A DNA stretch of 62,436 bases. Source: Defluviicoccus sp. Lineage in GTDB: Bacteria; Pseudomonadota; Alphaproteobacteria; MPNO01. Below are positions 1 to 62,436 of the stretch, one piece after another. The DNA lies in contig JAPPGP010000003.1 in the NCBI GenBank assembly GCA_028821395.1, positions 1-62,436 of the forward strand, read 5' to 3'. How positions within the stretch are numbered: the first letter of the stretch is position 1; every line of letters starts with the position of its first letter. The notes beneath the pieces were generated by a model. That model was given only the letters and a program-made list of their open reading frames with translations. It was not told the DNA's origin and made no database searches. Both the position numbers and the translations under genes were made by a program.

Positions 1-93
1 ATGTGGGCCTGGGTGCTCTACACCTCCTGCTACGCGCTGCTGATCGTCCGCGGCACGGATTACTTCGAGCGCTGGGCGATGCGCTGGGCCTGA
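1..93 (+). CDS. C-terminal end of an unidentified protein (partial)
   Basis: Frame 1 is open from the first base to a TGA at 91-93 and gives 30 residues ending in ERWAMRWA. The piece is too short to identify. It starts with a short hydrophobic and aromatic stretch (LYTSCYALLIV) and ends with a basic, Trp-rich tail, which would suit the cytoplasmic end of a membrane permease. That reading is inference only. The next gene starts 11 bases downstream on the same strand with its own ribosome binding site, so the two are probably co-transcribed. Confidence 0.5.
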   Translation: MWAWVLYTSCYALLIVRGTDYFERWAMRWA

Positions 94-104
94 GGAGAGC
101 TGCC

Positions 105-1253
105 ATGAGCGAACGGATCGTCTCCATCGACGTCCGGCCTGCGGAGCTGGGAGACAGGAGCCCGCGCCAGGGGGTCCAGGATCTGGTGAGACCGCGGATC
201 TACGGCCGACTCGCGGAGGAAGGCTGCGGCAAGGACGTCGCCTATCTGGTGCTCCACCCCGCCGTCAATTTCATGCACCACTACCTGATCGAGCCAATGC
301 AGGCACGCGGGCGGGCGATCCTCGGGCTCAATACGCGTTACGTGAACAACGATTCGACGCTGCTGGTCGAGCGCGTCATCCAGGATATCGGCGCGGGCGT
401 CAAATTCCTGCGCGAGCGGGGTTTTGGGCGGATCGTCTATATCGGCAATTCGGGCGGCGGCTCGGTCGGCACGCTCTACCAGGCGCAGGCGGAGAACCTC
501 ACCATCGAGACCACGCCGGACGGGCTCGCCATCGACATCCACCCGGAAGACCTGCCGCCGGTCGATGCGATCGTACTCGCTTCCTGCCATATCGGCCGGG
601 GCCGGCATTTCGGCATGTCGCTCGATCCTTCTGTGCTCGACGAGCGCGAGCTCACCCGGACCGATCCCGAGCTCGACATGTTCAACCCCGCCAACGGCCC
701 GCCCTACGACGGCGAATGGCTCGAGCGCTACGCCGCGGCGCAATCGGCGCGGCATGCGCGGATCACCGACCGGGTGCTGGGCCGGCTGCGCGAGATCGAT
801 GCGATGCCGGACGAGGCCGGGCTCGTCGACGAACCGTTCCTCATCCACCGCACTTACGCGCGACCGCAGATTCTCGATCCGACGATCGACCCCAACGACA
901 GGCCCGTCGCGTCGTCGATTTGGGGCGGCGCCAAGGCGACCAACTACGCGGCTACCATCCTCGGGCGGTTCACCACGCTCAGATCCTATCTCAGCCAGTG
1001 GAGCCTGCTCGGCCGCGCGGCGGACGGCCCGGCGCGCCTCGCCGAGACCTCGGTGCCGGTGATCAACATCCGGTTCTCCGCCGACGAAGGCACCTATCCG
1101 AGCCTGTCGCAGGAATATTCCGACGCCGCGGAAGGACGCTGCGAGGACTACACCCTCGTCGGCGCGCGGCACTTCCCCTACAAGCAGGAGCACGGCCCGG
1201 CGCTGATTGCCGAGCTCGCCGACACGATCGCCGAGTGGGGCGATCGGCGCTGA
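105..1253 (+). CDS. alpha/beta-hydrolase-fold protein, GNSGGG type
   Basis: This 382-residue cytoplasmic protein has no signal peptide. The nucleophile elbow GNSGGG lies at residues 114-119 (Ser116) after a hydrophobic strand (RIVYI). HPAVNFMHHY at 51-60 is a likely oxyanion and lid region. A late SADEG acid turn and ARHFPY supply candidate Asp and His. The ATG at 105 is chosen because GGAGAG sits about 6 bases upstream; the open frame runs further back but would overlap the preceding gene. It is a clear paralogue of the hydrolase on the opposite strand at 1907-3049, sharing the CG(K/R)D-A-L-HPAV block, the LIQD-type helix and the GNSGGG elbow. The substrate is unknown. The adjacent DUF1989 gene follows after 19 bases on the same strand. 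Confidence 0.8.
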   Translation: MSERIVSIDVRPAELGDRSPRQGVQDLVRPRIYGRLAEEGCGKDVAYLVLHPAVNFMHHYLIEPMQARGRAILGLNTRYVNNDSTLLVERVIQDIGAGVKFLRERGFGRIVYIGNSGGGSVGTLYQAQAENLTIETTPDGLAIDIHPEDLPPVDAIVLASCHIGRGRHFGMSLDPSVLDERELTRTDPELDMFNPANGPPYDGEWLERYAAAQSARHARITDRVLGRLREIDAMPDEAGLVDEPFLIHRTYARPQILDPTIDPNDRPVASSIWGGAKATNYAATILGRFTTLRSYLSQWSLLGRAADGPARLAETSVPVINIRFSADEGTYPSLSQEYSDAAEGRCEDYTLVGARHFPYKQEHGPALIAELADTIAEWGDRR

Positions 1254-1272
1254 GCCAGCCGGGGGGCAAGCG

Positions 1273-1899
1273 ATGAACGTGCTCGAAGACGTCACACTCC
1301 CCGGCCGGCAAGGCGGCGCCTGGGTTATCGGGAAAGGGCAGCACATCCGTGTCATCGACGTGGAAGGCGGCTCCATCGGCGACTTCGTCTGCTTCAACGC
1401 CGACGATCTCACGGAGAGGTTCAGCCAAGCGCGTACCCGGACGAACCACGGCAAATTCCTCCTGTCGGAGGGCGACCACCTCTACTCCCGCGAAAACAAC
1501 CCGATGCTTACGATCGTCGAGGACACGTACGGCATCCACGACCTGCAATACGGGATGTGCTCGGCCTGGGTATACGAGAATTTCAGGAGCGATGGCTATC
1601 GCGGCTTTGCGGCGGACGAGTTGACGCTCGGCGGGCCGCTCGGAATGCCGACCTTCGGCTGTTACGAAGTTCTGCAGCGGGCGCTCCGGGGCCGGCCCAT
1701 CGAGCCGCACGACATTCCCGATCCCATCAACCTCTTCCAGACGGTCGACTACGATTTGGAGAAGGGGACGTTCACCCTCGTGGAGGGACGCAGCAAGTCG
1801 GGCGACTACATCGACTTCGTCGCGCGCATGGACGTGCTTTGCGCCCTCAGCGCTTGCCCGTCGATGGGGCGGGCGCTCCGCGTCCAGGTTTACGAATAG
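1273..1899 (+). CDS. DUF1989 / urea-carboxylase-associated family protein
   Basis: The 208-residue protein matches the DUF1989 family: an early GGSIGDFVCFNADD block, then FSQARTRTNHGKF, a central YGIHDLQYGMC and a late DPINLFQTVDYD. Members are found next to urea carboxylase or in amino-acid and polyamine catabolism, and are thought to bind metal through conserved His and Cys. Their reaction is not established. The ATG at 1273 follows GGGGGGCAAGCG, a usable but G-rich ribosome binding site. It is converging with the next gene, only 7 bases away on the opposite strand. No urea carboxylase is present in this window, so a urea role cannot be assumed. Confidence 0.8.
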   Translation: MNVLEDVTLPGRQGGAWVIGKGQHIRVIDVEGGSIGDFVCFNADDLTERFSQARTRTNHGKFLLSEGDHLYSRENNPMLTIVEDTYGIHDLQYGMCSAWVYENFRSDGYRGFAADELTLGGPLGMPTFGCYEVLQRALRGRPIEPHDIPDPINLFQTVDYDLEKGTFTLVEGRSKSGDYIDFVARMDVLCALSACPSMGRALRVQVYE

Positions 1900-1906
1900 G
1901 AGCGGT

Positions 1907-3049
1907 TCAGGCGCTCCAGTCGGCCAGCACGTCGGCGAGCTCGCCGATCAGCCGGTCGCCGTTCGGCTGGGTGAAGGGAAAGTGCATCGCGCCTTTCAGC
2001 AGATATGTCTCGCAGCGCGAGCCAACCGCCTCCGTGTACCGCCCGGTCTCCGACGGGAAACAGCCTTCATCGGCGGAATATTCGACGTTGAGGACGGGTA
2101 CAGAGGTCTCCGCCAGGCGCGCCGGGCCGTCGGCGACGCTGAGCGGGCTCCACTGGCTGAGATAGGACCTCAGCGTGGTGAAACGGCCGAACACGCCGGC
2201 AGAGTAGTTCACCGCCCGCGCCTTGCCGAAGATCGTTGTGTCTCCCGCCGGCCGGTCGTTGGGATCGATGGAATGGTCGAGCGTGGCCGGCTTCGCGTAG
2301 GTGCGGTGGATGACAAAGCCCTGGTCGTCGGCGCGGGGATCGTCGTGAAGCTGGCGCAGCCGCGCCAGAACGAACTCGGTGATCCGGTCCTGACGCCCCG
2401 CCTGCGCCGCCTCGTAACGCGCGAGCCAGGCGCGGTCGTAGGGCGGCCCGTTGTCGGGGTTGTACATGTCGAACGCGGGATCGGCCGAAAGCGGGTCCGC
2501 CTCGTCGATCACGGAAGGGTCGAGCGCGGACCGGAACTGCTGATGGCGTCCCGGATGGGCACTCAGCAGAACCACCGCGTCCGCCGGCGGGAGGTCTTCC
2601 GGTACGATGTCGAAGGGTCGCCCGTCGGGGGTCGAGTCGATCGTGAGACTCTCCGCCTGCGCCTGGTAGAGCGACATCACCGGACCGCCGCCCGAATTGC
2701 CGACCAGGATGACGCGCCGGTAGCCTCGCTCGCGCAGCCAGCGCACGCCGCCGCCGACATCTTGGATCAACCGCTCCATCAGGAGCGCGCTGTCGTTGTA
2801 GAGGTGGCGGCTGGTGAGCGTGAGAACGGTGCGCCCGCGTGCCGCCAGCGGCGCCTGGGCGTAGTGGTGCAGGAAACTCACCGCCGGGTGCATGATGAGG
2901 AACGCGGCGTCCCTGCCGCATCCCGCATCGGCGATCTTGCCGAGAATTCGGGGGCGCACCCGGTCGGCGATGCCCTGACCGACGGGCGGCGTGTTGCTTG
3001 GCCGCAGGTCTATCGAAACGAGCTCGCCCGTCTCCGCGGGGGCGGTCAT
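1907..3049 (-). CDS. alpha/beta-hydrolase-fold protein, GNSGGG type (paralogue)
   Basis: This 380-residue protein is the second copy of the hydrolase at 105-1253. The elbow GNSGGG has Ser119, preceded by RRVILV. HPAVSFLHHY, YNPDNGPPYD and a C-terminal AMHFPFTQ (candidate catalytic His) align with the first copy. The ATG at 3049 overlaps the TGA of the upstream cupin gene (ATGA), showing translational coupling. The longer open frame reaching 3748 is overlap with the cupin gene and is not used. It is likely a soluble esterase or amidase; the substrate is not identifiable. Confidence 0.82.
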   Translation of the reverse strand: MTAPAETGELVSIDLRPSNTPPVGQGIADRVRPRILGKIADAGCGRDAAFLIMHPAVSFLHHYAQAPLAARGRTVLTLTSRHLYNDSALLMERLIQDVGGGVRWLRERGYRRVILVGNSGGGPVMSLYQAQAESLTIDSTPDGRPFDIVPEDLPPADAVVLLSAHPGRHQQFRSALDPSVIDEADPLSADPAFDMYNPDNGPPYDRAWLARYEAAQAGRQDRITEFVLARLRQLHDDPRADDQGFVIHRTYAKPATLDHSIDPNDRPAGDTTIFGKARAVNYSAGVFGRFTTLRSYLSQWSPLSVADGPARLAETSVPVLNVEYSADEGCFPSETGRYTEAVGSRCETYLLKGAMHFPFTQPNGDRLIGELADVLADWSA

Positions 3050-3609
3050 GCGCCCTCGGCCATGTCCTCGCGGACTTCGGCCGCCACCGCCTCCCAGTCG
3101 TAGGGGGAGAGGTCGACCTCCTCGTGGATCCCGCCGCAGGAAGAGCAGGTCCGGCGCCCGACATCGGCGTTGAATTCGCGGCAGGCGCGGAGATAGCCCT
3201 CCTGCGGGATCTCGACCTCGGTGTCCCAGACCTCGCGGGCGAGCTCGGCGCCGCAACCCTCGCAGTACCAGACGACCGCCTCGAGGCCGGGGTGCTCGGC
3301 CTTGTAGCGAAGCTGGACGCACTCGCCGTCCGGCACGATCCGATGCGGCGTACCCGACGGCACGTAGACGAAGTCGCCCGGGACCACCGGGTGGTAACGG
3401 ACGGGACCCTCCGGAAATTCCACCCGCCCCCCGCCGGACATGTTGACCAGAACCGTATCGTGTTCGCAGATCAGAAAGAACGGCTGGGGCCGGTCGTTGC
3501 GGCTCAAGCAGATCTGCGGATCCACGCCCGCCGGCAGCATCGGGTACTCGTCGTACGGGCCGCGCTTGGCGGCTTCGTCGAAGGCGGCGAAACGGGGCTT
3601 GCGTGCCAT
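3046..3609 (-). CDS. cupin with C-terminal zinc-ribbon, 3-hydroxyanthranilate-dioxygenase-like
   Basis: The 187-residue protein has a single cupin barrel (about residues 30-115) and a C-terminal rubredoxin-like pair of CxxC motifs (CEGCG and CSSCGG). This is the architecture of bacterial 3-hydroxyanthranilate 3,4-dioxygenase. In that enzyme the iron is held by His and Glu in the first cupin motif and His in the second. Here the first motif is shortened (SRNDRPQPFF) and lacks the His/Glu pair; only PSGTPHR keeps a His. The classical ring-cleavage activity is therefore doubtful. The gene is translationally coupled to the downstream hydrolase and follows another zinc-ribbon cupin by 15 bases, so the three form one operon. 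No other kynurenine-pathway gene is visible. Confidence 0.72.
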   Translation of the reverse strand: MARKPRFAAFDEAAKRGPYDEYPMLPAGVDPQICLSRNDRPQPFFLICEHDTVLVNMSGGGRVEFPEGPVRYHPVVPGDFVYVPSGTPHRIVPDGECVQLRYKAEHPGLEAVVWYCEGCGAELAREVWDTEVEIPQEGYLRACREFNADVGRRTCSSCGGIHEEVDLSPYDWEAVAAEVREDMAEGA

Positions 3610-3624
3610 TCGGGGACTCCCCGG

Positions 3625-4329
3625 CTACCCGGCCGCGGCTGCGGTCTCGCTCAGGCTCTGATGCGCCTCGCGGATGATGTCGGTCATGTCGCGATAACGG
3701 TCCCAACCCCACCGCCCGAGCGGAAACGGCGCGTTGACATGGCCGCATTCGGGGCAGGTCCGGTTCTTCTCCTCGGCGTTGTAGTTGAGCGCCGCCTGGG
3801 CGCTGCCGTAGATCGTGTGCAGGTGGGCCACGGGACCCACCTCGTCCCTCTGTCTCCCGCGTCTGGGCGGCGTGGAATCGAATTCCTCCCGGTAGATCTC
3901 GGTGGAGCAGGCGGCGCAGGTGAAGGCGACCGCCTCCCTTTGCGGCACGCCCGTGGACTGGCGCTGGGTGACAGAGACCAGCGAGAAGCTCTCGGGGCTG
4001 TCCGGTTCGCTCAGCAGGTTTCCTACGCCGTGGCTGCGCGCGCTGGCGCGCACCAGCCCGGCCTTGCCCCGCCCCGTCGTCGCGCCGGAACCGAAGACGA
4101 TCGCCACTTCGTCGACCGTGTTCTCATGCTCGAAATAGCCGTAATCCCCGCCCGGCTGCCCGTAGAACAGCGCGATGGTCGGCACCATCGCGCCTTCATC
4201 CACATAGGGAAACATGGGCGTCAACGTGCTCACCAGAGTACGCGCGTATTCGTAGACGTTACACTTTAGAGGCTGCCTCTCCGGCGCCGGCGGCGGCATG
4301 GAAAGCGTCTGTGCCGGTGTTGGGCTCAC
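3625..4329 (-). CDS. zinc-ribbon cupin-like protein, 3-HAO-related (GTG start)
   Basis: The protein has 234 residues. The GTG at 4329 is chosen because GGGAGGGA lies just upstream; an in-frame ATG at 4299 is possible and the longer frame to 4467 lacks a ribosome binding site. A central YFEHENTVDEVAIVFG segment looks like the His/Glu metal motif of a 3-hydroxyanthranilate-dioxygenase-type cupin. Two CxxC pairs follow (FTCAACS and RTCPECG), probably structural zinc or iron ligands. It is related in layout to the next gene, so the pair may form a heteromer in which this subunit carries the metal site and the other does not. That pairing is inference. Enzyme activity is unknown. Confidence 0.65.
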   Translation of the reverse strand: MSPTPAQTLSMPPPAPERQPLKCNVYEYARTLVSTLTPMFPYVDEGAMVPTIALFYGQPGGDYGYFEHENTVDEVAIVFGSGATTGRGKAGLVRASARSHGVGNLLSEPDSPESFSLVSVTQRQSTGVPQREAVAFTCAACSTEIYREEFDSTPPRRGRQRDEVGPVAHLHTIYGSAQAALNYNAEEKNRTCPECGHVNAPFPLGRWGWDRYRDMTDIIREAHQSLSETAAAAG

Positions 4330-4875
4330 ATCTCCCTCCCGCTTGTCTTCCCGAGCGACACCCGGGCTTGGGATTATAGGCGCGAGACCATGCACGATGA
4401 AGCTGCACCCTCGATGTCCGGCGAGAACGGTCATCGCGGACGCTGGCGTCTCGGCGACTTGCCGCATTCGGCCTTTGAGGCGGGCCGGAAGGAAATGCGG
4501 CTGACGTCACTGCGGGCCGCGCGATGGGCGGCACCAGTACGTCCAATCCGTCGCCGTCTCGCACGCTCTTGGGCCGTTCGGCGCCCTCAGAGGACCGATC
4601 GGAGGGGATGCAATTCGAATTTCGCCTCGAGCCGCTACGCGGTCCGGTGGACCGGCGGCCCGTCCCACAGCGGATGGCGATCGTCAACTCGCCCGACGGG
4701 CCGTCGACCGGGCAGCAGGGCACCGACTGAGATGGCCTCGCCTCTTCGGTCAGCCCGGCGGTTTGACGAAGGCGCATCCGCGCTCGCGCTTCGAGAAGCC
4801 GGTGGACCGTCGCGGGGGCGGACGGCCCGGTCCGGCGCTTGCCGTCGCGGACGCAGATCCAGGCACCCCAAACTG
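4330..4875. other. 546-base gap without a supported gene
   Basis: The spacer lies between the zinc-ribbon cupin start and the GST stop, both on the minus strand. Several overlapping short frames exist on both strands, but none has a credible start, family motif or consistent amino-acid composition; they are Arg/Ser/Pro-rich, as expected from GC-rich non-coding DNA. It may hold the promoter of the cupin operon near 4330-4420 or a fully eroded gene. No hairpin terminator or repeat stands out. Confidence 0.4.
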
Positions 4876-5691
4876 CTAAGCACGGGACATGTTGTAGGCG
4901 GCCAGCCGATCCCTGGCCTCATCGACAAGCGCCAAGCCGGCTCTTGCATGATCCGAGGTCGGGTCGGCGGTGTGCCCTTCGTATTCGTCGAGCCCGAGAA
5001 CGCTTGGACGACTCCCCAGCGCCTGCCACCATCGAGAGACGTGCGGCCGGAACTCGAACCATACGTCCAGCCACTTGATCATATCCAGCACCTTGATCAG
5101 CGGCGCATAACAGGATTCCACCAGCGTAAACTGCTCGCCCATGATCCAGGGACGACTGTCGGACAAGGCTGTTTCCATTTTCGCGAAAATTCGATCCCAT
5201 CCGACGAGTCCGCGCAACACCCACTCCGAATCCATGCCATACTCGATGACCGACTTTTGCCGTAGCGTTTTCTCCAGATCGGGTTGCTTCTTCCACCGGC
5301 TCTCCAGCTTCCCGATATCGATCGTCGAGCGAAATCGTGTCACGAAATTCAAAGCGGCGACTCCCGGAAACGCTACTTCGTCCGACTCCTTGATCCACTC
5401 GCGCATATAGGTCCGCTGGAGCAGGCCGGCCGGCTTGAGCGCCGGCTCCGGCTTCAACTCATCGATGTAGTCGCAAATGATCGAAGATTCGCGGATCGGG
5501 TTGCCGTCGTGAACGAGTGTCGGTACGACGGCTTTCGGGTTGATCGCAAGGTATTCTTTATCGAAGTGATCCTCATCGAGCAGATGAATATACCGCGGTG
5601 TCCAGTCCGCGATCCCCTTTTCGATGAGAGTAATAACAGCACGGTTCGAACATACCGAATCCGCTTCCTTGAGGTAGTAGAGTTCGAGCAT
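4876..5691 (-). CDS. glutathione S-transferase family protein
   Basis: This 271-residue cytosolic protein has an N-terminal thioredoxin-like domain (about 1-80) with the cis-proline loop NPKAVVPTLVHDG and the following ESSIICDYIDE glutathione-binding segment. An all-helical C-terminal domain follows, containing MGEQFTLVESCYAPL, the GST N-capping region. The usual N-terminal catalytic Ser or Cys position reads EADSVCSNR, leaving Ser or Cys as candidates. It is divergent from a second GST at 5842. Spacing of 150 bases suggests a shared regulatory region. Substrate and partner are not predictable. Confidence 0.85.
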   Translation of the reverse strand: MLELYYLKEADSVCSNRAVITLIEKGIADWTPRYIHLLDEDHFDKEYLAINPKAVVPTLVHDGNPIRESSIICDYIDELKPEPALKPAGLLQRTYMREWIKESDEVAFPGVAALNFVTRFRSTIDIGKLESRWKKQPDLEKTLRQKSVIEYGMDSEWVLRGLVGWDRIFAKMETALSDSRPWIMGEQFTLVESCYAPLIKVLDMIKWLDVWFEFRPHVSRWWQALGSRPSVLGLDEYEGHTADPTSDHARAGLALVDEARDRLAAYNMSRA

Positions 5692-5751
5692 TCCGATATC
5701 CTCCCGTCGCCCCCAAAGGAAGCCGCCAACAGTCTACCGCCAAGGCCGTCC

Positions 5752-5780
5752 TTGACAAGGTCTCCGTGCTCTGTCCAAAT
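5752..5780 (+). promoter_or_regulatory. possible sigma-70 promoter for the rightward GST / AhpD genes
   Basis: A perfect TTGACA -35 hexamer at 5752-5757 is followed after about 17 bases by a poor -10 candidate (CCAAAT, 5775-5780). It lies about 60 bases before the GST start in the shared divergent spacer 5692-5841. Only the -35 match is good, so this is tentative. Confidence 0.3.
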
Positions 5781-5841
5781 CGCCTCTGGCGAGATCTGCG
5801 GAATTCCGCGCTCCTTCGGAATCGTTGGAGAGGACAGCACT

Positions 5842-6651
5842 ATGGTCGTTGTCGTTCCTACCAACGCATCGGTACTCGAATTGCGGGGCATTCACCTCTA
5901 TCACGCCAATCGCTCGAACTGCTCGGCGCGTGTCCGATTGCTGCTGGAAGAGAAAGAGCTCGACTGGACAAGCCATCACATCGACCTCGGCAAGAAGGAG
6001 AACATCTCGGAAGAGTATTTCGGGATCAATCCCAAAGGCGTGGTCCCTGCTTTGGTGCATGACGGGACGGTAATTACCGAGTCGAACGACATCTTGCTCT
6101 ATCTTGAGGACAAATTTCCAGAGCCGGGATTTCGCGCGGTATCGCCGGACCGTCAACCCGAAATCGACTATTGGCTGAAGATGTCCGGCGATCTTCACAT
6201 ACCGGGTATCAAGACGTTTCAATACTACAAGCTGAACGCGGCGCTTCTGGAGAAGACCGACGAAGAGCTCGCGCTTTACAAGAGGCTGCAGAACGACCCC
6301 GAGCTACTGGCGTTTCACGCTAAACACAGCGAGGGGAGGAGCTTTTCCGATGCCGATGCCGATGCGGCGGCCGCCTTGCTCGACGAGTATTTCGCAAGAC
6401 AGGAGCGAGCGATCGGGGACGGCGGCTGGTTGGTCGGCACCTCATACACCCTGGCCGACATCTCCTGGTCGCCGACCGTAACGACGCTGCTCGCCGGCGG
6501 CTTCGACTTCGGCAGGTACCCCAACATCCAGGATTGGTATGAGCGTATATGTCGGCGGCCGCAGTTCCAAAAGGCCGTCTTCGAATGGCGTAGCCAGGCG
6601 ACCTATGCGGTGACAGATCCGACGATTGAGGGCAAGGCAAATACCGCGTGA
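5842..6651 (+). CDS. glutathione S-transferase family protein
   Basis: The protein has 269 residues, starting at the ATG preceded by GGAGAGGA. The thioredoxin-like domain carries HANRSNCSARVR near the catalytic position, NPKGVVPALVHDG with the cis-proline, and ESNDILLYLEDK for glutathione binding. The helical domain has WLVGTSYTLADISW. It is distantly related to the oppositely transcribed GST at 4876-5691, as expected from an old duplication. The AhpD-like selenoprotein candidate starts 32 bases downstream on the same strand, so the two are likely co-transcribed. That pairing fits a thiol/peroxide or dehalogenation-type detoxification role, which is inference. Confidence 0.87.
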   Translation: MVVVVPTNASVLELRGIHLYHANRSNCSARVRLLLEEKELDWTSHHIDLGKKENISEEYFGINPKGVVPALVHDGTVITESNDILLYLEDKFPEPGFRAVSPDRQPEIDYWLKMSGDLHIPGIKTFQYYKLNAALLEKTDEELALYKRLQNDPELLAFHAKHSEGRSFSDADADAAAALLDEYFARQERAIGDGGWLVGTSYTLADISWSPTVTTLLAGGFDFGRYPNIQDWYERICRRPQFQKAVFEWRSQATYAVTDPTIEGKANTA

Positions 6652-6683
6652 CTATCGGTCCGCCGCTCGGGAGAACCAGGAAC

Positions 6684-7790
6684 ATGACCCTCTACGCAGA
6701 CTCGCAATACCCGGTACGAGAGGACCTCGACGCCGTTCATGCGGGACAGCTGGACCAGCTGGCCGACCCCGGTACCTGGGGTACCGGCGCGCAGCGCCTG
6801 GCGATTGCCAGAGAGGTTCGCCAGGCGTGTTATGACTCAGGCTTGCAGGAAGAGCCGGAAGACACCGGCCCGCTGAGCGATGTCGAGCTGCCGGAGTCGG
6901 TTTGCGCGACGATCCGGAAATTGGCCGTCGCGCCCAAGGACTTCGTCGAGGACTCTTATGAAGAGGCCAGGAATGGCGGTCTTACCGACGAGGAATATGT
7001 CGAGATCGTCGGCATCGTGTCGCGACTGACCGACATGGATGTGTTCGCCCGCGGCATAGGAGTGCCTCTGCGTCCTCTGCCGGCCGCGCGCGGCGGCCGG
7101 CCGTCGCGGGTCCGCCCCCGGGCCACCAAGAAGGAGATGGCCTGGGTTCCGACCGTGCCGAACCTCCCCGAGGGCGGCGAGGAGGCCGCCGAGATCTACG
7201 GCGAAGACTACCGACCCTACATCATCCGCTCGCTCAGCCTGGTGCCGGATGAAATGCGGCGGCATCTCGAGCTGGAAGAAGTGCAATACCTGCCGATGAA
7301 GAATGTTTTCGTCAAAGATTTTCAGCATCATGAGGGGTTCACCCGCGCTCAGGTCGAGCTGATCGCGGGGCGGGTATCCGCTCTCAATGAGTGCTTCTAC
7401 TGAACGGCGGGCCATGCCTGGTTCCTCCGTGAGAGTGGACGCGAGACTGGCCTCAACGTCAATTTGGCGGCGCTGCTCGACCCGGAACAGGACAGCGGTG
7501 TACCCGGCGGCGGGGAGATTCTCGCCTTCGCCGATGCCGTCATCGGATCCGACCGGGCGGCACTGGACCAGGCGCGGCAGAATCTCGCCGACTCGGTAGG
7601 GTCACTGGCGGTACCGGCAGCGGCAGCCATTGCCGCGACCTTCACCAAGAACGATCGCATCGCCAATGCCGTCGGCATCCCCTCCGAGCTGAAAATGTTG
7701 CGGAATTCCAAGGAGATCCGGGCGGAGCTCGGGATAAACGGCTTCCGGTCGTCGGCGAGCACGTTCAAGCACTACCCCGACGAGCGATAG
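6684..7790 (+). CDS. AhpD-like (carboxymuconolactone-decarboxylase fold) selenoprotein candidate, Sec at TGA 7401-7403
   Basis: The frame opens at ATG 6684, meets TGA at 7401-7403, and continues in the same frame to TAG at 7788-7790. Read through, it gives 368 residues with selenocysteine at position 240 inside CFY-U-TAGH. AhpD-fold peroxidases have CxxC followed by three residues and His; here the second Cys is replaced by the TGA codon. Conservation continues across the TGA: ELIAGRVSALNECFY before it, an NVNLAALLDP stretch and C-terminal ELGINGF after it. The paralogue at complement 52763-53869 has the same arrangement and the same total length. Without read-through the product would end just after the first redox Cys. 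AhpD-like selenoproteins with CxxU are known. Expected role: thiol-dependent peroxidase or reductase, probably supplied by the upstream GST operon. No selA, selB, selC or selD gene is in the window. Confidence 0.82.
7421..7440 (+). promoter_or_regulatory. candidate bacterial SECIS hairpin downstream of TGA 7401
   Basis: Bases 7421-7427 (GTTCCTC) pair with 7433-7440 (GAGTGGAC reading) in seven base pairs including one G-U, with a bulged U at 7436. The five-base loop CGTGA begins 24 nt after the TGA and has G in the second position. Bacterial SECIS elements are expected within roughly 16-37 nt of the UGA with a G early in the loop. A competing hairpin nearer the TGA (7404-7430, ACGG...CCGT with an inner GGGCCA/TGGTTC stem) is also possible. 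Confidence 0.5.
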
Positions 7791-7793
7791 GCG

Positions 7794-7813
7794 GGCGCCG
7801 GGAGGCCGGCGCC
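7794..7813. terminator. perfect hairpin between convergent genes
   Basis: GGCGCCGG (7794-7801) and CCGGCGCC (7806-7813) form a perfect 8-bp stem with loop GAGG. It sits exactly in the 27-base gap between the AhpD-like gene stop (7790) and the opposing CMD-like gene stop (7818). There is no T-tract, so it would act as a weak or factor-assisted bidirectional terminator. Confidence 0.5.
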
Positions 7814-7817
7814 GGTT

Positions 7818-8396
7818 CTACTTGTCGATATAGCCGAACGTGATCGGGTGCCCCTTTCGTTGTTCTTCCGCGGACCCGGTGTGTTTTCCTGAGTTCCAGC
7901 CGACGGGGCGCAGCACGCGCTCGGCGAAGTCGATCGATTCTTGGTCGGTGACCGTTGCGATGGTGTCGTTCCAGCGGTTCAGGAAGCCGCCGACCGCGAT
8001 CACCGCCAATATCTCGATGATCTGGTCGTTCGAATAGTGCTTCCGCAACTCGACGTAGTTCTCCGGCTCGACGACGTTCGGCGAGATGCCCGCCGCAAAG
8101 GCCAGATCGAGGGCCGCCCGCTCGGCGTCGGAAAATTCCGGAGAGGTCCGATAGCTCCAGAGCGCCTGGATTTTCTCATCCGCGACTCCCAGCTTGTGGA
8201 GATGGTAGGAGCCGTGCGACTGACAATGCAGGCAACCGCGTGCCAGGCTCGCGGCCGTGAAGATCAGCTGTTTGAGCTCCCCATCGATCCCGCGGCCCGG
8301 AAAGACGAGCCTCAAGAGCTCGTTCACCTTCTCCCGAAGCTCGGGCCAATGGTGCATCTCGAGGTTCTGCCGGCCTTCGTATTCTGTCGCTGCCAA
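7818..8396 (-). CDS. carboxymuconolactone decarboxylase / AhpD-family protein (CxxC form)
   Basis: The 192-residue protein carries the standard CMD/AhpD active-site motif CLHCQSHGSYH in its N-terminal half, followed by helices typical of the family (ALWSYRTSPEFSDAERAALDLAFA) and VGGFLNRWNDT. The TTG at 8396 is chosen because GGGAGG lies 6 bases upstream; the frame is open to 8495 but without a better start. It is the Cys version of the redox centre that is CxxU in the neighbouring gene, and the two genes converge. Function is probably alkylhydroperoxidase-like or a related thiol redox reaction. The family also contains true decarboxylases, so the exact role is open. Confidence 0.82.
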   Translation of the reverse strand: MAATEYEGRQNLEMHHWPELREKVNELLRLVFPGRGIDGELKQLIFTAASLARGCLHCQSHGSYHLHKLGVADEKIQALWSYRTSPEFSDAERAALDLAFAAGISPNVVEPENYVELRKHYSNDQIIEILAVIAVGGFLNRWNDTIATVTDQESIDFAERVLRPVGWNSGKHTGSAEEQRKGHPITFGYIDK

Positions 8397-8584
8397 GACT
8401 ATCCTCCCGAGGCCAATTGTCGGCGGGGGGCCCAGTGTACCCGATCCGGCCACCCATGCGGCCTCCGCATGCAGGGCGAGCGGGTCGTTCGGCAAGGCGC
8501 AGGAGTTTGACGCGGAATCGCGCGACCGGCGACAATCGGTTCGGTCGGACGGGTCGCAGTCGGCCGGCAGAAAGAGGAAGCGCC

Positions 8585-10282
8585 ATGGACTACGATCTCA
8601 AGATCGTCGGCGGGACGGTCATCGACGGCAGCGGCGCCGGGCGCTTCCGCGGCGACGTGGCGCTCCGCGACGGCCGTATCGCGGCGGTCGGCGAGGTATC
8701 GGGGTCGGCCGCGCGGACCGTCGACGCCGAGGGATGCGTGGTCGCGCCCGGGTTCATCGACATTCATTCCCACTACGACGCCCAGGTGATGTGGGATCGC
8801 ATGCTGACCATCTCACCGTGGCACGGCGTGACCAGCGTGGTCATGGGCAATTGCGGCTTCGGCGTGGCGCCGGCGAAGCCCGGCAATCGGCCTCTGCTGA
8901 TGCAGACGCTGGAGAACGTCGAAGGCATGAGCCTCGCGGCGCTCGAAGAGGGGCTCGATGGGTGGCCGTTCGAGAGCTTCGCGGAGTATCTCGACGCCAT
9001 AGAGGCGCGCGGCACCGCGATCAATGTCGGTGCGATGGTGGGCCATTCGGCGGTGCGGCTCGACGTGATGGGGCTCGACTCGACCGAGCGTTCGGCCCGT
9101 CCCGACGAGGTCGAGGCGATGGCCCGGATCGTCGGCGAGGCGGTTGCCGCGGGCGCGCTCGGCTTCTCCAGCTCGACCTCGCGGCTGCATGTCGGCTTCG
9201 CCGGCAAGCCGGTGCCGAGCCGTCTCGCGGACATGGCGTCGGAGACGATACCGCTGGCCGAGGCGGTCGGCCGCAACGGCGGCGGCGTCGTGCAGCTCAC
9301 CAACGGGATCGAGCCCGACTTCGCGGCCTTCGAGAAGCTCGCCCGTGCCGCCGGCACGGTCACCTGGACCGCCCTGCTGACCCGCATCGGCGACGACTCG
9401 CTGCACGAGCGGCATCGCGAGCAGGCGGCGCGGCAGCACGCGGACCGGCTGCCCATCCATCCGCAGGTCTCGTGCCGGCCGCTGACGATGGAGTTCCAGT
9501 TCGCCGCGCCGTTCCCGTTCGACCGGCTCGATTCGTTCAAGCCGGCGACCGCCGCGGACGCCGACGGCAAGCGGCGACTTCTCGCCGACCCGGCCTTCCG
9601 CGCCGCGGTCAAGCGCGAGCTCGCCGAAGGCGCGGCGGTCGAGCCGCAGACCTGGGCGCTGGTCATGGCGCTGGAGGCGCTCGAAATCTCGGCCTGCGCC
9701 GAACGGCCGGAGCTGGAAGGACGGCTGGTACCCGAGACCGCCGCCGAGCGGGGCGTCGACCCGCTCGACCTGACCTTCGACCTCGCGGTCGCCTCCGGCC
9801 TGGAAACCAGGTTTCGCATTCCCTTGGCGAACACCAACGAGAGCGCCATCGCCACGCTGTTGGCCGAGCCGTTCACCGTGCTCGGACTCTCGGACGCGGG
9901 CGCGCATGCGAGCCAGCTTTGCGACGCCTGCTTCTCGACCCACCTCCTCGGGCGCTGGGTGCGGGACAAGGGCGCTCTCACGCTCGAACAGGCGATCGAC
10001 CATCTGTGCGCGCGTCCGGCCGCGATCTTCGGTCTCGCCGGACGGGGACGGCTGGCCGCCGGCTGCGCCGGCGACGTGGTGGTGTTCGATCCCGAGACCG
10101 TCGGGCCGGGGCCGCTCGAGCGGGTCCATGACCTGCCCGCCGGCGCCGACCGGCTGATCTCGACCCCGACCGGAATCCGCGCCGTGGTGGTCAACGGAAC
10201 CGTGCTCAGCCGCGACAACGAGACCCTGCTTGGCGCGGACGATCCCATGCCGGGACACCTGCTCCGCCGAGCCGTGAACTGA
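8585..10282 (+). CDS. N-acyl-D-amino-acid deacylase-type amidohydrolase
   Basis: The protein has 565 residues. The N-terminal small beta domain is followed by the TIM-barrel metal site HSHYDAQ (His61, His63). MGNCGFGVAP carries the Cys typical of the D-aminoacylase branch, with a late LSDAGAHASQ (metal or catalytic Asp) and a closing GCAGDVVVFDPETV composite-domain segment. Length is close to family members (480-580). Expected reaction: hydrolysis of an N-acyl or cyclic amide bond, releasing a D-amino acid or carbamoyl derivative. The ATG at 8585 follows AAAGAGGAAGCGCC. It is divergent from the CMD-like gene and stands alone on its strand. A D-hydantoinase-type use cannot be excluded. Confidence 0.85.
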   Translation: MDYDLKIVGGTVIDGSGAGRFRGDVALRDGRIAAVGEVSGSAARTVDAEGCVVAPGFIDIHSHYDAQVMWDRMLTISPWHGVTSVVMGNCGFGVAPAKPGNRPLLMQTLENVEGMSLAALEEGLDGWPFESFAEYLDAIEARGTAINVGAMVGHSAVRLDVMGLDSTERSARPDEVEAMARIVGEAVAAGALGFSSSTSRLHVGFAGKPVPSRLADMASETIPLAEAVGRNGGGVVQLTNGIEPDFAAFEKLARAAGTVTWTALLTRIGDDSLHERHREQAARQHADRLPIHPQVSCRPLTMEFQFAAPFPFDRLDSFKPATAADADGKRRLLADPAFRAAVKRELAEGAAVEPQTWALVMALEALEISACAERPELEGRLVPETAAERGVDPLDLTFDLAVASGLETRFRIPLANTNESAIATLLAEPFTVLGLSDAGAHASQLCDACFSTHLLGRWVRDKGALTLEQAIDHLCARPAAIFGLAGRGRLAAGCAGDVVVFDPETVGPGPLERVHDLPAGADRLISTPTGIRAVVVNGTVLSRDNETLLGADDPMPGHLLRRAVN

Positions 10283-10418
10283 GGCGCTCCGAGAAGGACC
10301 GAAACGAGGCCCGAGCGGTTCCGTCAGTTGGCCGGCCCGGTCCAGGATGTGGTGAGACGGCCATCGCCCGACGGTTCGGGCCGCCGGCGCACGTCTTTGC
10401 GACGACCTCACCCCGATC

Positions 10419-10735
10419 TCAGGACCAGACGCGATGGGCGGTCTCGACGACCAGCGCAAGCTTGCGCCATTGGGCGTCTTCGCTCAGCAGGTTCCCGCCG
10501 AGCCCCGACCGGTAGCAGTTCTTGGCGATCTGGTTGCAGCCCAGCGCCGAATCGGCCAGGGACCGACAAATTCGCCGGCGTCCTGAGCGCCGGACTGCAA
10601 TCCCTGGAACATGGCGCGCCCGCCCATCGCCTGGATCGCCATGTCGCACTTTGTCGCCATCTCGGAGGCCAGCCCGCGATGCAGCTTCAGGTTGAAGCGG
10701 GCGTAGATCGCCTCTTGCGGCGCCTGGACCGCCAT
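10419..10735 (-). pseudogene. decayed fragment, possibly the C-terminus of an acyl-CoA-dehydrogenase-fold flavoprotein
   Basis: Two overlapping minus-strand frames give coherent, non-random peptide when joined: FNLKLHRGLASEMATKCD and AIQAMGGRAMFQ (10600-10735), then SALGCNQIAKNC and SEDAQWRKLALVVE (10419-10560). Helical, Ala/Met-rich composition with a GGRA turn recalls the C-terminal domain of acyl-CoA-dehydrogenase-like monooxygenases. A frame change near 10570 and the absence of the N-terminal two-thirds indicate a remnant. The family assignment is weak. Confidence 0.35.
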
Positions 10736-10766
10736 GGGTGAGTCGGCCGTACTGCTCGCCGCCGCG

Positions 10767-11275
10767 TTACTTGAGGTCGCCGCCTCCGAGCCGGCTTTGC
10801 GAGGAAATCCTGTGCCGGTCGACGACGAAGTAGCGGTCGCCCGGGTAGGTGAAACGGGTGAGCACGGCGACGGTCTCCCCCACCCAGGTCCGCCGGCGGA
10901 TGGTGAGGATCGGCTCCCCCCTCGTTAAGCTCCAGCAACCCGGCCGTCCGCGCGTCGGGGCGGCCCGCCCCGAGGACATGCTCGATCTCGCTCGGTGCCG
11001 ACCGCGCGCGGAGGAATGCATAGAGCGACCGTTCCCGCAAATCCTCATCGAGAAAGCCGGCGGCAAAGGCCTCGACGATGAACCGCTCCTCGAGCTGGGC
11101 CGGGCTGCCGTTCTCCCGGTTCAGGATCGACCCGCGATAGACCGTCTCGCCCAGCGGCAAATGGAGCGCCTGGCACACCTCGCGCCTCGCCGCGATCCGC
11201 TCCTGGCGGATCGCCTGGCAGGCATAGGCGGTGCCGTGGGCCCGGATTTCTTCCCGGATATCCCTGAGCTCCGGG
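10767..11275 (-). pseudogene. GntR/HutC-family regulator remnant: UTRA domain only, frameshifted
   Basis: The minus strand encodes a UTRA ligand-binding domain without its winged-helix DNA-binding domain: LRDIREEIRAHG, LHLPLGETVYRGSIL, ENGSPAQLEERF, then GLLELNEG. A frame change occurs in a run of six G at about 10916-10921, after which the other frame continues as EPILTIRRRTW, VLTRFTYPGDRYFVVD and a stop at 10767. Deleting one G would restore a continuous domain. The fragment begins right at the stop of the cyclodeaminase-like gene, so the N-terminal half was lost at that junction. HutC-type regulators normally sense urocanate or amino sugars. This copy cannot bind DNA as written. The frameshift itself could be a homopolymer sequencing error; the missing domain cannot. 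Confidence 0.7.
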
Positions 11276-12277
11276 CTAGTAAGGAAGAATCCTGCCGACC
11301 CCGTCGCGGCGGGCCTTCGCCACGAGCATCGCCGCCAAGGCGATATCGGAGATCGCCTGGCCGCGGTGCCAGAAGAGAATCGTCTCGGCATCGCTCTCGC
11401 GCCCGGGCCGGTCGCCGTTGACGATCTCGCCGATCTCGGCGTGCAGGGTCTCCCGGGTGAGCGCGCCGCTGTCGACATGGTGCCGCAGCGCGCCGAAGGG
11501 TCCGGCGTGCGCGTGGGACCAGGTATCGATGACGACCTTGTCGAAGACGTCCAGGAACCGGTCCTCCAGCGCGCTCTGGGTGCCGTAGGGGATGACCAGC
11601 GATCCGGGCTTGACCCATTCCGATTTGAACAGCGGTTCGGGCCGCACAAGCCGAGTCGCCTCGACGACCACGTCGGCATCGCGGATCGCCTCTTCCCAGG
11701 TCGCGCAGACGACGACCCTGGCCTCGGTCTCTCCCGCCAGGCGCGCGGCCAGCGCCTCGCGGCTCTCCGCGCGGCGGGAATGGATGCGGATCTCCTCGAA
11801 GGCGAACAGGGCGGCGATCAGCCGGACGTTCCAGTAAGAGCTGCCGCGCGCGCCGATATTGGCGAGAACCCGGGGCGCAGGGGGCGCGAGATGCCTGGCG
11901 CCCGTCGCCGAGACCGCGCCGGTGCGCATGTCGGTGATGTGGGACGCGTCGACGATCGCCACGGGCACGCCGGATTCCGGGCGCATCAGGAGGATGAACC
12001 CGAGCTCGGACGCCAGACCCAGCCTGTAGTTGGGCACGAAGTCTCCGACCACCTTGAAGCCCGCAAGGTCGAGAGGCGCCAGATAGCCGGCCAGGATGTT
12101 GAAGTGGCCCTGGCCGGTGGGATCGTGGCGCAGATTGGCGCGCGGGTTCTGGACGTACTCCCCCCTGCCTTGGGCCGCGAAGGCCTGTTCCACCGCCTCG
12201 ACGATCTCCGAGTCCTCTATCCCGATCCGGCCGACATCGTCCCGGTCGAGATACAGCACCTCCAGCGCTTCGCTCAT
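11276..12277 (-). CDS. ornithine cyclodeaminase / mu-crystallin family protein
   Basis: The 333-residue protein has an N-terminal substrate domain with NPRANLRHD, a Rossmann segment around RVLANIGARGSSYWN, then FEEIRIHSRR and AIRDADVVVEATR. It ends with the family-typical ISDIALAAMLV helix. The dinucleotide-binding glycine pattern is NIGARG rather than GxGxxG, somewhat unusual. The family includes NAD-dependent ornithine cyclodeaminase, ketimine reductases and alanine dehydrogenases, so the amino-acid substrate is uncertain. The ATG at 12277 has a weak GAGGA about 10 bases upstream. It is divergent from tctC. A second family member lies at 27803-28795, but the two are not close copies. Confidence 0.83.
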   Translation of the reverse strand: MSEALEVLYLDRDDVGRIGIEDSEIVEAVEQAFAAQGRGEYVQNPRANLRHDPTGQGHFNILAGYLAPLDLAGFKVVGDFVPNYRLGLASELGFILLMRPESGVPVAIVDASHITDMRTGAVSATGARHLAPPAPRVLANIGARGSSYWNVRLIAALFAFEEIRIHSRRAESREALAARLAGETEARVVVCATWEEAIRDADVVVEATRLVRPEPLFKSEWVKPGSLVIPYGTQSALEDRFLDVFDKVVIDTWSHAHAGPFGALRHHVDSGALTRETLHAEIGEIVNGDRPGRESDAETILFWHRGQAISDIALAAMLVAKARRDGVGRILPY

Positions 12278-12486
12278 TCGGGGGGCGTCCTCGTTCGCGC
12301 CCCGCCCCGATCGGTGCCGGGTGGGGCGCGGTGCAATGGCGCGGCCATCGTGCAGCCTGGGCCGGAGGATGGCACGGAGATTGCGAACCGTCCATCTATG
12401 CCTAAGATGAAGGGCAGAGGGCCCGTTCCACGGAAACCGATGGCGGCAAAGACCGCACCCGGACAAACAGAGGAGGCTTGCCGACA

Positions 12487-13449
12487 ATGCGCACCGCACC
12501 GATTTCGCTCGCTCTCGCCGCCGCAGTCGCGACGGCCGTGGCCACCGCGCCGGCGCTCGCCGAGTACCCGGAAAAACCCGTTCAGATCGTCGTGCCGTTC
12601 GGCGCGGGCGACGCGCTGGATACCAGCGGCCGGGTGATCGCCAAGCGGCTCAAGGACCGGTTCGGCGTCCCCTTCCTGGTCAAGAACATCCCGGGTGCCG
12701 GGGGCGGTAAGGGCACAGCCGAAGCCAACAAGGCCGCGCGCGACGGTTACACGCTGCTGATGGGTTCCACGGGCGCCCTTACCGCGCGTCCGTTGATCTC
12801 CAAGCCCGGCTACGCGACCGCCGATTTCGTGCCCATCGCCCAGCTCGTCGAGGTGCCGATCGGACTGGCCGTGGCGGCCGACAGCCCGTTCCGTTCGGTC
12901 AAGGACATCGTCGCGGCCGCCAAGGCCAAGCCCGGCGGCATCAAGTATGCCACGCCGGGGCCGGGAGCGACGCAGCACATCAACATGGAGATCTTCGCCA
13001 AGAATAGCGGGATCAAGATGACCCATATCGGCGGTCGCGGCGGCAAGGGCGCGGTCACCAAGACGCTCTCGGGCGAGGTCGATTTCGTCTTCGTCGGCGC
13101 CCCCAACTACACCGCCCTCGCCAAGGCCGGCAAGCTGAGGGTCATCGGCCTTGCCGCGCCCGGGCGGGTCTCCTACCTCCCCGATACGCCCACCTTCCGC
13201 GAGCAGGGCTACGAGTTCGACGTGGCCGTCTGGTTCGGCCTGTTGACCCATCGGGGCGCGCCCGCCGGGGTCGTCGCCAAGCTGCGCAAGGCGGTGGCCG
13301 AAATCGCCGCCGATCCCGAGACCAAGGCGCTCTACAAGAAGGTCAATCTCAACGAGGCCTTTCTCGGCGGCGACGACTTCCAGAAGCGCATCGACGCCAA
13401 TGTGGCCAAGCACAAGGTGGTGCTCAAGGACATCGGCCTGATGAAATAG
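12487..13449 (+). CDS. tctC: tripartite tricarboxylate transporter substrate-binding protein (Bug/TctC)
   Basis: The 320-residue periplasmic binding protein has a clear signal peptide (charged MRTAPIS, Ala-rich core, likely cleavage after APALA). The mature part starts with YPEKPVQIVVPFGAGD, the Bug-family carboxylate-binding start, and contains PGAGGGKG, PGATQHINME and LPDTPTFREQGY. AGGAGG lies 10 bases before the ATG. It is the first gene of a tctCBA operon with tctB and tctA directly downstream. It is expected to deliver a carboxylated ligand to the TctBA permease. The Bug loop does not reveal which carboxylate. Confidence 0.93.
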   Translation: MRTAPISLALAAAVATAVATAPALAEYPEKPVQIVVPFGAGDALDTSGRVIAKRLKDRFGVPFLVKNIPGAGGGKGTAEANKAARDGYTLLMGSTGALTARPLISKPGYATADFVPIAQLVEVPIGLAVAADSPFRSVKDIVAAAKAKPGGIKYATPGPGATQHINMEIFAKNSGIKMTHIGGRGGKGAVTKTLSGEVDFVFVGAPNYTALAKAGKLRVIGLAAPGRVSYLPDTPTFREQGYEFDVAVWFGLLTHRGAPAGVVAKLRKAVAEIAADPETKALYKKVNLNEAFLGGDDFQKRIDANVAKHKVVLKDIGLMK

Positions 13450-13460
13450 GGCCGCCATCG

Positions 13461-13895
13461 TTGCGGGCCGACCGCGTCATCGGGCTGGCGGTCGCCGCTT
13501 CCGGTGTCGCGCTGGGCTGGGCCGCCTCGGGGGTGGAGACCCTCGCCCAACAGACCACGCTCAGCGCGCGGTTCTTTCCCATGCTGCTCGCGGCGGTGCT
13601 GTTGCTTTCGGGGCTGGGGATCGCCGCGCGCCCCGGCGAACGGGGTCTGATCGAAGTCCTGGCGCCGATCTGCAGCGTCCGGGTGCTGACATTCGGGGGC
13701 GCCTTCCTGCTCTATGCTCTCAGCTTCCGGTATGTCGATTTCCGCCTGGGCACGGCGCTCTTCATGGGTGCCGCGTTGTGGAGCCTCGGCAGTCGCAGGC
13801 CGGTGGAGCTGATCGGATTGCCGATCGCGATCGCCCTCGGGGTCTGGGCCGTATTCCGCCATGGCTTCACCGTATTGCTGCCGGTCTGGGGCTGA
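13461..13895 (+). CDS. tctB: TctB small membrane subunit
   Basis: The 144-residue protein has four hydrophobic segments (about residues 5-20, 35-55, 75-95 and 110-135), matching the size and layout of TctB. The start is TTG at 13461, eleven bases after tctC. The weak start fits the low stoichiometry usual for this subunit but is inferred from frame and spacing. It lies between tctC and tctA in the inner membrane. Confidence 0.85.
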   Translation: MRADRVIGLAVAASGVALGWAASGVETLAQQTTLSARFFPMLLAAVLLLSGLGIAARPGERGLIEVLAPICSVRVLTFGGAFLLYALSFRYVDFRLGTALFMGAALWSLGSRRPVELIGLPIAIALGVWAVFRHGFTVLLPVWG

Positions 13896-13897
13896 GG

Positions 13898-15379
13898 GTG
13901 GATTTTCTCGGCTTCGAGCTCCTGGCCGGCGCGGTCTCGACGGTCCTGCGGCCCGACGTGCTCGCGGTCGTCCTGCTCGGCGTTCTTGCCGGGCTGCTGT
14001 TCGGTGCCGCCCCGGGCCTGACGGCGACCGCCGGCGTTGCCATCGCTACGCCGCTCACCTTCGGCGCCAGCTTCGAGCTGGCCATGGCGCTGCTGCTCGG
14101 GCTCTACTGCGCCGGATACTTCGCGGGCTCCATCCCGGCGATCCTGATCAACACGCCGGGCGCGCCGGGCAATGCGGCGACCGCGCTCTCCGGCTACCGG
14201 CTGGCGCAGGCAGGCCGGGCCGATGTCGCACTCTCGCTCGCCATCGTATGCTCGGTCATCGGCGGCGTCTTATCGCTCCTCGTATTGATGGTCGCGGCAC
14301 CCTGGCTCGCCGGCTTCGCGCTCGAATTCACCGCTGTCGAGTACTGCGTGCTCGGCCTGTTCGGCCTGATGTGCGTCGCTGCGGTCTCGGGCGGCGCGTT
14401 GACCAAGGGCATCGTCGCGGCGGCTTTCGGCATGACGCTCGGCACCGTCGGCATCGACGAGGTCGGCGGCATTCCTCGGTTCATGCTCGGCATGCCGGAG
14501 CTTCAGGCCGGCGTCGCGCTGATCCCGGCGTTGATCGGCTTTTTCGCCGTGGGCGAGATGCTCTCCCAGACCGCCGAACGTAGCGGCGGCGATGCGGCCG
14601 CCGTCCCGCGCCAGGCGAAGTTCCCATTGACGCATCTGCCGGGCCTGCTTGGGCGCAATCTGGGGCTGCTGCTGCGCAGCGCCGGGCTGGGCACGGCAAT
14701 CGGCGTGCTGCCGGGCACGGGACCGACGATCGCCTCGTGGATCGCCTATGGCGGCATCGGCGAGAAGGGCGACCGCGACGTTCGCGGCGTCATTGCATCG
14801 GAATCCGCCAACAACGCCGTCACCGGCGGCGCTCTGGTGCCGCTGCTGACCCTCGGCATACCGGGCGACACGGTGACCGCGGTGCTGATCGGCGCGCTGT
14901 TGATCCAGGGCATCGAGCCCGGCCCCTTCTTCATCGTGGAACATTCTCACCTGTTCGCCCAGATCCTGATGATCCTGCTGGTCTCGGCGGTCATGATCCT
15001 GGTCCTGGGGCTGGTTGCCCGGCGGGCGCTGTGGCTGGTGCTGCTCTGTCCGCCGCGCATCCTGCTGCCGGTCGTCGGAGTGCTGTCGGCGACCGGGACC
15101 TTCGCGATCAGCCATGCGCCGTTCGAGGTCGGGCTCGCCGCCGTCCTCGGGCTGATCGGCTTCTGCCTCGGCCGGTTCGGCTTCCCCGCTGCGCCGATCG
15201 TCATCGGTCTGGTGCTCGGCCCGATCATCGAGGTCAATCTGCGCAACGCGCTAGTCGCCAACGACATGGATTTCTCCGTCTTCGTCACCCGGCCGATCAG
15301 CGCAGCGCTGCTCGCGGCCCTGCTGGCGCTGCTCGCCTGGCGGGCATGGCGCGTATTCGGAAACAGGATCGCGCGGTGA
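13898..15379 (+). CDS. tctA: TctA large membrane subunit of tripartite tricarboxylate transporter
   Basis: The 493-residue protein has about 11-12 transmembrane segments. It contains the TctA signatures GLLFGAAPGLTATAGVAI and SIPAILINTPGAPGNAATAL near the N-terminus, and GVLPGTGPTIASWIAYG plus TLGIPGDTVTAVLIGALLIQG in the second half, an inverted repeat pattern typical of the family. The GTG at 13898 follows the tctB stop at once (AGGG before it). A proton- or sodium-driven carboxylate importer is expected. The last segment ends with short basic residues. Confidence 0.93.
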   Translation: MDFLGFELLAGAVSTVLRPDVLAVVLLGVLAGLLFGAAPGLTATAGVAIATPLTFGASFELAMALLLGLYCAGYFAGSIPAILINTPGAPGNAATALSGYRLAQAGRADVALSLAIVCSVIGGVLSLLVLMVAAPWLAGFALEFTAVEYCVLGLFGLMCVAAVSGGALTKGIVAAAFGMTLGTVGIDEVGGIPRFMLGMPELQAGVALIPALIGFFAVGEMLSQTAERSGGDAAAVPRQAKFPLTHLPGLLGRNLGLLLRSAGLGTAIGVLPGTGPTIASWIAYGGIGEKGDRDVRGVIASESANNAVTGGALVPLLTLGIPGDTVTAVLIGALLIQGIEPGPFFIVEHSHLFAQILMILLVSAVMILVLGLVARRALWLVLLCPPRILLPVVGVLSATGTFAISHAPFEVGLAAVLGLIGFCLGRFGFPAAPIVIGLVLGPIIEVNLRNALVANDMDFSVFVTRPISAALLAALLALLAWRAWRVFGNRIAR

Positions 15380-15415
15380 CGAGGCCGTCCCCCCGGCGCC
15401 TGCCGCCGCAACGGT

Positions 15416-15453
15416 TTGACACTGTCGTTCCAATTGTAGGCAAACTTAGGCAA
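15416..15453 (+). promoter_or_regulatory. possible promoter and direct repeat before the urocanase gene
   Basis: TTGACA at 15416-15421 is a perfect -35 box. Downstream, TAGGCAA occurs twice (15437-15443 and 15447-15453) separated by ACT, a 10-base period that would place two protein contacts on one face of the helix. The first copy would also overlap a -10 region. It may control the urocanase gene that starts at 15524. The -10 match is weak and the regulator unknown. Confidence 0.35.
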
Positions 15454-15523
15454 CAGGATCCCGCGCGGACGTCCGTGTGCGGCGCCGAATGGCGGGTGTC
15501 GTCAGTTGAGGAGATGCGATCCC

Positions 15524-17182
15524 ATGCGACCTGCGCCCAACGCCCCCGTGCGCGCGCCCCGCGGAACCGAGCTCCACACCAAGGGATGGCCGCAGGAGGC
15601 GGCCTACCGCCTGCTGATGAACAATCTGGAGGTGGCGGAAGACTGGCGGCGGCTGATCGTCTATGGCGGCCGCGGCAAGGCGGCGCGGGACTGGGAGTCC
15701 TATTACCGGATCGTCGAGACCCTGGAGGAGCTGGATAGCGACGAGACGCTGGTCGTGCAGTCGGGAAAGCCCGTCGCCGTCTGGAGGACCCATGAGTGGG
15801 CACCCCGGGTGCTGATCTCGAACGCCATGCTGGTGCCGTACTGGAGCACGCTCGAGCACTTCAACGAGCTCGAGGCCAAGGGCTTGACGATGTACGGCCA
15901 GATGACCGCCGGGTCGTGGTGCAACATCGGCTCGCAGGGGATCGTCCAGGGCACCTACGAGACCTTCGCGACGGCGGCCAAGATGAAGTTCGGCGGCACG
16001 CTCAAGGGCCGGATCACCGTCACCGGCGGTCTCGGCATGTTCAGCGGGATCATGCCGCATTGCATCCGGCTGAACGGCGGGGTGAGCATCGCGGTCGAGA
16101 TCGACCCAGAGCGCATCCAGCGCCGGGTCGAGCTCGGCTTCGTCGACGAGATGCTCACCGACCCCGACGAGGCGTACCGGCTGGCCCGGCACTGCGCGGA
16201 GAGGGGCGAGGCGCGGGCGATCGCGGTGCTCGGCAACATGTCCGACGTGCTCGGCGACTTCCTCGAGAAGGGGACCCATTTCGACATCGTCACCGACCAG
16301 ACCTCGGCGCACGACATGCTGGAAGGCTACGTGCCGGGCGGCATGTCGCTCGCGGAGGCGCTCGACCTGCGCAAGTCCGCGCCGGACGAATATATCGGCC
16401 TCGCCCGGGCGAGCGCGGTCAGGCAGGTCCGCGCCATGGTGGAGTACCAGCGCCGCGGCGCGCTGGTGTTCGACTACGGCAACAACATCCGCCAGGAGGC
16501 CTACAACGCCGGCTACAAGGACGCCTTCGCCTTTCCCGGGTTCGTCGAGGCGTTCATCCGCCCGCTGTTCTGCGTCGGGCGGGGACCGTTCCGCTGGATC
16601 TGCCTGTCGGGAGAGGAGAGCGATTTGCGCAAGACGGAGCAGGTCGCGCTCAGCGAGTTCGCCGACGACGAGGTGTTCGCCAACTGGGTGCGGCTCGCAT
16701 CGGAGCACCAGCCGATCGAGGGGCTGCCGGCGCGGCTGGGCTATCTCGGCTTCGGCCAGCGCGCCCGGTTCGGCAAGCTGCTCAACGACATGGTGCGTTC
16801 GGGCGAGCTCGCGGGGCCGGTGGCGATGAGCCGCGACCATCTCGATACCGGATCGGTCGCCTCGCCCAACCGGGAGACCGAGCGTATGAAGGACGGCAGC
16901 GACGCCGTCGCCGACTGGCCGATCCTGAACGCGATGCTCAACGTCGCCTGCGGCGCGACCTATGTCGCGGTCCATAACGGCGGTGGCGTCGGGGTCGGTT
17001 ACGCCACCCACGCGGGTCTGGTCATGGTGGCCGACGGCACCGACCTCGCCGAACGGAAGATCGAGCGCTGCCTGACCGTCGACCCCGGGTCGGGGGTGGT
17101 CCGCCACGCCGATGCGGGCTACGAGACGGCGATCGAGCTGGCCCGCAGCGCAGGCATCCGCATGCCGATGCTGGGCACCTGA
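15524..17182 (+). CDS. urocanate hydratase family protein (divergent urocanase)
   Basis: The 552-residue protein has family-typical length. It keeps AGSWCNIGSQGIVQGTYETF-type NAD-site sequence near residue 130, SRDHLDTGSVASPNRETERM, SDAVADWPILNAMLN and the Gly-rich VHNGGGVGVGYATHAG in the C-terminal third. It departs from true HutU where the NAD-contacting GGMGGAQPLA block should be: here the segment reads GGLGMFSGIMPHCIRLNGG. No hutH, hutI or hutG is nearby. This makes a histidine pathway unlikely and suggests a related imidazole acrylate, for example a substituted or thio-urocanate; that is inference. The ATG at 15524 follows GAGGAG. Confidence 0.85.
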   Translation: MRPAPNAPVRAPRGTELHTKGWPQEAAYRLLMNNLEVAEDWRRLIVYGGRGKAARDWESYYRIVETLEELDSDETLVVQSGKPVAVWRTHEWAPRVLISNAMLVPYWSTLEHFNELEAKGLTMYGQMTAGSWCNIGSQGIVQGTYETFATAAKMKFGGTLKGRITVTGGLGMFSGIMPHCIRLNGGVSIAVEIDPERIQRRVELGFVDEMLTDPDEAYRLARHCAERGEARAIAVLGNMSDVLGDFLEKGTHFDIVTDQTSAHDMLEGYVPGGMSLAEALDLRKSAPDEYIGLARASAVRQVRAMVEYQRRGALVFDYGNNIRQEAYNAGYKDAFAFPGFVEAFIRPLFCVGRGPFRWICLSGEESDLRKTEQVALSEFADDEVFANWVRLASEHQPIEGLPARLGYLGFGQRARFGKLLNDMVRSGELAGPVAMSRDHLDTGSVASPNRETERMKDGSDAVADWPILNAMLNVACGATYVAVHNGGGVGVGYATHAGLVMVADGTDLAERKIERCLTVDPGSGVVRHADAGYETAIELARSAGIRMPMLGT

Positions 17183-17193
17183 GCCGTCGCGGC

Positions 17194-18012
17194 TTAGAGG
17201 TCGGTCATCGCGCCGACCCCCGCCTGGGCGGCCTCGCGCGCCCAGGCGAGGGTCGAGTCGTAGGCGCGCGCCTCCGGCACGACGAACTCGCGGATCAGAA
17301 TGGTCTCCAGGACGGGCTCCAGGGATCGCTGCCGCGGAATGTCGAGGAAGGCGGAGCGCAGCCGTTCCAGCTCGGCCTCGGCCATGCCCGCGTGCGCGAC
17401 CAGCGGCGGAGCCGGCGCCGCCGCGGTGGTCGCCACGACTCGCAGATCCGCGACCGCCGACGGGTCGTTGTGGCGCAGCAGGTCGAGATACCAGCCATCG
17501 ACGGGACCGACATCCGCGCGGCCGTCCAGAATGGCGGCGATGACCGCCCGCGGCGCGAACAGGGGCCCCACCGATTCTGCGAATAGCCGGGGCCGGGCGT
17601 CGGTCCGCCAGCGCAGGAGATGGTGGCGGGCCGCGTTGTAGCCCGAATGGGAATGGTCGACCGTCCACGCCAGCCGGCCGCCGAAGGTATCTTCCAGCGT
17701 CGTGGCCGTGCTGTCCGCGCGGACCACGAAATCGGTGACATAGACCGGCATTCCGCCGTAGCGGGGCGGTCGCGGGACCGGGGCGCACACGATCCTGGGC
17801 TTGGTGTCGGCCATCGCGAACGGCCAGCCGCACATGAAGACGCAACCGATGTCGGGGCGTCGCCACAGCGTTTCGAGGGGTGCCGGGGCCGCATGATCGA
17901 CGATTTCGAGCGCGGTCTCCGACCGTTCGCCGACGAAAGCGAATATCCGGTCCCAGCCCGCCTTGACGCGCGGGGTCGCGTTGTACATGCGCGAATTGGC
18001 GATCAGCGTCAT
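17194..18012 (-). CDS. PhnD-like substrate-binding protein without an obvious signal peptide
   Basis: The 272-residue protein is of the periplasmic-binding-protein-like II fold seen in PhnD/SsuA-type proteins: an early TLIANSRMYNATP, LAWTVDHSHSGYNAARHH in the hinge region, DVGPVDGWYLDLL and a late ARAYDSTLAWAREA. No signal sequence precedes the fold; the ATG at 18012 begins right at the first strand. It may be cytoplasmic or a sensor rather than a transporter component, or a longer start is missed. It converges with the urocanase gene (11 bases apart) and is divergent from the fused TRAP permease at 18400. Confidence 0.7.
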   Translation of the reverse strand: MTLIANSRMYNATPRVKAGWDRIFAFVGERSETALEIVDHAAPAPLETLWRRPDIGCVFMCGWPFAMADTKPRIVCAPVPRPPRYGGMPVYVTDFVVRADSTATTLEDTFGGRLAWTVDHSHSGYNAARHHLLRWRTDARPRLFAESVGPLFAPRAVIAAILDGRADVGPVDGWYLDLLRHNDPSAVADLRVVATTAAAPAPPLVAHAGMAEAELERLRSAFLDIPRQRSLEPVLETILIREFVVPEARAYDSTLAWAREAAQAGVGAMTDL

Positions 18013-18399
18013 GATTTGGCCTCGAAGCTCGATTCCGGGCGATCGCCTGTACGATCGACGACGGCATGGCCCGAGCGCGGCGACAATCGGACCGACGCGC
18101 TGACGATGTCCCCACCGCCGGGCAACTCTCTTCGCTCCCAAGAATACGACGAAGATATCCGTTCGTCTCTGCCGATGAGCCGAGGAATGCAGGGGGGTCG
18201 CCCGAGCCGGGGTCGTCTCGTCACCTACCTTCGGGATCGGGACGTGCAGGCTGCGGGCCGCTGGATGAGGCAGGCCGCGGACCCCGCAGACCGCGTGTTT
18301 CCCTTCGCCAGTGGGAACCGTATGCTGCCGGTCGACTCCGCGAACCCCTCTGTCGCAGTTCGCCGGCCGGAGGCGGCCGAATAGAGCCCCCGGGATCGA
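18013..18399. other. 387-base divergent spacer
   Basis: This region separates two divergent genes, the PhnD-like gene and the TRAP permease, so promoters for both should lie here. Frames across it are shadows or short and motif-free. No strong -35/-10 pair, palindrome or RNA element was recognised. Confidence 0.4.
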
Positions 18400-20793
18400 A
18401 TGCAGCAAACGCCGTCGGTGTCGGAACCGCAGGTCCCCGAAAGCGACCACTGGACGGTCCGGCTCTCGCTGGGCCTCGCCTTCGTCCTCGTCGTGCTCGG
18501 CATGGCGAACAATCTGCCCAGCATTCCCGGCCTGCTCGAGCTGGTCCAGGCGATCCCCGGGCTGGAGGGCATCCCGCGCCTCAGCAAGTACAGCTCCGAA
18601 TATTTCTTCCCGCTCATGTTCGTCCTGATGATGGCGACCGCGCTCCTGCTCACCTCCTTCGGCAGGAACTGGGCCGGCCGATCGCCCTTGCGGCGGGTCT
18701 GCGGCGTTGCGGTCGATCTGCTGATGCTGGCCGCCATCCTCGGCATGGCGATTGTCTATTTGATCGAGCACGAACAGGTCTGCCTGATCGACCAGATCAC
18801 CGGCGAGCGCAGCCGACTGATGGCCGAGACGGCCGCTCGCGCCGCGGAGTACAGAGAGATCTTCGGCATCGACCCGGTCGAGGAGTACCCCGACTGTCAA
18901 TCGAATCTCGGCAACTGGATCCTGCCTTTCCTGCTCGCGGCGCTCGCGGTCTTCTTCGTCTACATCGTCAAGGCGTGGGGCTTCCCGATCGTCGCGGTCG
19001 CGATCTTCATTGCGCTGTATACAGTCGCGTCGTCCGCTGCCTGGTATTTCGAGTGGAGCGACAACCGGTATTTGACGACTTCCATCGGGACCGAGTCCGA
19101 CGGCATCCGCAACTATTCAGCCGGCGTCATCGGCGCGCGCAACGCCATCATCCAGGAATCGAACAGCATCCTGGGCCGGTTCCTCAGCGTGATCGTCAAT
19201 ATCGTGTTCCCCTATGTCGTGCTCGGCGCCCTGTTCGGCGCCTCGGCCGGAGGACAGTCGCTCATCAAGCTTGCCTTCCGGGTCACGCGCGGCTTGCGCG
19301 GCGGGCCGGCCCATGCCGCCATCGTCGGCTCGGCGACCTTCGGCACGGTGTCCGGCGCGCCCGTCGTCAACGTGCTCGGAACCGGGACTCTGACCATCCC
19401 GATGATGATGCGCTGCGGCTTTTCGCCCACCTTCGCCGGCGGTGTCGAGGCGGCCGCGTCGAGCGGCGGCCAGATCATGCCCCCGGTCATGGGCATCGCG
19501 GCCTTCGTGCTGGCCGCCCTGTCGACGGTGCCCTACTCGCAGGTCATCGTCGCGGCGTTCCTGCCGGCCCTCGCCTATTTCTTCAGCCTGTTCCTGACCG
19601 TCGTATTCGAGGCGCGGCGCACCGGCATGCCCGCCATGGCGGCGGATTCCAGCGACCACGCGATGACCAGAACCGACTGGACCAACCTGACGATGATCGC
19701 CGGTCCGATCGTCCTCATCCTCGTCCTCCTGCTGAGCACCAAGGACGGGATCGGCACCGGACTCCTGGGCTTTCTGACGGGCTACGACCCGGCCTTCGGA
19801 GAGGACATGCCTTGGCTCCTCGAGGTGGCCAGGAACGCGGCCGGCGATCCGGATTCGGCGGGCTTCTGGACCGTCGCGCTGCTGGTCGTCCTGCTGTTTC
19901 TCGATCCCGAGATCCGCCGCGCGCCGGCCAGGGTGATCCGGGCGCTCTCCGAGGCGGGGCTGGTGATCGCAAAGCTGTTTCTGCTGCTGGTCGCCGTCGC
20001 CGTCATCGACGTTTGCATCAGCTTCACCAACGTCACCGGCATCCTGACCATCGACATCCTCAACTGGCTCAAGACCATCTCCACCTTCAGCCTGTTCGGC
20101 CAGGAAGTCGTTATCGGTGGCGCGGTCTATCTGATGATCGCGCTGGTCGTCGCCATGCTGGCGACGATTCTCCTCGGCATGGGGATGCCGACGCTGCCGG
20201 CCTATGTGAACGTCATCCTGATCATCGGGCCGCTGCTGGTGGCGCTCGGCACGTCGCTGTTTACCGCGCATATGTTCATCTTCTATTTCGCGGTGGCCTC
20301 GGCGATCACGCCGCCGGTCGCCATCGCCGCCTTCGCGGCGTCGACCATCTCCCGGGCCGAACCCCTGGCAACCGGTTTCGTCGCCGTGCGCGTGGGCATC
20401 GTGATGTTCACGATCCCCTTCGTCTTCGCCTTCTATCCCGAGTTCCTGCTGATCGAGCAGGCCCAGATCGCCCAGTCGCTGGAGGGCGGGGTGAGCGCGG
20501 CGAAGACCTACCTGCCCGGCTATGACGGCAGCGTCGACGCCGCCGGCCTCGCCTGGCTCGTGCTCAGGCTGGCCGTTGCCCTCTATCTGGTGGCGAGCGC
20601 GCTCAGCCGGTATGAGAGGTTCCGGCTTTCCTTCGCCGAAACGGCGGTCCGGCTGGTCCTGGCGGTTCTGCTTCTGGTCAAGACGCAGGAGATCGCCATC
20701 GCCGCGCTCTGCGCCGCCGCGCTCGTTGCGGCGCTCCACCATCTCGGCTGGTTTCGCAGGCGCCGCCGGGACGGCCCCGACCGGACAGATTGA
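18400..20793 (+). CDS. TRAP transporter permease, fused 4TM/12TM type
   Basis: The 797-residue inner-membrane protein has about 17 hydrophobic segments. The N-terminal part corresponds to the DctQ-like small subunit and the rest to a DctM-like large subunit, as in TAXI-TRAP permeases. DctM signatures include GSATFGTVSGAPVVNVLGTG, GGVEAAASSGGQIMPPVMG and TAHMFIFYFAVASAITPPVA. The length is at the upper end of the family. The extra hydrophobic C-terminus (residues 700-785) is probably additional helices. The matching TAXI binding protein may be the one at complement 22975-24015. MaoC and acyl-CoA synthetase genes follow with short spacing, suggesting uptake and CoA activation of one organic acid. 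Confidence 0.9.
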   Translation: MQQTPSVSEPQVPESDHWTVRLSLGLAFVLVVLGMANNLPSIPGLLELVQAIPGLEGIPRLSKYSSEYFFPLMFVLMMATALLLTSFGRNWAGRSPLRRVCGVAVDLLMLAAILGMAIVYLIEHEQVCLIDQITGERSRLMAETAARAAEYREIFGIDPVEEYPDCQSNLGNWILPFLLAALAVFFVYIVKAWGFPIVAVAIFIALYTVASSAAWYFEWSDNRYLTTSIGTESDGIRNYSAGVIGARNAIIQESNSILGRFLSVIVNIVFPYVVLGALFGASAGGQSLIKLAFRVTRGLRGGPAHAAIVGSATFGTVSGAPVVNVLGTGTLTIPMMMRCGFSPTFAGGVEAAASSGGQIMPPVMGIAAFVLAALSTVPYSQVIVAAFLPALAYFFSLFLTVVFEARRTGMPAMAADSSDHAMTRTDWTNLTMIAGPIVLILVLLLSTKDGIGTGLLGFLTGYDPAFGEDMPWLLEVARNAAGDPDSAGFWTVALLVVLLFLDPEIRRAPARVIRALSEAGLVIAKLFLLLVAVAVIDVCISFTNVTGILTIDILNWLKTISTFSLFGQEVVIGGAVYLMIALVVAMLATILLGMGMPTLPAYVNVILIIGPLLVALGTSLFTAHMFIFYFAVASAITPPVAIAAFAASTISRAEPLATGFVAVRVGIVMFTIPFVFAFYPEFLLIEQAQIAQSLEGGVSAAKTYLPGYDGSVDAAGLAWLVLRLAVALYLVASALSRYERFRLSFAETAVRLVLAVLLLVKTQEIAIAALCAAALVAALHHLGWFRRRRRDGPDRTD

Positions 20794-20806
20794 CGATGCA
20801 GGATCG

Positions 20807-21286
20807 ATGACCGCGCCGAACCCGACCGAAACGCTCTATTTCGAGGATTTTGCCCCGGGCCGGGTATTCGAATGGGGCGAGATGAGCCTGAGCGAGGAAC
20901 GCATCGTCGCGTTCGGGAAGGAGTTCGATCCCGTCGCCATTCACACCGATCCCGCCGCCGCTTCCCGCAGCCAGTTCGGCGGCGTGATCGCGAGCGGCTG
21001 GCAGGTCGCGGCGCTGATGCAGCGCATGCAGTACGAGTGCTACATGAAGCGCGCCGCCGTCATCGCCTCGCCCGGGGTCGACGACCTGGAATTCCTCCGC
21101 CCCGTCCGCCCGGGCGACCGTCTCTCGCTGCGCGTCGAGGTTATCGAACGCCGCCGTTCGCGCACCCGGCCCGATCGTGGGCTGGTGCGCGTAGAGGCGA
21201 CCCTGGTCAACCAGGCGGGCGAGACCGTCATTGCCAAGCGCGGCAAGTCCTTCTTTCACACCCGCCCGAAGGCTGAGGAAACCTGA
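20807..21286 (+). CDS. MaoC-like dehydratase / (R)-specific enoyl-CoA hydratase-like hotdog protein
   Basis: The 159-residue hotdog-fold protein contains FGKEFDPVAIHTDP with the Asp/His hydratase dyad (overall D-x4-H), GGVIASGWQVAALMQRM, and the central SPGVDDLEFLRPVRPGDRL loop. The ATG at 20807 follows AGGATCG, 13 bases after the TRAP permease stop. Its TGA overlaps the ATG of the downstream acyl-CoA synthetase (ATGA arrangement), so they are translationally coupled. It probably hydrates or dehydrates an acyl-CoA made by the neighbouring ligase. Confidence 0.9.
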   Translation: MTAPNPTETLYFEDFAPGRVFEWGEMSLSEERIVAFGKEFDPVAIHTDPAAASRSQFGGVIASGWQVAALMQRMQYECYMKRAAVIASPGVDDLEFLRPVRPGDRLSLRVEVIERRRSRTRPDRGLVRVEATLVNQAGETVIAKRGKSFFHTRPKAEET

Positions 21287-22911
21287 TGCAGCCCGACTTG
21301 CGGCGCGAAGATCGGAGACCGGAGATGGACGGCGAACCCCATGTCAGCCCCTATGGCGGCCTCGATCTCGCCCGCCTGCTGCTGCAACGCGCGAAGACCC
21401 ACGGCAAGCGGAGGCTCCTGACCTGGGCGCCCTTCGAGGGCGCGGCGAAATCATGGACCTATGCCGGCTTCGCCGACGACGTTGCCCGGCTCGCGCACGG
21501 GCTGGTCCGCCGCGGCATCCGGCCGGGCGACCGGGTGATGATCCATCTGGAGAACGCGCCGGAATATCTCTTCGCGTGGCACGGGCTGGCGCGGATCGGC
21601 GCGGTGGCCGTGGCCACCAATGCCAGGGCAGGCGGCGAGGAGCTGGCCTGGTTCGCCGACCATGCCGCGGTCAGGGCCGCGATCACCCAACCCGCCCTCT
21701 CGGCGCGGGTGCGCGAGTCCTGCCCCGGGCTGGACTGGATCGCCGTGACCGCTCGCGACGCGGGCGCGGCGCCGCGCGATGCGGATCGGCCGTCCGGCGA
21801 CGACCGGTTCGAGGCGCTGTTCGGCGATGCATCCAAGGCGCCCGCCCCGGCCGGAGACGGCGGTCGGCCGGTGGCGATCCACTACACCTCGGGCAGCACG
21901 GCACGGCCCAAAGGTGTCGTCTGGACCCACGACAACGTGCTGTGGGGCGGCCAGGTCTCCGCCGGCCACGAACGCCTGACCGAGGCCGACCGTCATCTCG
22001 TCACCCTGCCGCTGTTTCACGTCATATCCGGCATCTACGCGGTGATGGCGAGCCTGTGGGCGGGGGCGGAGGTCGTGCTGCAGCCGCGCTTCTCGGCCAG
22101 CGGGTTCTGGCCCGCGGCGGTCCGGCACCGCTGCACGTGGGCCGCGCTGGTGCCGTTCTGCACGAAGGCGTTGAGGCGCGAGCCCGTGCCCGAACGGCAC
22201 TGGTTCCGAAACTGGGGTCATGCAATCCTCGATTCGTCGGTCGAGGACCGTTTCGGCGTCTCGCTGCTCGGCTGGTGGGGCATGACCGAGATCATCACGC
22301 ATGGCATCGTCGGCGATCCCAGCCTGCCCGGGCGCGACGGTGCTATCGGCCGTCCGGCCCCGGAATACCGGCTCGCGGTGCTGCGCGATGACGGGCGTCC
22401 GGCGGAGCCGGGGGAGACCGGCGAGTTGCGTATCCGCGGGACCCCGGGCCTGTCCCTGTTCCGCGAATATCTTGACGATCCGGAAGCGACGGCGCGATCG
22501 TTCGACGACCGCGGCTATTTCATCACCGGCGATCTGGTGACGGTGCACGAGGACGGGCTGCTCAGCTTCGCCGACCGCGCCAAGGACATGCTCAAGGTCG
22601 GCGGCGAGAACGTCAGCCCGGCGGAAATCGAGCGGGCGATCCTTCAGGTGGACGGCGTGCGCGAGGTCGCGGTCGTCGGAAGGCCCGATCCGATGCGGGG
22701 CGAGGTGCCGGTCGCCTTCGTCGTGCCGGCGGATGCAGGGCGGACATCGGTGCTGAGCTCGGCCATCGACCAACGCTGCCGGGCGGCGCTGGCGGATTTC
22801 AAACGGCCTCGGGACATCCGTTTCCTCGACGACATGCCGCGCGCCGGCGGCGTCGCCAAGATTTCCAAGCCCGAGCTGCGCCGGCGGATCGAGGCCGCGC
22901 CCGACGCCTGA
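21286..22911 (+). CDS. AMP-dependent acyl-CoA synthetase
   Basis: The 541-residue adenylate-forming enzyme contains all core motifs: A3 YTSGSTARPKG (200-210), A5 GWWGMTEI, A7 GYFITGDLV, A8 DRAKDMLKVGGENVSP and the A10 catalytic lysine near VAKISKPELRR. It activates a carboxylic acid to acyl-AMP and acyl-CoA in the cytoplasm. The start shares one base with the MaoC stop; an internal ATG (residue 14, 21325) is an alternative. Together with the TRAP permease and MaoC protein it forms an import, activation and hydration cassette. The acid is unknown. Confidence 0.92.
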   Translation: MQPDLRREDRRPEMDGEPHVSPYGGLDLARLLLQRAKTHGKRRLLTWAPFEGAAKSWTYAGFADDVARLAHGLVRRGIRPGDRVMIHLENAPEYLFAWHGLARIGAVAVATNARAGGEELAWFADHAAVRAAITQPALSARVRESCPGLDWIAVTARDAGAAPRDADRPSGDDRFEALFGDASKAPAPAGDGGRPVAIHYTSGSTARPKGVVWTHDNVLWGGQVSAGHERLTEADRHLVTLPLFHVISGIYAVMASLWAGAEVVLQPRFSASGFWPAAVRHRCTWAALVPFCTKALRREPVPERHWFRNWGHAILDSSVEDRFGVSLLGWWGMTEIITHGIVGDPSLPGRDGAIGRPAPEYRLAVLRDDGRPAEPGETGELRIRGTPGLSLFREYLDDPEATARSFDDRGYFITGDLVTVHEDGLLSFADRAKDMLKVGGENVSPAEIERAILQVDGVREVAVVGRPDPMRGEVPVAFVVPADAGRTSVLSSAIDQRCRAALADFKRPRDIRFLDDMPRAGGVAKISKPELRRRIEAAPDA

Positions 22912-22950
22912 CGAGCGTTCGCCGCCGAAAACGCCGGGTCGCGGGTGCGG

Positions 22951-22968
22951 CCCCGGCGCTGTCCGGGG
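22951..22968. terminator. GC hairpin between convergent genes
   Basis: CCCCGG (22951-22956) and CCGGGG (22963-22968) form a 6-bp stem around CGCTGT. It lies in the 63-base gap between the acyl-CoA synthetase stop and the opposing TAXI gene stop. No T-run follows, so a terminator role is tentative. Confidence 0.35.
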
Positions 22969-22974
22969 CGAAGC

Positions 22975-24015
22975 TCAGGGCTTGGCGCAGGCCGCGACCT
23001 TGTGGCCGGCCTCTTCCCAGGCCTCGACCGCGCCGGCGTGGAACTTCACGCCGGCGTTGCAGATGCCCATTCGCTTGTCGTCGATGACGCCGAAGAGCTG
23101 GCCCTTGGCGAACGGCGCCTTGCGGTACAGGTCGGGCAGGGCGTCGATGAAGGCTGCAGTGAGCGCCTTGGCCAGGGCCTTGGGCATGTTCTTGTGGACC
23201 GAATCGCCGCCGGTGTTGGAGACCGAACGGAACATGTCGTCTTCCGAGATGACGTTCACGCCGGCGCCGTAATGGGCCAGATCGCGTTTCGGGAAGACGA
23301 AGGCGACATTGCCGGGAGAGCGGACGAACTTCCGGAATCCCTTCGCCTCCATCTTGGCTCTCGGGATCGAAACCAGGTTGATCTTGCCGGCCGCGATATA
23401 GACCGGCAGATAGGCCGCAGGGTTGGTGCCGGGCCGGACGGCGGCATTCACCGCGCCGTCGAGGAAGATCGAATCGGCCTGCCCCCAGGCGATCTGCTTG
23501 CCGGTATAGCCCTTGCCCTCGTTCATGCCGGTGGTCAGCCGGATCAGCGCCCGCGCCGTGGTGAGCGCGCCGCCGCGCGGCGGGCCGTTGAACACGGTCT
23601 TTCCCTTGAGCTTGTCCCAGCTGTCGATGCCGGAGGCGGCGAACGAGATCAGATAGTAGTGGGCAAGATGGTACGGGTAGAGGAGGCGGAGATTGCCGGC
23701 GAGCTCCTTGCCCTTTTCCTTGCCCAGACCGGAATACGGGCCGAGTCCCCTGGACATCAGGAACTGGAGGACAAACGGATTGGCCGCGAGGTCGGTCTTG
23801 CCCTGCGCGACCTGCAGGATCGACTTGGCCAGCACCTTCCCGGCCTGAGCCTGGATCGTCGCGATCTTTCCCTTCGCCGCGACTTCGGCGAGATGCTTGG
23901 CCGCCATGTCGGTCGCGCCCCCGACCGAACCGGACTCCATTGTCAGCGTCGGAGTCTGCGCCTGTGCGGAGGCGGCAAGACAGGCTGCCGCAACGAACGC
24001 GATCGGGGTTCTCAT
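22975..24015 (-). CDS. TRAP transporter TAXI-family solute receptor
   Basis: The 346-residue periplasmic receptor has a signal peptide (MRTPIAF, Ala-rich core, cleavage near SAQAQ). The mature part begins LTMESGSVGGATDMAAKHL and contains GKTDLAANPFVLQ, WDKLKGKTVFNGPPRGGAL, DSIFLDGAVNAA and SEDDMFRSVSNTGGDSVH. These are features of TAXI proteins, which feed fused TRAP permeases. GAGGAGA precedes the ATG at 24015. It has no permease directly downstream and converges with the acyl-CoA synthetase, so it may serve the permease at 18400. Upstream, an IS66 remnant separates it from a second TAXI gene. Confidence 0.88.
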   Translation of the reverse strand: MRTPIAFVAAACLAASAQAQTPTLTMESGSVGGATDMAAKHLAEVAAKGKIATIQAQAGKVLAKSILQVAQGKTDLAANPFVLQFLMSRGLGPYSGLGKEKGKELAGNLRLLYPYHLAHYYLISFAASGIDSWDKLKGKTVFNGPPRGGALTTARALIRLTTGMNEGKGYTGKQIAWGQADSIFLDGAVNAAVRPGTNPAAYLPVYIAAGKINLVSIPRAKMEAKGFRKFVRSPGNVAFVFPKRDLAHYGAGVNVISEDDMFRSVSNTGGDSVHKNMPKALAKALTAAFIDALPDLYRKAPFAKGQLFGVIDDKRMGICNAGVKFHAGAVEAWEEAGHKVAACAKP

Positions 24016-24117
24016 GGCTGTCTCCTCTCCCGCTTCACGCGATTGTTTGCCGGGTAAAATTCGCTTGGCGGTTCCAAGCATAATACTGCGTACCCGGCCG
24101 GTATGCACAAACCCGAG

Positions 24118-24650
24118 TGTTACCCTGATCGTTCGCGCCGTCGTTCCATCGTGACTCGGTCGACCCCGGCGCGCGCCGCGTCCGGTGCGACAGCTTGTCG
24201 GAGCCGCAGCACGCGCAGGAAGTCGGCGGGGGCATCGCCACCCGCTCGCGCGGCAGATGCGCGGGCAAAGGCTTGCGGGCCGGGTTGTGGCGGGTGAACC
24301 CCTCGACCCGCCTGGTCTCCGCCTCCAGCACTTCCTCCGTCGCGCTCGCCTCGACCTCGTCGAGCTGAAGCTCGAGCCGGTCGAAAAGCCGCCGCTTGCG
24401 CTCCGAGCGTCGGCCGTAGAGCTCGCGCTGGAGCTTCTCGATCACGAGCTTGAGGAAGGCGATCTCCGCCGCGGCGTCCAAGACCTTCGCCTCGGCGTTC
24501 GCCGCGCTCGCGATACTGCCGCCGCCAGTTGAACACCAGGTTCGCGTCGACCGCGTTGCGCCGCGCCGCCAGCGCGACCGAAGTCCCTGGCTGACAGCTC
24601 TCCGCAACGATCCGGCGCTTGTCCGCCTCGCTCCAACGACGAGGTGGGCC
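24118..24650 (-). pseudogene. IS66-family element remnant (TnpA helix-turn-helix joined to TnpC N-terminus)
   Basis: At about 24503-24635 one minus-strand frame reads WSEADKRRIVAESC and LAARRNAVDANLVFNWRRQ, the TnpA (OrfA) helix-turn-helix of IS66 elements. A second frame at about 24118-24490 reads EIAFLKLVIEKLQRELYGRR and MPPPTSCACCGSDKL, the leucine-zipper and zinc-finger N-terminus of the IS66 transposase TnpC. TnpB and the catalytic DDE part of TnpC are missing, and the two pieces are fused with a frame change. The element is inactive. It sits between two TAXI receptor genes and may mark an old rearrangement. Confidence 0.8.
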
Positions 24651-24823
24651 GGCCGTCATCGACGGCGTGGTCCCCGCCTTCTCCGCTGCATCCGGCATCC
24701 GCGATCGGGGCCACTTGGTCCTTGGTGGACACTTCCAAAGTGTCCACCCCCGATCGCACAGCCGCACCCGGTCAGGCCAATCCGGGAAGGCGGCCCACGC
24801 CGGAGGCTCCGCCCGTGCCGGCG

Positions 24824-25786
24824 CTATTTCGTCATGCCGAGTTCCTTGTAGGCCTTCAACGCGCCGGGATGGTGCTCGATACCGGCGTTCTTGAACACCG
24901 CGATCCCCGCTGTGGGGTTCCACGACTTGTAGACCGTCTTCATGTACTTGTTGGTCTTGTCGGTGAAGATGTACTTGACGATGCGATAGATCGTCTCGTC
25001 GGGCACGCTGTCCTGGGCCATGATCGTCGACGGCACGCCGTAGGACTGGGCGTCGGCGACCACGCCGTCGCCGTAATCCGCGGCCTTGATGACATAGGGC
25101 GCGAAGGCCGGGTTCTTGCCGAGCACCGCCTTGAGCTCGTTCGGGGCGAGGGGAATCAGGCGGATCTTGCGGGTCGCCGCCATCGCCGAGACCACCGGGA
25201 CGGGAACGGCGGACGCCACGGCGAAGGCATCGATGTTGCCGTCTCGCAGCGCGTTGCCGGCCTCGCTGAAGCCGAGGAACTGGGCCTTGATCCGGTCGCG
25301 CACGCCGACCGTCCTCAGGATCAGATCGGCGTTGGCCGCGGTGCCGCTGCCCGCCTTGGCGAGCGAGACCCGTTTGCCCGCCAGATCGGCGAAGGACTTG
25401 ATGTCGTCCTTGGCGAGGCTCACCCAGTGGATCGGGGAGATGGTGAGCGCCATCAGCGCGCGGACGTTCTTGGCTGGCGGCTTGCCCTTGAATTTTCCGG
25501 TCGAGGTGACGGCGTTGTAGACCGCGCCGAGATTGGCGAGGCCGAGATTGAGCCCGCCGCCTTCGCGGCTGAGCATCCGCATGTTGGTGGTCGAACCCGC
25601 GGTGGTCCGGGTCGACAGGGTGATGCCGTCGAGATCGCGGGTGATCGCCGTCGACAGCCCGCCGCCCATCAGGAAGTAGCTGCCACCGGGCGAGCTGGTG
25701 CCGAGGACGAGGCTTTGCGCGGTCGCTCCTTGGGCCAGTGCCAGCACCGCCGCCGAGGCGAGCGTTGCCGCAACCAATTTCTTCAT
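24824..25786 (-). CDS. TRAP transporter TAXI-family solute receptor
   Basis: The 320-residue protein has a signal peptide (MKKLVAATLASAAVLALAQG, cleavage near ATAQS). LVLGTSSPGGSYFLMGGGLS is the canonical TAXI start, followed by STRTTAGSTTNMRML, FADLAGKRVSLAKAGSGTAAN and IDAFAVASAVPVP. AAGGAGAC-type sequence lies just before the ATG at 25786. The fused TRAP permease at 25835-27697 is immediately upstream on the same strand (48-base gap), so these two form a complete TAXI-TRAP system. Confidence 0.92.
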   Translation of the reverse strand: MKKLVAATLASAAVLALAQGATAQSLVLGTSSPGGSYFLMGGGLSTAITRDLDGITLSTRTTAGSTTNMRMLSREGGGLNLGLANLGAVYNAVTSTGKFKGKPPAKNVRALMALTISPIHWVSLAKDDIKSFADLAGKRVSLAKAGSGTAANADLILRTVGVRDRIKAQFLGFSEAGNALRDGNIDAFAVASAVPVPVVSAMAATRKIRLIPLAPNELKAVLGKNPAFAPYVIKAADYGDGVVADAQSYGVPSTIMAQDSVPDETIYRIVKYIFTDKTNKYMKTVYKSWNPTAGIAVFKNAGIEHHPGALKAYKELGMTK

Positions 25787-25834
25787 TCCTTGGTCTCCCT
25801 TCCTTGAATTTCCGGCTACCACACTAGCATCGGC

Positions 25835-27697
25835 TCAGCGGTCGGGAACAGCGTCGCCCGCCTCGCGCTTGCGGAACTGCCAGACCGTGAAGACGGCGAA
25901 ACCGGCCGCCGCGATCACCGCGTAGACCCCGGAGGTCAGCACCAGGACGATCCCGATGATGATCGAGAGCACCCGCGCGGCAAGCGACAGCCGGGCATAG
26001 TAGAAGCCCTCGATCCCGGCCGAGATCGCCAGCCCGCCCAGCGCCAGCGAGGCGATGGTGATCGCGATGCTCCACACGCTTCCCTGCAGCAGCAGCCCCG
26101 GCTGATAGACGAACAGCACCGGCAGGTAGAAGATCGCCATCGCCTTGATCATGGCGACGTTGCAGACGGGCCATAGTCGCTGCTTGGAGATCCCGGCCGC
26201 CATGTAGGCGGCAAGCGCCACCGGCGGCGTGACGTTCGAGGCCTGACCCCACCACAGCACCAGCAGATGGGCGGCCATCACCGGAATGCCGAGCTGGATC
26301 AGCGCCGGCGCCGCCAGCGTCGCCAGGATCACATAGGCCGGGATCACCGAAAGCCCCATGCCGAGGATGTAGCCGATCACGAAGATGAACATGACCGTGA
26401 AGGCGAGATTGCTCTCCGCGAGGTCGATGATCATGCCCGTAATGCGGATCCCGGTACCGGGCAGCAGCACCGCGCCGGCGATGATCGAGACCGGGCCGGC
26501 GATGGCGATGATCGGCAGCGAGGCCTTCGCGCCCTCGGCCAGCGCGACGACGATCGCGCGCGGTCCCATCGGCCGCGGGGTCAGCCAGCTCGCCGCGATC
26601 ACGCTCACGATGGCCAGCATGCCGATGCGCCTGAGCGAGTAGTCGAGATAGACCATCGCGACCACCACCGCGATCGGCACGAGATAGGCCCAGCCCTGCT
26701 TCAGGGTGGCGCGGAAGGACGGGCAGTCTTCGGCCGGCAGGCCCTTCAGGCCGTTGCGCCGGGCGTAGAAATGGACTTGTAGGTAGACGTTGAGGAAATA
26801 GAGCAGCGCCGGGATCGTCGCCGCTAGCACGATCTCCCCGTAGGAGAAGCCGGTCAGCGCCACCATGATGAAGGCCGACGCCCCCATCACCGGCGGCATG
26901 ATGGTCCCGCCGGTCGAGGCTGCGGCCTCTATCCCGGCGGCCACCGCCGGCCGGTAGCCGGTCTTCATCATGATCGGGATCGTGATGCTGCCGGTGATCG
27001 CGACATTGGCCGAGGCCGAGCCCGAGATGCTGGCGGTGATGAAGGACGAGCCGACCGCGGCCTTCGCCCCGCCGCCCGGGCGGGTGCCGAGGAAGGAGAG
27101 GCAGAGATCGGTGAAGTAGTCCGACGCGCCGGAGCGGATCAGGAAGGTGCCGAACACCAGGAACAGGAACAGGTTGGAGGCGAGCACGTAGGTGATCGAG
27201 CCGTAGAGGCCGTCGGTCTGGGCATAGAGCGCCGTCGCGATCTGGCGCAGGTCGAACCCGCTATGGACGAACGGCCAGGGGACCCACGCGCCGAAATAGA
27301 GGAACAGCAGGAACGCGCCCGAGATGATCGCCATCGCCAGGCCGAGCGCCCGCCGCCCGCCCTCGATGACGCCCAAAATCATGATCCAGCCGACGGCCAT
27401 GTCGAAATCGCCAATATCGAAACCCTCGTTCTCGGCGAAGTAGAGGTAGCGGTCGTTGAACCGGAAGGTGGCGTAGGTCACCGCGAGCAGGAAGACGACA
27501 TCGAACGCCCGGGACGGGATGGTTCGGGCCAGCGGATGCACGCAGATCGCGAGCGCCACGCCGGCATAGATGAAGAGGCTGCGGTCGAGCGCGGGGCTGA
27601 AGGTGCCCCAGGTCGCGACATAGAGGTAGTAGCAGGTCGTGGCCAGCCCGATCAGGAATCCGAGCTTCTTCCATTCGCCGCGGAACGCTGCGGCCAT
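25835..27697 (-). CDS. TRAP transporter permease, fused 4TM/12TM type
   Basis: The 620-residue inner-membrane protein has about 15-16 hydrophobic segments. The N-terminal third is the DctQ-like part; the rest is DctM-like with GSSFITASISGSASANVAITG, GIEAAASTGGTIMPPVMGAS and LLVLWWGQASNVTPPVALAA. The length equals the typical fused TAXI permease, unlike the longer homologue at 18400. It is followed by its TAXI receptor. It is divergent from the cyclodeaminase-like gene at 27803 with about 105 bases between, so a common regulatory region is likely. Confidence 0.92.
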   Translation of the reverse strand: MAAAFRGEWKKLGFLIGLATTCYYLYVATWGTFSPALDRSLFIYAGVALAICVHPLARTIPSRAFDVVFLLAVTYATFRFNDRYLYFAENEGFDIGDFDMAVGWIMILGVIEGGRRALGLAMAIISGAFLLFLYFGAWVPWPFVHSGFDLRQIATALYAQTDGLYGSITYVLASNLFLFLVFGTFLIRSGASDYFTDLCLSFLGTRPGGGAKAAVGSSFITASISGSASANVAITGSITIPIMMKTGYRPAVAAGIEAAASTGGTIMPPVMGASAFIMVALTGFSYGEIVLAATIPALLYFLNVYLQVHFYARRNGLKGLPAEDCPSFRATLKQGWAYLVPIAVVVAMVYLDYSLRRIGMLAIVSVIAASWLTPRPMGPRAIVVALAEGAKASLPIIAIAGPVSIIAGAVLLPGTGIRITGMIIDLAESNLAFTVMFIFVIGYILGMGLSVIPAYVILATLAAPALIQLGIPVMAAHLLVLWWGQASNVTPPVALAAYMAAGISKQRLWPVCNVAMIKAMAIFYLPVLFVYQPGLLLQGSVWSIAITIASLALGGLAISAGIEGFYYARLSLAARVLSIIIGIVLVLTSGVYAVIAAAGFAVFTVWQFRKREAGDAVPDR

Positions 27698-27802
27698 GCC
27701 TTGCCGGTCGCCCAGAGCGCCTCTCCCCCGCCCGCTACCCCGCTATACTCGCGATCCGGATTACCTCCGTCCAGCCAGGGACGCACAACAAGGACGAGAA
27801 CG

Positions 27803-28795
27803 GTGTCGGCGCTGAGGGTGCTCAAGGAAGCCGATCTCAAGGCGGTGCTCGACGTGCCCACGGGGATCGAGATCGTCGAACGCACGTTCCGCGACCTCGG
27901 CACCCGGGACATATTCCGTCTTTCGGAGCCGGCCGCCCTGTTCGGCGGCTCCGGGATCGGCAAGGCCGCGCGCTACAAGTCCAAGGGCGCGACCCTGATT
28001 TCCGAGAACGTCACCGGGATCCGGCTGATCAGCGACGTGGCGAGGGAGCACGGTTTCCGCTCCCACCACATGCTGGTCGTGTTCGACGACGCGACCGGCG
28101 CGCCGATCGGGCTGTTGAACGAGACCTGGCTGCACCGGTTCCGCACCGCGCTGACCGCTGTGGTCGCGGCCAAGCACCTGGCGCGGCCGGAGTCCCGGGT
28201 GCTCGCGCTGATCGGTGCGGGTTCCATTGCCGCCGAGCTGTTTCCGGCGATGACCCGGACCTTCCGGCTCGACGAAGTCCGCGTCGTCGCGCGCCGGTTG
28301 GAGAGCGCCGGGGCCTTCTGCCGCAGGTTTGCCTCCGAGCCCGCCCGGTTCGTCGCCATGCGCGAGCCGCTCGACGCGCTCGACGGCGCCGATATCGCGA
28401 TCACCCTGACCCTGGCCCAATCTCCGGTGGTCCGGCCCGGCATGCTGTCGCCGGGCGCCTTCCTGTGCTCGATGGGCGAGACCGAGGAGGTCGCGTTCGG
28501 CGTGCTCGACGAGGCCGACGTGTTCGTCGTCGACGATTTCGAGTATGCCACGGTGCTGGGCGATATCGAGGCGTGGCTGCGCGGCGGCCGCATCGGCCGG
28601 GCCGCGCTGGAGGCCCGGGTGGACGGCCATATCGGCGAGGTCGTCGCCGGGACCAGGCCGTTCCGCCAGAACGACGGCCAGCGCATATTCGCGATCGTGC
28701 AGGGCATGGCGATCTGCGACCTCGCGCTCGCCCGCCACGCGCTGACCGAGGCGGAGAGACGAGGGCTGGGCGGGAGCCTCGACCTGTTCGGCTGA
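27803..28795 (+). CDS. ornithine cyclodeaminase / mu-crystallin family protein
   Basis: The 330-residue protein starts at GTG 27803 after AAGGACGAG. It has KSKGATLISENVTGIRL in the substrate region, the Lys/Arg-rich RFRTALTAVVAAKHLARP helix, a good GAGSIAAELFPAM dinucleotide-binding loop, GADIAITLTLAQSPVV and SMGETEEV. It probably reduces or deaminates a cyclic or branched imino/amino acid using NAD(P). It is divergent from the TAXI-TRAP operon and converges with the maleate-isomerase-like gene only 4 bases away. It could act on an amino acid imported by that transporter; that is inference. Confidence 0.85.
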   Translation: MSALRVLKEADLKAVLDVPTGIEIVERTFRDLGTRDIFRLSEPAALFGGSGIGKAARYKSKGATLISENVTGIRLISDVAREHGFRSHHMLVVFDDATGAPIGLLNETWLHRFRTALTAVVAAKHLARPESRVLALIGAGSIAAELFPAMTRTFRLDEVRVVARRLESAGAFCRRFASEPARFVAMREPLDALDGADIAITLTLAQSPVVRPGMLSPGAFLCSMGETEEVAFGVLDEADVFVVDDFEYATVLGDIEAWLRGGRIGRAALEARVDGHIGEVVAGTRPFRQNDGQRIFAIVQGMAICDLALARHALTEAERRGLGGSLDLFG

Positions 28796-28799
28796 GCTC

Positions 28800-29561
28800 T
28801 CAGTGCCGGGTCAGCAGGCGCCCGTAGCCTTCCACCGGGATCGTCGATCCCATCGCCCGCAGGCAGCGCCAGAACGTTGCCTGGTTGCTGGTCACCACGG
28901 GCTTGCCGAGCTCGCCTTCGAGGCGTTCGATCAGGTCGAGCGACGGCAGGTTGGTGCAGCTTATGAAGACCGCATCGGCGTCCGGCCGGTCGACCCGCCG
29001 CGCCAGTTCACAGGTGGTCTCCAGGGGAACCCGGCCGATGCCGGCACGTTCGGACGCGGTCTTGCCGAGCTGGAGGCCCTCGACGGAAACGACCTCGAAC
29101 CGCTGCTCGGCAAGCCATTCGGTCTCGCGCCGGTTGACGAAATCGGTCCTGGGCGTGGCCAGTGCGATGCGCCGCGCGCCGAGCGCCTGCAGCCCCGCGA
29201 CGACCGCATCGGAGGTCAGCACCGCCGGCGCACCCGTCATCCGCGTCATCGCCTCGGTCAGAACCTCGCCGGGAAAGAAATAGGTGCACGACGTGCAGCC
29301 GAAGGCGACTACGTCGACACGCGCCGAGCCCAGATCGCGGGCGGCGCCTTCGACGTTTTCGGCGATCTGCCGGTAGAGTGCCGGCGCCTGCGGCCCGTCC
29401 TGGAAGGCGCGCGCGACGTGGACGGCAAGCCCCGCCGGCGCCATCCGGTGAAACTCCGGCTCGATGCTGGTATTGGTCGAGGGGCAGATCAGCCCAATCT
29501 TGCCGAGTCCCGCGTAGGGGCCGGCGGCGGGAAGGCTATCGGCCATCCGCGCCGCCCGCAT
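28800..29561 (-). CDS. maleate isomerase / Asp-Glu racemase superfamily protein
   Basis: The 253-residue protein has both active-site cysteine regions of the superfamily: FGCTSCTYF (Cys89) in the first half and ISCTNLPS in the second, plus LICPSTNTSIEPEF near the start. That N-terminal CPSTN pattern and the two-Cys layout are as in maleate cis-trans isomerase and arylmalonate decarboxylase-like proteins. The start at 29561 overlaps the upstream gene stop by 26 bases; Met6 at 29546 is an alternative. It is the last gene of the long minus-strand run, directly after the ring-opening amidohydrolase. It may isomerise or decarboxylate the released dicarboxylate. Confidence 0.85.
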   Translation of the reverse strand: MRAARMADSLPAAGPYAGLGKIGLICPSTNTSIEPEFHRMAPAGLAVHVARAFQDGPQAPALYRQIAENVEGAARDLGSARVDVVAFGCTSCTYFFPGEVLTEAMTRMTGAPAVLTSDAVVAGLQALGARRIALATPRTDFVNRRETEWLAEQRFEVVSVEGLQLGKTASERAGIGRVPLETTCELARRVDRPDADAVFISCTNLPSLDLIERLEGELGKPVVTSNQATFWRCLRAMGSTIPVEGYGRLLTRH

Positions 29562-30624
29562 CCGCGATACAGGCGCACAAACCTCCGCCCGGCGGCGCCT
29601 GGTGCTCGGTTCCCCCGCTGACGAAGACCCGCCCGGTGCCGATCATCCCGCCGATCACCCCGCTCGCGGTCGCCCGCATGTGCTTGTCGGGGTCGAGGTC
29701 GCTGTGGAACACCGTCGTGCGCTCGCCGCGCACCCGCCCGTCCGGCGCAACGCCCGCCTTCACGAACACCGCACGGAGCTTCTCGGGCGAGACGACCTCG
29801 CCGGCCCGGTCGAGGCCGCAGCCGGCCGTTCGGAACAGGTGCTTCAGAGAACGCGCGTCGAGAATGTCGGCCATCGGCCCGGAGAACACCCTGGTCGAGC
29901 CGCCGGCGCCCGGCCGGTTGCCGAGGACCAGGACCTCGCCGACCTCCACCTCCGTGCCCGAAAAGCTCATCGTCCGCCGCGAATGGCGGTCCAGGTCGAC
30001 GCCGATCCGCGTGTCCCCGATCTCTTCTTCGGACAATTCGCCCAGCGCCAGCGCGACGCCGAGCGCGGCCGCGCCCCGGGACTGCCCGCTCGACCCGGCC
30101 CGGGCGACGATCGCCGGATCGCCGGTCGCCGCGGCGTCCCGGTGGCTGAGTATCGGGCTCTTGACCAGGACCAGGGCGACCCGATCCGGGGCGAGCCCGG
30201 CTTCCGCCATCGCCGCCTCCGCCGCGCCGGCGATCAGCCGGGCATGGGTCCGCGTGACCAGCTCGCCTGCCGTCATCGCTCGGGTCCGTCCGCCGCCGAT
30301 GACCAGGCGCTCCTCGTCGCCGCCGCTGTCGTCGTCGATGGCCGCCAGCACGTAGACCACCGGGCTCAGCACGCCCTCGGAGCCGGTCGAGAAGATGAGG
30401 GTGGAAGCGCCGAGCAGCTCCGCGCCGCCGATGCGTTCTATCGTCCGCTCGGCGGCCGACAGCGCGAGCTCGCGCGAGAAATCGTTGATCGTCGCGGTGC
30501 CTTCCGTCTTGGCGACCAGCGCCAGGCGCGCGATGTCGCCGGTCGGCAGCTCGGAGAGAATGCGTTCGAGGCCCGCCACGTCGCCGGGGCCGTCGGTCGC
30601 GTAAGAGTCGACATGGACACGCAT
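29536..30624 (-). CDS. ring-opening amidohydrolase (cyanuric acid amidohydrolase / barbiturase family)
   Basis: The 362-residue protein has the three-fold repeat of this small family. Each repeat supplies a Lys and a Ser: LVAKTEGTATINDFSREL with LIFSTGSEGVLSP (repeat 1), LVKSPILSHRD with SSGQSRGAAALG (repeat 2) and VKAGVAPDGRVRGERTTVFH with FVSGGTEHQAPPGGG (repeat 3). The family opens cyanuric acid to carboxybiuret, or barbiturate to ureidomalonate. An amidase-signature protein lies immediately upstream, as AtzE does in the s-triazine pathway and ureidomalonase does in oxidative pyrimidine degradation. Which ring is used cannot be read from sequence. The ATG at 30624 is 16 bases after the amidase stop. 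Confidence 0.87.
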   Translation of the reverse strand: MRVHVDSYATDGPGDVAGLERILSELPTGDIARLALVAKTEGTATINDFSRELALSAAERTIERIGGAELLGASTLIFSTGSEGVLSPVVYVLAAIDDDSGGDEERLVIGGGRTRAMTAGELVTRTHARLIAGAAEAAMAEAGLAPDRVALVLVKSPILSHRDAAATGDPAIVARAGSSGQSRGAAALGVALALGELSEEEIGDTRIGVDLDRHSRRTMSFSGTEVEVGEVLVLGNRPGAGGSTRVFSGPMADILDARSLKHLFRTAGCGLDRAGEVVSPEKLRAVFVKAGVAPDGRVRGERTTVFHSDLDPDKHMRATASGVIGGMIGTGRVFVSGGTEHQAPPGGGLCACIADAGGADGR

Positions 30625-30640
30625 GGGCAGGAGCGGTCCG

Positions 30641-32011
30641 CTACGTGGCGAGGAACGATTCGACGAACCAGCGTCCCCGAAGCGCGAGGTCGTAATCCTC
30701 GCGGGGGTGGCCGAGCAGCTGTATCCCCATCGGCAGGCCGCGGTCGGCCAGCAAGGGCAGGTTCCAGGCCGGTGCCCCGAGGCAGGATGACACGTCGCCA
30801 TAGACCGGATCGCCCACCGCCATGCCGACCGGCGGAGGTCCCTTGGCCGACAGCGTCAAATAGCCGTCGAACGCGCCGTCGAGCGCGGCGAACGTCCGCC
30901 GCAGCTCCTCGCGCATGGCGAGGCGATCACGGTAGTCCTCCGGCGAAAGCGCCTCGCCCCAGGTCAGGCGCTCGAGAACCGCTTCGCTCAGAAGATCGCC
31001 CTCCATGTCGCGGTATCCCCGGGTCGGCCAGCGCATCTCGTAGGCGAAGATGTCGAACATGAAATCCGGGATCGTGAGAAGGGCATTCTCCAGGGCGTCG
31101 AGGCGTTCGTCTTCTTGACGCGCGACGATTTCGACGCCCCGGCTGGCGACATCCGACAGGAACCTCTCGAAAACCTCCCTGGTCTCGTCCTCGGTATCCG
31201 GCCAGGCGCGGGTCTCGAGGCGAGCGAGTCGGCGCGGCTTGACCGTCCGCTCCAGCTCGGGCCGGCCGAACAGGCCCGGCTGGCCGGGGTCGCCGCCGAC
31301 GGTTTTCGAGATATGGAACGCCGTACGCCAGCAATCTTCGAGAGAGCCGGCATGCACGCCGAGCACGCTTTGGCTCGGCGACATCGAGTGCCCGCCGCCG
31401 CGGTTGAGCGCGCCGAAGGTGGGCTTGAGCGCGTAGTTGCCGCAATAGCCGGCGGGCCTCTGGATCGAGCCCCTGACCTGGCTTCCGCTGCCCGCCGGCA
31501 CCATGCCCGCGCCGATCGCCGCCGCGGTGCCGCTCGACGAGCCGCCCGGGGTGCGGGTCGGATCGAAGGGGTTGCGGGTCGGCCCCGGCGTGGCCTGGCC
31601 GAACTCGGTGGTCACGGTCTTGCCGACGATTCCCGCTCCGCCCTGGCGTAGCGCGTCGACATGGGCGGCGTCCCGAATCGACTGCCATCCCGCGTAGACC
31701 GGGCTGTTCATCTGGGTCGGCATGTCGACGGTTTCGTACAGATCCTTGATGCAGACCGGCATGCCGTCGACCGCGGACAGCGGGCGGTTCTGCCGGTAGC
31801 GTTCCGAGGATCGGTCCGCCGCCTCGCGCGCGCCTTCGACATTGGCGACGACGAACGCCTTCACCTCGGGCTCGCGGGCCTCGATCGCCTCAAGGCAGCG
31901 TTCGAGATAGGCCCGCGGCGTGTCGCCGCCGTCGAGAAACGCCGGGATGGAATCGTGGAAGCTGCGCAGCTCCGGGTTGCGCGGATCGTAGGGCCGGCGG
32001 GCGCCGCTCAT
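30641..32011 (-). CDS. amidase signature family protein
   Basis: The 456-residue protein contains the Ser-cisSer-Lys triad: Lys89 in VCIKDLYE, the cis-Ser region TPGGSSSGTAAA (156-163) and nucleophile Ser182 in SQVRGSIQRPAGYCG. It ends with MGIQLLGHPREDYDL as usual. ATG 32011 is preferred over the frame start at 32038 because AAGGAGG lies 7 bases upstream. It acts in the cytoplasm on a linear amide, carbamate or ureide. Position next to the ring-opening amidohydrolase suggests it takes the opened product. Confidence 0.92.
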   Translation of the reverse strand: MSGARRPYDPRNPELRSFHDSIPAFLDGGDTPRAYLERCLEAIEAREPEVKAFVVANVEGAREAADRSSERYRQNRPLSAVDGMPVCIKDLYETVDMPTQMNSPVYAGWQSIRDAAHVDALRQGGAGIVGKTVTTEFGQATPGPTRNPFDPTRTPGGSSSGTAAAIGAGMVPAGSGSQVRGSIQRPAGYCGNYALKPTFGALNRGGGHSMSPSQSVLGVHAGSLEDCWRTAFHISKTVGGDPGQPGLFGRPELERTVKPRRLARLETRAWPDTEDETREVFERFLSDVASRGVEIVARQEDERLDALENALLTIPDFMFDIFAYEMRWPTRGYRDMEGDLLSEAVLERLTWGEALSPEDYRDRLAMREELRRTFAALDGAFDGYLTLSAKGPPPVGMAVGDPVYGDVSSCLGAPAWNLPLLADRGLPMGIQLLGHPREDYDLALRGRWFVESFLAT

Positions 32012-32039
32012 CCTGTCCCTCCTTGGGAAGACCGCCACA

Positions 32040-32918
32040 TCAGAGGCTGCGCGCGTAGTCGAGGATCAGCCGGTTGAAGGCCTCTGGGTGCTCTCGGTAG
32101 CTGAAATGTCCCGAATGGTTGAAGACGTGCATCTCGGTCCGCGGCTCCCTGTGCACCATGATCTCGTAGAGCCCGAAGCCCTGGTCGATGGTCGCCGTCG
32201 GGTCGTTGAGCCCCCAGACGATCAGGTTGGGGCGCTTTGTGCCGGCGCTCATCAGCCGGTCGAAGGTGTCGCTCTTCTGCCGCGCGAGCTGCGGCACGAA
32301 CACCCGGTCGAGCAGCCCTTCGTCGAGCATCTTGCGGACCGACTCCAGGTATTTCGGCAGAGCGGCCACCCGCATCAGCTCGTCGAGCCAGTCCTCGGTG
32401 ACGATCTTCGGGTTCCAGGAATAGTTCTCCAGCACCCAGCGCTGGCTCTCGCGGCTGAGATAGGGCTTGGGCGTGTCGGTGAAGACGATGTGGTTGCGGC
32501 CCTGACCGGGGCCGAGCGTGTTGGTGTCGACCATGATGTTGGACTTGATGCGCGCGGGATTCTCCAGCGTCATGCGGCAGGTGAGATAGGCGCCGCGCGA
32601 GTGGCCGACGATGTGGCAGTCGTGGAGATCGAGCGCGTCGAGAAAGCCGAGCGCGTGGCGCACCACCCGCGCCATGGTGTAGTCGTCGTCGGTCTCCGGG
32701 TTGCCGGTGTAGCCCTGGCCGATCTTGTCGACCGCGATCACCCGGCATTCCCCGGCCAGGGAGTCGAAATTGAGGTTCCAGTCGGCCGCGCAGTCGGCGC
32801 CGTGATGCGAGCCGAAATTGCCGCCGTGGAACAGCACGACCGTCTCGCCCGCCCCCTTGTCGAAATAGCGCGTGCCGATCCCCTCGACATCGACGAATTT
32901 CGCCTGAGAAAAATCCAT
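32040..32918 (-). CDS. alpha/beta-hydrolase, meta-cleavage-product-hydrolase-like
   Basis: The 292-residue single-domain hydrolase has oxyanion loop HGGNFGS (31-37), nucleophile elbow GHSRGA (Ser107), acid in VWGLNDPTA and His in FNHSGHFSYREHP. The N-terminal VDVEGIGTRYFDKG strand pair and GGNFGS loop match C-C hydrolases such as BphD-like enzymes, but esterases and amidases share this layout. It is one of four closely related small hydrolases in this operon. The elbow has Ala where the other three have Gly (GHSRGG), the most divergent of the set. Confidence 0.87.
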   Translation of the reverse strand: MDFSQAKFVDVEGIGTRYFDKGAGETVVLFHGGNFGSHHGADCAADWNLNFDSLAGECRVIAVDKIGQGYTGNPETDDDYTMARVVRHALGFLDALDLHDCHIVGHSRGAYLTCRMTLENPARIKSNIMVDTNTLGPGQGRNHIVFTDTPKPYLSRESQRWVLENYSWNPKIVTEDWLDELMRVAALPKYLESVRKMLDEGLLDRVFVPQLARQKSDTFDRLMSAGTKRPNLIVWGLNDPTATIDQGFGLYEIMVHREPRTEMHVFNHSGHFSYREHPEAFNRLILDYARSL

Positions 32919-32947
32919 TTCCGCCTCCCTCGTCTCCGTGCGGCCGT

Positions 32948-33826
32948 TCAAGGCGCGTGAATGAAGCTTCGGACCACCTCGTTGAACCGCTCGGGGTGCT
33001 CGCGGAAGCTGTAATGGCCCGACCGGTTGAAGATCTGCCAGCGCGCCCGGCGCTCCTTCTCGGCGAGGATGCGGTAGAGCCCCATCGCCTGTTCGCGCGA
33101 CACCGTGGGGTCGTCGCTGCCCCAGACCTGGAGGACCGGGCGCTGGATGCCGCGGGTCGCGAGGATGCGGAACATCTCCTCCTTCTGGGTGAGGATGCCC
33201 GGCAGGAATTTGGTCCACTGGAGACCGTCTTCGGACATCTTGTGCACCGCCTCGGCGTATTTGGGCTGCTTCGAAATCTCCACCATGGCGTCGATCCACG
33301 CATCCGAGATGTGGTCGTGCCCGTATGAGTACTTCTCCACCACCCAGCGCTGGCTCGCGGCGCTCAGCGCCGGTTTCGGCATGTTGGCGAACACGAACTC
33401 GTTGCGCCCGATTCCCGGCGCGCAGGTGTTGCTGTCGACGATGGTGCAGCTCTTGACCAGCTCGGGATGCTCGACGGTCAGCCGGCAAACGAGATAGCCG
33501 CCCCGCGAATGGCCCACCAGATGCGCGCCCTCGATACCCAGCGCGCGCAGCGTCGCATATGCGTGCTGGACGGTCGCGTGCATGGTGTAGTCGTCGTCCG
33601 TCCTGGGATTGCCGGTGTAGCCCTGGCCCAGCTTGTCGACGGCGAAGACGCGGAACCATTTGGCGAGGCCGTCGAAGTTCAGGTCCCAGTCGTCGGCCGA
33701 GCAGGCGCCCGTGGTCGAGCCGAAGGCGCCGCCATGCACCAGCACCACGGTTTCGCCCGAGCCCCGCTCGAAATAGCGGGTGCGCACCCCCTCCACGTCG
33801 ACGAATCTTGCGTCCGGTATCGGCAT
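32948..33826 (-). CDS. alpha/beta-hydrolase, meta-cleavage-product-hydrolase-like
   Basis: This 292-residue protein has HGGAFGS (31-37), GHSRGG with Ser107, VWGSDDPTVS for the acid and FNRSGHYSFREHP for the catalytic His. It is very similar in length and layout to its neighbour at 32040 (both 292 residues, 29 bases apart), so the pair arose by tandem duplication. Both sit between the dppC permease and the amidase gene. The product is soluble. Substrate unknown; a cytosolic ester, amide or beta-diketone is plausible. Confidence 0.88.
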   Translation of the reverse strand: MPIPDARFVDVEGVRTRYFERGSGETVVLVHGGAFGSTTGACSADDWDLNFDGLAKWFRVFAVDKLGQGYTGNPRTDDDYTMHATVQHAYATLRALGIEGAHLVGHSRGGYLVCRLTVEHPELVKSCTIVDSNTCAPGIGRNEFVFANMPKPALSAASQRWVVEKYSYGHDHISDAWIDAMVEISKQPKYAEAVHKMSEDGLQWTKFLPGILTQKEEMFRILATRGIQRPVLQVWGSDDPTVSREQAMGLYRILAEKERRARWQIFNRSGHYSFREHPERFNEVVRSFIHAP

Positions 33827-33851
33827 TCGCTCCTCCCGCGACCGCGTTGTT

Positions 33852-34775
33852 TCAAGTCACCCCTGACGACGCCCGCTTGAGGCGCGGATCGAGAATGTCG
33901 CGCAGCCCGTCGCCCAGCAGGTTGATGCCGAGCACCGTCATGAAGATGCAGAGCCCGGGGAACAGCGCCAGCCACCAGGACGTCGAGATGTGCTCGCGCC
34001 CGTCCGCGAGCATGCTGCCCCAGGTCGGAATTTCCGGCGGCACGCCGAGACCCAGAAAGCTGAGGCTGGCTTCCGAGATGATCGCCGATGCCATGGCGAA
34101 GGTGCCGATGACGATCGCCGCCTGCAGCAGGTTGGGCAGGATGTGGCGGCCGACGATCCGCCCGTGCGAGGCGCCGAGCGACCGCGCCGCGGTGACGAAG
34201 TCCCGCGCCCTCAGCGACAGCGTCTGCCCGCGCGCCACGCGGCAATAGGGGATCCAGCGCTGCGCCACCAGCGCGATGATCAGGATGCCGAGCCCCTGGC
34301 CCATGAAGGCGAGGATGGCGATCGCCAGCAGCAGCGGCGGGAACGCCCAGACGACCTCCACGGTCTTCTGGATGGCGAAATCGGTACGCCCGCCGAAATA
34401 CCCCGAGATCGCCCCGAACCCGACGCCGACGATGCCGGAGATCAGCACCACCGTGGAGGCGATCACCAGCGAGATCCGCGCGCCGTAGATGATCCGGCTC
34501 AGTATGTCGCGCCCGACATGGTCGGTGCCGAGAAAGAACTTGCCGGCGAAGTAGTCCGGCGCCTGGAGCGCGGCCAGCAGATCCTGGTGGTTGGGGTCGT
34601 AGGGGGTGATCACGGGGGCCAGCACGCCCACCGATATCAGCAGCGCTACGACCGCCCCGCCGAGGCAGACCTTGACCTTCATCCAGCGCCGCGAGCGCCT
34701 TTTCAGCTCGGCCAGCCACTGGACCAGCGGCGCGGCGCGGCTAGTCGAAACGGATTCTTGGATCGATCGCGCCAT
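33852..34775 (-). CDS. dipeptide/oligopeptide ABC transporter permease (DppC type)
   Basis: The 307-residue inner-membrane protein has an N-terminal cytoplasmic extension, a first helix at about residues 38-57 (ALLISVGVLAPVI) and five further helices. The family landmarks are LGTDHVGRDILSRIIYGARISL and the EAA loop RSLGASHGRIVGRHILPN that contacts the ATPase. It overlaps the end of dppB by 35 bases. It works with DppB and the DppD/DppF ATPases encoded 8 kb upstream in the same run. The imported compound need not be a peptide. Confidence 0.92.
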   Translation of the reverse strand: MARSIQESVSTSRAAPLVQWLAELKRRSRRWMKVKVCLGGAVVALLISVGVLAPVITPYDPNHQDLLAALQAPDYFAGKFFLGTDHVGRDILSRIIYGARISLVIASTVVLISGIVGVGFGAISGYFGGRTDFAIQKTVEVVWAFPPLLLAIAILAFMGQGLGILIIALVAQRWIPYCRVARGQTLSLRARDFVTAARSLGASHGRIVGRHILPNLLQAAIVIGTFAMASAIISEASLSFLGLGVPPEIPTWGSMLADGREHISTSWWLALFPGLCIFMTVLGINLLGDGLRDILDPRLKRASSGVT

Positions 34776-35745
34776 AGCTGATATCGATGAGGAAGTTGAC
34801 CGTCACGAACAACACGGTGTAGGCGAGCACGACACCCGTGATCAGCGGGTAGTCGCGGGTGCCGAGGCCGTTGATCAGCAGATTGCCGATCCCCGGCCAG
34901 GCGAACACGGTCTCGACGATGATCGAGCCCGACAGCAGCGTGCCCAGCTCCAGACCGACGACGGTGATGATCGTGATCAAGGCGTTGCGGACGATGTGGC
35001 GCCACAGCACGACCCGGCCGCTCAGCCCCTTGGCGCGGGCGGTGGTCACGAACTCCTCGTGCGTGACGTCGAGGATCGCCGAACGCGTGACCCGCATCAA
35101 TATGCCCAGCATGTTCACGCCGAGCGTGGCCGCCGGCATGACGATGTAGGAGAGCGCGTCGAAGAAGCCTTTCCAGTTCCCCTGGATCAGGCTGTCGACG
35201 GTGTAGAAGCCGGTGATCGTCGGACCCGCGATGCCGTAGGTCTCGCGCCCGGCCGAGGGCAGCAGGTTGAAATACCCCGAGACGATGAGGATCAGCATTA
35301 TCCCCATCCAGAAGCTCGGCATGCTGATGCCGAAGAAGCCGAACACCGAGCCGAAATTGTCGACCCAGGAGTTGGGCCTGGCGCCGGCCCACACGCCCAG
35401 CGGAACGCCGATCAGGACCGCCAGCAGCGTGGCGAAGAAGGTCAGCTCGAGCGTTGCCGGAAATCGCTGCGCGAGCAGCGCGGTGACCGATTCCTTGTAG
35501 CGGAACGACTCGCCGAAATCGCCCTGGACGGCGGAGCCGAGGAAGATCAGGTATTGCTCGTGGAACGGCTTGTCGAGCCCCCACCGCGCCCGCGCCTCGG
35601 CGATATCCTCATGCGTTGCCTCCTCGGGCAGCAGGATATCGGCGGGATCGCCGGGCGCGAGCTGCAACAGGCCGAATACCAGCAGGGTGATCAACAAGAG
35701 GACGGGGACCGTCCCGACCACCCGCTTGACGGTATAGGTCAGCAA
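34741..35745 (-). CDS. dipeptide/oligopeptide ABC transporter permease (DppB type)
   Basis: The 334-residue membrane protein has six helices. It begins MLTYTVKRVVGTVPVLLLIT, the typical DppB start, with LAPGDPADILLP in the first periplasmic loop and the EAA motif ARAKGLSGRVVLWRHIVRN in the cytoplasmic loop. It forms the channel with DppC, which overlaps it. A 225-base gap with a palindromic repeat separates it from the upstream binding protein, so mRNA processing or partial termination may lower permease expression relative to the binding protein. Confidence 0.92.
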   Translation of the reverse strand: MLTYTVKRVVGTVPVLLLITLLVFGLLQLAPGDPADILLPEEATHEDIAEARARWGLDKPFHEQYLIFLGSAVQGDFGESFRYKESVTALLAQRFPATLELTFFATLLAVLIGVPLGVWAGARPNSWVDNFGSVFGFFGISMPSFWMGIMLILIVSGYFNLLPSAGRETYGIAGPTITGFYTVDSLIQGNWKGFFDALSYIVMPAATLGVNMLGILMRVTRSAILDVTHEEFVTTARAKGLSGRVVLWRHIVRNALITIITVVGLELGTLLSGSIIVETVFAWPGIGNLLINGLGTRDYPLITGVVLAYTVLFVTVNFLIDISYGAIDPRIRFD

Positions 35746-35791
35746 CCGGAAACCGCCTTTCCGTCGCTCAGGCGGGTGCCCTTCGCCCGGA

Positions 35792-35938
35792 TGTCACCCC
35801 GGCCGAAGCGCAGCGGAGAGCCGGGGTCCAGAGCCAAGGGCACCGCTCTCGCCCGGCTTCCCCCGGATCGGCGTCCGGGGCAGGCCCCGGACTGTGATCC
35901 GGGGCAGGCCTGGACCCCGGCCCAAGGCCGGGGTGACA
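35792..35938. repeat. intergenic palindromic repeat
   Basis: GTCACCCCGGCC at 35793-35804 and GGCCGGGGTGAC near 35926-35937 are inverted copies. Inside them AGCCGGGGTCCAG and CTGGACCCCGGCC form a second inverted pair, and CCGGGGCAGGCC appears twice in the centre. Such nested palindromes are common dispersed extragenic elements in alphaproteobacterial genomes. It lies between the binding protein and dppB genes of the same operon and could stabilise the upstream mRNA segment. Confidence 0.8.
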
Positions 35939-35970
35939 ACATCGGTATCCGCCGCTGCGAAACGGACGAG

Positions 35971-37509
35971 CTAGTTCTTCATCGTCGCTTCGCTCATATA
36001 CGGACGACCGTCCGGCCGCGGCTGGTAGTCGACGTTGTTCGCCACGCCGTATTGCAGGGTATGCGTCCACATGAAGCAGGCCGGCGCCTCCTCGGTCAGC
36101 ACCGACATCGCCTTGCGCAGCGTCGCGATGCGCTTCTGCTCGTCGAAGGCGGCCCGTTCGGCCTGCATCAGCCTGTCGTATTCCGCGTGCGAGAACTTGA
36201 TGCGCGGCGACACCCCGGTCTCGAAATACTGCGACAGCGCCGGTCCGGGATCGATCACCGAGCCGCGGCCCTGGTAGAAGAACGGCACCTTGCCCTTGCG
36301 CACGTTGGCCCACTGGGTGACCCATTCCGGGGTGTGCAGCTTGGTCCTGATCCCGACCGCGTTCAGCATCGGCACCATGGCCTGGGTGATCTGCTTGTCG
36401 TTCACGTAGCGCGCGACCGGCGTGTACAGATCGACATCGACCCCGTCGGCATATCCCGCGTCGGCGAGCAGCTTCTTCGCCTTGTCGGGGTTGTAGTCGT
36501 AGACCGGCTTGTGGTTCGGATCATGGGCGTACTGTCCCGGCCCGATCGGCCCCTGCAGTAGCTGCGCCTGGCCCTTGAGAAGCGCCTTGACGATGCCCTC
36601 GCGGTTGATCGCGTGGCACACCGCCTGGCGCACCTTCTTGTTGTCCCACGGCTTCATCGCCGGGTTCATGGCGAGGAACATGAGCTCGACCGAGCTGGTC
36701 GGAACCAGCCGGGAGTTCTTCGACTTCTCGATGCGGCTCAGGAGATGCGGCGGGATGAACTGGGCGATCTGGATCTCGCCGTTGAGCAGGGCGGTGACCC
36801 GCTGCTCGGACTCGGTCATCTTGCGCACGATCACGATATCCGGCGAGCCCGGCCTGAGGAACGGGTTCCCTTCGGCCTTCTCCAGCACCATGCGGTTGCC
36901 GATCACGAACTCCTTGAGCCTGTAGGGCCCGGCGCCGTAGGGGTGGTTCTTGTCCGCTTCCTTGGCGCCGTACTTGTCGTAGGCGTCCTTGCTGGAGATC
37001 GCCCACAGGCCGCAGATATAGCTCAGCAGCGACGATGTCGGCTTGTGGGAGATCATCCTGACGGTGTAGTTGTCGACCGCCTCGACGGACTTGATCTTCC
37101 GGCTCGAGTTCTGCTTCTGGCTGCTCTCGGGATCCTTGCTCATGCGGAAGAAGGAGTGGACCACGTCCTTCGCCGTCAGCTCGGTCCCGTTGTGGAACTT
37201 CATCCCCTTCTTCAGGTGGAAGATCCAGGTGTTCTCGTCCTTGACCTCCCATTTCTCGGCGAGATGACCGACATATCCGCCCTTCTCGAAGCTGTAGCGG
37301 CAGAGATTGCCGTAGATCTCGCCCCACAGCCCGTAGAGATGCGACGCGCTGTCGCCGTAGGGGTTCACTGTGCTGAGATTGGAGGTGATGCCGAGCGTGA
37401 GCCGGGTCTCGGCCGACGCCGTCGCGCCCACCGCGACCCCGGTCGCGAGAACGGCGCAGGCCGCCATCCTCGACGCCACACGCGCAGAAGCTGAAACTCG
37501 CATTACCAT
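35971..37509 (-). CDS. peptide/nickel-type ABC transporter substrate-binding protein (SBP family 5)
   Basis: The 512-residue periplasmic protein has a signal peptide (basic start, Ala-rich core, cleavage near TASAET) and the family-5 signature around AEKWEVKDENTWIFHLKKG and MKFHNGTELTAKDVVHSFFR. It is of full family length, ending YMSEATMKN. Two in-frame ATGs (37509, 37503) are possible. It captures the ligand for DppBCDF. Aromatic, positively charged clefts of this family bind peptides but also opines, glycosides and nickel chelates. The surrounding hydrolases suggest a non-peptide amide or ester. Confidence 0.92.
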   Translation of the reverse strand: MVMRVSASARVASRMAACAVLATGVAVGATASAETRLTLGITSNLSTVNPYGDSASHLYGLWGEIYGNLCRYSFEKGGYVGHLAEKWEVKDENTWIFHLKKGMKFHNGTELTAKDVVHSFFRMSKDPESSQKQNSSRKIKSVEAVDNYTVRMISHKPTSSLLSYICGLWAISSKDAYDKYGAKEADKNHPYGAGPYRLKEFVIGNRMVLEKAEGNPFLRPGSPDIVIVRKMTESEQRVTALLNGEIQIAQFIPPHLLSRIEKSKNSRLVPTSSVELMFLAMNPAMKPWDNKKVRQAVCHAINREGIVKALLKGQAQLLQGPIGPGQYAHDPNHKPVYDYNPDKAKKLLADAGYADGVDVDLYTPVARYVNDKQITQAMVPMLNAVGIRTKLHTPEWVTQWANVRKGKVPFFYQGRGSVIDPGPALSQYFETGVSPRIKFSHAEYDRLMQAERAAFDEQKRIATLRKAMSVLTEEAPACFMWTHTLQYGVANNVDYQPRPDGRPYMSEATMKN

Positions 37510-37584
37510 TCTCCCTTTCCGATGTTCATCCCCTGCGGCATCCCCGCCGCATGAGCGCAGTCTACAGACTCGGCCGCTGCCGGC

Positions 37585-38886
37585 TCAATAATAGCCCGCC
37601 GCGATCGCCTCGCAGACCACGTCTACGGCGGGCGGGACCAGCCCCATCGGCAGCCCCTCCTCGGCCCGCCAGTAGGAATGGATGCCGGTGCCGAACTCGA
37701 CGATCCGCACCTCGGGCGCGGGCTCGATCTCCTCCAGCATGGGCAGCATGACGCCGTAATACTTCTCCGGCGTGTGATCGCGGCTGAACCGGTTGATCAT
37801 GTAGAGCAGCGGCGGCACCGGCTTCGCGCCCGGGCCGGTCAGCGGCCGCCCCATGCCGACAAAGCGCTCGACCAAGGCCCACGTTTCCGTCTCCGACATG
37901 CCGAGGCGCGCCGCCGTCACGGTCGCCGCTTCGGTCAGTGCCGGGATCGAGTGGATGTGGAAGAAATACTCCGCCTTGATCTGGGGGAAGCGCTTGACCT
38001 CGTCCCACATCTCGAAGACTTCCTCCATCACCCAGGGGAGCCGCATCAGCGGCTCGCCGCCTTCCTGCATGTAGAGCTCCGCGCCCCGGTAGCGGGCCAG
38101 CTCCCGCCAGTCGCGGACCAGGAGGTCGTTGAACGGGTTGGGCCAGTCGTGCCCAGTCATCGCGTGGAAGATGCAGGCGAAGGTGGAATTCTCGATCCCG
38201 GCGAGCCCGACGATGTTCTCCACGCGCTGCAGGATCATGTGCGAGAACGGACCGCCGGTGGAATGGCCGTGGGCGTAGACGGCGAACTCGTCGACCGGGA
38301 AATGCCGCCGGCAGAGATCCTTCATCGCCGCCTCGAAAGCGAGCGGCCACGCCGCCATCCGCTCATGGAAGACGGTTCCCGGGCGGGCGCGCGCGAAGGT
38401 GCGCGTGCCGTATACGTGGCGGAAAGACGCTTCGCGCACGATGTCGTATTGCTCGCGGCCGATCTCCTCGCCCTGCTTCCAAATGGGGGTGCGGAGTCCG
38501 CCGTCGGCGAGTCTGGTATCGCCCGGCCAGTCGCGCGACGGGTCGGGCAGGTAGAGCCGGCCCGGGAAGGTCATGTTGACCACCTTGAAGCCGCGCTTCC
38601 GCGCGAGCACCAGCGCGTAGGGCTCGATCGAACGCCAGTCGCTCGCCCCGCCATGGGTCATCAGCATGCCGGAACGCCGCCCGTCGGCGGAGACGTGGGC
38701 TCTGGCGCGGTCCACCGGCTCGTAAACCATCGCGCCGATGTCCCACTCCATGCCGGCGACGTCGAGGCGGAAGACGTCCTCGTATTGCCGGATCTCGATG
38801 TCGGGCTCGGCGAGCACGCGGTCCGAAATCTCGACCAGCTCGGCGCGCGAGTAGCGCTTCGGCGGCTGCCACGATCCGTCCGGCAT
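37585..38886 (-). CDS. large alpha/beta-hydrolase, GHSTGG type
   Basis: The 433-residue protein has oxyanion region LMTHGGASDWRS (76-87) and elbow YAHGHSTGGPF with Ser209; GIHSYWRAEE near the C-terminus gives a candidate catalytic His. An insertion of about 80 residues between the oxyanion loop and elbow (PGRLYLPDPSRDWPGDT region) probably forms a lid. It has no close match that I can name; the other two family members in this window (39792, 44040) share the THGG or GEGG and ST-GGPF features. It pairs with the small hydrolase directly upstream. Confidence 0.8.
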   Translation of the reverse strand: MPDGSWQPPKRYSRAELVEISDRVLAEPDIEIRQYEDVFRLDVAGMEWDIGAMVYEPVDRARAHVSADGRRSGMLMTHGGASDWRSIEPYALVLARKRGFKVVNMTFPGRLYLPDPSRDWPGDTRLADGGLRTPIWKQGEEIGREQYDIVREASFRHVYGTRTFARARPGTVFHERMAAWPLAFEAAMKDLCRRHFPVDEFAVYAHGHSTGGPFSHMILQRVENIVGLAGIENSTFACIFHAMTGHDWPNPFNDLLVRDWRELARYRGAELYMQEGGEPLMRLPWVMEEVFEMWDEVKRFPQIKAEYFFHIHSIPALTEAATVTAARLGMSETETWALVERFVGMGRPLTGPGAKPVPPLLYMINRFSRDHTPEKYYGVMLPMLEEIEPAPEVRIVEFGTGIHSYWRAEEGLPMGLVPPAVDVVCEAIAAGYY

Positions 38887-38903
38887 GATCGCGTTCTCCG
38901 CGC

Positions 38904-39785
38904 CTAGAGCGCCTGGATGAAGCCGCGCAGCATCTCGTTGAAGATCTCCGGCTGTTCGCGAAACGAGTGGTGCCCCGCGCGGTTGATGATCTGGAGCTGG
39001 CAGCGCGGCTCGGTGGCGGCGATCAGGTCGAACAGCGCATAGCCCTGCTCCAGCGGCGCCGTCGGGTCGTTGCGGCCCCAGACGATCTGCGTCGGCTTGC
39101 CCATGCCGCGGTCGCGGATCCAGGCGAACATCTCCGACTTGTCCTTCGCCAGCCCGGGCAGGAACATTTTGGTCTTCAGCCCTTCGTCCTCCATCTTGCG
39201 GACCGACTCCCGGAATTTGGGCAGGTTCGCCACCTCGACCGCGGCATCGAGGAACGCATCGTCGATGTGGTGCGGGCTGTAGGAGTAGTGCTCGTAGACC
39301 CATTTCTGGCACTCGCGGCCGAGGCGCGGCCTGGGCGCGCCGGCATGCACCACGTCGTTGAGCCCGCGCCCGGGCGCGCAGGTGTTGCTGTCGACGATGG
39401 TGCAGGACGCCACCAGATCGGGCTGCTCCAGCGTCAGCCGGCATACCAGGTAGCCGCCGCGCGAATGGCCCGCGAGATGGACATCCGAGAGCCCCAGCGT
39501 GCGGATGAAGGCATTGGCGTGCTGGACCACCGCGTTCATCGTGTAGTCGTCGTTCGCGGGGTTGTCGGTATGACCCTGTCCGAGCTTGTCGAACGCGACA
39601 ACGTGAAAGTGCCGGGCCAGCACGTCGAAGTTCCTGTTCCAGACGATGGCGCTCGACGCCGCCTCGTCGGACCCGAAGTTTCCGCCATAGACCAGGACGA
39701 GGGGAGGGCCCGAGCCCGCCTCGAAATAGCGTGTGCGGATTCCGTCGACATCCACCCATTTGGCATCGGTCATAGGCATGGTCAT
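38904..39785 (-). CDS. alpha/beta-hydrolase, meta-cleavage-product-hydrolase-like
   Basis: The 293-residue protein has YGGNFGS (33-39), AGHSRGG with Ser108, VWGRNDPTAPL and INRAGHHSFREQP (catalytic His). The oxyanion motif starts with Tyr instead of His, shared with the copy at 41099, so these two are the closest pair among the four small hydrolases. It starts 6 bases after the large hydrolase at 39792 and is followed by the large hydrolase at 37585, i.e. the second copy of a small+large gene pair. Confidence 0.87.
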   Translation of the reverse strand: MTMPMTDAKWVDVDGIRTRYFEAGSGPPLVLVYGGNFGSDEAASSAIVWNRNFDVLARHFHVVAFDKLGQGHTDNPANDDYTMNAVVQHANAFIRTLGLSDVHLAGHSRGGYLVCRLTLEQPDLVASCTIVDSNTCAPGRGLNDVVHAGAPRPRLGRECQKWVYEHYSYSPHHIDDAFLDAAVEVANLPKFRESVRKMEDEGLKTKMFLPGLAKDKSEMFAWIRDRGMGKPTQIVWGRNDPTAPLEQGYALFDLIAATEPRCQLQIINRAGHHSFREQPEIFNEMLRGFIQAL

Positions 39786-39791
39786 GTCTCC

Positions 39792-41096
39792 CTAGACCAG
39801 AAAATATCCGCCGGAGATTGCGTCTTCCCATAGCCGGATCACAGCCGGCAGGGTTCCCATCGGGAGGTCTTCTTCGGGCGCCCAGTAGGAGTGGATTCCG
39901 GCCCCGAATTGCACCACGGCGATCTTCGGAGCCGGGTTCATGGCGCGGTAGGCCGGGACGACGATATCGCGGTACTTCTCGGCGGTATGGTCGCGGCTGT
40001 AAGCCGTGATCCCGAACAGGAGTGGCGGCACGGGCCTGGCGCCCGGCCCGCTTAGCTCGCGCCCCATCCCCACATAGCGCTGCGTCAGCTCCCTCGCCGC
40101 CGCCGGGCACAGCCGGAGGCGGGCGGCGGTTGCCTCCGCCGCGGCCTCGAGTGCGGGCGTGCATGCGTAGTGGACGATGTACTCCGCCTTGAACTGCGGG
40201 AACCGAGTCGAGTCCGACCACTCGTCGAGCACGTCCTCCATCAGCGCTGCCAGGCTCATCAGCGCCTCCGGCCCCTCGCTCTTGAGCGCTTCGGCGCCGC
40301 GGTAGCGGGCGATCTCGCGCCAGTTGCGGATCAGCAGGTCGGTGAACGGCCCCGTCCATTCGCGGCCCGCCATGCGCCGGTAGATGTAGCCGAAGGGCGA
40401 GTTCTCCACGCCGATCAGCCCGGCCACGTTGTCGACGCGCTGGCTCAGCATGTTGACGAACGGGCCGCCGGTGGAGTGGCCGTGCACGTAGATCGAATAC
40501 TCTTCGGGCGGGAAATACCGTCGGCAGACCGCCTTCATCGCGTCCTCGAAGGCGAGCGGCCAGGACGCCATGCGGTCGTGGAACCTCGTGCCCGGGCGGG
40601 CCCGGGCGTTGGGGCGAATCCCGTGCCGCGCCCGCATCGAGGCGTCGTGCACGACCTCGTATTCGTCATCGCCGATGCGCTCGCCGTCGAGCCAGATCGG
40701 CGTCCGCACCGTGCCGTCGCCGCGGATGGTGTCGCCCGGCCAATCGCGCGACGGGTCGGGCAGATAGAGCCGGCCGGGATAGGTCATGCTGGCGATCCGG
40801 TATCCGAGCTTGCCCGCCAGCAGCCGCGCCAACGGTTCCATGGACCGCCAGTCGCTCGCCCCGCCATGGGTCAGGAAAACCCCGATCTTGCGGCCGTCGG
40901 GACCGATCGGGACATCGGCCTCCCGGTCGGGCTCGTAGAGCATGACGCCGATATCCCATTCCATCCCGGCGGCATCGATGCGCAGGATCGTCTCGGTCTC
41001 GGAGAACGAGATATCGGGTCGGGCCAGCACCCCTTCGGAAGCGCGGAAGATCTCCTCGCGCCCGATCTCCGCCGGCGGGTGGAAGGCGGCGGCCAT
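39792..41096 (-). CDS. large alpha/beta-hydrolase, GHSTGG type (duplicate)
   Basis: The 434-residue protein is closely related to the one at 37585 along its whole length: identical blocks include AGMEWDIG, LTHGGASDWRS-type oxyanion region, YPGRLYLPDPSRDWPGDT and VHGHSTGGPF with Ser208, ending in GAGIHSYWAPEEDLPMG. The copies have clearly diverged in between, so the duplication is not recent. It lies 2 bases after the small hydrolase at 41099, forming the first copy of the small+large pair. No signal peptide is visible. Substrate unknown. Confidence 0.8.
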   Translation of the reverse strand: MAAAFHPPAEIGREEIFRASEGVLARPDISFSETETILRIDAAGMEWDIGVMLYEPDREADVPIGPDGRKIGVFLTHGGASDWRSMEPLARLLAGKLGYRIASMTYPGRLYLPDPSRDWPGDTIRGDGTVRTPIWLDGERIGDDEYEVVHDASMRARHGIRPNARARPGTRFHDRMASWPLAFEDAMKAVCRRYFPPEEYSIYVHGHSTGGPFVNMLSQRVDNVAGLIGVENSPFGYIYRRMAGREWTGPFTDLLIRNWREIARYRGAEALKSEGPEALMSLAALMEDVLDEWSDSTRFPQFKAEYIVHYACTPALEAAAEATAARLRLCPAAARELTQRYVGMGRELSGPGARPVPPLLFGITAYSRDHTAEKYRDIVVPAYRAMNPAPKIAVVQFGAGIHSYWAPEEDLPMGTLPAVIRLWEDAISGGYFLV

Positions 41097-41098
41097 CG

Positions 41099-41977
41099 TC
41101 AGTTGAGGCTGGAGATGAACCCGTGGACGATCTGGTTGAACCGTTCGGGATGCTCGCGGAACGGAAAGTGCCCGGCACGGTTGACGATGTGGAAATAGGC
41201 CTGCCGCTCGCCGGCGGCGATCATCTCGTAAAGCGGAATCCCCTGGCGCAGCGGTGCGGTGGGATCGTTGTAGCCCCACACCACCTGGGTCGGCCGCTTC
41301 ATCTTGCGGTCCTGGATCCAGCGCAGGGTCTCCGCCTTCTGGCGCGCCAGCTCGGGCAGGAAGAGGCCCGCCTTGAGGCCCTCGTCCTCCATCCTGCGGA
41401 TCGCCTCCTGCGTCTTGGGAAGCCGGCCGACCTCGACCACGGCATCGAGCCAGCCATCGGTGATGTGGTCGGGGGAGTAGGAGTATTTCTCGTATGTCCA
41501 GCGCTGGCACTCGCGGCTGAGCGGCTCGTGAGGCGGCTGGGCATGAACGATCTCGTTGAGCCCGACGCCGGGACCGAGGGTGCCGGAGTCGACGATGGTG
41601 CAGGAGCGAACGAGCTCCGGGAATTCGAGCGTCAGCCGCGTCACCAAGTAGCCGCCCCGCGAATGCCCGACCAGATGGACGTTGGACAGACCGACGGTAT
41701 CGATGAAGGAAGCGGCGTGATGGACGACCGCATTCATGGTGTAGTCGTCGTTGATCGGGTTGCCGGTATGGCCCTGTCCAAGCTTGTCCGGCGCCACCAC
41801 ATGATAGCTCGCCGCCAGACCGTCGAAGTTGCGATCCCAGGCGATGGCGCAGTTCGAGCCGTCCTTGGAGCCGAAATTCCCGCCATAGAAGAGCACCACG
41901 GTCTCGCCCTCGCCGGCCTCGAAATAGCGCGTGTCGACGTCGCCGACCTTGGTCCATTTGGGGTCGTTCATCGGCAT
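41099..41977 (-). CDS. alpha/beta-hydrolase, meta-cleavage-product-hydrolase-like
   Basis: The 292-residue protein has YGGNFGS (31-37), VGHSRGGY with Ser106, VWGYNDPTAPL and VNRAGHFPFREHP. The ATG at 41977 is chosen from AAAGGGAG upstream; Met3 is an alternative. It starts 2 bases after the DppF ATPase stop and stops 2 bases before the large hydrolase, so it is tightly embedded in the operon. Like its three sisters it is probably cytosolic and acts after import. Confidence 0.88.
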   Translation of the reverse strand: MPMNDPKWTKVGDVDTRYFEAGEGETVVLFYGGNFGSKDGSNCAIAWDRNFDGLAASYHVVAPDKLGQGHTGNPINDDYTMNAVVHHAASFIDTVGLSNVHLVGHSRGGYLVTRLTLEFPELVRSCTIVDSGTLGPGVGLNEIVHAQPPHEPLSRECQRWTYEKYSYSPDHITDGWLDAVVEVGRLPKTQEAIRRMEDEGLKAGLFLPELARQKAETLRWIQDRKMKRPTQVVWGYNDPTAPLRQGIPLYEMIAAGERQAYFHIVNRAGHFPFREHPERFNQIVHGFISSLN

Positions 41978-41979
41978 CT

Positions 41980-42966
<987 letters not shown>

Positions 42967-42997
42967 CCTTGCGGCTCTCCCTGAGGCCTCTGACCGC

Positions 42998-43960
42998 TCA
43001 GACGAGGAAGCAGGACACGAAGTGCCCTTCTTCCACCTCGCGCAGCTCCGGCTCCCGCAGCCGGCACCCGTCGTCGACCCGCGAGCAGCGGTCGCTGAAG
43101 CGGCAGCCGTCGGGCAGGTTGAGCGGGCTCGGCACGATCCCGGGGATCGCCTCCAGCTTCTCGCCGATCCCGCCATAGCCGGGGATCGATTTCAGCAGCC
43201 CCACCGTATAAGGGTGGAGCGGGCGGGAGAAAATTATTTCCGGCGTCGCGTGCTCCACGATTCGCCCGGCATACATGATCGCCACGTCGTCGGCCTGCTC
43301 GGCGACCACGCCCAGATCGTGGGTGATCAAGAGCAGCGCCATGCCGAGCTGTTCCTGGAGCTCTTCGATCAGGTTGAGGATCTGCGCCTGGATCGTCACA
43401 TCGAGCGCGGTCGTCGGCTCATCGGCGATCAGCAGGCTGGGGTTGCAAGAGAGCGCCATCGCGATCATCACCCGCTGGCGCATGCCGCCCGAGAGCTCGT
43501 GCGGGTAGTCGTCGACCCGCGTCCCGGGTTCGGGGATCTTGACCAGGCGGAGCATCTCGATCGCCTTGTCGCGCGCGTCCTTCTTGCCGAGCCGCTGGTG
43601 CAGCACGATGGCTTCCTCGATCTGCGTGCCGACGGTGAAGACCGGGTTCAGCGAGGTCATCGGCTCCTGGAAGATCATCGAGATCTCGTTGCCCCGGATG
43701 CGCCGCATCCTGGCCTCGTCGAGATCGATCAGGTTCTCGCCCCGGTACCTGATCTCGCCGCCGACGATCCGGCCCGCCGATTTCGGAATCAGCTGCATCG
43801 TCGACAGCGCGGTCACGCTCTTGCCGCAACCCGACTCCCCGACCAGCCCCATCGTGCGGCCTTCCTCGATCGCGAAGCTCACGCCATCGACCGCGCGGAG
43901 CTCGCCCTCGGCGGTGAAGAAAGACGTCTGAAGGTCTTTGATCTCGATCAGGTTGCCCAT
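42998..43960 (-). CDS. oligopeptide ABC transporter ATP-binding protein (DppD/OppD type)
   Basis: The 320-residue ATPase has Walker [14 protein letters not shown]-loop [13 protein letters not shown], signature [15 protein letters not shown], Walker [13 protein letters not shown] and ITHDLGVV. The C-terminal extension carries [15 protein letters not shown] (cysteine cluster). It is the first gene of the long minus-strand run. The 79-base spacer to the divergent hydrolase at 44040 should hold the operon promoter. Confidence 0.94.
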
Positions 43961-44039
43961 CTGCTAGCTTCGTCTTCCCGAGCCCGGCGGGATGTCGCGG
44001 GACCTGTCGGCGGTATCGGGGATCGGGAGAGGAAAGCGC

Positions 44040-45329
44040 ATGGGCTCCAGAGACGACATCGTCCTTCTGCCGGACGACGGGGCGGTACTGCCGGCCGACT
44101 CCGTCGCCACCATAACCGACAGCGACGCCTATCCGGAAACGACCGGCTACACGAAGAAAATCGATTATGTCGATTTCGAAATCTACGGCAAACCCTTCAC
44201 GCAGGTCGTCATGACGCTGCGGCCCGAGACGCCCCGCCTGCACCGAGGCCGGCGGATCGTGGTGATCGCGGGGGAGGGCGGGAGCGACAACGGCAACGGG
44301 TTCCTCGCGACCTACGAGGGCAGGGAGGGCATCGGACCCTGGCTGGCGAGACGCGGCGTGACCTTCGTGGCGGTGCCGCGCCTGGGCCGGTGGAACTTTT
44401 TCGCCGACGAGGAAAGCGGCAGCTGGATCGACATTCCGCTCGGCGAACGCATGCCGGTTTTCGACCGCCATCGGCCGGAATACTGGCCCGCCGACGAGTA
44501 CACGTCGCATGTCTCGCAGGGACAGGCGAGCCCGACCGGAAGCGATACCTACAGGCTGCCGAAAGAGGGCTCGGCTCTTTACGACCACATGCTCGCGGCG
44601 ACGCCCGATGCCCTGGTCGAAGGCTATCGGCGCGGCGTCCAGCTCGCGCTTGCCGCGCTCGGCGTTCCGCGCCGCGGAGCTCTGCTGCTCTACTGGGGGT
44701 TCTCGACCGGAGGGCCGTTCCTGTGGGCACTGGCAAGCTCGATCGTCCCGGACGGCATGCTGGGATGGGGAACGTCGAGCACCGGCGTGGCCTATTTCCA
44801 CAGCCGCGTCCGAGCCGGAAACTTCGACTGGCCCTACGAAAACTCGGTGCTTCGGGTGCGCGAGCGCGGGCGGCCCGATTTCCGTTTCTATACCGGACAT
44901 GTCGATCACGAAACGCGCGAACGCTGGTGGCGCAAGGCGCTGGCCGCGCCGCGGTTCAAGTCGATCGAAGACACGACGATGTTCTACAACGCCGCGGCGC
45001 TCGCCGAGCATGCGGGACGGCTGTGGATCGCGGATTTCCTGCCGCGGGAAGTACGCAATCGCGGCTTTGCAACGCTGATGCGCGACATCTTGGAGCCCTG
45101 TTTCCCGGCGCCCGAGCTGCGGACGGTCGCGGTATGGGAGATGAACGGGACGCTCGACCAGGTCATCCAGCCGGACAAGGTCGATGCCGCGCGCGCGGTC
45201 ATGGAGCCCTATTGCCGCCGCTACAGGGTCGCGCGCCTCGAAGGCTTCCGCCACGACATCCTGCACGACACCATCGTCACGGTCGGGCGGATCTGGCTGA
45301 ACGTCGTGGAAGACGGCTATTTCGACTGA
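44040..45329 (+). CDS. large alpha/beta-hydrolase, GFSTGG type
   Basis: The 429-residue protein has oxyanion-side GEGGSDNGNGF, nucleophile elbow YWGFSTGGPF with Ser222, and late WEMNGTLDQVIQPDK (acid region) and GFRHDILHDT (His). It shares the STGGPF elbow and size with the two large hydrolases of the operon but is more distant and divergently transcribed. ATG 44040 follows GGGAGAGGAAA. It may act on the same class of substrate and could be co-regulated from the shared 79-base spacer. Confidence 0.8.
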   Translation: MGSRDDIVLLPDDGAVLPADSVATITDSDAYPETTGYTKKIDYVDFEIYGKPFTQVVMTLRPETPRLHRGRRIVVIAGEGGSDNGNGFLATYEGREGIGPWLARRGVTFVAVPRLGRWNFFADEESGSWIDIPLGERMPVFDRHRPEYWPADEYTSHVSQGQASPTGSDTYRLPKEGSALYDHMLAATPDALVEGYRRGVQLALAALGVPRRGALLLYWGFSTGGPFLWALASSIVPDGMLGWGTSSTGVAYFHSRVRAGNFDWPYENSVLRVRERGRPDFRFYTGHVDHETRERWWRKALAAPRFKSIEDTTMFYNAAALAEHAGRLWIADFLPREVRNRGFATLMRDILEPCFPAPELRTVAVWEMNGTLDQVIQPDKVDAARAVMEPYCRRYRVARLEGFRHDILHDTIVTVGRIWLNVVEDGYFD

Positions 45330-45339
45330 AACCCGAATC

Positions 45340-45660
45340 CGGAAGGGAAGCTCGTTCGCGACGGATCGAGCCGCGAAGCAAATGCGAATGGGCCCCCGTG
45401 ACGTGGCTGCCATCGAGGAGACGCCGCGCCGGCGAATTGAGGAATGCCCTTCTCGGCCCCGTCGCGCAGTCGGCCAATACCAGCCGGTCCTTCCGGACCT
45501 CCGACCAGCCCAGGCAGACGATTTCGCTCAAGCGGCATCCGGTCAGCAGGAGGAGCCAAACGATGTCGGCCTGCTGCCGGCCGTACTTGCCGGTGGCCTC
45601 GGCCAGGGCTTGTGAAGGCGCGCGATCTCCTCGCGCGACAGGAAGAAGGTGTGACCCGGC
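45340..45660 (-). pseudogene. tyrosine recombinase (integrase) fragment, frameshifted
   Basis: Two minus-strand frames joined near 45605 give the start of a phage-type integrase catalytic domain: TFFLSREEIARLHK, then ALAEATGKYGRQQADIVWLLL, LTGCRLSEIVCLGWSEV and LADCATGPRRAFLNSPARRLL. The catalytic Arg I (TGCRLSE) is present. The HxxR and Tyr-containing C-terminal half and the whole DNA-binding N-terminus are absent. The fragment is inactive and may mark the scar of an integrated element at the edge of the hydrolase operon. Confidence 0.75.
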
Positions 45661-45667
45661 TCGCCGG

Positions 45668-46438
45668 TCAATCCGCGGGCAGCGCCTCGCCGGCAACCGC
45701 GAGCGGCGGAACCGGCCTGCCGCGCAGGTTCTTCTTCAAGTGTCTTTCGCTGTAGCCGTTGAACAGATGGCCCAGCAGTCCGCGATCGAGATCCGAGGTG
45801 CCGAACAGCCAGTCGGCGATCGGAAAGGTCAGGTTCATGTTGACCTCCATCATCAGGCGCGTGTTGTGGTGCGCGAAATGATGGCGCCTGAGCGTGTTGA
45901 CGAAGGGGCAGTTGCGGACGAAGGCGTTCTCGTCGACATGGCAGCAGTAATGCATGAACTCGTAGATCAGATACATGCTGACCGTGGTGACGATCAGCAG
46001 CCAACCGACATTGGCCGAGATGGCGAGGCCCAGAATCACCGCGGGCGGCGCCGACATGACGACAAAGGTGACCAGCGCGAAGGGCGGAAACACCGTCACC
46101 CGCCAGTCATCCGGGTCGCGGAAGCGCATCTCGGAATCGGAGAAGAACTGGTGGTGGTTCAACGTATGCCGCACATAGACGGCCCGAAGCCCCGGCTGGT
46201 TGAAGGGCCGGTGCATGACGAACCGGTGGACCGCCCATTCGAAGATGTTGCACATCAGGAAGAACACCGGCACCGAGAGCCATTCCCACCACAGCACGTT
46301 GTCGAGGTGGCTCACGAAATAGTAGAGCGCCGCGCCGCCCATCAGGTAGATCACCGCGACGTGGAAGTAGCCGTTGTACCAGCCGGCAATGCGCGAGCGG
46401 TATTCCCTGCGGAACTCGACCTGGCGCTGGCTCATCAT
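45668..46438 (-). CDS. fatty acid hydroxylase / sterol desaturase superfamily membrane protein
   Basis: The 256-residue integral membrane di-iron oxygenase has about four transmembrane segments. The His clusters are AVHRFVMHRP, HTLNHHQFF, FMHYCCHVD and LRRHHFAHHN, in the HxxxH / HxxHH order of the superfamily. It hydroxylates or desaturates lipid or terpenoid chains at the inner membrane. It is the second gene after the PhyH dioxygenase on the same strand (33-base gap); both use iron and oxygen, so they may modify one molecule. Confidence 0.88.
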   Translation of the reverse strand: MMSQRQVEFRREYRSRIAGWYNGYFHVAVIYLMGGAALYYFVSHLDNVLWWEWLSVPVFFLMCNIFEWAVHRFVMHRPFNQPGLRAVYVRHTLNHHQFFSDSEMRFRDPDDWRVTVFPPFALVTFVVMSAPPAVILGLAISANVGWLLIVTTVSMYLIYEFMHYCCHVDENAFVRNCPFVNTLRRHHFAHHNTRLMMEVNMNLTFPIADWLFGTSDLDRGLLGHLFNGYSERHLKKNLRGRPVPPLAVAGEALPAD

Positions 46439-46471
46439 CTCGTGGTCCTCCTCTCGCGCACGCGCCCCGGC

Positions 46472-47371
46472 CTACTCGGCGGCATGCGCCTCTTCCTCCT
46501 GCTGAAGGGCGAATATCGACGTGTAGCCGCCCGACCAGTCCGGCGGCATCAGGCACGGGCGCGGGTCGTGATGCGCCCATCTCACCGGTTCGCCGCGCAG
46601 CACCCGCCGGTCGTATCTGGAGCGCAGCGGATTGGCGGTATAGGCGAACGCATCCGCCGAGGCATAGACGTTCAACAGCAGCGGGCGGCCGATCGGCGAG
46701 TGGTTCGGCCGGGAGCCGTGGATCGTGCGGCAGTTGTGGATGGTGATCGATCCCGCCGGCCCGTCGAGCTGCCGGACGCGGGAGGCGTCGATCGCCGCCG
46801 CATCGTCGTCGGACAGGCAGCCGACCCACTCGCCGTCCCCGTTGTACTGGTCGCGAAGCGGCTCGTCATGGCTCCCCGAGACCACCAGGAGGGGGCCCTG
46901 TTCGGGGCCGCAATCGTAGAGATAGGTGCCCACCGTCAACGGGCTGTAGTTGGTGTGCGGCCAGAAGCCGATGTCCTGGTGCCATTTGACCTCTTCGCCG
47001 CCGTCCGCCCATTTGAAGTTGAGCTTGGAATGGTGGAACTTCACGTTGGGTCCGACGAGGTCGGCGACGATGTCGGGCACGACCGAACGCGAGGCGTAGT
47101 CCCAATAGGCCGGATGGTGGTCGTTGGGGCTGGAGAGCCGGCGGAGGCGCGGGCGCTCGGCGCTGTGGCCGTCTTCCAGATCCCATACGGAATCCGAACT
47201 TGTGACGGCCCGGCTCTGCTCGATCATCTCGTCCGTGGTCGCGCGCAGCCGGGCGAGCCAGTCTTCCGATATGACCTTCTCGACCAGCAGATAGCCGGTC
47301 TCGAAATAGGCCTCGCGCTGGGCCTCGCTCAGGATCCTGGGCGGGGTCGCGCGGATCTGGTCTGGTGTCAT
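46472..47371 (-). CDS. phytanoyl-CoA dioxygenase (PhyH) family protein
   Basis: The 299-residue Fe(II)/2-oxoglutarate dioxygenase has the HxD metal pair in KWHQDIGFW (His131, Asp133), the distal His in TIHGSRPNHSP (His218) and the 2-oxoglutarate-binding Arg221 three residues later. It hydroxylates an organic substrate. ATG 47371 is preferred over the frame start at 47410. A perfect TGATATATCA palindrome lies 67 bases upstream, and similar sites occur before two other genes near the GntR regulator, so this gene is probably in that regulon. Confidence 0.9.
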   Translation of the reverse strand: MTPDQIRATPPRILSEAQREAYFETGYLLVEKVISEDWLARLRATTDEMIEQSRAVTSSDSVWDLEDGHSAERPRLRRLSSPNDHHPAYWDYASRSVVPDIVADLVGPNVKFHHSKLNFKWADGGEEVKWHQDIGFWPHTNYSPLTVGTYLYDCGPEQGPLLVVSGSHDEPLRDQYNGDGEWVGCLSDDDAAAIDASRVRQLDGPAGSITIHNCRTIHGSRPNHSPIGRPLLLNVYASADAFAYTANPLRSRYDRRVLRGEPVRWAHHDPRPCLMPPDWSGGYTSIFALQQEEEAHAAE

Positions 47372-47437
47372 GGCGGGTCCCGGCTCGCACGCGCGATCCC
47401 GGCGCCGCAACGCCGGTCTCGCGCTCTGCCCTGTCTC

Positions 47438-47447
47438 TGATATATCA
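47438..47447. promoter_or_regulatory. candidate GntR operator (TGATATATCA) before PhyH gene
   Basis: A perfect 10-bp palindrome in the 107-base spacer between the PhyH start and the DctM stop. AT-only core in very GC-rich DNA. Near-identical sites at 50810-50819 and 52469-52478 flank the GntR gene. Confidence 0.6.
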
Positions 47448-47478
47448 CTAAAACATCAACTCGCGGTTAAGGTCAAGC

Positions 47479-48801
47479 CTAACGGAAGCCGAGAAGCTGC
47501 GCCGGCAGCCAGAGCACCATCTGCGGGAAATAGCCGACGATGGCGAGGCAGACCAGCTGCAGGAAGATGAAGGGGACGACGCCCGCGAACATGTGGCGCA
47601 GCGTGATCTCCGGCGGGCTGATGCCGCGCAGGTAGAAGATCGCGGGCGCCATCGGCGGCGTCAGGTAGCTGGTCTGGATGACGACCAGGAACATCACGCA
47701 GAACCAGACCGGATCGAAACCCATCGACTGGACGATCGGCATGAAGACCGGGATGAAGATCAGCAGCACCGATATCCAGTCGAGCACGAACCCGGCGGCG
47801 AAGCAGATGAAGAGGAACACCGCCAGCGTTACCCATGGCGCCAGCGCGGCCTGCTCGATGAGGTCCTGGGCAAGCGCGATGCCGCCCGCGGCCACGAAGA
47901 CCCCGGCGAACATGTTGCCGCCGAGCAGGATGAGGAAGATCATGCAGGTGACCTTCAGCGTCTTGAGCACCGCCTCGTTCAGCACCCTGAGGCTGAACTG
48001 TCGGTAGAGGATCGCGAGGATCATCGAGCCCAGCGCGCCCAGCCCGGCCGCCTCGGTCGGCGCGGCGAGGCCGAACATGATCGAGCCCAGCACCGCGGTG
48101 ATCATGGCAACCGGCGGGGCGAGGGCGATCAGGGTGATGCGGATCCGCTCGAGGAGCGGCGGCTCGTCGTCCGACGGCGGAATGCGCGGCCCGGCTCCGG
48201 GGTCGACGGTGCAGCGGACCAGGATATAGGCGATGTAGAGCCCGGCCATCAGCAGGCCGGGGAACACCATGCCGACGAACAGATCGCCCACCGAGACGTC
48301 GGCCACCGGGCCCAGCACCACCACCACGACCGAGGGCGGGATGATGGTTCCGAGCGAGCCTCCGGCGCAGATGGTGCCCGAGATCAGCCCCTTGTCGTAG
48401 GCGTATTTCATCATCACCGGGATCGCCAGCAGGCCGACCACGGTCTCGGTCGCGCCGATGACGCCCGACGACGCGGCGAAGATCACGCACATGACCACCG
48501 TGCCGACGGCGAGCCCGCCGGGCAGCCGACGGGTCCACAGATGCACCGCCTCGAAGAGCTGTTCGGCGATCCCGGAACGCTCCAGCATCGCCCCCATGAA
48601 GATGAACAGCGGCACCGCCGCCAGCACGAAGTTCGACGCGACGGCGTCGATCTTCTGGGCGAACTGGAAGATGACCGCGGCGTCGAAAGTGAGGTACCCG
48701 AAGACCAGCGCGATGCCCATCATCGAGAAGGCGACGTGAAATCCGAGGAATAGCGCCAGCAACAGCGCCGGAAACATCACCAAAGCGAGGTATTCACCCA
48801 T
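47479..48801 (-). CDS. dctM: TRAP transporter large permease (DctM)
   Basis: The 440-residue protein has about 12 hydrophobic helices. DctM hallmarks are VMCVIFAASSGVIGATETVVG, GGSLGTIIPPSVVVVVLG and the end region TPPMAPAIFYLRGI. It is encoded directly after dctQ with an 8-base overlap. It transports a carboxylated or related solute using an ion gradient together with DctQ and the periplasmic DctP encoded upstream. Confidence 0.94.
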   Translation of the reverse strand: MGEYLALVMFPALLLALFLGFHVAFSMMGIALVFGYLTFDAAVIFQFAQKIDAVASNFVLAAVPLFIFMGAMLERSGIAEQLFEAVHLWTRRLPGGLAVGTVVMCVIFAASSGVIGATETVVGLLAIPVMMKYAYDKGLISGTICAGGSLGTIIPPSVVVVVLGPVADVSVGDLFVGMVFPGLLMAGLYIAYILVRCTVDPGAGPRIPPSDDEPPLLERIRITLIALAPPVAMITAVLGSIMFGLAAPTEAAGLGALGSMILAILYRQFSLRVLNEAVLKTLKVTCMIFLILLGGNMFAGVFVAAGGIALAQDLIEQAALAPWVTLAVFLFICFAAGFVLDWISVLLIFIPVFMPIVQSMGFDPVWFCVMFLVVIQTSYLTPPMAPAIFYLRGISPPEITLRHMFAGVVPFIFLQLVCLAIVGYFPQMVLWLPAQLLGFR

Positions 48802-49321
48802 GGGGCGCCTGCCGCGCGGTAGCCCGTCCGGTGAGCACGCGGACGCATCTGACGAGCTCGGCCACGCCCTGCAAGGCGAGCAGGAAATAGCCCAGGAAGA
48901 AGACCAGGCGGAACGGCCAGATCACCGGGTTCCAGGCCGATTGCCCCGAATGGTCGTTGTTGACATAGGCCTCGACCCAGTAGTCCCAGAGGCCCCAGCT
49001 CACCCAGCAGACCACCGGCAGGAACAGCAACAGGTAGCCGGCGGTGTCGACGACCGCCTTGGCCTTGTCGGGGAAGCGGCTGTAGAGCACGTCGATGCGG
49101 ATATGGCCGCCCTCGCGCAGCGTGTAGGCGGCGCCGATCAGGGCGTGGGTGCCCATCGCCATGTAGCCCAGCTCGAACGCCCAGATCGTCGGCGCGTTCA
49201 GCGCATAGCGCGAGAAGACCTCGAAACAGGTCGCGAGTATCAGCGGAAAGACGATCCAGGCGATGACGATGCCGGAGGCGCCGCTCAACCGGTCGATGGA
49301 GCGGACGAGCGCCGTCACCAT
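48794..49321 (-). CDS. dctQ: TRAP transporter small permease (DctQ)
   Basis: The 175-residue four-helix membrane protein has PTIWAFELGYMAMGTHALIGA and LREGGHIRIDVLYSRFP, typical of DctQ. It overlaps dctM by 8 bases and follows dctP after 81 bases. It is a structural partner of DctM in the inner membrane. Confidence 0.92.
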   Translation of the reverse strand: MVTALVRSIDRLSGASGIVIAWIVFPLILATCFEVFSRYALNAPTIWAFELGYMAMGTHALIGAAYTLREGGHIRIDVLYSRFPDKAKAVVDTAGYLLLFLPVVCWVSWGLWDYWVEAYVNNDHSGQSAWNPVIWPFRLVFFLGYFLLALQGVAELVRCVRVLTGRATARQAPHG

Positions 49322-49402
49322 CGCGGCATCGTCACGGTCGGCGGACCGGCGGGGAAGGCGCGGCCGGCGCCGCTTCCTTCCCCGACCGTTGGGGCGAAGA
49401 GC

Positions 49403-50458
49403 CTAGTCGGAAATCACGTTGCGGTAATGCGTCGCCTGCCGCCACAGCTTCTCGAAGGCCAGTTGGCTCTTCAACACCTTGTCGAACCAGGGGTTATCCT
49501 TGGCCTGCTCCTTCGCCCAGTCAATCGCCAGCTTCTTCGCCTGGCGCTGGACGTCGGCGTCGAGCACGATGATCTCGTTGCCCTGCTTCTTGAAGAAGTC
49601 GAGCGCCTTGGCGTCCTCGTGGCCGATCCGCGTCCAGCTCTCGAAGGTGACCGTCTTGGCGGCCAGCGCCACGAGCTGCTTGTCGCGGTCGGAGAGCTTG
49701 TCCCAGGCCTTCTGGTTGATCACCAGCTCGAACGGCGCGGTCGGCTGGTGGATGCCGGGGATGATCACGTATTTGGCGATTTTGTGGAAACCCGACGAGA
49801 TGTTCTCGTACAGCGTGCCCCATTCGGTGGCGTCGATCGCGCCGCGCTCCAGCGAGGTGTAGACCTCGCCGCCCGGCATGGTGACCGGCGCCGCGCCGAG
49901 CCCCTTGGAGATGGCGAGCCAAGCGCCCGCGGTGCGGAACTTGAGACCCTTGAGGTCGGCCAGCGTCTTGACCGGCTTGCGCGAGTGCAGGAAGGCTTCG
50001 GCGGTGCGCGTGAAGCACGGGAATGAGACCAGCCCGAAGCGCTCCTGGTTGAACTGCTGCCACATCTCCAGCCCGCCGCCCTCGTAGATCCAGTGCAGCA
50101 TGCGCTCGGAATCCATGGCGCCGGCATAGCCGCCGAAGAGCACGGTGGTCTTGTCCTTGCCCCAGTCATAGCCCATCCAGGTGTGACCCGCCTCGGCCAC
50201 GCCCTTGGCGACGGCGCTTCGCACCTCCAGACCCTTGGACAATTGTCCCGACGGGAAGACCCGCACCGTGACGCGGCCTTCGGTCAGGAAGTCGATCTTC
50301 TTGGCGACGGCCTCCGCGCCGATCTTCATCAGCGGCCCGCCGCCCCAGCTCGCCGCCATCTTCCACTTCTCGGCGGCGAAACCCGTCTGCGCGGTGGCCA
50401 CGACGAGCCCGCAAACCGCCGCCGCGGCCAGCCAGCGATGCGCTCGAATCCGTGTCAT
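49403..50458 (-). CDS. dctP: TRAP transporter DctP-family solute-binding protein
   Basis: The 351-residue periplasmic receptor has a signal peptide cleaved near TGFAAEK and the DctP features KWKMAASWGGGPLMKIGAEA, RTAEAFLHSRKPVKTLADLKG (with the LKGLKFRT segment holding the conserved ligand-binding Arg) and IDATEWGTLYEN. The Trp in the binding site region (DATEW) recalls family members that bind 2-oxo acids and aromatic acids. Likely promoter just upstream of 50458; the gene follows DUF6166 by 34 bases. Confidence 0.93.
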   Translation of the reverse strand: MTRIRAHRWLAAAAVCGLVVATAQTGFAAEKWKMAASWGGGPLMKIGAEAVAKKIDFLTEGRVTVRVFPSGQLSKGLEVRSAVAKGVAEAGHTWMGYDWGKDKTTVLFGGYAGAMDSERMLHWIYEGGGLEMWQQFNQERFGLVSFPCFTRTAEAFLHSRKPVKTLADLKGLKFRTAGAWLAISKGLGAAPVTMPGGEVYTSLERGAIDATEWGTLYENISSGFHKIAKYVIIPGIHQPTAPFELVINQKAWDKLSDRDKQLVALAAKTVTFESWTRIGHEDAKALDFFKKQGNEIIVLDADVQRQAKKLAIDWAKEQAKDNPWFDKVLKSQLAFEKLWRQATHYRNVISD

Positions 50459-50492
50459 GGTGCTTTCCTCCCTTGATGGATCCGGTGGTCGT

Positions 50493-50798
50493 TCAACAGG
50501 CGGGCTTCCCGAGCGCCTCGAGAGCCCGGTCGATGTCGTCGCCGGTCAATTCCCAGTCGTTCTCCAGATTGGCGACGACGGTCCGCATGAAATCCTCGCA
50601 GAGATCCAGGGCCTTCGCGTCGTCATCCAGGTGGTCGGCGAGCACGGCCAGCGAGAGCTGGGCCGGCCCCGCGCCCTCATAGGTCCATTCGAATCCGGTC
50701 ACGGTGAACCGCTTCAGCCCATAGCGGCCGTCCAGCGGCTTGCCGTCGACCAGCACCACGATGCCGTCGATGGTCCGGGATCCCGAATAGACCTTCAT
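50493..50798 (-). CDS. DUF6166-like small protein
   Basis: The 101-residue protein starts with MKVYSGSRTIDGIVVLVDGK and ends with NLENDWELTGDDIDRALEAL, a pattern I associate with the DUF6166 family. The ATG at 50798 is used because the site motif TGATATATCT lies 12 bases upstream and the region before it is likely untranslated; the frame is open to 50843. Function unknown. It lies between the GntR regulator and dctP on the same strand and is probably the first gene of the TRAP operon. Confidence 0.72.
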   Translation of the reverse strand: MKVYSGSRTIDGIVVLVDGKPLDGRYGLKRFTVTGFEWTYEGAGPAQLSLAVLADHLDDDAKALDLCEDFMRTVVANLENDWELTGDDIDRALEALGKPAC

Positions 50799-50809
50799 CG
50801 CCCGCCGAC

Positions 50810-50819
50810 TGATATATCT
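50810..50819. promoter_or_regulatory. candidate GntR operator (TGATATATCT)
   Basis: A 9/10 match to the perfect palindrome at 47438. It lies 12 bases before the DUF6166 start and 56 bases from the GntR stop codon; the site would overlap the promoter of the DUF6166-dctPQM run. Confidence 0.5.
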
Positions 50820-50874
50820 CTGGTATGCTAACCGCGGCGGCAAGGCTTGTAAAGCTGGCCCCGGCCGGGGGACC

Positions 50875-51543
50875 TCATCTCGCCACCGCGCGCTCCGGCT
50901 GCGGGGTGTCCAGGGTGGCGCGGGTGAACTCTTCCACGTAGTCGATCAGCCGGTCGGAGGCCCGGGAAGCGGCGCCCGGGTCGCCTTCGGCGATGCCGCG
51001 CGCGAGCTCGGCATGCAGCCGGGCGCAGAGCGGCAGGTCCGCCGCCTCCTTGTAGTGCATGTACCAGAAGCGCCTCGACAGCCCGTGAGTCTGGCTCATC
51101 GCGCGCTGCGCGTACTCGTTGTGGGACGCCTCGGCCTCGAGCTGATTGAGCGCCTGGTCGTAGCGCATGAACGCGATGTCGTCGTTCTCCCGCGACGCCT
51201 TTTCCATGCCGTCGGCGATTTCCAGGAACCGGAGCCGCTCCTCTTCCGTGCGGCGGAGCGCGCCGGTGCGCGCGATCAGCCGTTCCAGCTCGCGGCGCAC
51301 TTCCAGAAGCAGAATCTGGTTGCGCGGGTTGATCTCGGTAACCAGGATTCCCTTGCGCGGAAGGACGACCACCAGCCCCTCGCGCGCGAGACGTTGCAGC
51401 GCCTCGCGTATCGGCGTGCGGCCGAAGCCGAGATCGGTGGCCAGCGCGCTCTCCGACAGGACCGCGCCCGGGCGCAGCCGCAGGGTGACGATCGCTTCCT
51501 CCAGCCGGTCATAGGCCCGGTCGGTCAGGGTCGCGTGCTTCAT
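50875..51543 (-). CDS. GntR family transcriptional regulator, FCD (FadR) subfamily
   Basis: The 222-residue protein has an N-terminal winged helix (about 5-72) with ALATDLGFGRTPIREALQRL as recognition region and GLVVVLPRKGILV wing. A helical FCD effector domain follows: EVRRELERLIAR, then AFMRYDQALNQLEAEASHN and the late RLHAELARGIAEGD. FCD domains bind small carboxylic acids with a metal held by Asp and His residues; here RYDQALN and ARLHAEL would supply them. It lies between the PanB-like and DUF6166/dctPQM genes and probably controls both through the TGATATATCA-like sites. Confidence 0.92.
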   Translation of the reverse strand: MKHATLTDRAYDRLEEAIVTLRLRPGAVLSESALATDLGFGRTPIREALQRLAREGLVVVLPRKGILVTEINPRNQILLLEVRRELERLIARTGALRRTEEERLRFLEIADGMEKASRENDDIAFMRYDQALNQLEAEASHNEYAQRAMSQTHGLSRRFWYMHYKEAADLPLCARLHAELARGIAEGDPGAASRASDRLIDYVEEFTRATLDTPQPERAVAR

Positions 51544-51563
51544 CGTGTCACGGCGCGGGCGAG

Positions 51564-52442
51564 CTAGATCTGGCGGCGTTTCGCGACCATCGACGCGAAG
51601 GCCTCGTACTCGCCGTCGTCGACGCCGTAGCTGTGATCGTCATCGGGAAACGTGCCTTCTCTCACTTCGCTCGCGTAGCGGGAAATTCCATTGACCGCGA
51701 CCTCGGTCAGATTGGCATAGCGCTTGGTGAATTTGGGTTTGAAGTCGGTGAACACGCCGAGCAGATCATAGCACAGCAGTATCTGGCCGTCCGTTCCGGC
51801 TCCCGCCCCGATCCCGATGGTGGGGATTTCAAGCTGCTCGGAGATCAGCCTGGCGACCGGGGCGGGTACCGCCTCGAACTCCAGCATGAAGCAGCCCGCA
51901 TCCTCGATGGCGAGCGCATCCTCGAGAATCTTCATCGCGGCTTCCGCCGTGCGGCCCTGTATCCGGAAGCCTCCGAAGACGGCCACGGTATGGGGCGTCA
52001 GGCCGATATGGGACGCCGTCGGGATGCCCGAATCCACCAGCGCCCTGAGGACATGCGCCTGGCTCTTGCCGCCCTGGGGCTTGACCGCGTCCGAGCCGGC
52101 GTCCTGCATGAAGCGGGTCGCGTTGGCGAGCGCCCGGTCGATCGTGTTGTAGCTCTGATAGGGCATGCAGCCGAGCACGAAGGTGTTCGGGGCGCCGCGG
52201 CGCACCGCCTGGCCGTGCATGATCATCATGTCCATCGTCGCGGGTATGGTATTGGGATGCCCGTGGGCGATCATCGCCAGGCTGTCGCCGAGGACGGCCA
52301 CGTCGACGCCGCCCATCTCCGCCCATTGCGCCGAGGTGTAGTCCGGCACCGACATGTAGACCATCTTTTCGCCAGTCGCCTTGGACCGCCGGATCTCCGT
52401 GATGGTCCGCTTCTTGCGCGTGGTTTCGCTGGCCTCCGCCAT
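51564..52442 (-). CDS. ketopantoate hydroxymethyltransferase (PanB)-like protein, non-canonical metal site
   Basis: The 292-residue TIM-barrel protein of the PanB/PEP-mutase superfamily. It keeps AVLGDSLAMIAHGH (Asp53, first metal ligand position), SHIGLTPHTVAVFGGFRIQG, the catalytic-Glu region MLEFEAVP (Glu190) and IPTIGIGAGAGTDGQIL. The second ligand position reads GCMPYQSY (Cys92 for the usual Asp) and the third VKPQGG (Gln123 for the usual Glu). A true PanB needs both, so a different reaction, or altered metal use, is likely. Met at 52442 is chosen over the frame start at 52457. It neighbours the GntR gene (20 bases) and has a TGATATATTA site upstream. Confidence 0.82.
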   Translation of the reverse strand: MAEASETTRKKRTITEIRRSKATGEKMVYMSVPDYTSAQWAEMGGVDVAVLGDSLAMIAHGHPNTIPATMDMMIMHGQAVRRGAPNTFVLGCMPYQSYNTIDRALANATRFMQDAGSDAVKPQGGKSQAHVLRALVDSGIPTASHIGLTPHTVAVFGGFRIQGRTAEAAMKILEDALAIEDAGCFMLEFEAVPAPVARLISEQLEIPTIGIGAGAGTDGQILLCYDLLGVFTDFKPKFTKRYANLTEVAVNGISRYASEVREGTFPDDDHSYGVDDGEYEAFASMVAKRRQI

Positions 52443-52468
52443 GACGCCGCTTCCCATTGATCTATCTG

Positions 52469-52478
52469 TGATATATTA
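52469..52478. promoter_or_regulatory. candidate GntR operator (TGATATATTA)
   Basis: A 9/10 match to the palindrome at 47438, 27 bases before the PanB-like start and in the divergent spacer to the small membrane protein gene. A weaker half-similar sequence (TGATCTATCT) lies next to it at 52458-52467, so two adjacent sites are possible. Confidence 0.5.
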
Positions 52479-52573
52479 AGCCGCATTCTGGGGGAGCGCC
52501 GTGAAACCGTCAACGTCGCGGGCGGGTTCCGCACTCGCGGCGTTGGCCCGTGGACGGGAAGGAGGGCCGGGCG

Positions 52574-52759
52574 ATGCCCAACAACATTCGCGCGATACTC
52601 ACCGCTATCGTCGTGTTGATCGCCTGCGCCGCCTTCTGGTTCGAGCACGACGCCGGCGAGACGTTCCTGAAGTGGCTGGCCGCGGGGCTCGGCGTCTTCA
52701 TGGTGTTCGCGGTCTGGCTGTTCCCGGAGACCGCGCGGAAATCCGACGATCCCGACTGA
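52574..52759 (+). CDS. small two-helix membrane protein
   Basis: The 61-residue protein starts at ATG 52574 after GGAAGGAGG, a strong ribosome binding site. It has two hydrophobic stretches (AILTAIVVLIACAAFWF and WLAAGLGVFMVFAVWLF) and an acidic, Asp-ending tail. It is divergent from the PanB-like gene and converges with the selenoprotein operon (3-base gap). I do not recognise a family; function unknown. Confidence 0.65.
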   Translation: MPNNIRAILTAIVVLIACAAFWFEHDAGETFLKWLAAGLGVFMVFAVWLFPETARKSDDPD

Positions 52760-52762
52760 GCG

Positions 52763-53869
52763 TCACCGCGCTCGGGAGAATCCGTCGATGCCGAGCTCCG
52801 CCCTGAGCCCGGCCGTCGCCGCCTCCTTGGCCGGTTCGAGCGGGATCCCCGTGGCGTCCGCGACCCGGTCGAGCGCCGAGTAGTTGGCGACCACGGCCGC
52901 CGCATCGACCAGCGCGGAATCGCCGAGGGCCTCGCGCAGGCGTTCCCTGATCCCGGTCAGCCGGGCCTCGTCCTCGCCCAGCACCGCCTCCGCGAACCCC
53001 GCCAGCAAGCGTCCGTGCGCTACCCCGCCGTCGCCGGGATCGCCCGTGATCGCCTGCAAATTCACCTCGGTCCCGCCGGCGGACGCGCTCGCACGGAGCA
53101 TCTCGGCATGGGTGGTGGTTCAGTAGAAGCACATGTTGATGGCCGAGACCCGGCCCGCGATGAGCTCCATCTGGGCGCGGTCTATCGCGCGGTACCGCCC
53201 CGCGACATCCGGTATCAGCCGTCCGGGGAGGTATTGCGCGTCGACCATGTCGAACAGACCGGCCGCCTCCCGCGGCACCAGGCTCAGCGCGCGCCGGATG
53301 AAGGTCGGGTCGGGCGAGACGTAGACGCCGTCGAGGCAGGCTTCCTCGGCGGTCCGGTCTTCCGGCGCCAGCATGGCAACCCATGCCGGTCCCGCCTTCG
53401 CGCCCGTTGGCCGCGTCCGCGGCGGCTCGCCTGGTTGCGGCGGCGGCAGAGGGTGCGGCGGCACCCCGATCGCGCGGCAGAAGACATCGACCGCGATCGT
53501 CGTCGCCGCGACACCCACCGTCTCGACGAATTCCGTCTCTTCGATGCCGCTTGCCATCGCGCTGTCGAACCAGGCGCGGGTCAGTCGGCCGGGGTCGGTG
53601 GCGATCCGGTGGACCACTTCGACGACATTGCCGGGCAGATCGGTCGCCGAGCGGTGCCATCCGGGCACCCGATAGGGCGACAGCGCGGCCTTGCATTCCG
53701 CGCAATAGGCGCAATCGCGCGCCGCCCGGGTCTCGGCCGCGATGGCGACCCGGCGCGCCGCGTCCAGCCAGGTGCCCGGCGCGGCCAGGCGTCGCCAGGC
53801 GCGAAGGTGGGCGGCGGCCAGGTCGGCCCGGACCGCGATCCCCGCAGACCGATATGAGAGACCGTCCAT
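52763..53869 (-). CDS. AhpD-like (carboxymuconolactone-decarboxylase fold) selenoprotein candidate, Sec at TGA 53122-53120
   Basis: The frame runs from ATG 53869 through an in-frame TGA (53122-53120) to TGA 52765-52763. Read through, it gives 368 residues, identical in length to the paralogue at 6684-7790. The TGA falls in CFY-U-TTTH at position 250; ELIAGRVSAIN precedes it and LRA-S, VNLQAITGDP and C-terminal ELGIDGF follow, all conserved with the other copy. The Sec replaces the second Cys of the AhpD CxxC motif. This copy also has an N-terminal CAYCAEC cluster absent from the other. It is the last gene of a six-gene operon, 14 bases after the luciferase-like monooxygenase. A redox or peroxide-reducing role with that enzyme is an inference. 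Confidence 0.82.
53086..53100 (-). promoter_or_regulatory. candidate bacterial SECIS hairpin downstream of TGA 53122
   Basis: On the minus strand TGCTC (53100-53096) pairs with GAGCG (53090-53086) including one G-U; the loop CGTGC starts 24 nt after the TGA, exactly as in the copy at 7421. Two further pairs (18-19 with 37-38 counted after the TGA) extend the stem. Core CTC-CGTG-x-GAG is shared by both genes, although it also encodes shared LR residues. Confidence 0.5.
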
Positions 53870-53883
53870 CCCGCTGTGCCCGA

Positions 53884-54888
53884 TCAGCCGGCGCGGATCG
53901 CCGGCAGCACGCGCTCGCCGAACAGCTCGACCGTCCCCGCCGGGTCCGAGGCGACGCTCACGGTGAACATAACGCGCTTCAGCCCGGCGTCCCTGGCGGC
54001 GCTGAGCTGCGCCAGGCACTGCTCCGGGGTGCCGTGGATGGCGAAGCGCCCGGCGAGGTAGTCGAACAGCCCGAGCTCGTCGACCAGCTCCGCATCGGCC
54101 TCGCCCGGCCGCGTGCTGTAGCGCCGGCGCAGCTCGCGCACCTTCTCGTGGTACTCCGCCGGCACGCCGCGTTCGTCAAGGTCGTCCGAGGCCAGAATGT
54201 AGCCGCCAGCCATGAAGGCGAGGATCGCGCCCGCCCGGCGCCTCGCGGCCCCGCCGTCCAAGTTGCAGTCGAGGCTTGCGATCTGCCAGGTCTCGACATC
54301 CTCCGCGGCGCGTCCGGCGGCCCGCGCCCCCTCGGCAACGAGGGCTTCGGAGTAAGCCAGGTTCTCCCGCGCGATGCCGAAGTTGACGAACGCGCCGTCG
54401 GCGATGCCGCCCGCCAGCCGGAGGGTCCTCGGGCCCGACCCGGCGAGGAAGACGCGCGGGCCGGTCCGCGCCCAGGGGAGGTGGGAAGCGGCCCCGCCAA
54501 GCGCCGCCGGCTCGCCCGAGGTCAGCGTCTTGATGAAGCGAATCCCGTCGTCCATGTCGCGCAGCCCCGAGCTGGGGAGGCCCAGATTCCGCGTGCCGCT
54601 GTGGCCGGCGCCGAGCCCCAGCACCGTCCTTCCCGGGGCCAGCAGATCGAGCGACGATATCGCCGCGGCGGAGACCGAGGGGTGGCGCGATGACAGGTTG
54701 GTGACGCAGAGCGCGACCCGAGCCCGGCTGGTCTCGCGCGCGACCACCGAGGCCGCGACCCAGGGGTCCATCGCGTTGCCCGGGGTATCGGCGATGCCGA
54801 TCATGTCGTAGCCCCAGCTCTCCGCCGCCCGCGCCATGCGCTCGATCAGCTCGGGCGTGTAGGGCCAGAAGAAGAAGCCGATCTCCAT
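53884..54888 (-). CDS. luciferase-like monooxygenase (LLM) family oxidoreductase
   Basis: The 334-residue TIM-barrel flavin or F420 enzyme begins MEIGFFFWPYTPELIERMAR. ARVALCVTNLSSRHP, SLDLLAPGRTVLGLGAGHSG and FLAGSGPRTLRLAGGIADG are the family cofactor-binding regions. It resembles the F420-dependent branch more than the two-component bacterial luciferases, but cofactor choice is not certain. It starts 11 bases after the D-2-hydroxyacid dehydrogenase stop and is followed by the selenoprotein gene. Confidence 0.88.
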   Translation of the reverse strand: MEIGFFFWPYTPELIERMARAAESWGYDMIGIADTPGNAMDPWVAASVVARETSRARVALCVTNLSSRHPSVSAAAISSLDLLAPGRTVLGLGAGHSGTRNLGLPSSGLRDMDDGIRFIKTLTSGEPAALGGAASHLPWARTGPRVFLAGSGPRTLRLAGGIADGAFVNFGIARENLAYSEALVAEGARAAGRAAEDVETWQIASLDCNLDGGAARRRAGAILAFMAGGYILASDDLDERGVPAEYHEKVRELRRRYSTRPGEADAELVDELGLFDYLAGRFAIHGTPEQCLAQLSAARDAGLKRVMFTVSVASDPAGTVELFGERVLPAIRAG

Positions 54889-54899
54889 CGCAATCTCCG

Positions 54900-55856
54900 T
54901 CAGGCCACCCGGAAGCGGAGCGGCTCGCCGGCAACGAGGCGCCGGCAGTTGTCGAGCGCCACATCGAGGCTGCGCTCGATGGTGTCCATGGTGAGCCAGG
55001 CGACATGCGGGGCCAAGACCGCATTGTCGAGCCCGAGCAGCGGGTTGCCGGGCGCCACCGGCTCGCGGGCAAAGACGTCGAGCCCGGCCGCCGCGAGACG
55101 GCCGCTCGCAAGCGCCACCGCGAGCGCCGCCTCGTCGACCAGGCTGCCGCGTGCCGTGTTGACCAGCACCGCCCCCGGTTTCATGCGGGCGAGCGCGGCG
55201 GCGTCGATCATGCCCACGGTCTCGGCGGTCTCCGGGAGGTGGAGCGAGACGATGTCGGACTCTTCGAGCAGCACCGGCAGAGTTCGCCATTCGGCAAGGC
55301 CTTCCGCCTCTCTTCTTGGGGCGCGCGCGGTATAGAGCAGGCGTGCGCCGAGCGCCTTGAGCACCGGAGCCAGCGCTTGCGGCACCGCGCCGTAGCCGAC
55401 CAGCCCGACGACCCGCCCGCCGATCTCGCCCAGGCAATCCTGCATGGCGCTGTCCAGCTTCCAGCCCGCACCCTCGCGCGTCGCACGATCGAACGCCGAG
55501 AGCCGGCGAAGCGCCGCCAGCATCAGGGCGAGCGTCATCTCCGCGACCGCTCTGGTGTTGGTTCCCGGCATATTGCACACCGGGATGTCGCGGGTACGCG
55601 CGGCATCGAGGTCGATGGTGTTGACCCCGACGCCGATCTTCTGGATCAGCCGCAGCCCGGGCGCGGCCGCGATGTCGGTTGCCGAGAGCGGGCGCAGCAC
55701 GTGCCAGAGCACGTCCGCGTCGGTCATCAACTCCCGGAAGCGCGCATCGTCCGCCGCCGGGCAGACGGAGATGTCGAGCCCGTCGCCCGACGCCTCCGAC
55801 AGCCGGCGGGCGAGGGCCGGGCCGGCGTCGTAATGGAAGATCACCCGCATGGTCAT
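54900..55856 (-). CDS. D-isomer 2-hydroxyacid dehydrogenase family protein
   Basis: The 318-residue NAD(P)-dependent dehydrogenase. Substrate-domain loop QKIGVGVNTIDLDAARTRDI with NMPGTNTRAVAEM, Rossmann loop VGLVGYGAVPQALAPVL (GxGxxP instead of GxGxxG), VNTARGSLVDEAAL with the catalytic Arg region, AGLDVFAREP (Glu) and APHVAWLT (His). All three catalytic residues look present. The start codon ATG at 55856 overlaps the TGA of the enolase-like gene (ATGA), so the two are translationally coupled. Its substrate may be made by that enolase paralogue. Confidence 0.88.
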   Translation of the reverse strand: MTMRVIFHYDAGPALARRLSEASGDGLDISVCPAADDARFRELMTDADVLWHVLRPLSATDIAAAPGLRLIQKIGVGVNTIDLDAARTRDIPVCNMPGTNTRAVAEMTLALMLAALRRLSAFDRATREGAGWKLDSAMQDCLGEIGGRVVGLVGYGAVPQALAPVLKALGARLLYTARAPRREAEGLAEWRTLPVLLEESDIVSLHLPETAETVGMIDAAALARMKPGAVLVNTARGSLVDEAALAVALASGRLAAAGLDVFAREPVAPGNPLLGLDNAVLAPHVAWLTMDTIERSLDVALDNCRRLVAGEPLRFRVA

Positions 55857-57136
55857 CCCCACGGGAATTGCGAGCGCGGCGGCAGCCTTCCGCCCGTCGG
55901 CAGGGTCTCGGCGATCCTGAGCCCTTCGTTCCACTTCGCGGTGCGCTCGCCATGGGCGATCGAGCCGACCTTGAGCTGTCCCACCCCCCAGCCGAGCGCG
56001 AGATGGACCACGGTCACGTCCTCGGTCTCGCCCGAGCGCGCCGACACCACGGCGCCGTAACCCGACGCCCGCGCGGCGTCCAGCGCCGCCCGGCAGGCGC
56101 TCAGCGTGCCCGCCTGGTTGGGCTTGAGCAGAACCGCGTTGCAGGCGCCTATCTCCGCCGCCTCGCGCACGCGGTCCGCGTTGCTGACCAGGGCGTCGTC
56201 GCCCACCACCTGGACACGAGCGCCGAACGCGCTTGTGAAGGCGGCGAGGCCCGCCAGATCGTCCTCGGCCAGCGGGTCCTCGATCGAGACGATGGGAAAA
56301 CGCTCGATCCAGCCGCCGAGCAGGGCGCACATGCCGTCCGAGTCGAGCTTCCGCCCGTCCCGGGCGAGGCGGTAGCGGCCGTCCGCGCCGAACTCGGAAG
56401 CCGCGATGTCGAGGGAGATGCCGATCTCTTCGCCCGGCACCAGGCCGGCGCGTTCGATGGCCCGGACCAGGGTTTCGAGCGCGTGCTCGTTGCCGTCGAA
56501 GACGGGCCACAGCCCGCCCTCGTCGGCGGTTCCGCCTAGCGCGCCCCGTCCGGCCATGATATCGCCCGCCGCGCGGTAGATCTCGGCCGTCCAGTCGAGC
56601 GCCTGCGCGTAGTCCGACGCGCCGGTCGCGATAACCATGAAGTCCTGCACGTCGACCCGCCCGGCGGCATGCGCCCCGCCGCCGAAGATCTGGATCTCGG
56701 GGAGCGGCATCATCGGCGCGGCATCGCCCGCGAGGTGGCGCCACAGCGGCACTCCCTTCGCGTCGGCCGCGGCGTGGGCGGTCGCCATCGACGCGGCGAC
56801 CATAGCGTTGCCGCCGAGCCGCGAGGCGTCCGCCGTGCCGTCGAGCGCCACGAGGCAATCGTCGACCGCCTCCTGGTCGCAGGCGTCGAGCCCGGCAAGC
56901 GCGGCTGCGATCTCGCCGTCGACCGCGGCGATCGCGCGGGTCACGTCGAGTCCGCCGAACGCCTCGCCGCCGTCGCGCAGGTCCACCGCCTCGGCGCTTC
57001 CCCGCGAGGCGCCGGAAGGCGCGATCGCCCGCCCGGGCGCGCCGCCTGCGAGCGCGATCTCCACCTCGACCGTCGGCCGCGCGCGCGAGTCCCAGACCCG
57101 GCGCCCCTTCACCGAGCGGATCGCGGTTGCGGTCAA
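55853..57136 (-). CDS. enolase-family protein with altered catalytic residues
   Basis: The 427-residue protein has family length and domains. Kept: the metal ligands Asp243 (SLDIAASEF), Glu286 (SIEDPL) and Asp313 (VGDDAL), Lys338 (LLKPNQ), Lys389 (GQLKVGS), His156 (GGGAHAAG) and Glu206 (ADEGG). Changed: SGASR for the usual SGAST loop, QDFM (Asp165) for QEFM, and VSARSGE (Ala366) where true enolase has SHRSGE. The lost His normally contacts the phosphate of phosphoglycerate, so this is probably not the glycolytic enzyme. The TTG start at 57136 overlaps the TGA of the kinase gene (TTGA). Enolase paralogues occur in phosphonate biosynthesis (carboxyphosphonoenolpyruvate synthase); whether that applies here is open. 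Confidence 0.85.
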   Translation of the reverse strand: MTATAIRSVKGRRVWDSRARPTVEVEIALAGGAPGRAIAPSGASRGSAEAVDLRDGGEAFGGLDVTRAIAAVDGEIAAALAGLDACDQEAVDDCLVALDGTADASRLGGNAMVAASMATAHAAADAKGVPLWRHLAGDAAPMMPLPEIQIFGGGAHAAGRVDVQDFMVIATGASDYAQALDWTAEIYRAAGDIMAGRGALGGTADEGGLWPVFDGNEHALETLVRAIERAGLVPGEEIGISLDIAASEFGADGRYRLARDGRKLDSDGMCALLGGWIERFPIVSIEDPLAEDDLAGLAAFTSAFGARVQVVGDDALVSNADRVREAAEIGACNAVLLKPNQAGTLSACRAALDAARASGYGAVVSARSGETEDVTVVHLALGWGVGQLKVGSIAHGERTAKWNEGLRIAETLPTGGRLPPRSQFPWG

Positions 57137-58149
57137 GCCCCGAGCTCCGCCGCCCAGGCGGCGCGCACGGTACGAAGACGCGAGACAGGGGATTGGAGCA
57201 GGGCGCGGGCGACGCGGCGCACCCGGTCCTTCTCGGCTTCCTCGGTCACATATTCCACCGGCGACTTGCCGTCGATACGGGCGAGGAACAGCCCCGCCAG
57301 CAAGGGCGCCGCGCGGGCTTCGAGTACCGCGGGGGATTCCCAGTCGACGCCGTCCAGATAGGTCCCGGCGAGAACGTCGAAACAGTCCAGGAAGCCGGGT
57401 GCCGCCTCCGGCGTCCACAGGCTCTTGAGCAGCAGGTGGTTGAGGCAGAAGGCGAGGTCGAAGGCGGGGTCGCCGTACCACGCGCATTCGGCATCGAGGA
57501 ACACCGGCCCTGCCGTGCCTATCAGGATGTTCTTGGGGCTCACGTCGCCATGCACCAAGGCGAGCCGGGTCGCAGCCGTCGTCTCGACGATCCCGGCGAG
57601 CCGGCCGGCAAGGTCCAGATGGGCGCGGGCGGCGGTCTCCAGATAGGGCTCAAGACGGATCGCGTGGAAGATGCCGTCGGAGGCGAAGCGCCGGGCGATG
57701 TCGTCGCGCCCCGCGGTGCCGGCGTGGATGGCGCGGATGGCGGCCGCCACGCGGCGCGCGTCGTCCGGCTCGGCCTCGCCCCGGCGCAGCTTCTCCTTCC
57801 AGAGCGGGAATTCGCCGGGCTCCAGATAGTCCATCGCGATCAGCCCGGCCTGCCTGTCGTGGCCCAGCAGACGCGGCACCGCCTGCGGGACGATCCGCCC
57901 GGCGGTCTCGATCCATGCCGCTTCGAAGGCGTTGCGCTCCACCGGCGCGCGCCAGTCCGAGGCGACCTTGAGCCGGGCGAGCGCGCGCTTGACGCAGACG
58001 GCGCGCCCGCCGATTTCGATCTTCCAGATGTCGGACGACACCCCGCCGGGAAGCGCAGTCGAGCGCAATTGCGCCCCGCAAGGGACGAGGCCGAGCCGCC
58101 CGAGCGCCGTCAGGACCTCCCCGGGCAGGGTCCCGCCTTCGCCCGTCAT
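57133..58149 (-). CDS. APH/choline-kinase-like phosphotransferase
   Basis: The 338-residue protein-kinase-like fold has GGVSSDIWKIEI as glycine-rich loop, the ATP Lys in RAVCVKRAL, the catalytic loop LALVHGDVSPKNILI (HGD-x4-N) and the metal-binding FLDAECAWYGDPAFDLAF (DAE in place of DFG-type D). It phosphorylates a small hydroxylated or amino-substituted molecule. It is linked to the enolase paralogue by a TTGA overlap, so its phosphorylated product is a reasonable candidate for the enolase's substrate. It starts 7 bases after the beta-propeller gene. Confidence 0.9.
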   Translation of the reverse strand: MTGEGGTLPGEVLTALGRLGLVPCGAQLRSTALPGGVSSDIWKIEIGGRAVCVKRALARLKVASDWRAPVERNAFEAAWIETAGRIVPQAVPRLLGHDRQAGLIAMDYLEPGEFPLWKEKLRRGEAEPDDARRVAAAIRAIHAGTAGRDDIARRFASDGIFHAIRLEPYLETAARAHLDLAGRLAGIVETTAATRLALVHGDVSPKNILIGTAGPVFLDAECAWYGDPAFDLAFCLNHLLLKSLWTPEAAPGFLDCFDVLAGTYLDGVDWESPAVLEARAAPLLAGLFLARIDGKSPVEYVTEEAEKDRVRRVARALLQSPVSRLRTVRAAWAAELGA

Positions 58150-58156
58150 GCCGGAT

Positions 58157-59152
58157 TTATGCCGGCAGGGGGGCGATGCCGAGGACCGGCGGAAGGCCCG
58201 ACAGAACGGGCGAGAATTCCTCCCCGCCGTCCTCGCTCGCCCAGACTCCGCCGTCGTTGAGGCCGATGAACACGGTCCCGGAGGACGCGGGATCGACCGC
58301 GATCGAGCGCGGCGCGGGTGCCAATCGCTGCGGGAGTCCGCCGGTCAACGGGATCCAGCTCTCGCCCGCGTCCTCGCTTCGGTAGAACCCGGCCCCGGCG
58401 CCCTCCGGCCGCCTCCAGCCGGGCGGCGGCACCTCCGCGCCCGCGGTGAACAGCACGTTCGGCCGGTCCGGGTGGACCGCGACGTTGATCAGATAGGGGT
58501 GCGCGATCCCCGCATCCGACTGCGCGAAGGTCTCGCCCCCGTCGGCGCTGCGATAGAGGCCGTGACCGGAGGCCGAGACCACGGTCTTCCCGTCGCCCGG
58601 AAGCACGGTGACGGTGTGCGAGTCGAACTCGGTGCCGTCCTTGATGTTGACCCAGCTCCCGCCGCCGTCGGTCGAGCGCACCAGCCAACCCTCCTCCACG
58701 GCGCCGAAAATGACGCCGGGGTCGGACGGGGACAGGCCGATGCCGCGGACATGGGCCACGAATGGCGGGCCCGGGAAGGTCCAGTCCTTGCGCGTCGGCA
58801 GGCGGCGCAGGCTCTCGAGCTCCTCCCAGCTCTCCCCGCCGTCGGTCGACCGGAAGATGCAGGCGGGCTCGGTGCCGACATAGAGCTCGCCGGTATCCGG
58901 ATGACGGGCGAGCGAGAGCGCGTGCTTGTAGACCAGCCCCGCGTTCTTCTCGGCCCAGCGCCGCCCCCCGTCGTCGGTGCGCCAGACGCCGGCGCGCTCG
59001 GTCGCCGCCCAGGCCCGGCCGGGGCGCGACGGGTCCGCCAGGATCCAGCGGACCACGCCCTCCAGCCCCAGCGGACGGGCCTCATAGCCCGCGCCGTTGC
59101 TCTCCGCCAGGAAGACGCCGTTACCCGTCGCGAGCAGGAAAGAGGTGCCCAT
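58157..59152 (-). CDS. Asp-box beta-propeller (sialidase / YCF48-like) protein
   Basis: The 331-residue protein has six Asp-box turns spaced through the chain (TDDGGRRW, STDGGESW, STDGGGSW, SADGGETF, SEDAGESW, SEDGGEEF), giving a six-bladed propeller. The sialidase catalytic residues are not apparent. No signal peptide: it starts MGTSFLLATGNGVFLAE, so cytoplasmic. GGAGGGG precedes the ATG. It is the first gene of the six-gene operon ending in the selenoprotein. The FMO gene at 59291 is divergent. Confidence 0.83.
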   Translation of the reverse strand: MGTSFLLATGNGVFLAESNGAGYEARPLGLEGVVRWILADPSRPGRAWAATERAGVWRTDDGGRRWAEKNAGLVYKHALSLARHPDTGELYVGTEPACIFRSTDGGESWEELESLRRLPTRKDWTFPGPPFVAHVRGIGLSPSDPGVIFGAVEEGWLVRSTDGGGSWVNIKDGTEFDSHTVTVLPGDGKTVVSASGHGLYRSADGGETFAQSDAGIAHPYLINVAVHPDRPNVLFTAGAEVPPPGWRRPEGAGAGFYRSEDAGESWIPLTGGLPQRLAPAPRSIAVDPASSGTVFIGLNDGGVWASEDGGEEFSPVLSGLPPVLGIAPLPA

Positions 59153-59290
59153 TTGCCCCTCCGAGCCGTTTGCGTGGGATGCAGCGCCGATCACAGCCCG
59201 TTCGCAGACGGAGGTCAAGCCGCGCATTGGACCGCGACGCGGGCGCGCTCTAGCATTTCCGCAATCTTGCCCCGGGGGCTGCATCCCTCC

Positions 59291-60862
59291 ATGCCGCGGA
59301 ACGTCGAGACCCAGGTCGCGATCGTCGGCGCCGGCCCGGTCGGGCTCGCGCTTGCCATCGAGCTCGGGCTGCGCGGCGTCGCCTGCATCGTGGTCGAGCG
59401 GCGCGCGGGCGCCCTGCGCGTGCCCCGGATGAGCAGCGTCAGCGGCCGCAACATGGAGTTCTGCCGCCGCTGGGGGATCGCGGACAGAGTGCGGAGCGCG
59501 GCGTGGTCGCCCGCCCATCCGATGGATTTCGTCTATGTCGAGACCATGACCGGGCGCGAGCTGGCCCGGCTCAAGATCCCGTCCTACGCCGAGAGCGCCG
59601 GCCGGCTCGACTACACGCCGGAAGGGCCGGCGACCTGCCCGCAGATCTATTTCGATCCCATCCTCGCCGGGAAGGCGCGATCGCTCGACCGCGTGACGCT
59701 CCAATATGGCACAAGGCTGGAGAGCTTCGAGAGGCACGCGAACGGCGTGCGCGCCCATCTCCTCGACACGATCTCCGGCGCCCGCTCGACGGTCTCCGCC
59801 GACTACCTCGTCGGCTGCGACGGGGCGGGCGGCACCGTCCGGCGCCTTCTCGCCATCCCGCTCGACGGCCAGGGGACCATTGCCTTGAGCGTCAACGTGT
59901 TCTTCCGCTCGCGCGAATTCTCCGCGATGCACGACAAGGGCTGGGCGCGGTTCTTCCGCTTCTTCGACGACGACGGGTGCTGGGGCGAGGCGATCGCGAT
60001 CGACGGCAGGGAGCTCTGGCGGCTTTCCGTCTTCCACGATCCCGATCCCGACCTCACCGGCCACTCGTATCTGCGGAAGCTCGCCGGGCGCGATTTCGAC
60101 TACGGGATCCTCGACGTCTCGCGCTGGGAACGGCGCGACTTCCTGGCTCGGTCCTACCGAAGCGGGCGGGTGCTGATCGCCGGCGATGCGGCGCACCAGA
60201 CCTCGCCCACCGGCGGGGCGGGCATGCATATCGGGGTGTGCGAAGCGGTCAATCTCGGCTGGAAGCTCGCCGCCCTGCTCGACGGCTGGGGCGGGGCCGG
60301 GCTGCTGGATTCCTACGAGGCGGAGTCGCGACCGGTCGCCGCCCGTTTCGTCGCGCTGTCGACCGAGACCTTCGATGCCATCGCCGCGCTGCCCGGGGCC
60401 GAGGCATTCCGCCGGGCGTTCGAGGCCGATCCCGGCATCCTGCGGCGGCTCTCCCTGGCCGACCGGCTCCGGACGCAGCTCTGCTACGAGGGCTCGCCGA
60501 TCTGCGTGCCCGACGGAGCCCCGCCGCTCGACCCCCCGGACGATCCCCTGCACGCGGCGCGCCCCGGCAACCGCGCGCCGCATTGCTGGCTCGGCGACGG
60601 GCGCTCGACGATCGATCTGTTCGGCCGGGGCTTCGTGCTGCTGCGCTGCGGTCGCCCGCCCGCCGATGCCTCGCCCCTCGTCGCGGCCGCCGCCGCCGCG
60701 CGGGTTCCGCTGGAGGTTGTCGATATCGAGCATGCGGAAGCCCAGGCGATCTACGGAAGGAGGTTGGTGCTCGTCCGCCCCGACGGCCATGTCGCCTGGC
60801 GCGGCCACGGGACGCCCCGCGACGCGGCGGCGCTGGTCGACCGGGTGCGCGGCGCCGGGTGA
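59291..60862 (+). CDS. FAD-dependent aromatic-type monooxygenase (PheA/TfdB, UbiH-fold family)
   Basis: The 523-residue group-A flavoprotein monooxygenase has GxGxxG in VAIVGAGPVGLALAIEL, the DG-like motif YLVGCDGAGGTVRR and the second FAD motif LIAGDAAHQTSPTGGAGMH. A C-terminal thioredoxin-like domain (about 420-520; LLRCGRPPAD, VLVRPDGHVAWRG) as in phenol hydroxylase-type enzymes is present. It hydroxylates an aromatic or related substrate with NAD(P)H. It starts 139 bases from the divergent beta-propeller operon and is followed after 227 bases by an amino-acid-type binding protein. Confidence 0.9.
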   Translation: MPRNVETQVAIVGAGPVGLALAIELGLRGVACIVVERRAGALRVPRMSSVSGRNMEFCRRWGIADRVRSAAWSPAHPMDFVYVETMTGRELARLKIPSYAESAGRLDYTPEGPATCPQIYFDPILAGKARSLDRVTLQYGTRLESFERHANGVRAHLLDTISGARSTVSADYLVGCDGAGGTVRRLLAIPLDGQGTIALSVNVFFRSREFSAMHDKGWARFFRFFDDDGCWGEAIAIDGRELWRLSVFHDPDPDLTGHSYLRKLAGRDFDYGILDVSRWERRDFLARSYRSGRVLIAGDAAHQTSPTGGAGMHIGVCEAVNLGWKLAALLDGWGGAGLLDSYEAESRPVAARFVALSTETFDAIAALPGAEAFRRAFEADPGILRRLSLADRLRTQLCYEGSPICVPDGAPPLDPPDDPLHAARPGNRAPHCWLGDGRSTIDLFGRGFVLLRCGRPPADASPLVAAAAAARVPLEVVDIEHAEAQAIYGRRLVLVRPDGHVAWRGHGTPRDAAALVDRVRGAG

Positions 60863-61089
60863 AGGCCGCTTCGCCGCTCAATATCGAGCTTGTCAATATC
60901 TTGCCTTGGCGCGATCATGCCGTGCAGAGGCAGGCCGCCTGCGGAGAGGCGGGGAGGCCTCCGCCGCAGGACACTGAGGACGGGGCGGGGAGGGGTGCTG
61001 AACGCGACACGATCAACGCCCGTCCGCAATCGCGTCTGCGGCTCAGACCAGTCGAACGGAAGCCGTTCGGAACCAGGGGAGACATCGAC

Positions 61090-62301
61090 ATGCAACTGAA
61101 ATGGCTCGTGCCCACGGTCGCCGGGCCGGCGATCGCCATCGCCGGGCTGCTGGCGGCGCCGATGCAGTCGCTCGCCATGGAGCGCACCGTCCATATCGCC
61201 GGCTTCGGCGCCAAGTCGGGCGTCGTCAGGTCATTCGGCGTCAACACCGAGGCGGTGATGCTCGCCGCCGCGAACCAGATCAACGCGTCCGGCGGGGTCA
61301 AGCTCGGCGACGGCACCACCGGCAAGATCAAGGTCGCCTTCTACGACGACCGCTGCAACGCCGAGGAAGGCATCTCGGTGCTGCGCCGCATCGCCACCAC
61401 GGAGGCGGTGGTCGCGGTCGGGCCGACCTGCTCCAACGTCGCCGAGCCGCTGTTCGGCATCCTGCAGAAGAAGGTCGGCGACGACAAGGACACCGGGCTC
61501 CAGTTCCCGGTCTTCACCGACACCGCGATCAAGGGCGGGCTCGCCAAGATCTCCGAATGGGCATTCCGCAACGTGCCCAACGAGATGGAGATGTACCGCC
61601 AGATGTTCAAGTGGATCAAGGCGCGAGACCCCGACCTCAAGACCGTCTTCGGCGGCGTCGAGGAGGATTTCGCGCATTCCCGCTTCACCTGGTACAAGGT
61701 GATGAAGACGCGGTCGGGCGATGCCGGGTATGAGGTGCTCGGCGAGGCCAAGTGGCTGCTGGCCGACACCAACTTCACCACCCAGGTGCGCAAGATGCGC
61801 AAGGCCAAGGCCGATGTCGTGGCGATCTCCGCGCATCCCTTCACCACCTGCGGCGTGCTCAAGGAGATGCAGCGCCAGCGCGTCAAGCCGAAGCTGCTGG
61901 TGGGGCTGACCTCATCGTCGAGCCTCGAGACCCTGCAGGGCTGTGCCAAGCAGGCGGAGGGGATCATCATCCCGACCAGCTTCGCGCCCGTCACCCCGGC
62001 CGCCAAGATGGCCGCCGAGGCCGCCGCCAAGCTCGGCGGCAGCGCCGATCTCCACAGCGCCGCCGCCTGGGAGATCGTCAACATTCTCAAGGACGTGATC
62101 GAGTCCCAGAAGGTGATGGCCAAGCCCGACACGCTGAAGGCCGACCGGCGCAAGATCCGCGACGGGCTCGCCAATCTGAAGACCACCGGCGGGCTGCTCG
62201 GCAAGATTCAGCGGACCGACGAGGGCGAGGCGGTCAAGCCCTATGTCTACGTCCACGCCAAGGCCGGAGAGTGGGCGGTTCTCCACAACCCGATCAAGTA
62301 A
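61090..62301 (+). CDS. branched-chain amino acid-type ABC transporter substrate-binding protein (LivK-like)
   Basis: The 403-residue periplasmic binding protein fold I has a signal peptide (MQLKWLVP, cleavage near SLAME). The mature part VHIAGFGAKSGVVRSFGV and VAVGPTCSNVAEPLFGI (ligand loop) are followed by KVMKTRSGDAGYEVLGEAKW and LVGLTSSSSLETLQG. A run AAEAAAKLGGSADLHSAAAW is typical. GGGGAGACATCGAC precedes the ATG. Its permease and ATPases would lie past the right end of the window. It may deliver the compound processed by the upstream monooxygenase. Confidence 0.9.
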   Translation: MQLKWLVPTVAGPAIAIAGLLAAPMQSLAMERTVHIAGFGAKSGVVRSFGVNTEAVMLAAANQINASGGVKLGDGTTGKIKVAFYDDRCNAEEGISVLRRIATTEAVVAVGPTCSNVAEPLFGILQKKVGDDKDTGLQFPVFTDTAIKGGLAKISEWAFRNVPNEMEMYRQMFKWIKARDPDLKTVFGGVEEDFAHSRFTWYKVMKTRSGDAGYEVLGEAKWLLADTNFTTQVRKMRKAKADVVAISAHPFTTCGVLKEMQRQRVKPKLLVGLTSSSSLETLQGCAKQAEGIIIPTSFAPVTPAAKMAAEAAAKLGGSADLHSAAAWEIVNILKDVIESQKVMAKPDTLKADRRKIRDGLANLKTTGGLLGKIQRTDEGEAVKPYVYVHAKAGEWAVLHNPIK

Positions 62302-62436
62302 CGCTCGAACCCCCGGCGGGGCGGGGGGCGGGCGGCCCCCCCGGGGGGGTTTGTGGGGGGGGGGGCGGGGTGGGGGGCGTCCCCTTGGACCAGATAGACC
62401 TGGGTGAGTCGATAGCCGCCGGGGGCCGGTTAGGGG
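62302..62436. other. low-complexity G/C homopolymer contig end
   Basis: From about 62311 the sequence becomes runs of G and C (for example twelve G near 62357). The very last bases read a GYRLTQVYLV-like stretch in one minus frame but cannot be trusted. This looks like assembly or read-end noise rather than a genomic feature. Confidence 0.7.

Follow-up and report, generated by a model that had tools for sequence, protein, structure and literature searches.

The locus examined here raises the question of whether an in-frame TGA within an AhpD-like gene of Defluviicoccus sp. marks the end of the protein or is decoded as selenocysteine (Sec) and, in the latter case, what kind of protein results. 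The gene, denoted copy A, lies on the minus strand of the window, by which we mean the whole 62,436-nt stretch of DNA that was analysed. It starts with ATG at 53869 and its whole frame covers 1107 nt (52763-53869, stop included), with 368 residues encoded by positions 52766..53869 and the stop codon TGA at 52763-52765. The sole internal TGA, at 53120-53122, is codon 250 in the context MCFY-TGA-TTTHAEM, and a reading with the standard code ends there after 249 residues. A paralogous Sec gene, copy B, is encoded on the plus strand at 6684..7790 (ATG at 6684, stop TAG at 7788-7790), and is also 1107 nt in length, or 1143 nt if counted from a GTG farther upstream; its in-frame TGA at 7401-7403 is codon 240, within CFY-TGA-TAGH. 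The reading that we favour, with a probability of about 0.7, is that copy A encodes a selenoprotein of the family NF041238 in which a Sec-decoded UGA forms part of an AhpD-type active site, that the protein is built of two AhpD halves and that its selenol would serve to reduce a hydroperoxide or a thiol.

Copies A and B are assigned to NF041238 (AhpD_rel_CFYUT, alkylhydroperoxidase-related (seleno)protein) on the basis of full-length scores of 464.7 and 371.6 bits, respectively, against a cut-off of 175; both carry the CxxU motif with an in-frame TGA, and neither shows a feature that would exclude membership. For TIGR00777, the AhpD of the Mycobacterium tuberculosis type, copy A attains 17.6 bits against a cut-off of 191.95, and the score for TIGR01926 also lies below the curated cut-off. 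In 2026 a review (PMC13188914) tabulated NF041238 as equivalent to "hypothetical protein 1". That protein came from the 2005 selenoproteome of the Sargasso Sea, in which it had four Sec sequences with a CxxU motif and no function; Cys homologues were listed as well (PMC1088965). Both the family and its selenoprotein nature were already known, and copy A is a further member. What is new here is the set of five copies, the Sestrin-like duplication of the AhpD domain and the placement beside sel genes, none of which was found in those parts of the NF041238 literature that were searched. Among the best 80 of 517 named relatives, the closest are bins labelled Defluviicoccus sp., with bin129 originating from the sponge Aplysina aerophoba.

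The two copies are identical at 137 of 361 positions (38%, BLASTP), with a dS of about 1 when the copies themselves are compared for dN/dS, and the TGA at codon 250 of copy A aligns with that at codon 240 of copy B. The claim of an earlier note on this DNA, that both stops occupy the homologous codon, is thus borne out by alignment. Their equal length, which had been offered as further evidence, is a coincidence because the N-terminal gaps of copy B are offset by a longer tail; the TGA codon numbers differ, and the products of 46 aligned family genes, A and B among them, vary in length between 337 and 386 aa; the shortest pair, L031 and L038, was matched only from about residue 31.

Conservation of the TGA extends throughout the family. 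Matches at E <= 0.001 were obtained in 28 of 61 genomes, our own included, some of them weak and lacking the TGA. In the loci of strong matches, 53 of the 54 gene rows carry TGA at the site; L042 ends earlier and L043 has a further TAA. When eight rows are set aside, comprising duplicates (L021, L032, L049, L050) and fragments (L041, L042, L043, L074), the TGA is present in all of the 46 aligned genes. It also occurs in 82 of 82 matches from the best 80 of 517 named relatives, a set whose organisms overlap partly with the others, and in a class sample of 385 genomes, 27 of which yielded candidates over the cut-off, one TGA was counted by hand in each of the 52 over-cut-off rows (up to five best candidates per genome). 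No full-length Cys member was found either among those 52 rows or among the best 80 of the 517 named relatives, a result that holds for these samples only, given the Cys homologues listed in the Sargasso Sea study. Weak matches lacking the TGA cover mostly the C-terminal half and lie far below the cut-off, the best scoring 66.4 bits against 175. Of the 398 genomes in a second sample, nominally one of the phylum but with many from the same class, only our own matched at E <= 1e-40, and a search of plasmids gave no family match.

The earlier note had named neutral evolution beyond the TGA in orthologues as the outcome that would speak against read-through. For 61 orthologue pairs from five paralogue groups, with two pairs of saturated dS omitted, dN/dS after the TGA was 0.07-0.44, and the downstream region is not evolving neutrally. 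These values were obtained with a home-made script of the Nei-Gojobori type. In the A group the range after the TGA, 0.18-0.44, is somewhat above that before it, 0.15-0.29.

A feature of bacterial SECIS elements is a hairpin just past the UGA with a small apical loop containing a G (PMC1088965), and such a structure is predicted here. For copy A it lies at 53084..53102 on the minus strand (core 53086-53100, loop CGTGC at 53091-53095), beginning 19 nt after the TGA, and for copy B at 7421..7440 on the plus strand, the latter as the predicted fold of one sequence with one bulged U. Across 105 sequences the loop is of 5 nt, mostly CGTGC or CGTGA, and its first G is invariant (105/105). The seven pairs are 90.9% paired, as against 30-53% in slid pairings. 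Pair 22-36 is standard in every sequence (TG 71, TA 29, GC 4, AT 1), the outermost pair (20-38) in only 56%, and pair 23-35 is mismatched in sequences of the B group, at the place where the predicted fold of copy B has its bulged U. For the four variable pairs, none of 2000 shuffles was paired to as high a fraction, a result that is not to be read as a probability because the 105 sequences are related. Since both-side changes (25 versus up to 27) and pair types (10 versus up to 11) are no higher than in slid pairings of the same sequences, the support for the hairpin derives from the paired fraction together with frozen codons. In the 46 family genes Leu258 is always CTC and Arg259 always CGT, a codon that accounts for 152 of their 1366 Arg codons, those 46 included. 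Among 46 conserved columns of four- or six-fold degenerate residues in these sequences, only these two, both within the hairpin, never vary. In the set of 105 the Leu codon is again invariably CTC, and Arg259 is encoded by CGT (92%) or CGG (8%). A search of Rfam with positions 52763-53300 gave no match.

The genome encodes SelA, SelB, SelD and a tRNA-Sec with anticodon tca. As it is a draft of 266 contigs, with a contamination estimate of 5.32, and selA-selB lie on a 4.4-kb contig, their assignment to this organism is by binning; an association independent of binning is provided by the class sample. There, selA scored over the cut-off in all 27 family-bearing genomes versus 56 of the 385 overall (hypergeometric 3e-26, a value which assumes independent genomes, and these are not fully independent), so that the family occurs in 27 of 56 selA genomes and only in selA genomes. 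Taken with the conserved TGA, the constraint beyond it and the hairpin, this upholds the proposal of the earlier note that the two paralogues are AhpD-like selenoproteins with their Sec at equivalent codons, and the in-frame stop of copy A is very probably read through as Sec.

In seven of the 27 genomes (G033, G117, G148, G210, G251, G303 and G380) selA and a family gene are no more than about 5 kb apart. The stretches from G210, G303 and G380 carry selA, selB, an Ndh/SelD-fusion-like gene and the family gene, and at L144 and L101/L075 selA and selB stand beside the family gene. Those from G117 and G148 carry a gene for a UGSC protein (over the NF041046 cut-off in G148), a weak thioredoxin-like match, the family gene, a peroxiredoxin (Prx)-like gene, selD, selA and selB. 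The Prx-like gene, with a UxxC site in FYRGHWUPYC, ends 10 nt (G117) or 24 nt (G148) before the first ATG of the family gene on the same strand; the NCBIfam matches of the G148 gene are below cut-off. Such a selenoprotein island, with UGSC, thioredoxin-like, AhpD-related, Prx-like UxxC, selD-like, selA and selB genes, was seen at L171, L174 and L175, the last of these being cut by a contig end so that only part is present. The names selD and SelD fusion, also at these three loci, are based on similarity to the SelD locus of our own genome (L018, on G000:C62) and on reading of translations; that locus and the Ndh/SelD-fusion-like gene of G380 share 48% identity over the matched part. Our genome further contains two Prx-like frames, both weak matches and candidate selenoproteins, with in-frame TGAs at YRGHW-U-PFC (L179, G000:C11) and at SRSFDW-U-PFC (L178, G000:C1).

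The C-terminal domain of copy A (residues 186-364; 52778..53314, minus strand) has an AhpD fold according to PDB profile matches and to a predicted model with its fold matches. It contains E235, C247, Y249, U250 and H254, which correspond to an AhpD-like proton-relay set and are invariant in 104 of 104 aligned rows when U is read as C. Alignment of the family profile with residues 111-149 of M. tuberculosis AhpD (1gu9) requires no net gap and places E235, C247, U250 and H254 on Glu118, Cys130, Cys133 and His137, respectively. The roles of the AhpD residues are taken from PMC3141380, where PA0269 is also described as having a Tyr at the position of Y249. Sec would thus take the place of Cys133, the second Cys of the AhpD pair. 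It is this half that aligns with M. tuberculosis AhpD and single-domain peroxidase-related proteins (TIGR00777, TIGR01926; 1gu9, 6k40, 2prr), from which copy A differs both in the Sec and in having a degenerate second AhpD half at its N-terminus.

This N-terminal half (residues 1-185; 53315..53869, minus strand) appears, from hhalign and helix order, to be a degenerate copy of the C-terminal one. The two halves align with an hhalign score of 32.5, the best of 200 column shuffles reaching 20.0, at a profile-profile probability of only 45.6%, and in the predicted model six main helices follow in parallel order in both. The N-terminal CxxC, C53-A-Y-C56 (53702..53713, minus strand), lies in register with C247-x-x-U250. 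Copy A was earlier credited with an extra N-terminal Cys cluster; the CxxC is in fact widespread, being present in 94 of the 104 rows, absent from seven B-group rows, copy B among those that have lost it, and lacking one or both Cys in three others. Only the third Cys, C59 (53693-53695, minus strand), is specific to the A group, which consists of the five rows of copy A's five orthologues (5/104). Moreover, a short helix that follows the CxxC in the model of copy A is missing from that of copy B. The CxxC is ancestral, with copy A having kept the dithiol and carrying one more Cys, C59, and copy B having lost the CxxC. Accordingly, a single chain would contain two halves of AhpD fold, of which the C-terminal has CxxU and a His and the N-terminal has CxxC and no His.

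The best match among solved structures, using predicted models, is human Sestrin2 (5t0n and 5dj4, at 12% and 9% identity). Sestrin has two AhpD-like domains per chain and, judging from the profile comparison and predicted models, so does copy A. The active halves differ, however. Catalysis by Sestrin2 resides in the N-terminal domain with Cys125, Tyr127 and His132 (PMC4674687) and the C-terminal site is replaced by an electronegative DDYDY hinge (PMC11429811), whereas copy A has an intact C-terminal site with Sec, the motif CxYUxxxH and modelled helices H231-244 and H248-265, and no DDYDY hinge. Nor does it have the N-terminal Cys-x-Tyr-x4-His of Sestrin, since C53-A-Y55-C56 lacks the His and residue 60 is a K. 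Fused bacterial AhpD pairs, including YciW and proteins of Rokubacteria, Corynebacterium and Comamonas, have been proposed as Sestrin analogues (PMC11429811). Copy B resembles the Corynebacterium and Comamonas pairs in that its redox pair is kept in the C-terminal domain alone. The bacterial pairs are described with Cys, and none is termed a selenoprotein in section 15 of that article.

Two copies had been noticed in the window; the genome has five, with one TGA in each. In a tree of 104 rows each of the five genus groups falls on one branch with SH-aLRT 99-100, and the five paralogues are, on this sequence evidence, old rather than recent duplicates. The tree derives from a quick search with a midpoint root and has long-branch warnings elsewhere. 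Its rows are those left after exclusion of 22 with identical cores and of the L107 copy (2671-3753), in which the Sec site QCLYUATSH is accompanied by a further in-frame TAA and which is probably decaying or an assembly error. At L072, from another family of the order (G018), a B-type copy with 88% identity is nested in the genus B clade, either by horizontal transfer or through bin contamination.

The neighbourhoods of the five paralogues differ. Copy A follows, 14 nt downstream, a gene for an LLM-class (luciferase-like) oxidoreductase (53884..54888, minus strand; Pfam PF00296, E 1.8e-41), for which the NCBIfam LLM models shown scored below their cut-offs. The rest of the co-directional run (54900..58149, minus strand) encodes, by family search, a 2-hydroxyacid dehydrogenase, an enolase-like protein and an APH-type phosphotransferase. 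Copy A was described as the last gene of an operon and it is indeed the last of this run, but the gene order is not conserved: at three of four orthologous loci (L079-L081) an opposite-strand gene intervenes upstream and at the fourth (L078) there is a 964-nt gap. Copy B follows a GST-like gene, which ends 32 nt upstream, and faces a convergent gene for a Cys-type CMD protein (7818-8357, minus strand), whose cluster recurs near a family gene at seven places. Paralogue C stands behind genes resembling Rieske dioxygenases (below equivalog cut-offs), and a gene for thioredoxin reductase is nearby (TIGR01292, over cut-off). Paralogue D follows EamA-like transporter, 3-hydroxyisobutyrate-dehydrogenase-like and alanine-dehydrogenase-like genes, and paralogue E is near dnaK-like and dnaJ-like genes, the names for D and E being our own reading. 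No single neighbour is conserved, the commonest cluster occurring at 13 of 110 places, duplicates and orthologues included; genes were called with a home-made predictor that misses some in lower-GC contigs. The suggestion that the copies are specialised is plausible in view of the five well-supported clades and differing neighbourhoods and, since several of the latter are catabolic, the paralogues may each have their own oxygenase or catabolic pathway to serve.

As regards mechanism, the UGA would be decoded as Sec by SelA, SelB, SelD and tRNA-Sec, aided by the hairpin just downstream. The Sec selenolate may then attack an organic hydroperoxide, or an oxidised thiol of a partner, a selenenylsulfide would form between Sec and Cys247, and donors of the thioredoxin type would re-reduce the enzyme. 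The enzyme would probably use its Sec to reduce organic hydroperoxides or thiols, a role favoured by the Prx-like UxxC gene upstream of the family gene in G117 and G148 and by the Rieske-like and thioredoxin reductase genes near paralogue C; any particular substrate is a guess, as no partner gene accompanies the family throughout. The N-terminal CxxC may act in copy A as an internal dithiol relay, one that copy B would have forgone, which is a guess drawn solely from the register with CxxU.

Other explanations are less probable. The protein could act chiefly as an adaptor, an AhpD-type disulfide or selenenylsulfide reductase for a peroxiredoxin or another redox partner rather than as a direct peroxidase, much as M. 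tuberculosis AhpD serves AhpC (PMC3141380). The close upstream Prx-like genes of G117 and G148, and the weakly matching Prx-like frames with UPFC in our own genome, would suit such a role, but the scanned genes adjoining copies A and B include no peroxiredoxin and the pairing was seen at only three of the loci compared (L171, L174 and L175), and we consider it rather unlikely. Less likely still is that the selenol performs some other chemistry on a catabolic or halogenated substrate. Bmp8, an AhpD-fold debrominase, carries out reductive dehalogenation, and at least one close relative of our organism comes from a marine sponge; Bmp8 nevertheless ranks level with ordinary AhpD folds, not higher, and relatives were also obtained from groundwater, offshore and deep-cast samples.

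Finally, the TGA could be a true stop, representing a nonsense allele or yielding a 249-residue product, as the standard code would have it. Retention of the TGA, constraint beyond it, the SECIS-like hairpin, the Sec machinery and its co-occurrence with the family in 27 of 27 genomes make this extremely improbable, and the same observations, as the earlier note had anticipated from two copies, lead us to reject random nonsense mutation. Reduction of hydroperoxide or thiol by a Sec-containing AhpD pair remains the preferred reading.

The results indicate that the Sec occupies the Cys133 position of AhpD, that the build of the protein, a fusion of two AhpD units, recalls that of Sestrin and that the family is confined, in the class sample, to selA genomes. 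One may speculate, tentatively, that it represents a prokaryotic Sec counterpart of the Sestrin build, in which fused AhpD folds combine a dithiol and a Sec in one relay. On this view each of the five old paralogues would be linked to a separate oxygenase or catabolic pathway, and together they would be a main reason that the Sec machinery is kept in this Defluviicoccus genus, at least one of whose members is associated with a sponge. According to PMC5649159, most symbiont bins of A. aerophoba contain SelA and SelB together, which are missing from most close references, and the five-copy Sec family offers a concrete candidate reason for their presence in those bins. Moreover, a fusion in which one half bears a thiol site and the other a selenol site may provide a comparison for how the halves of Sestrin came to divide their roles.
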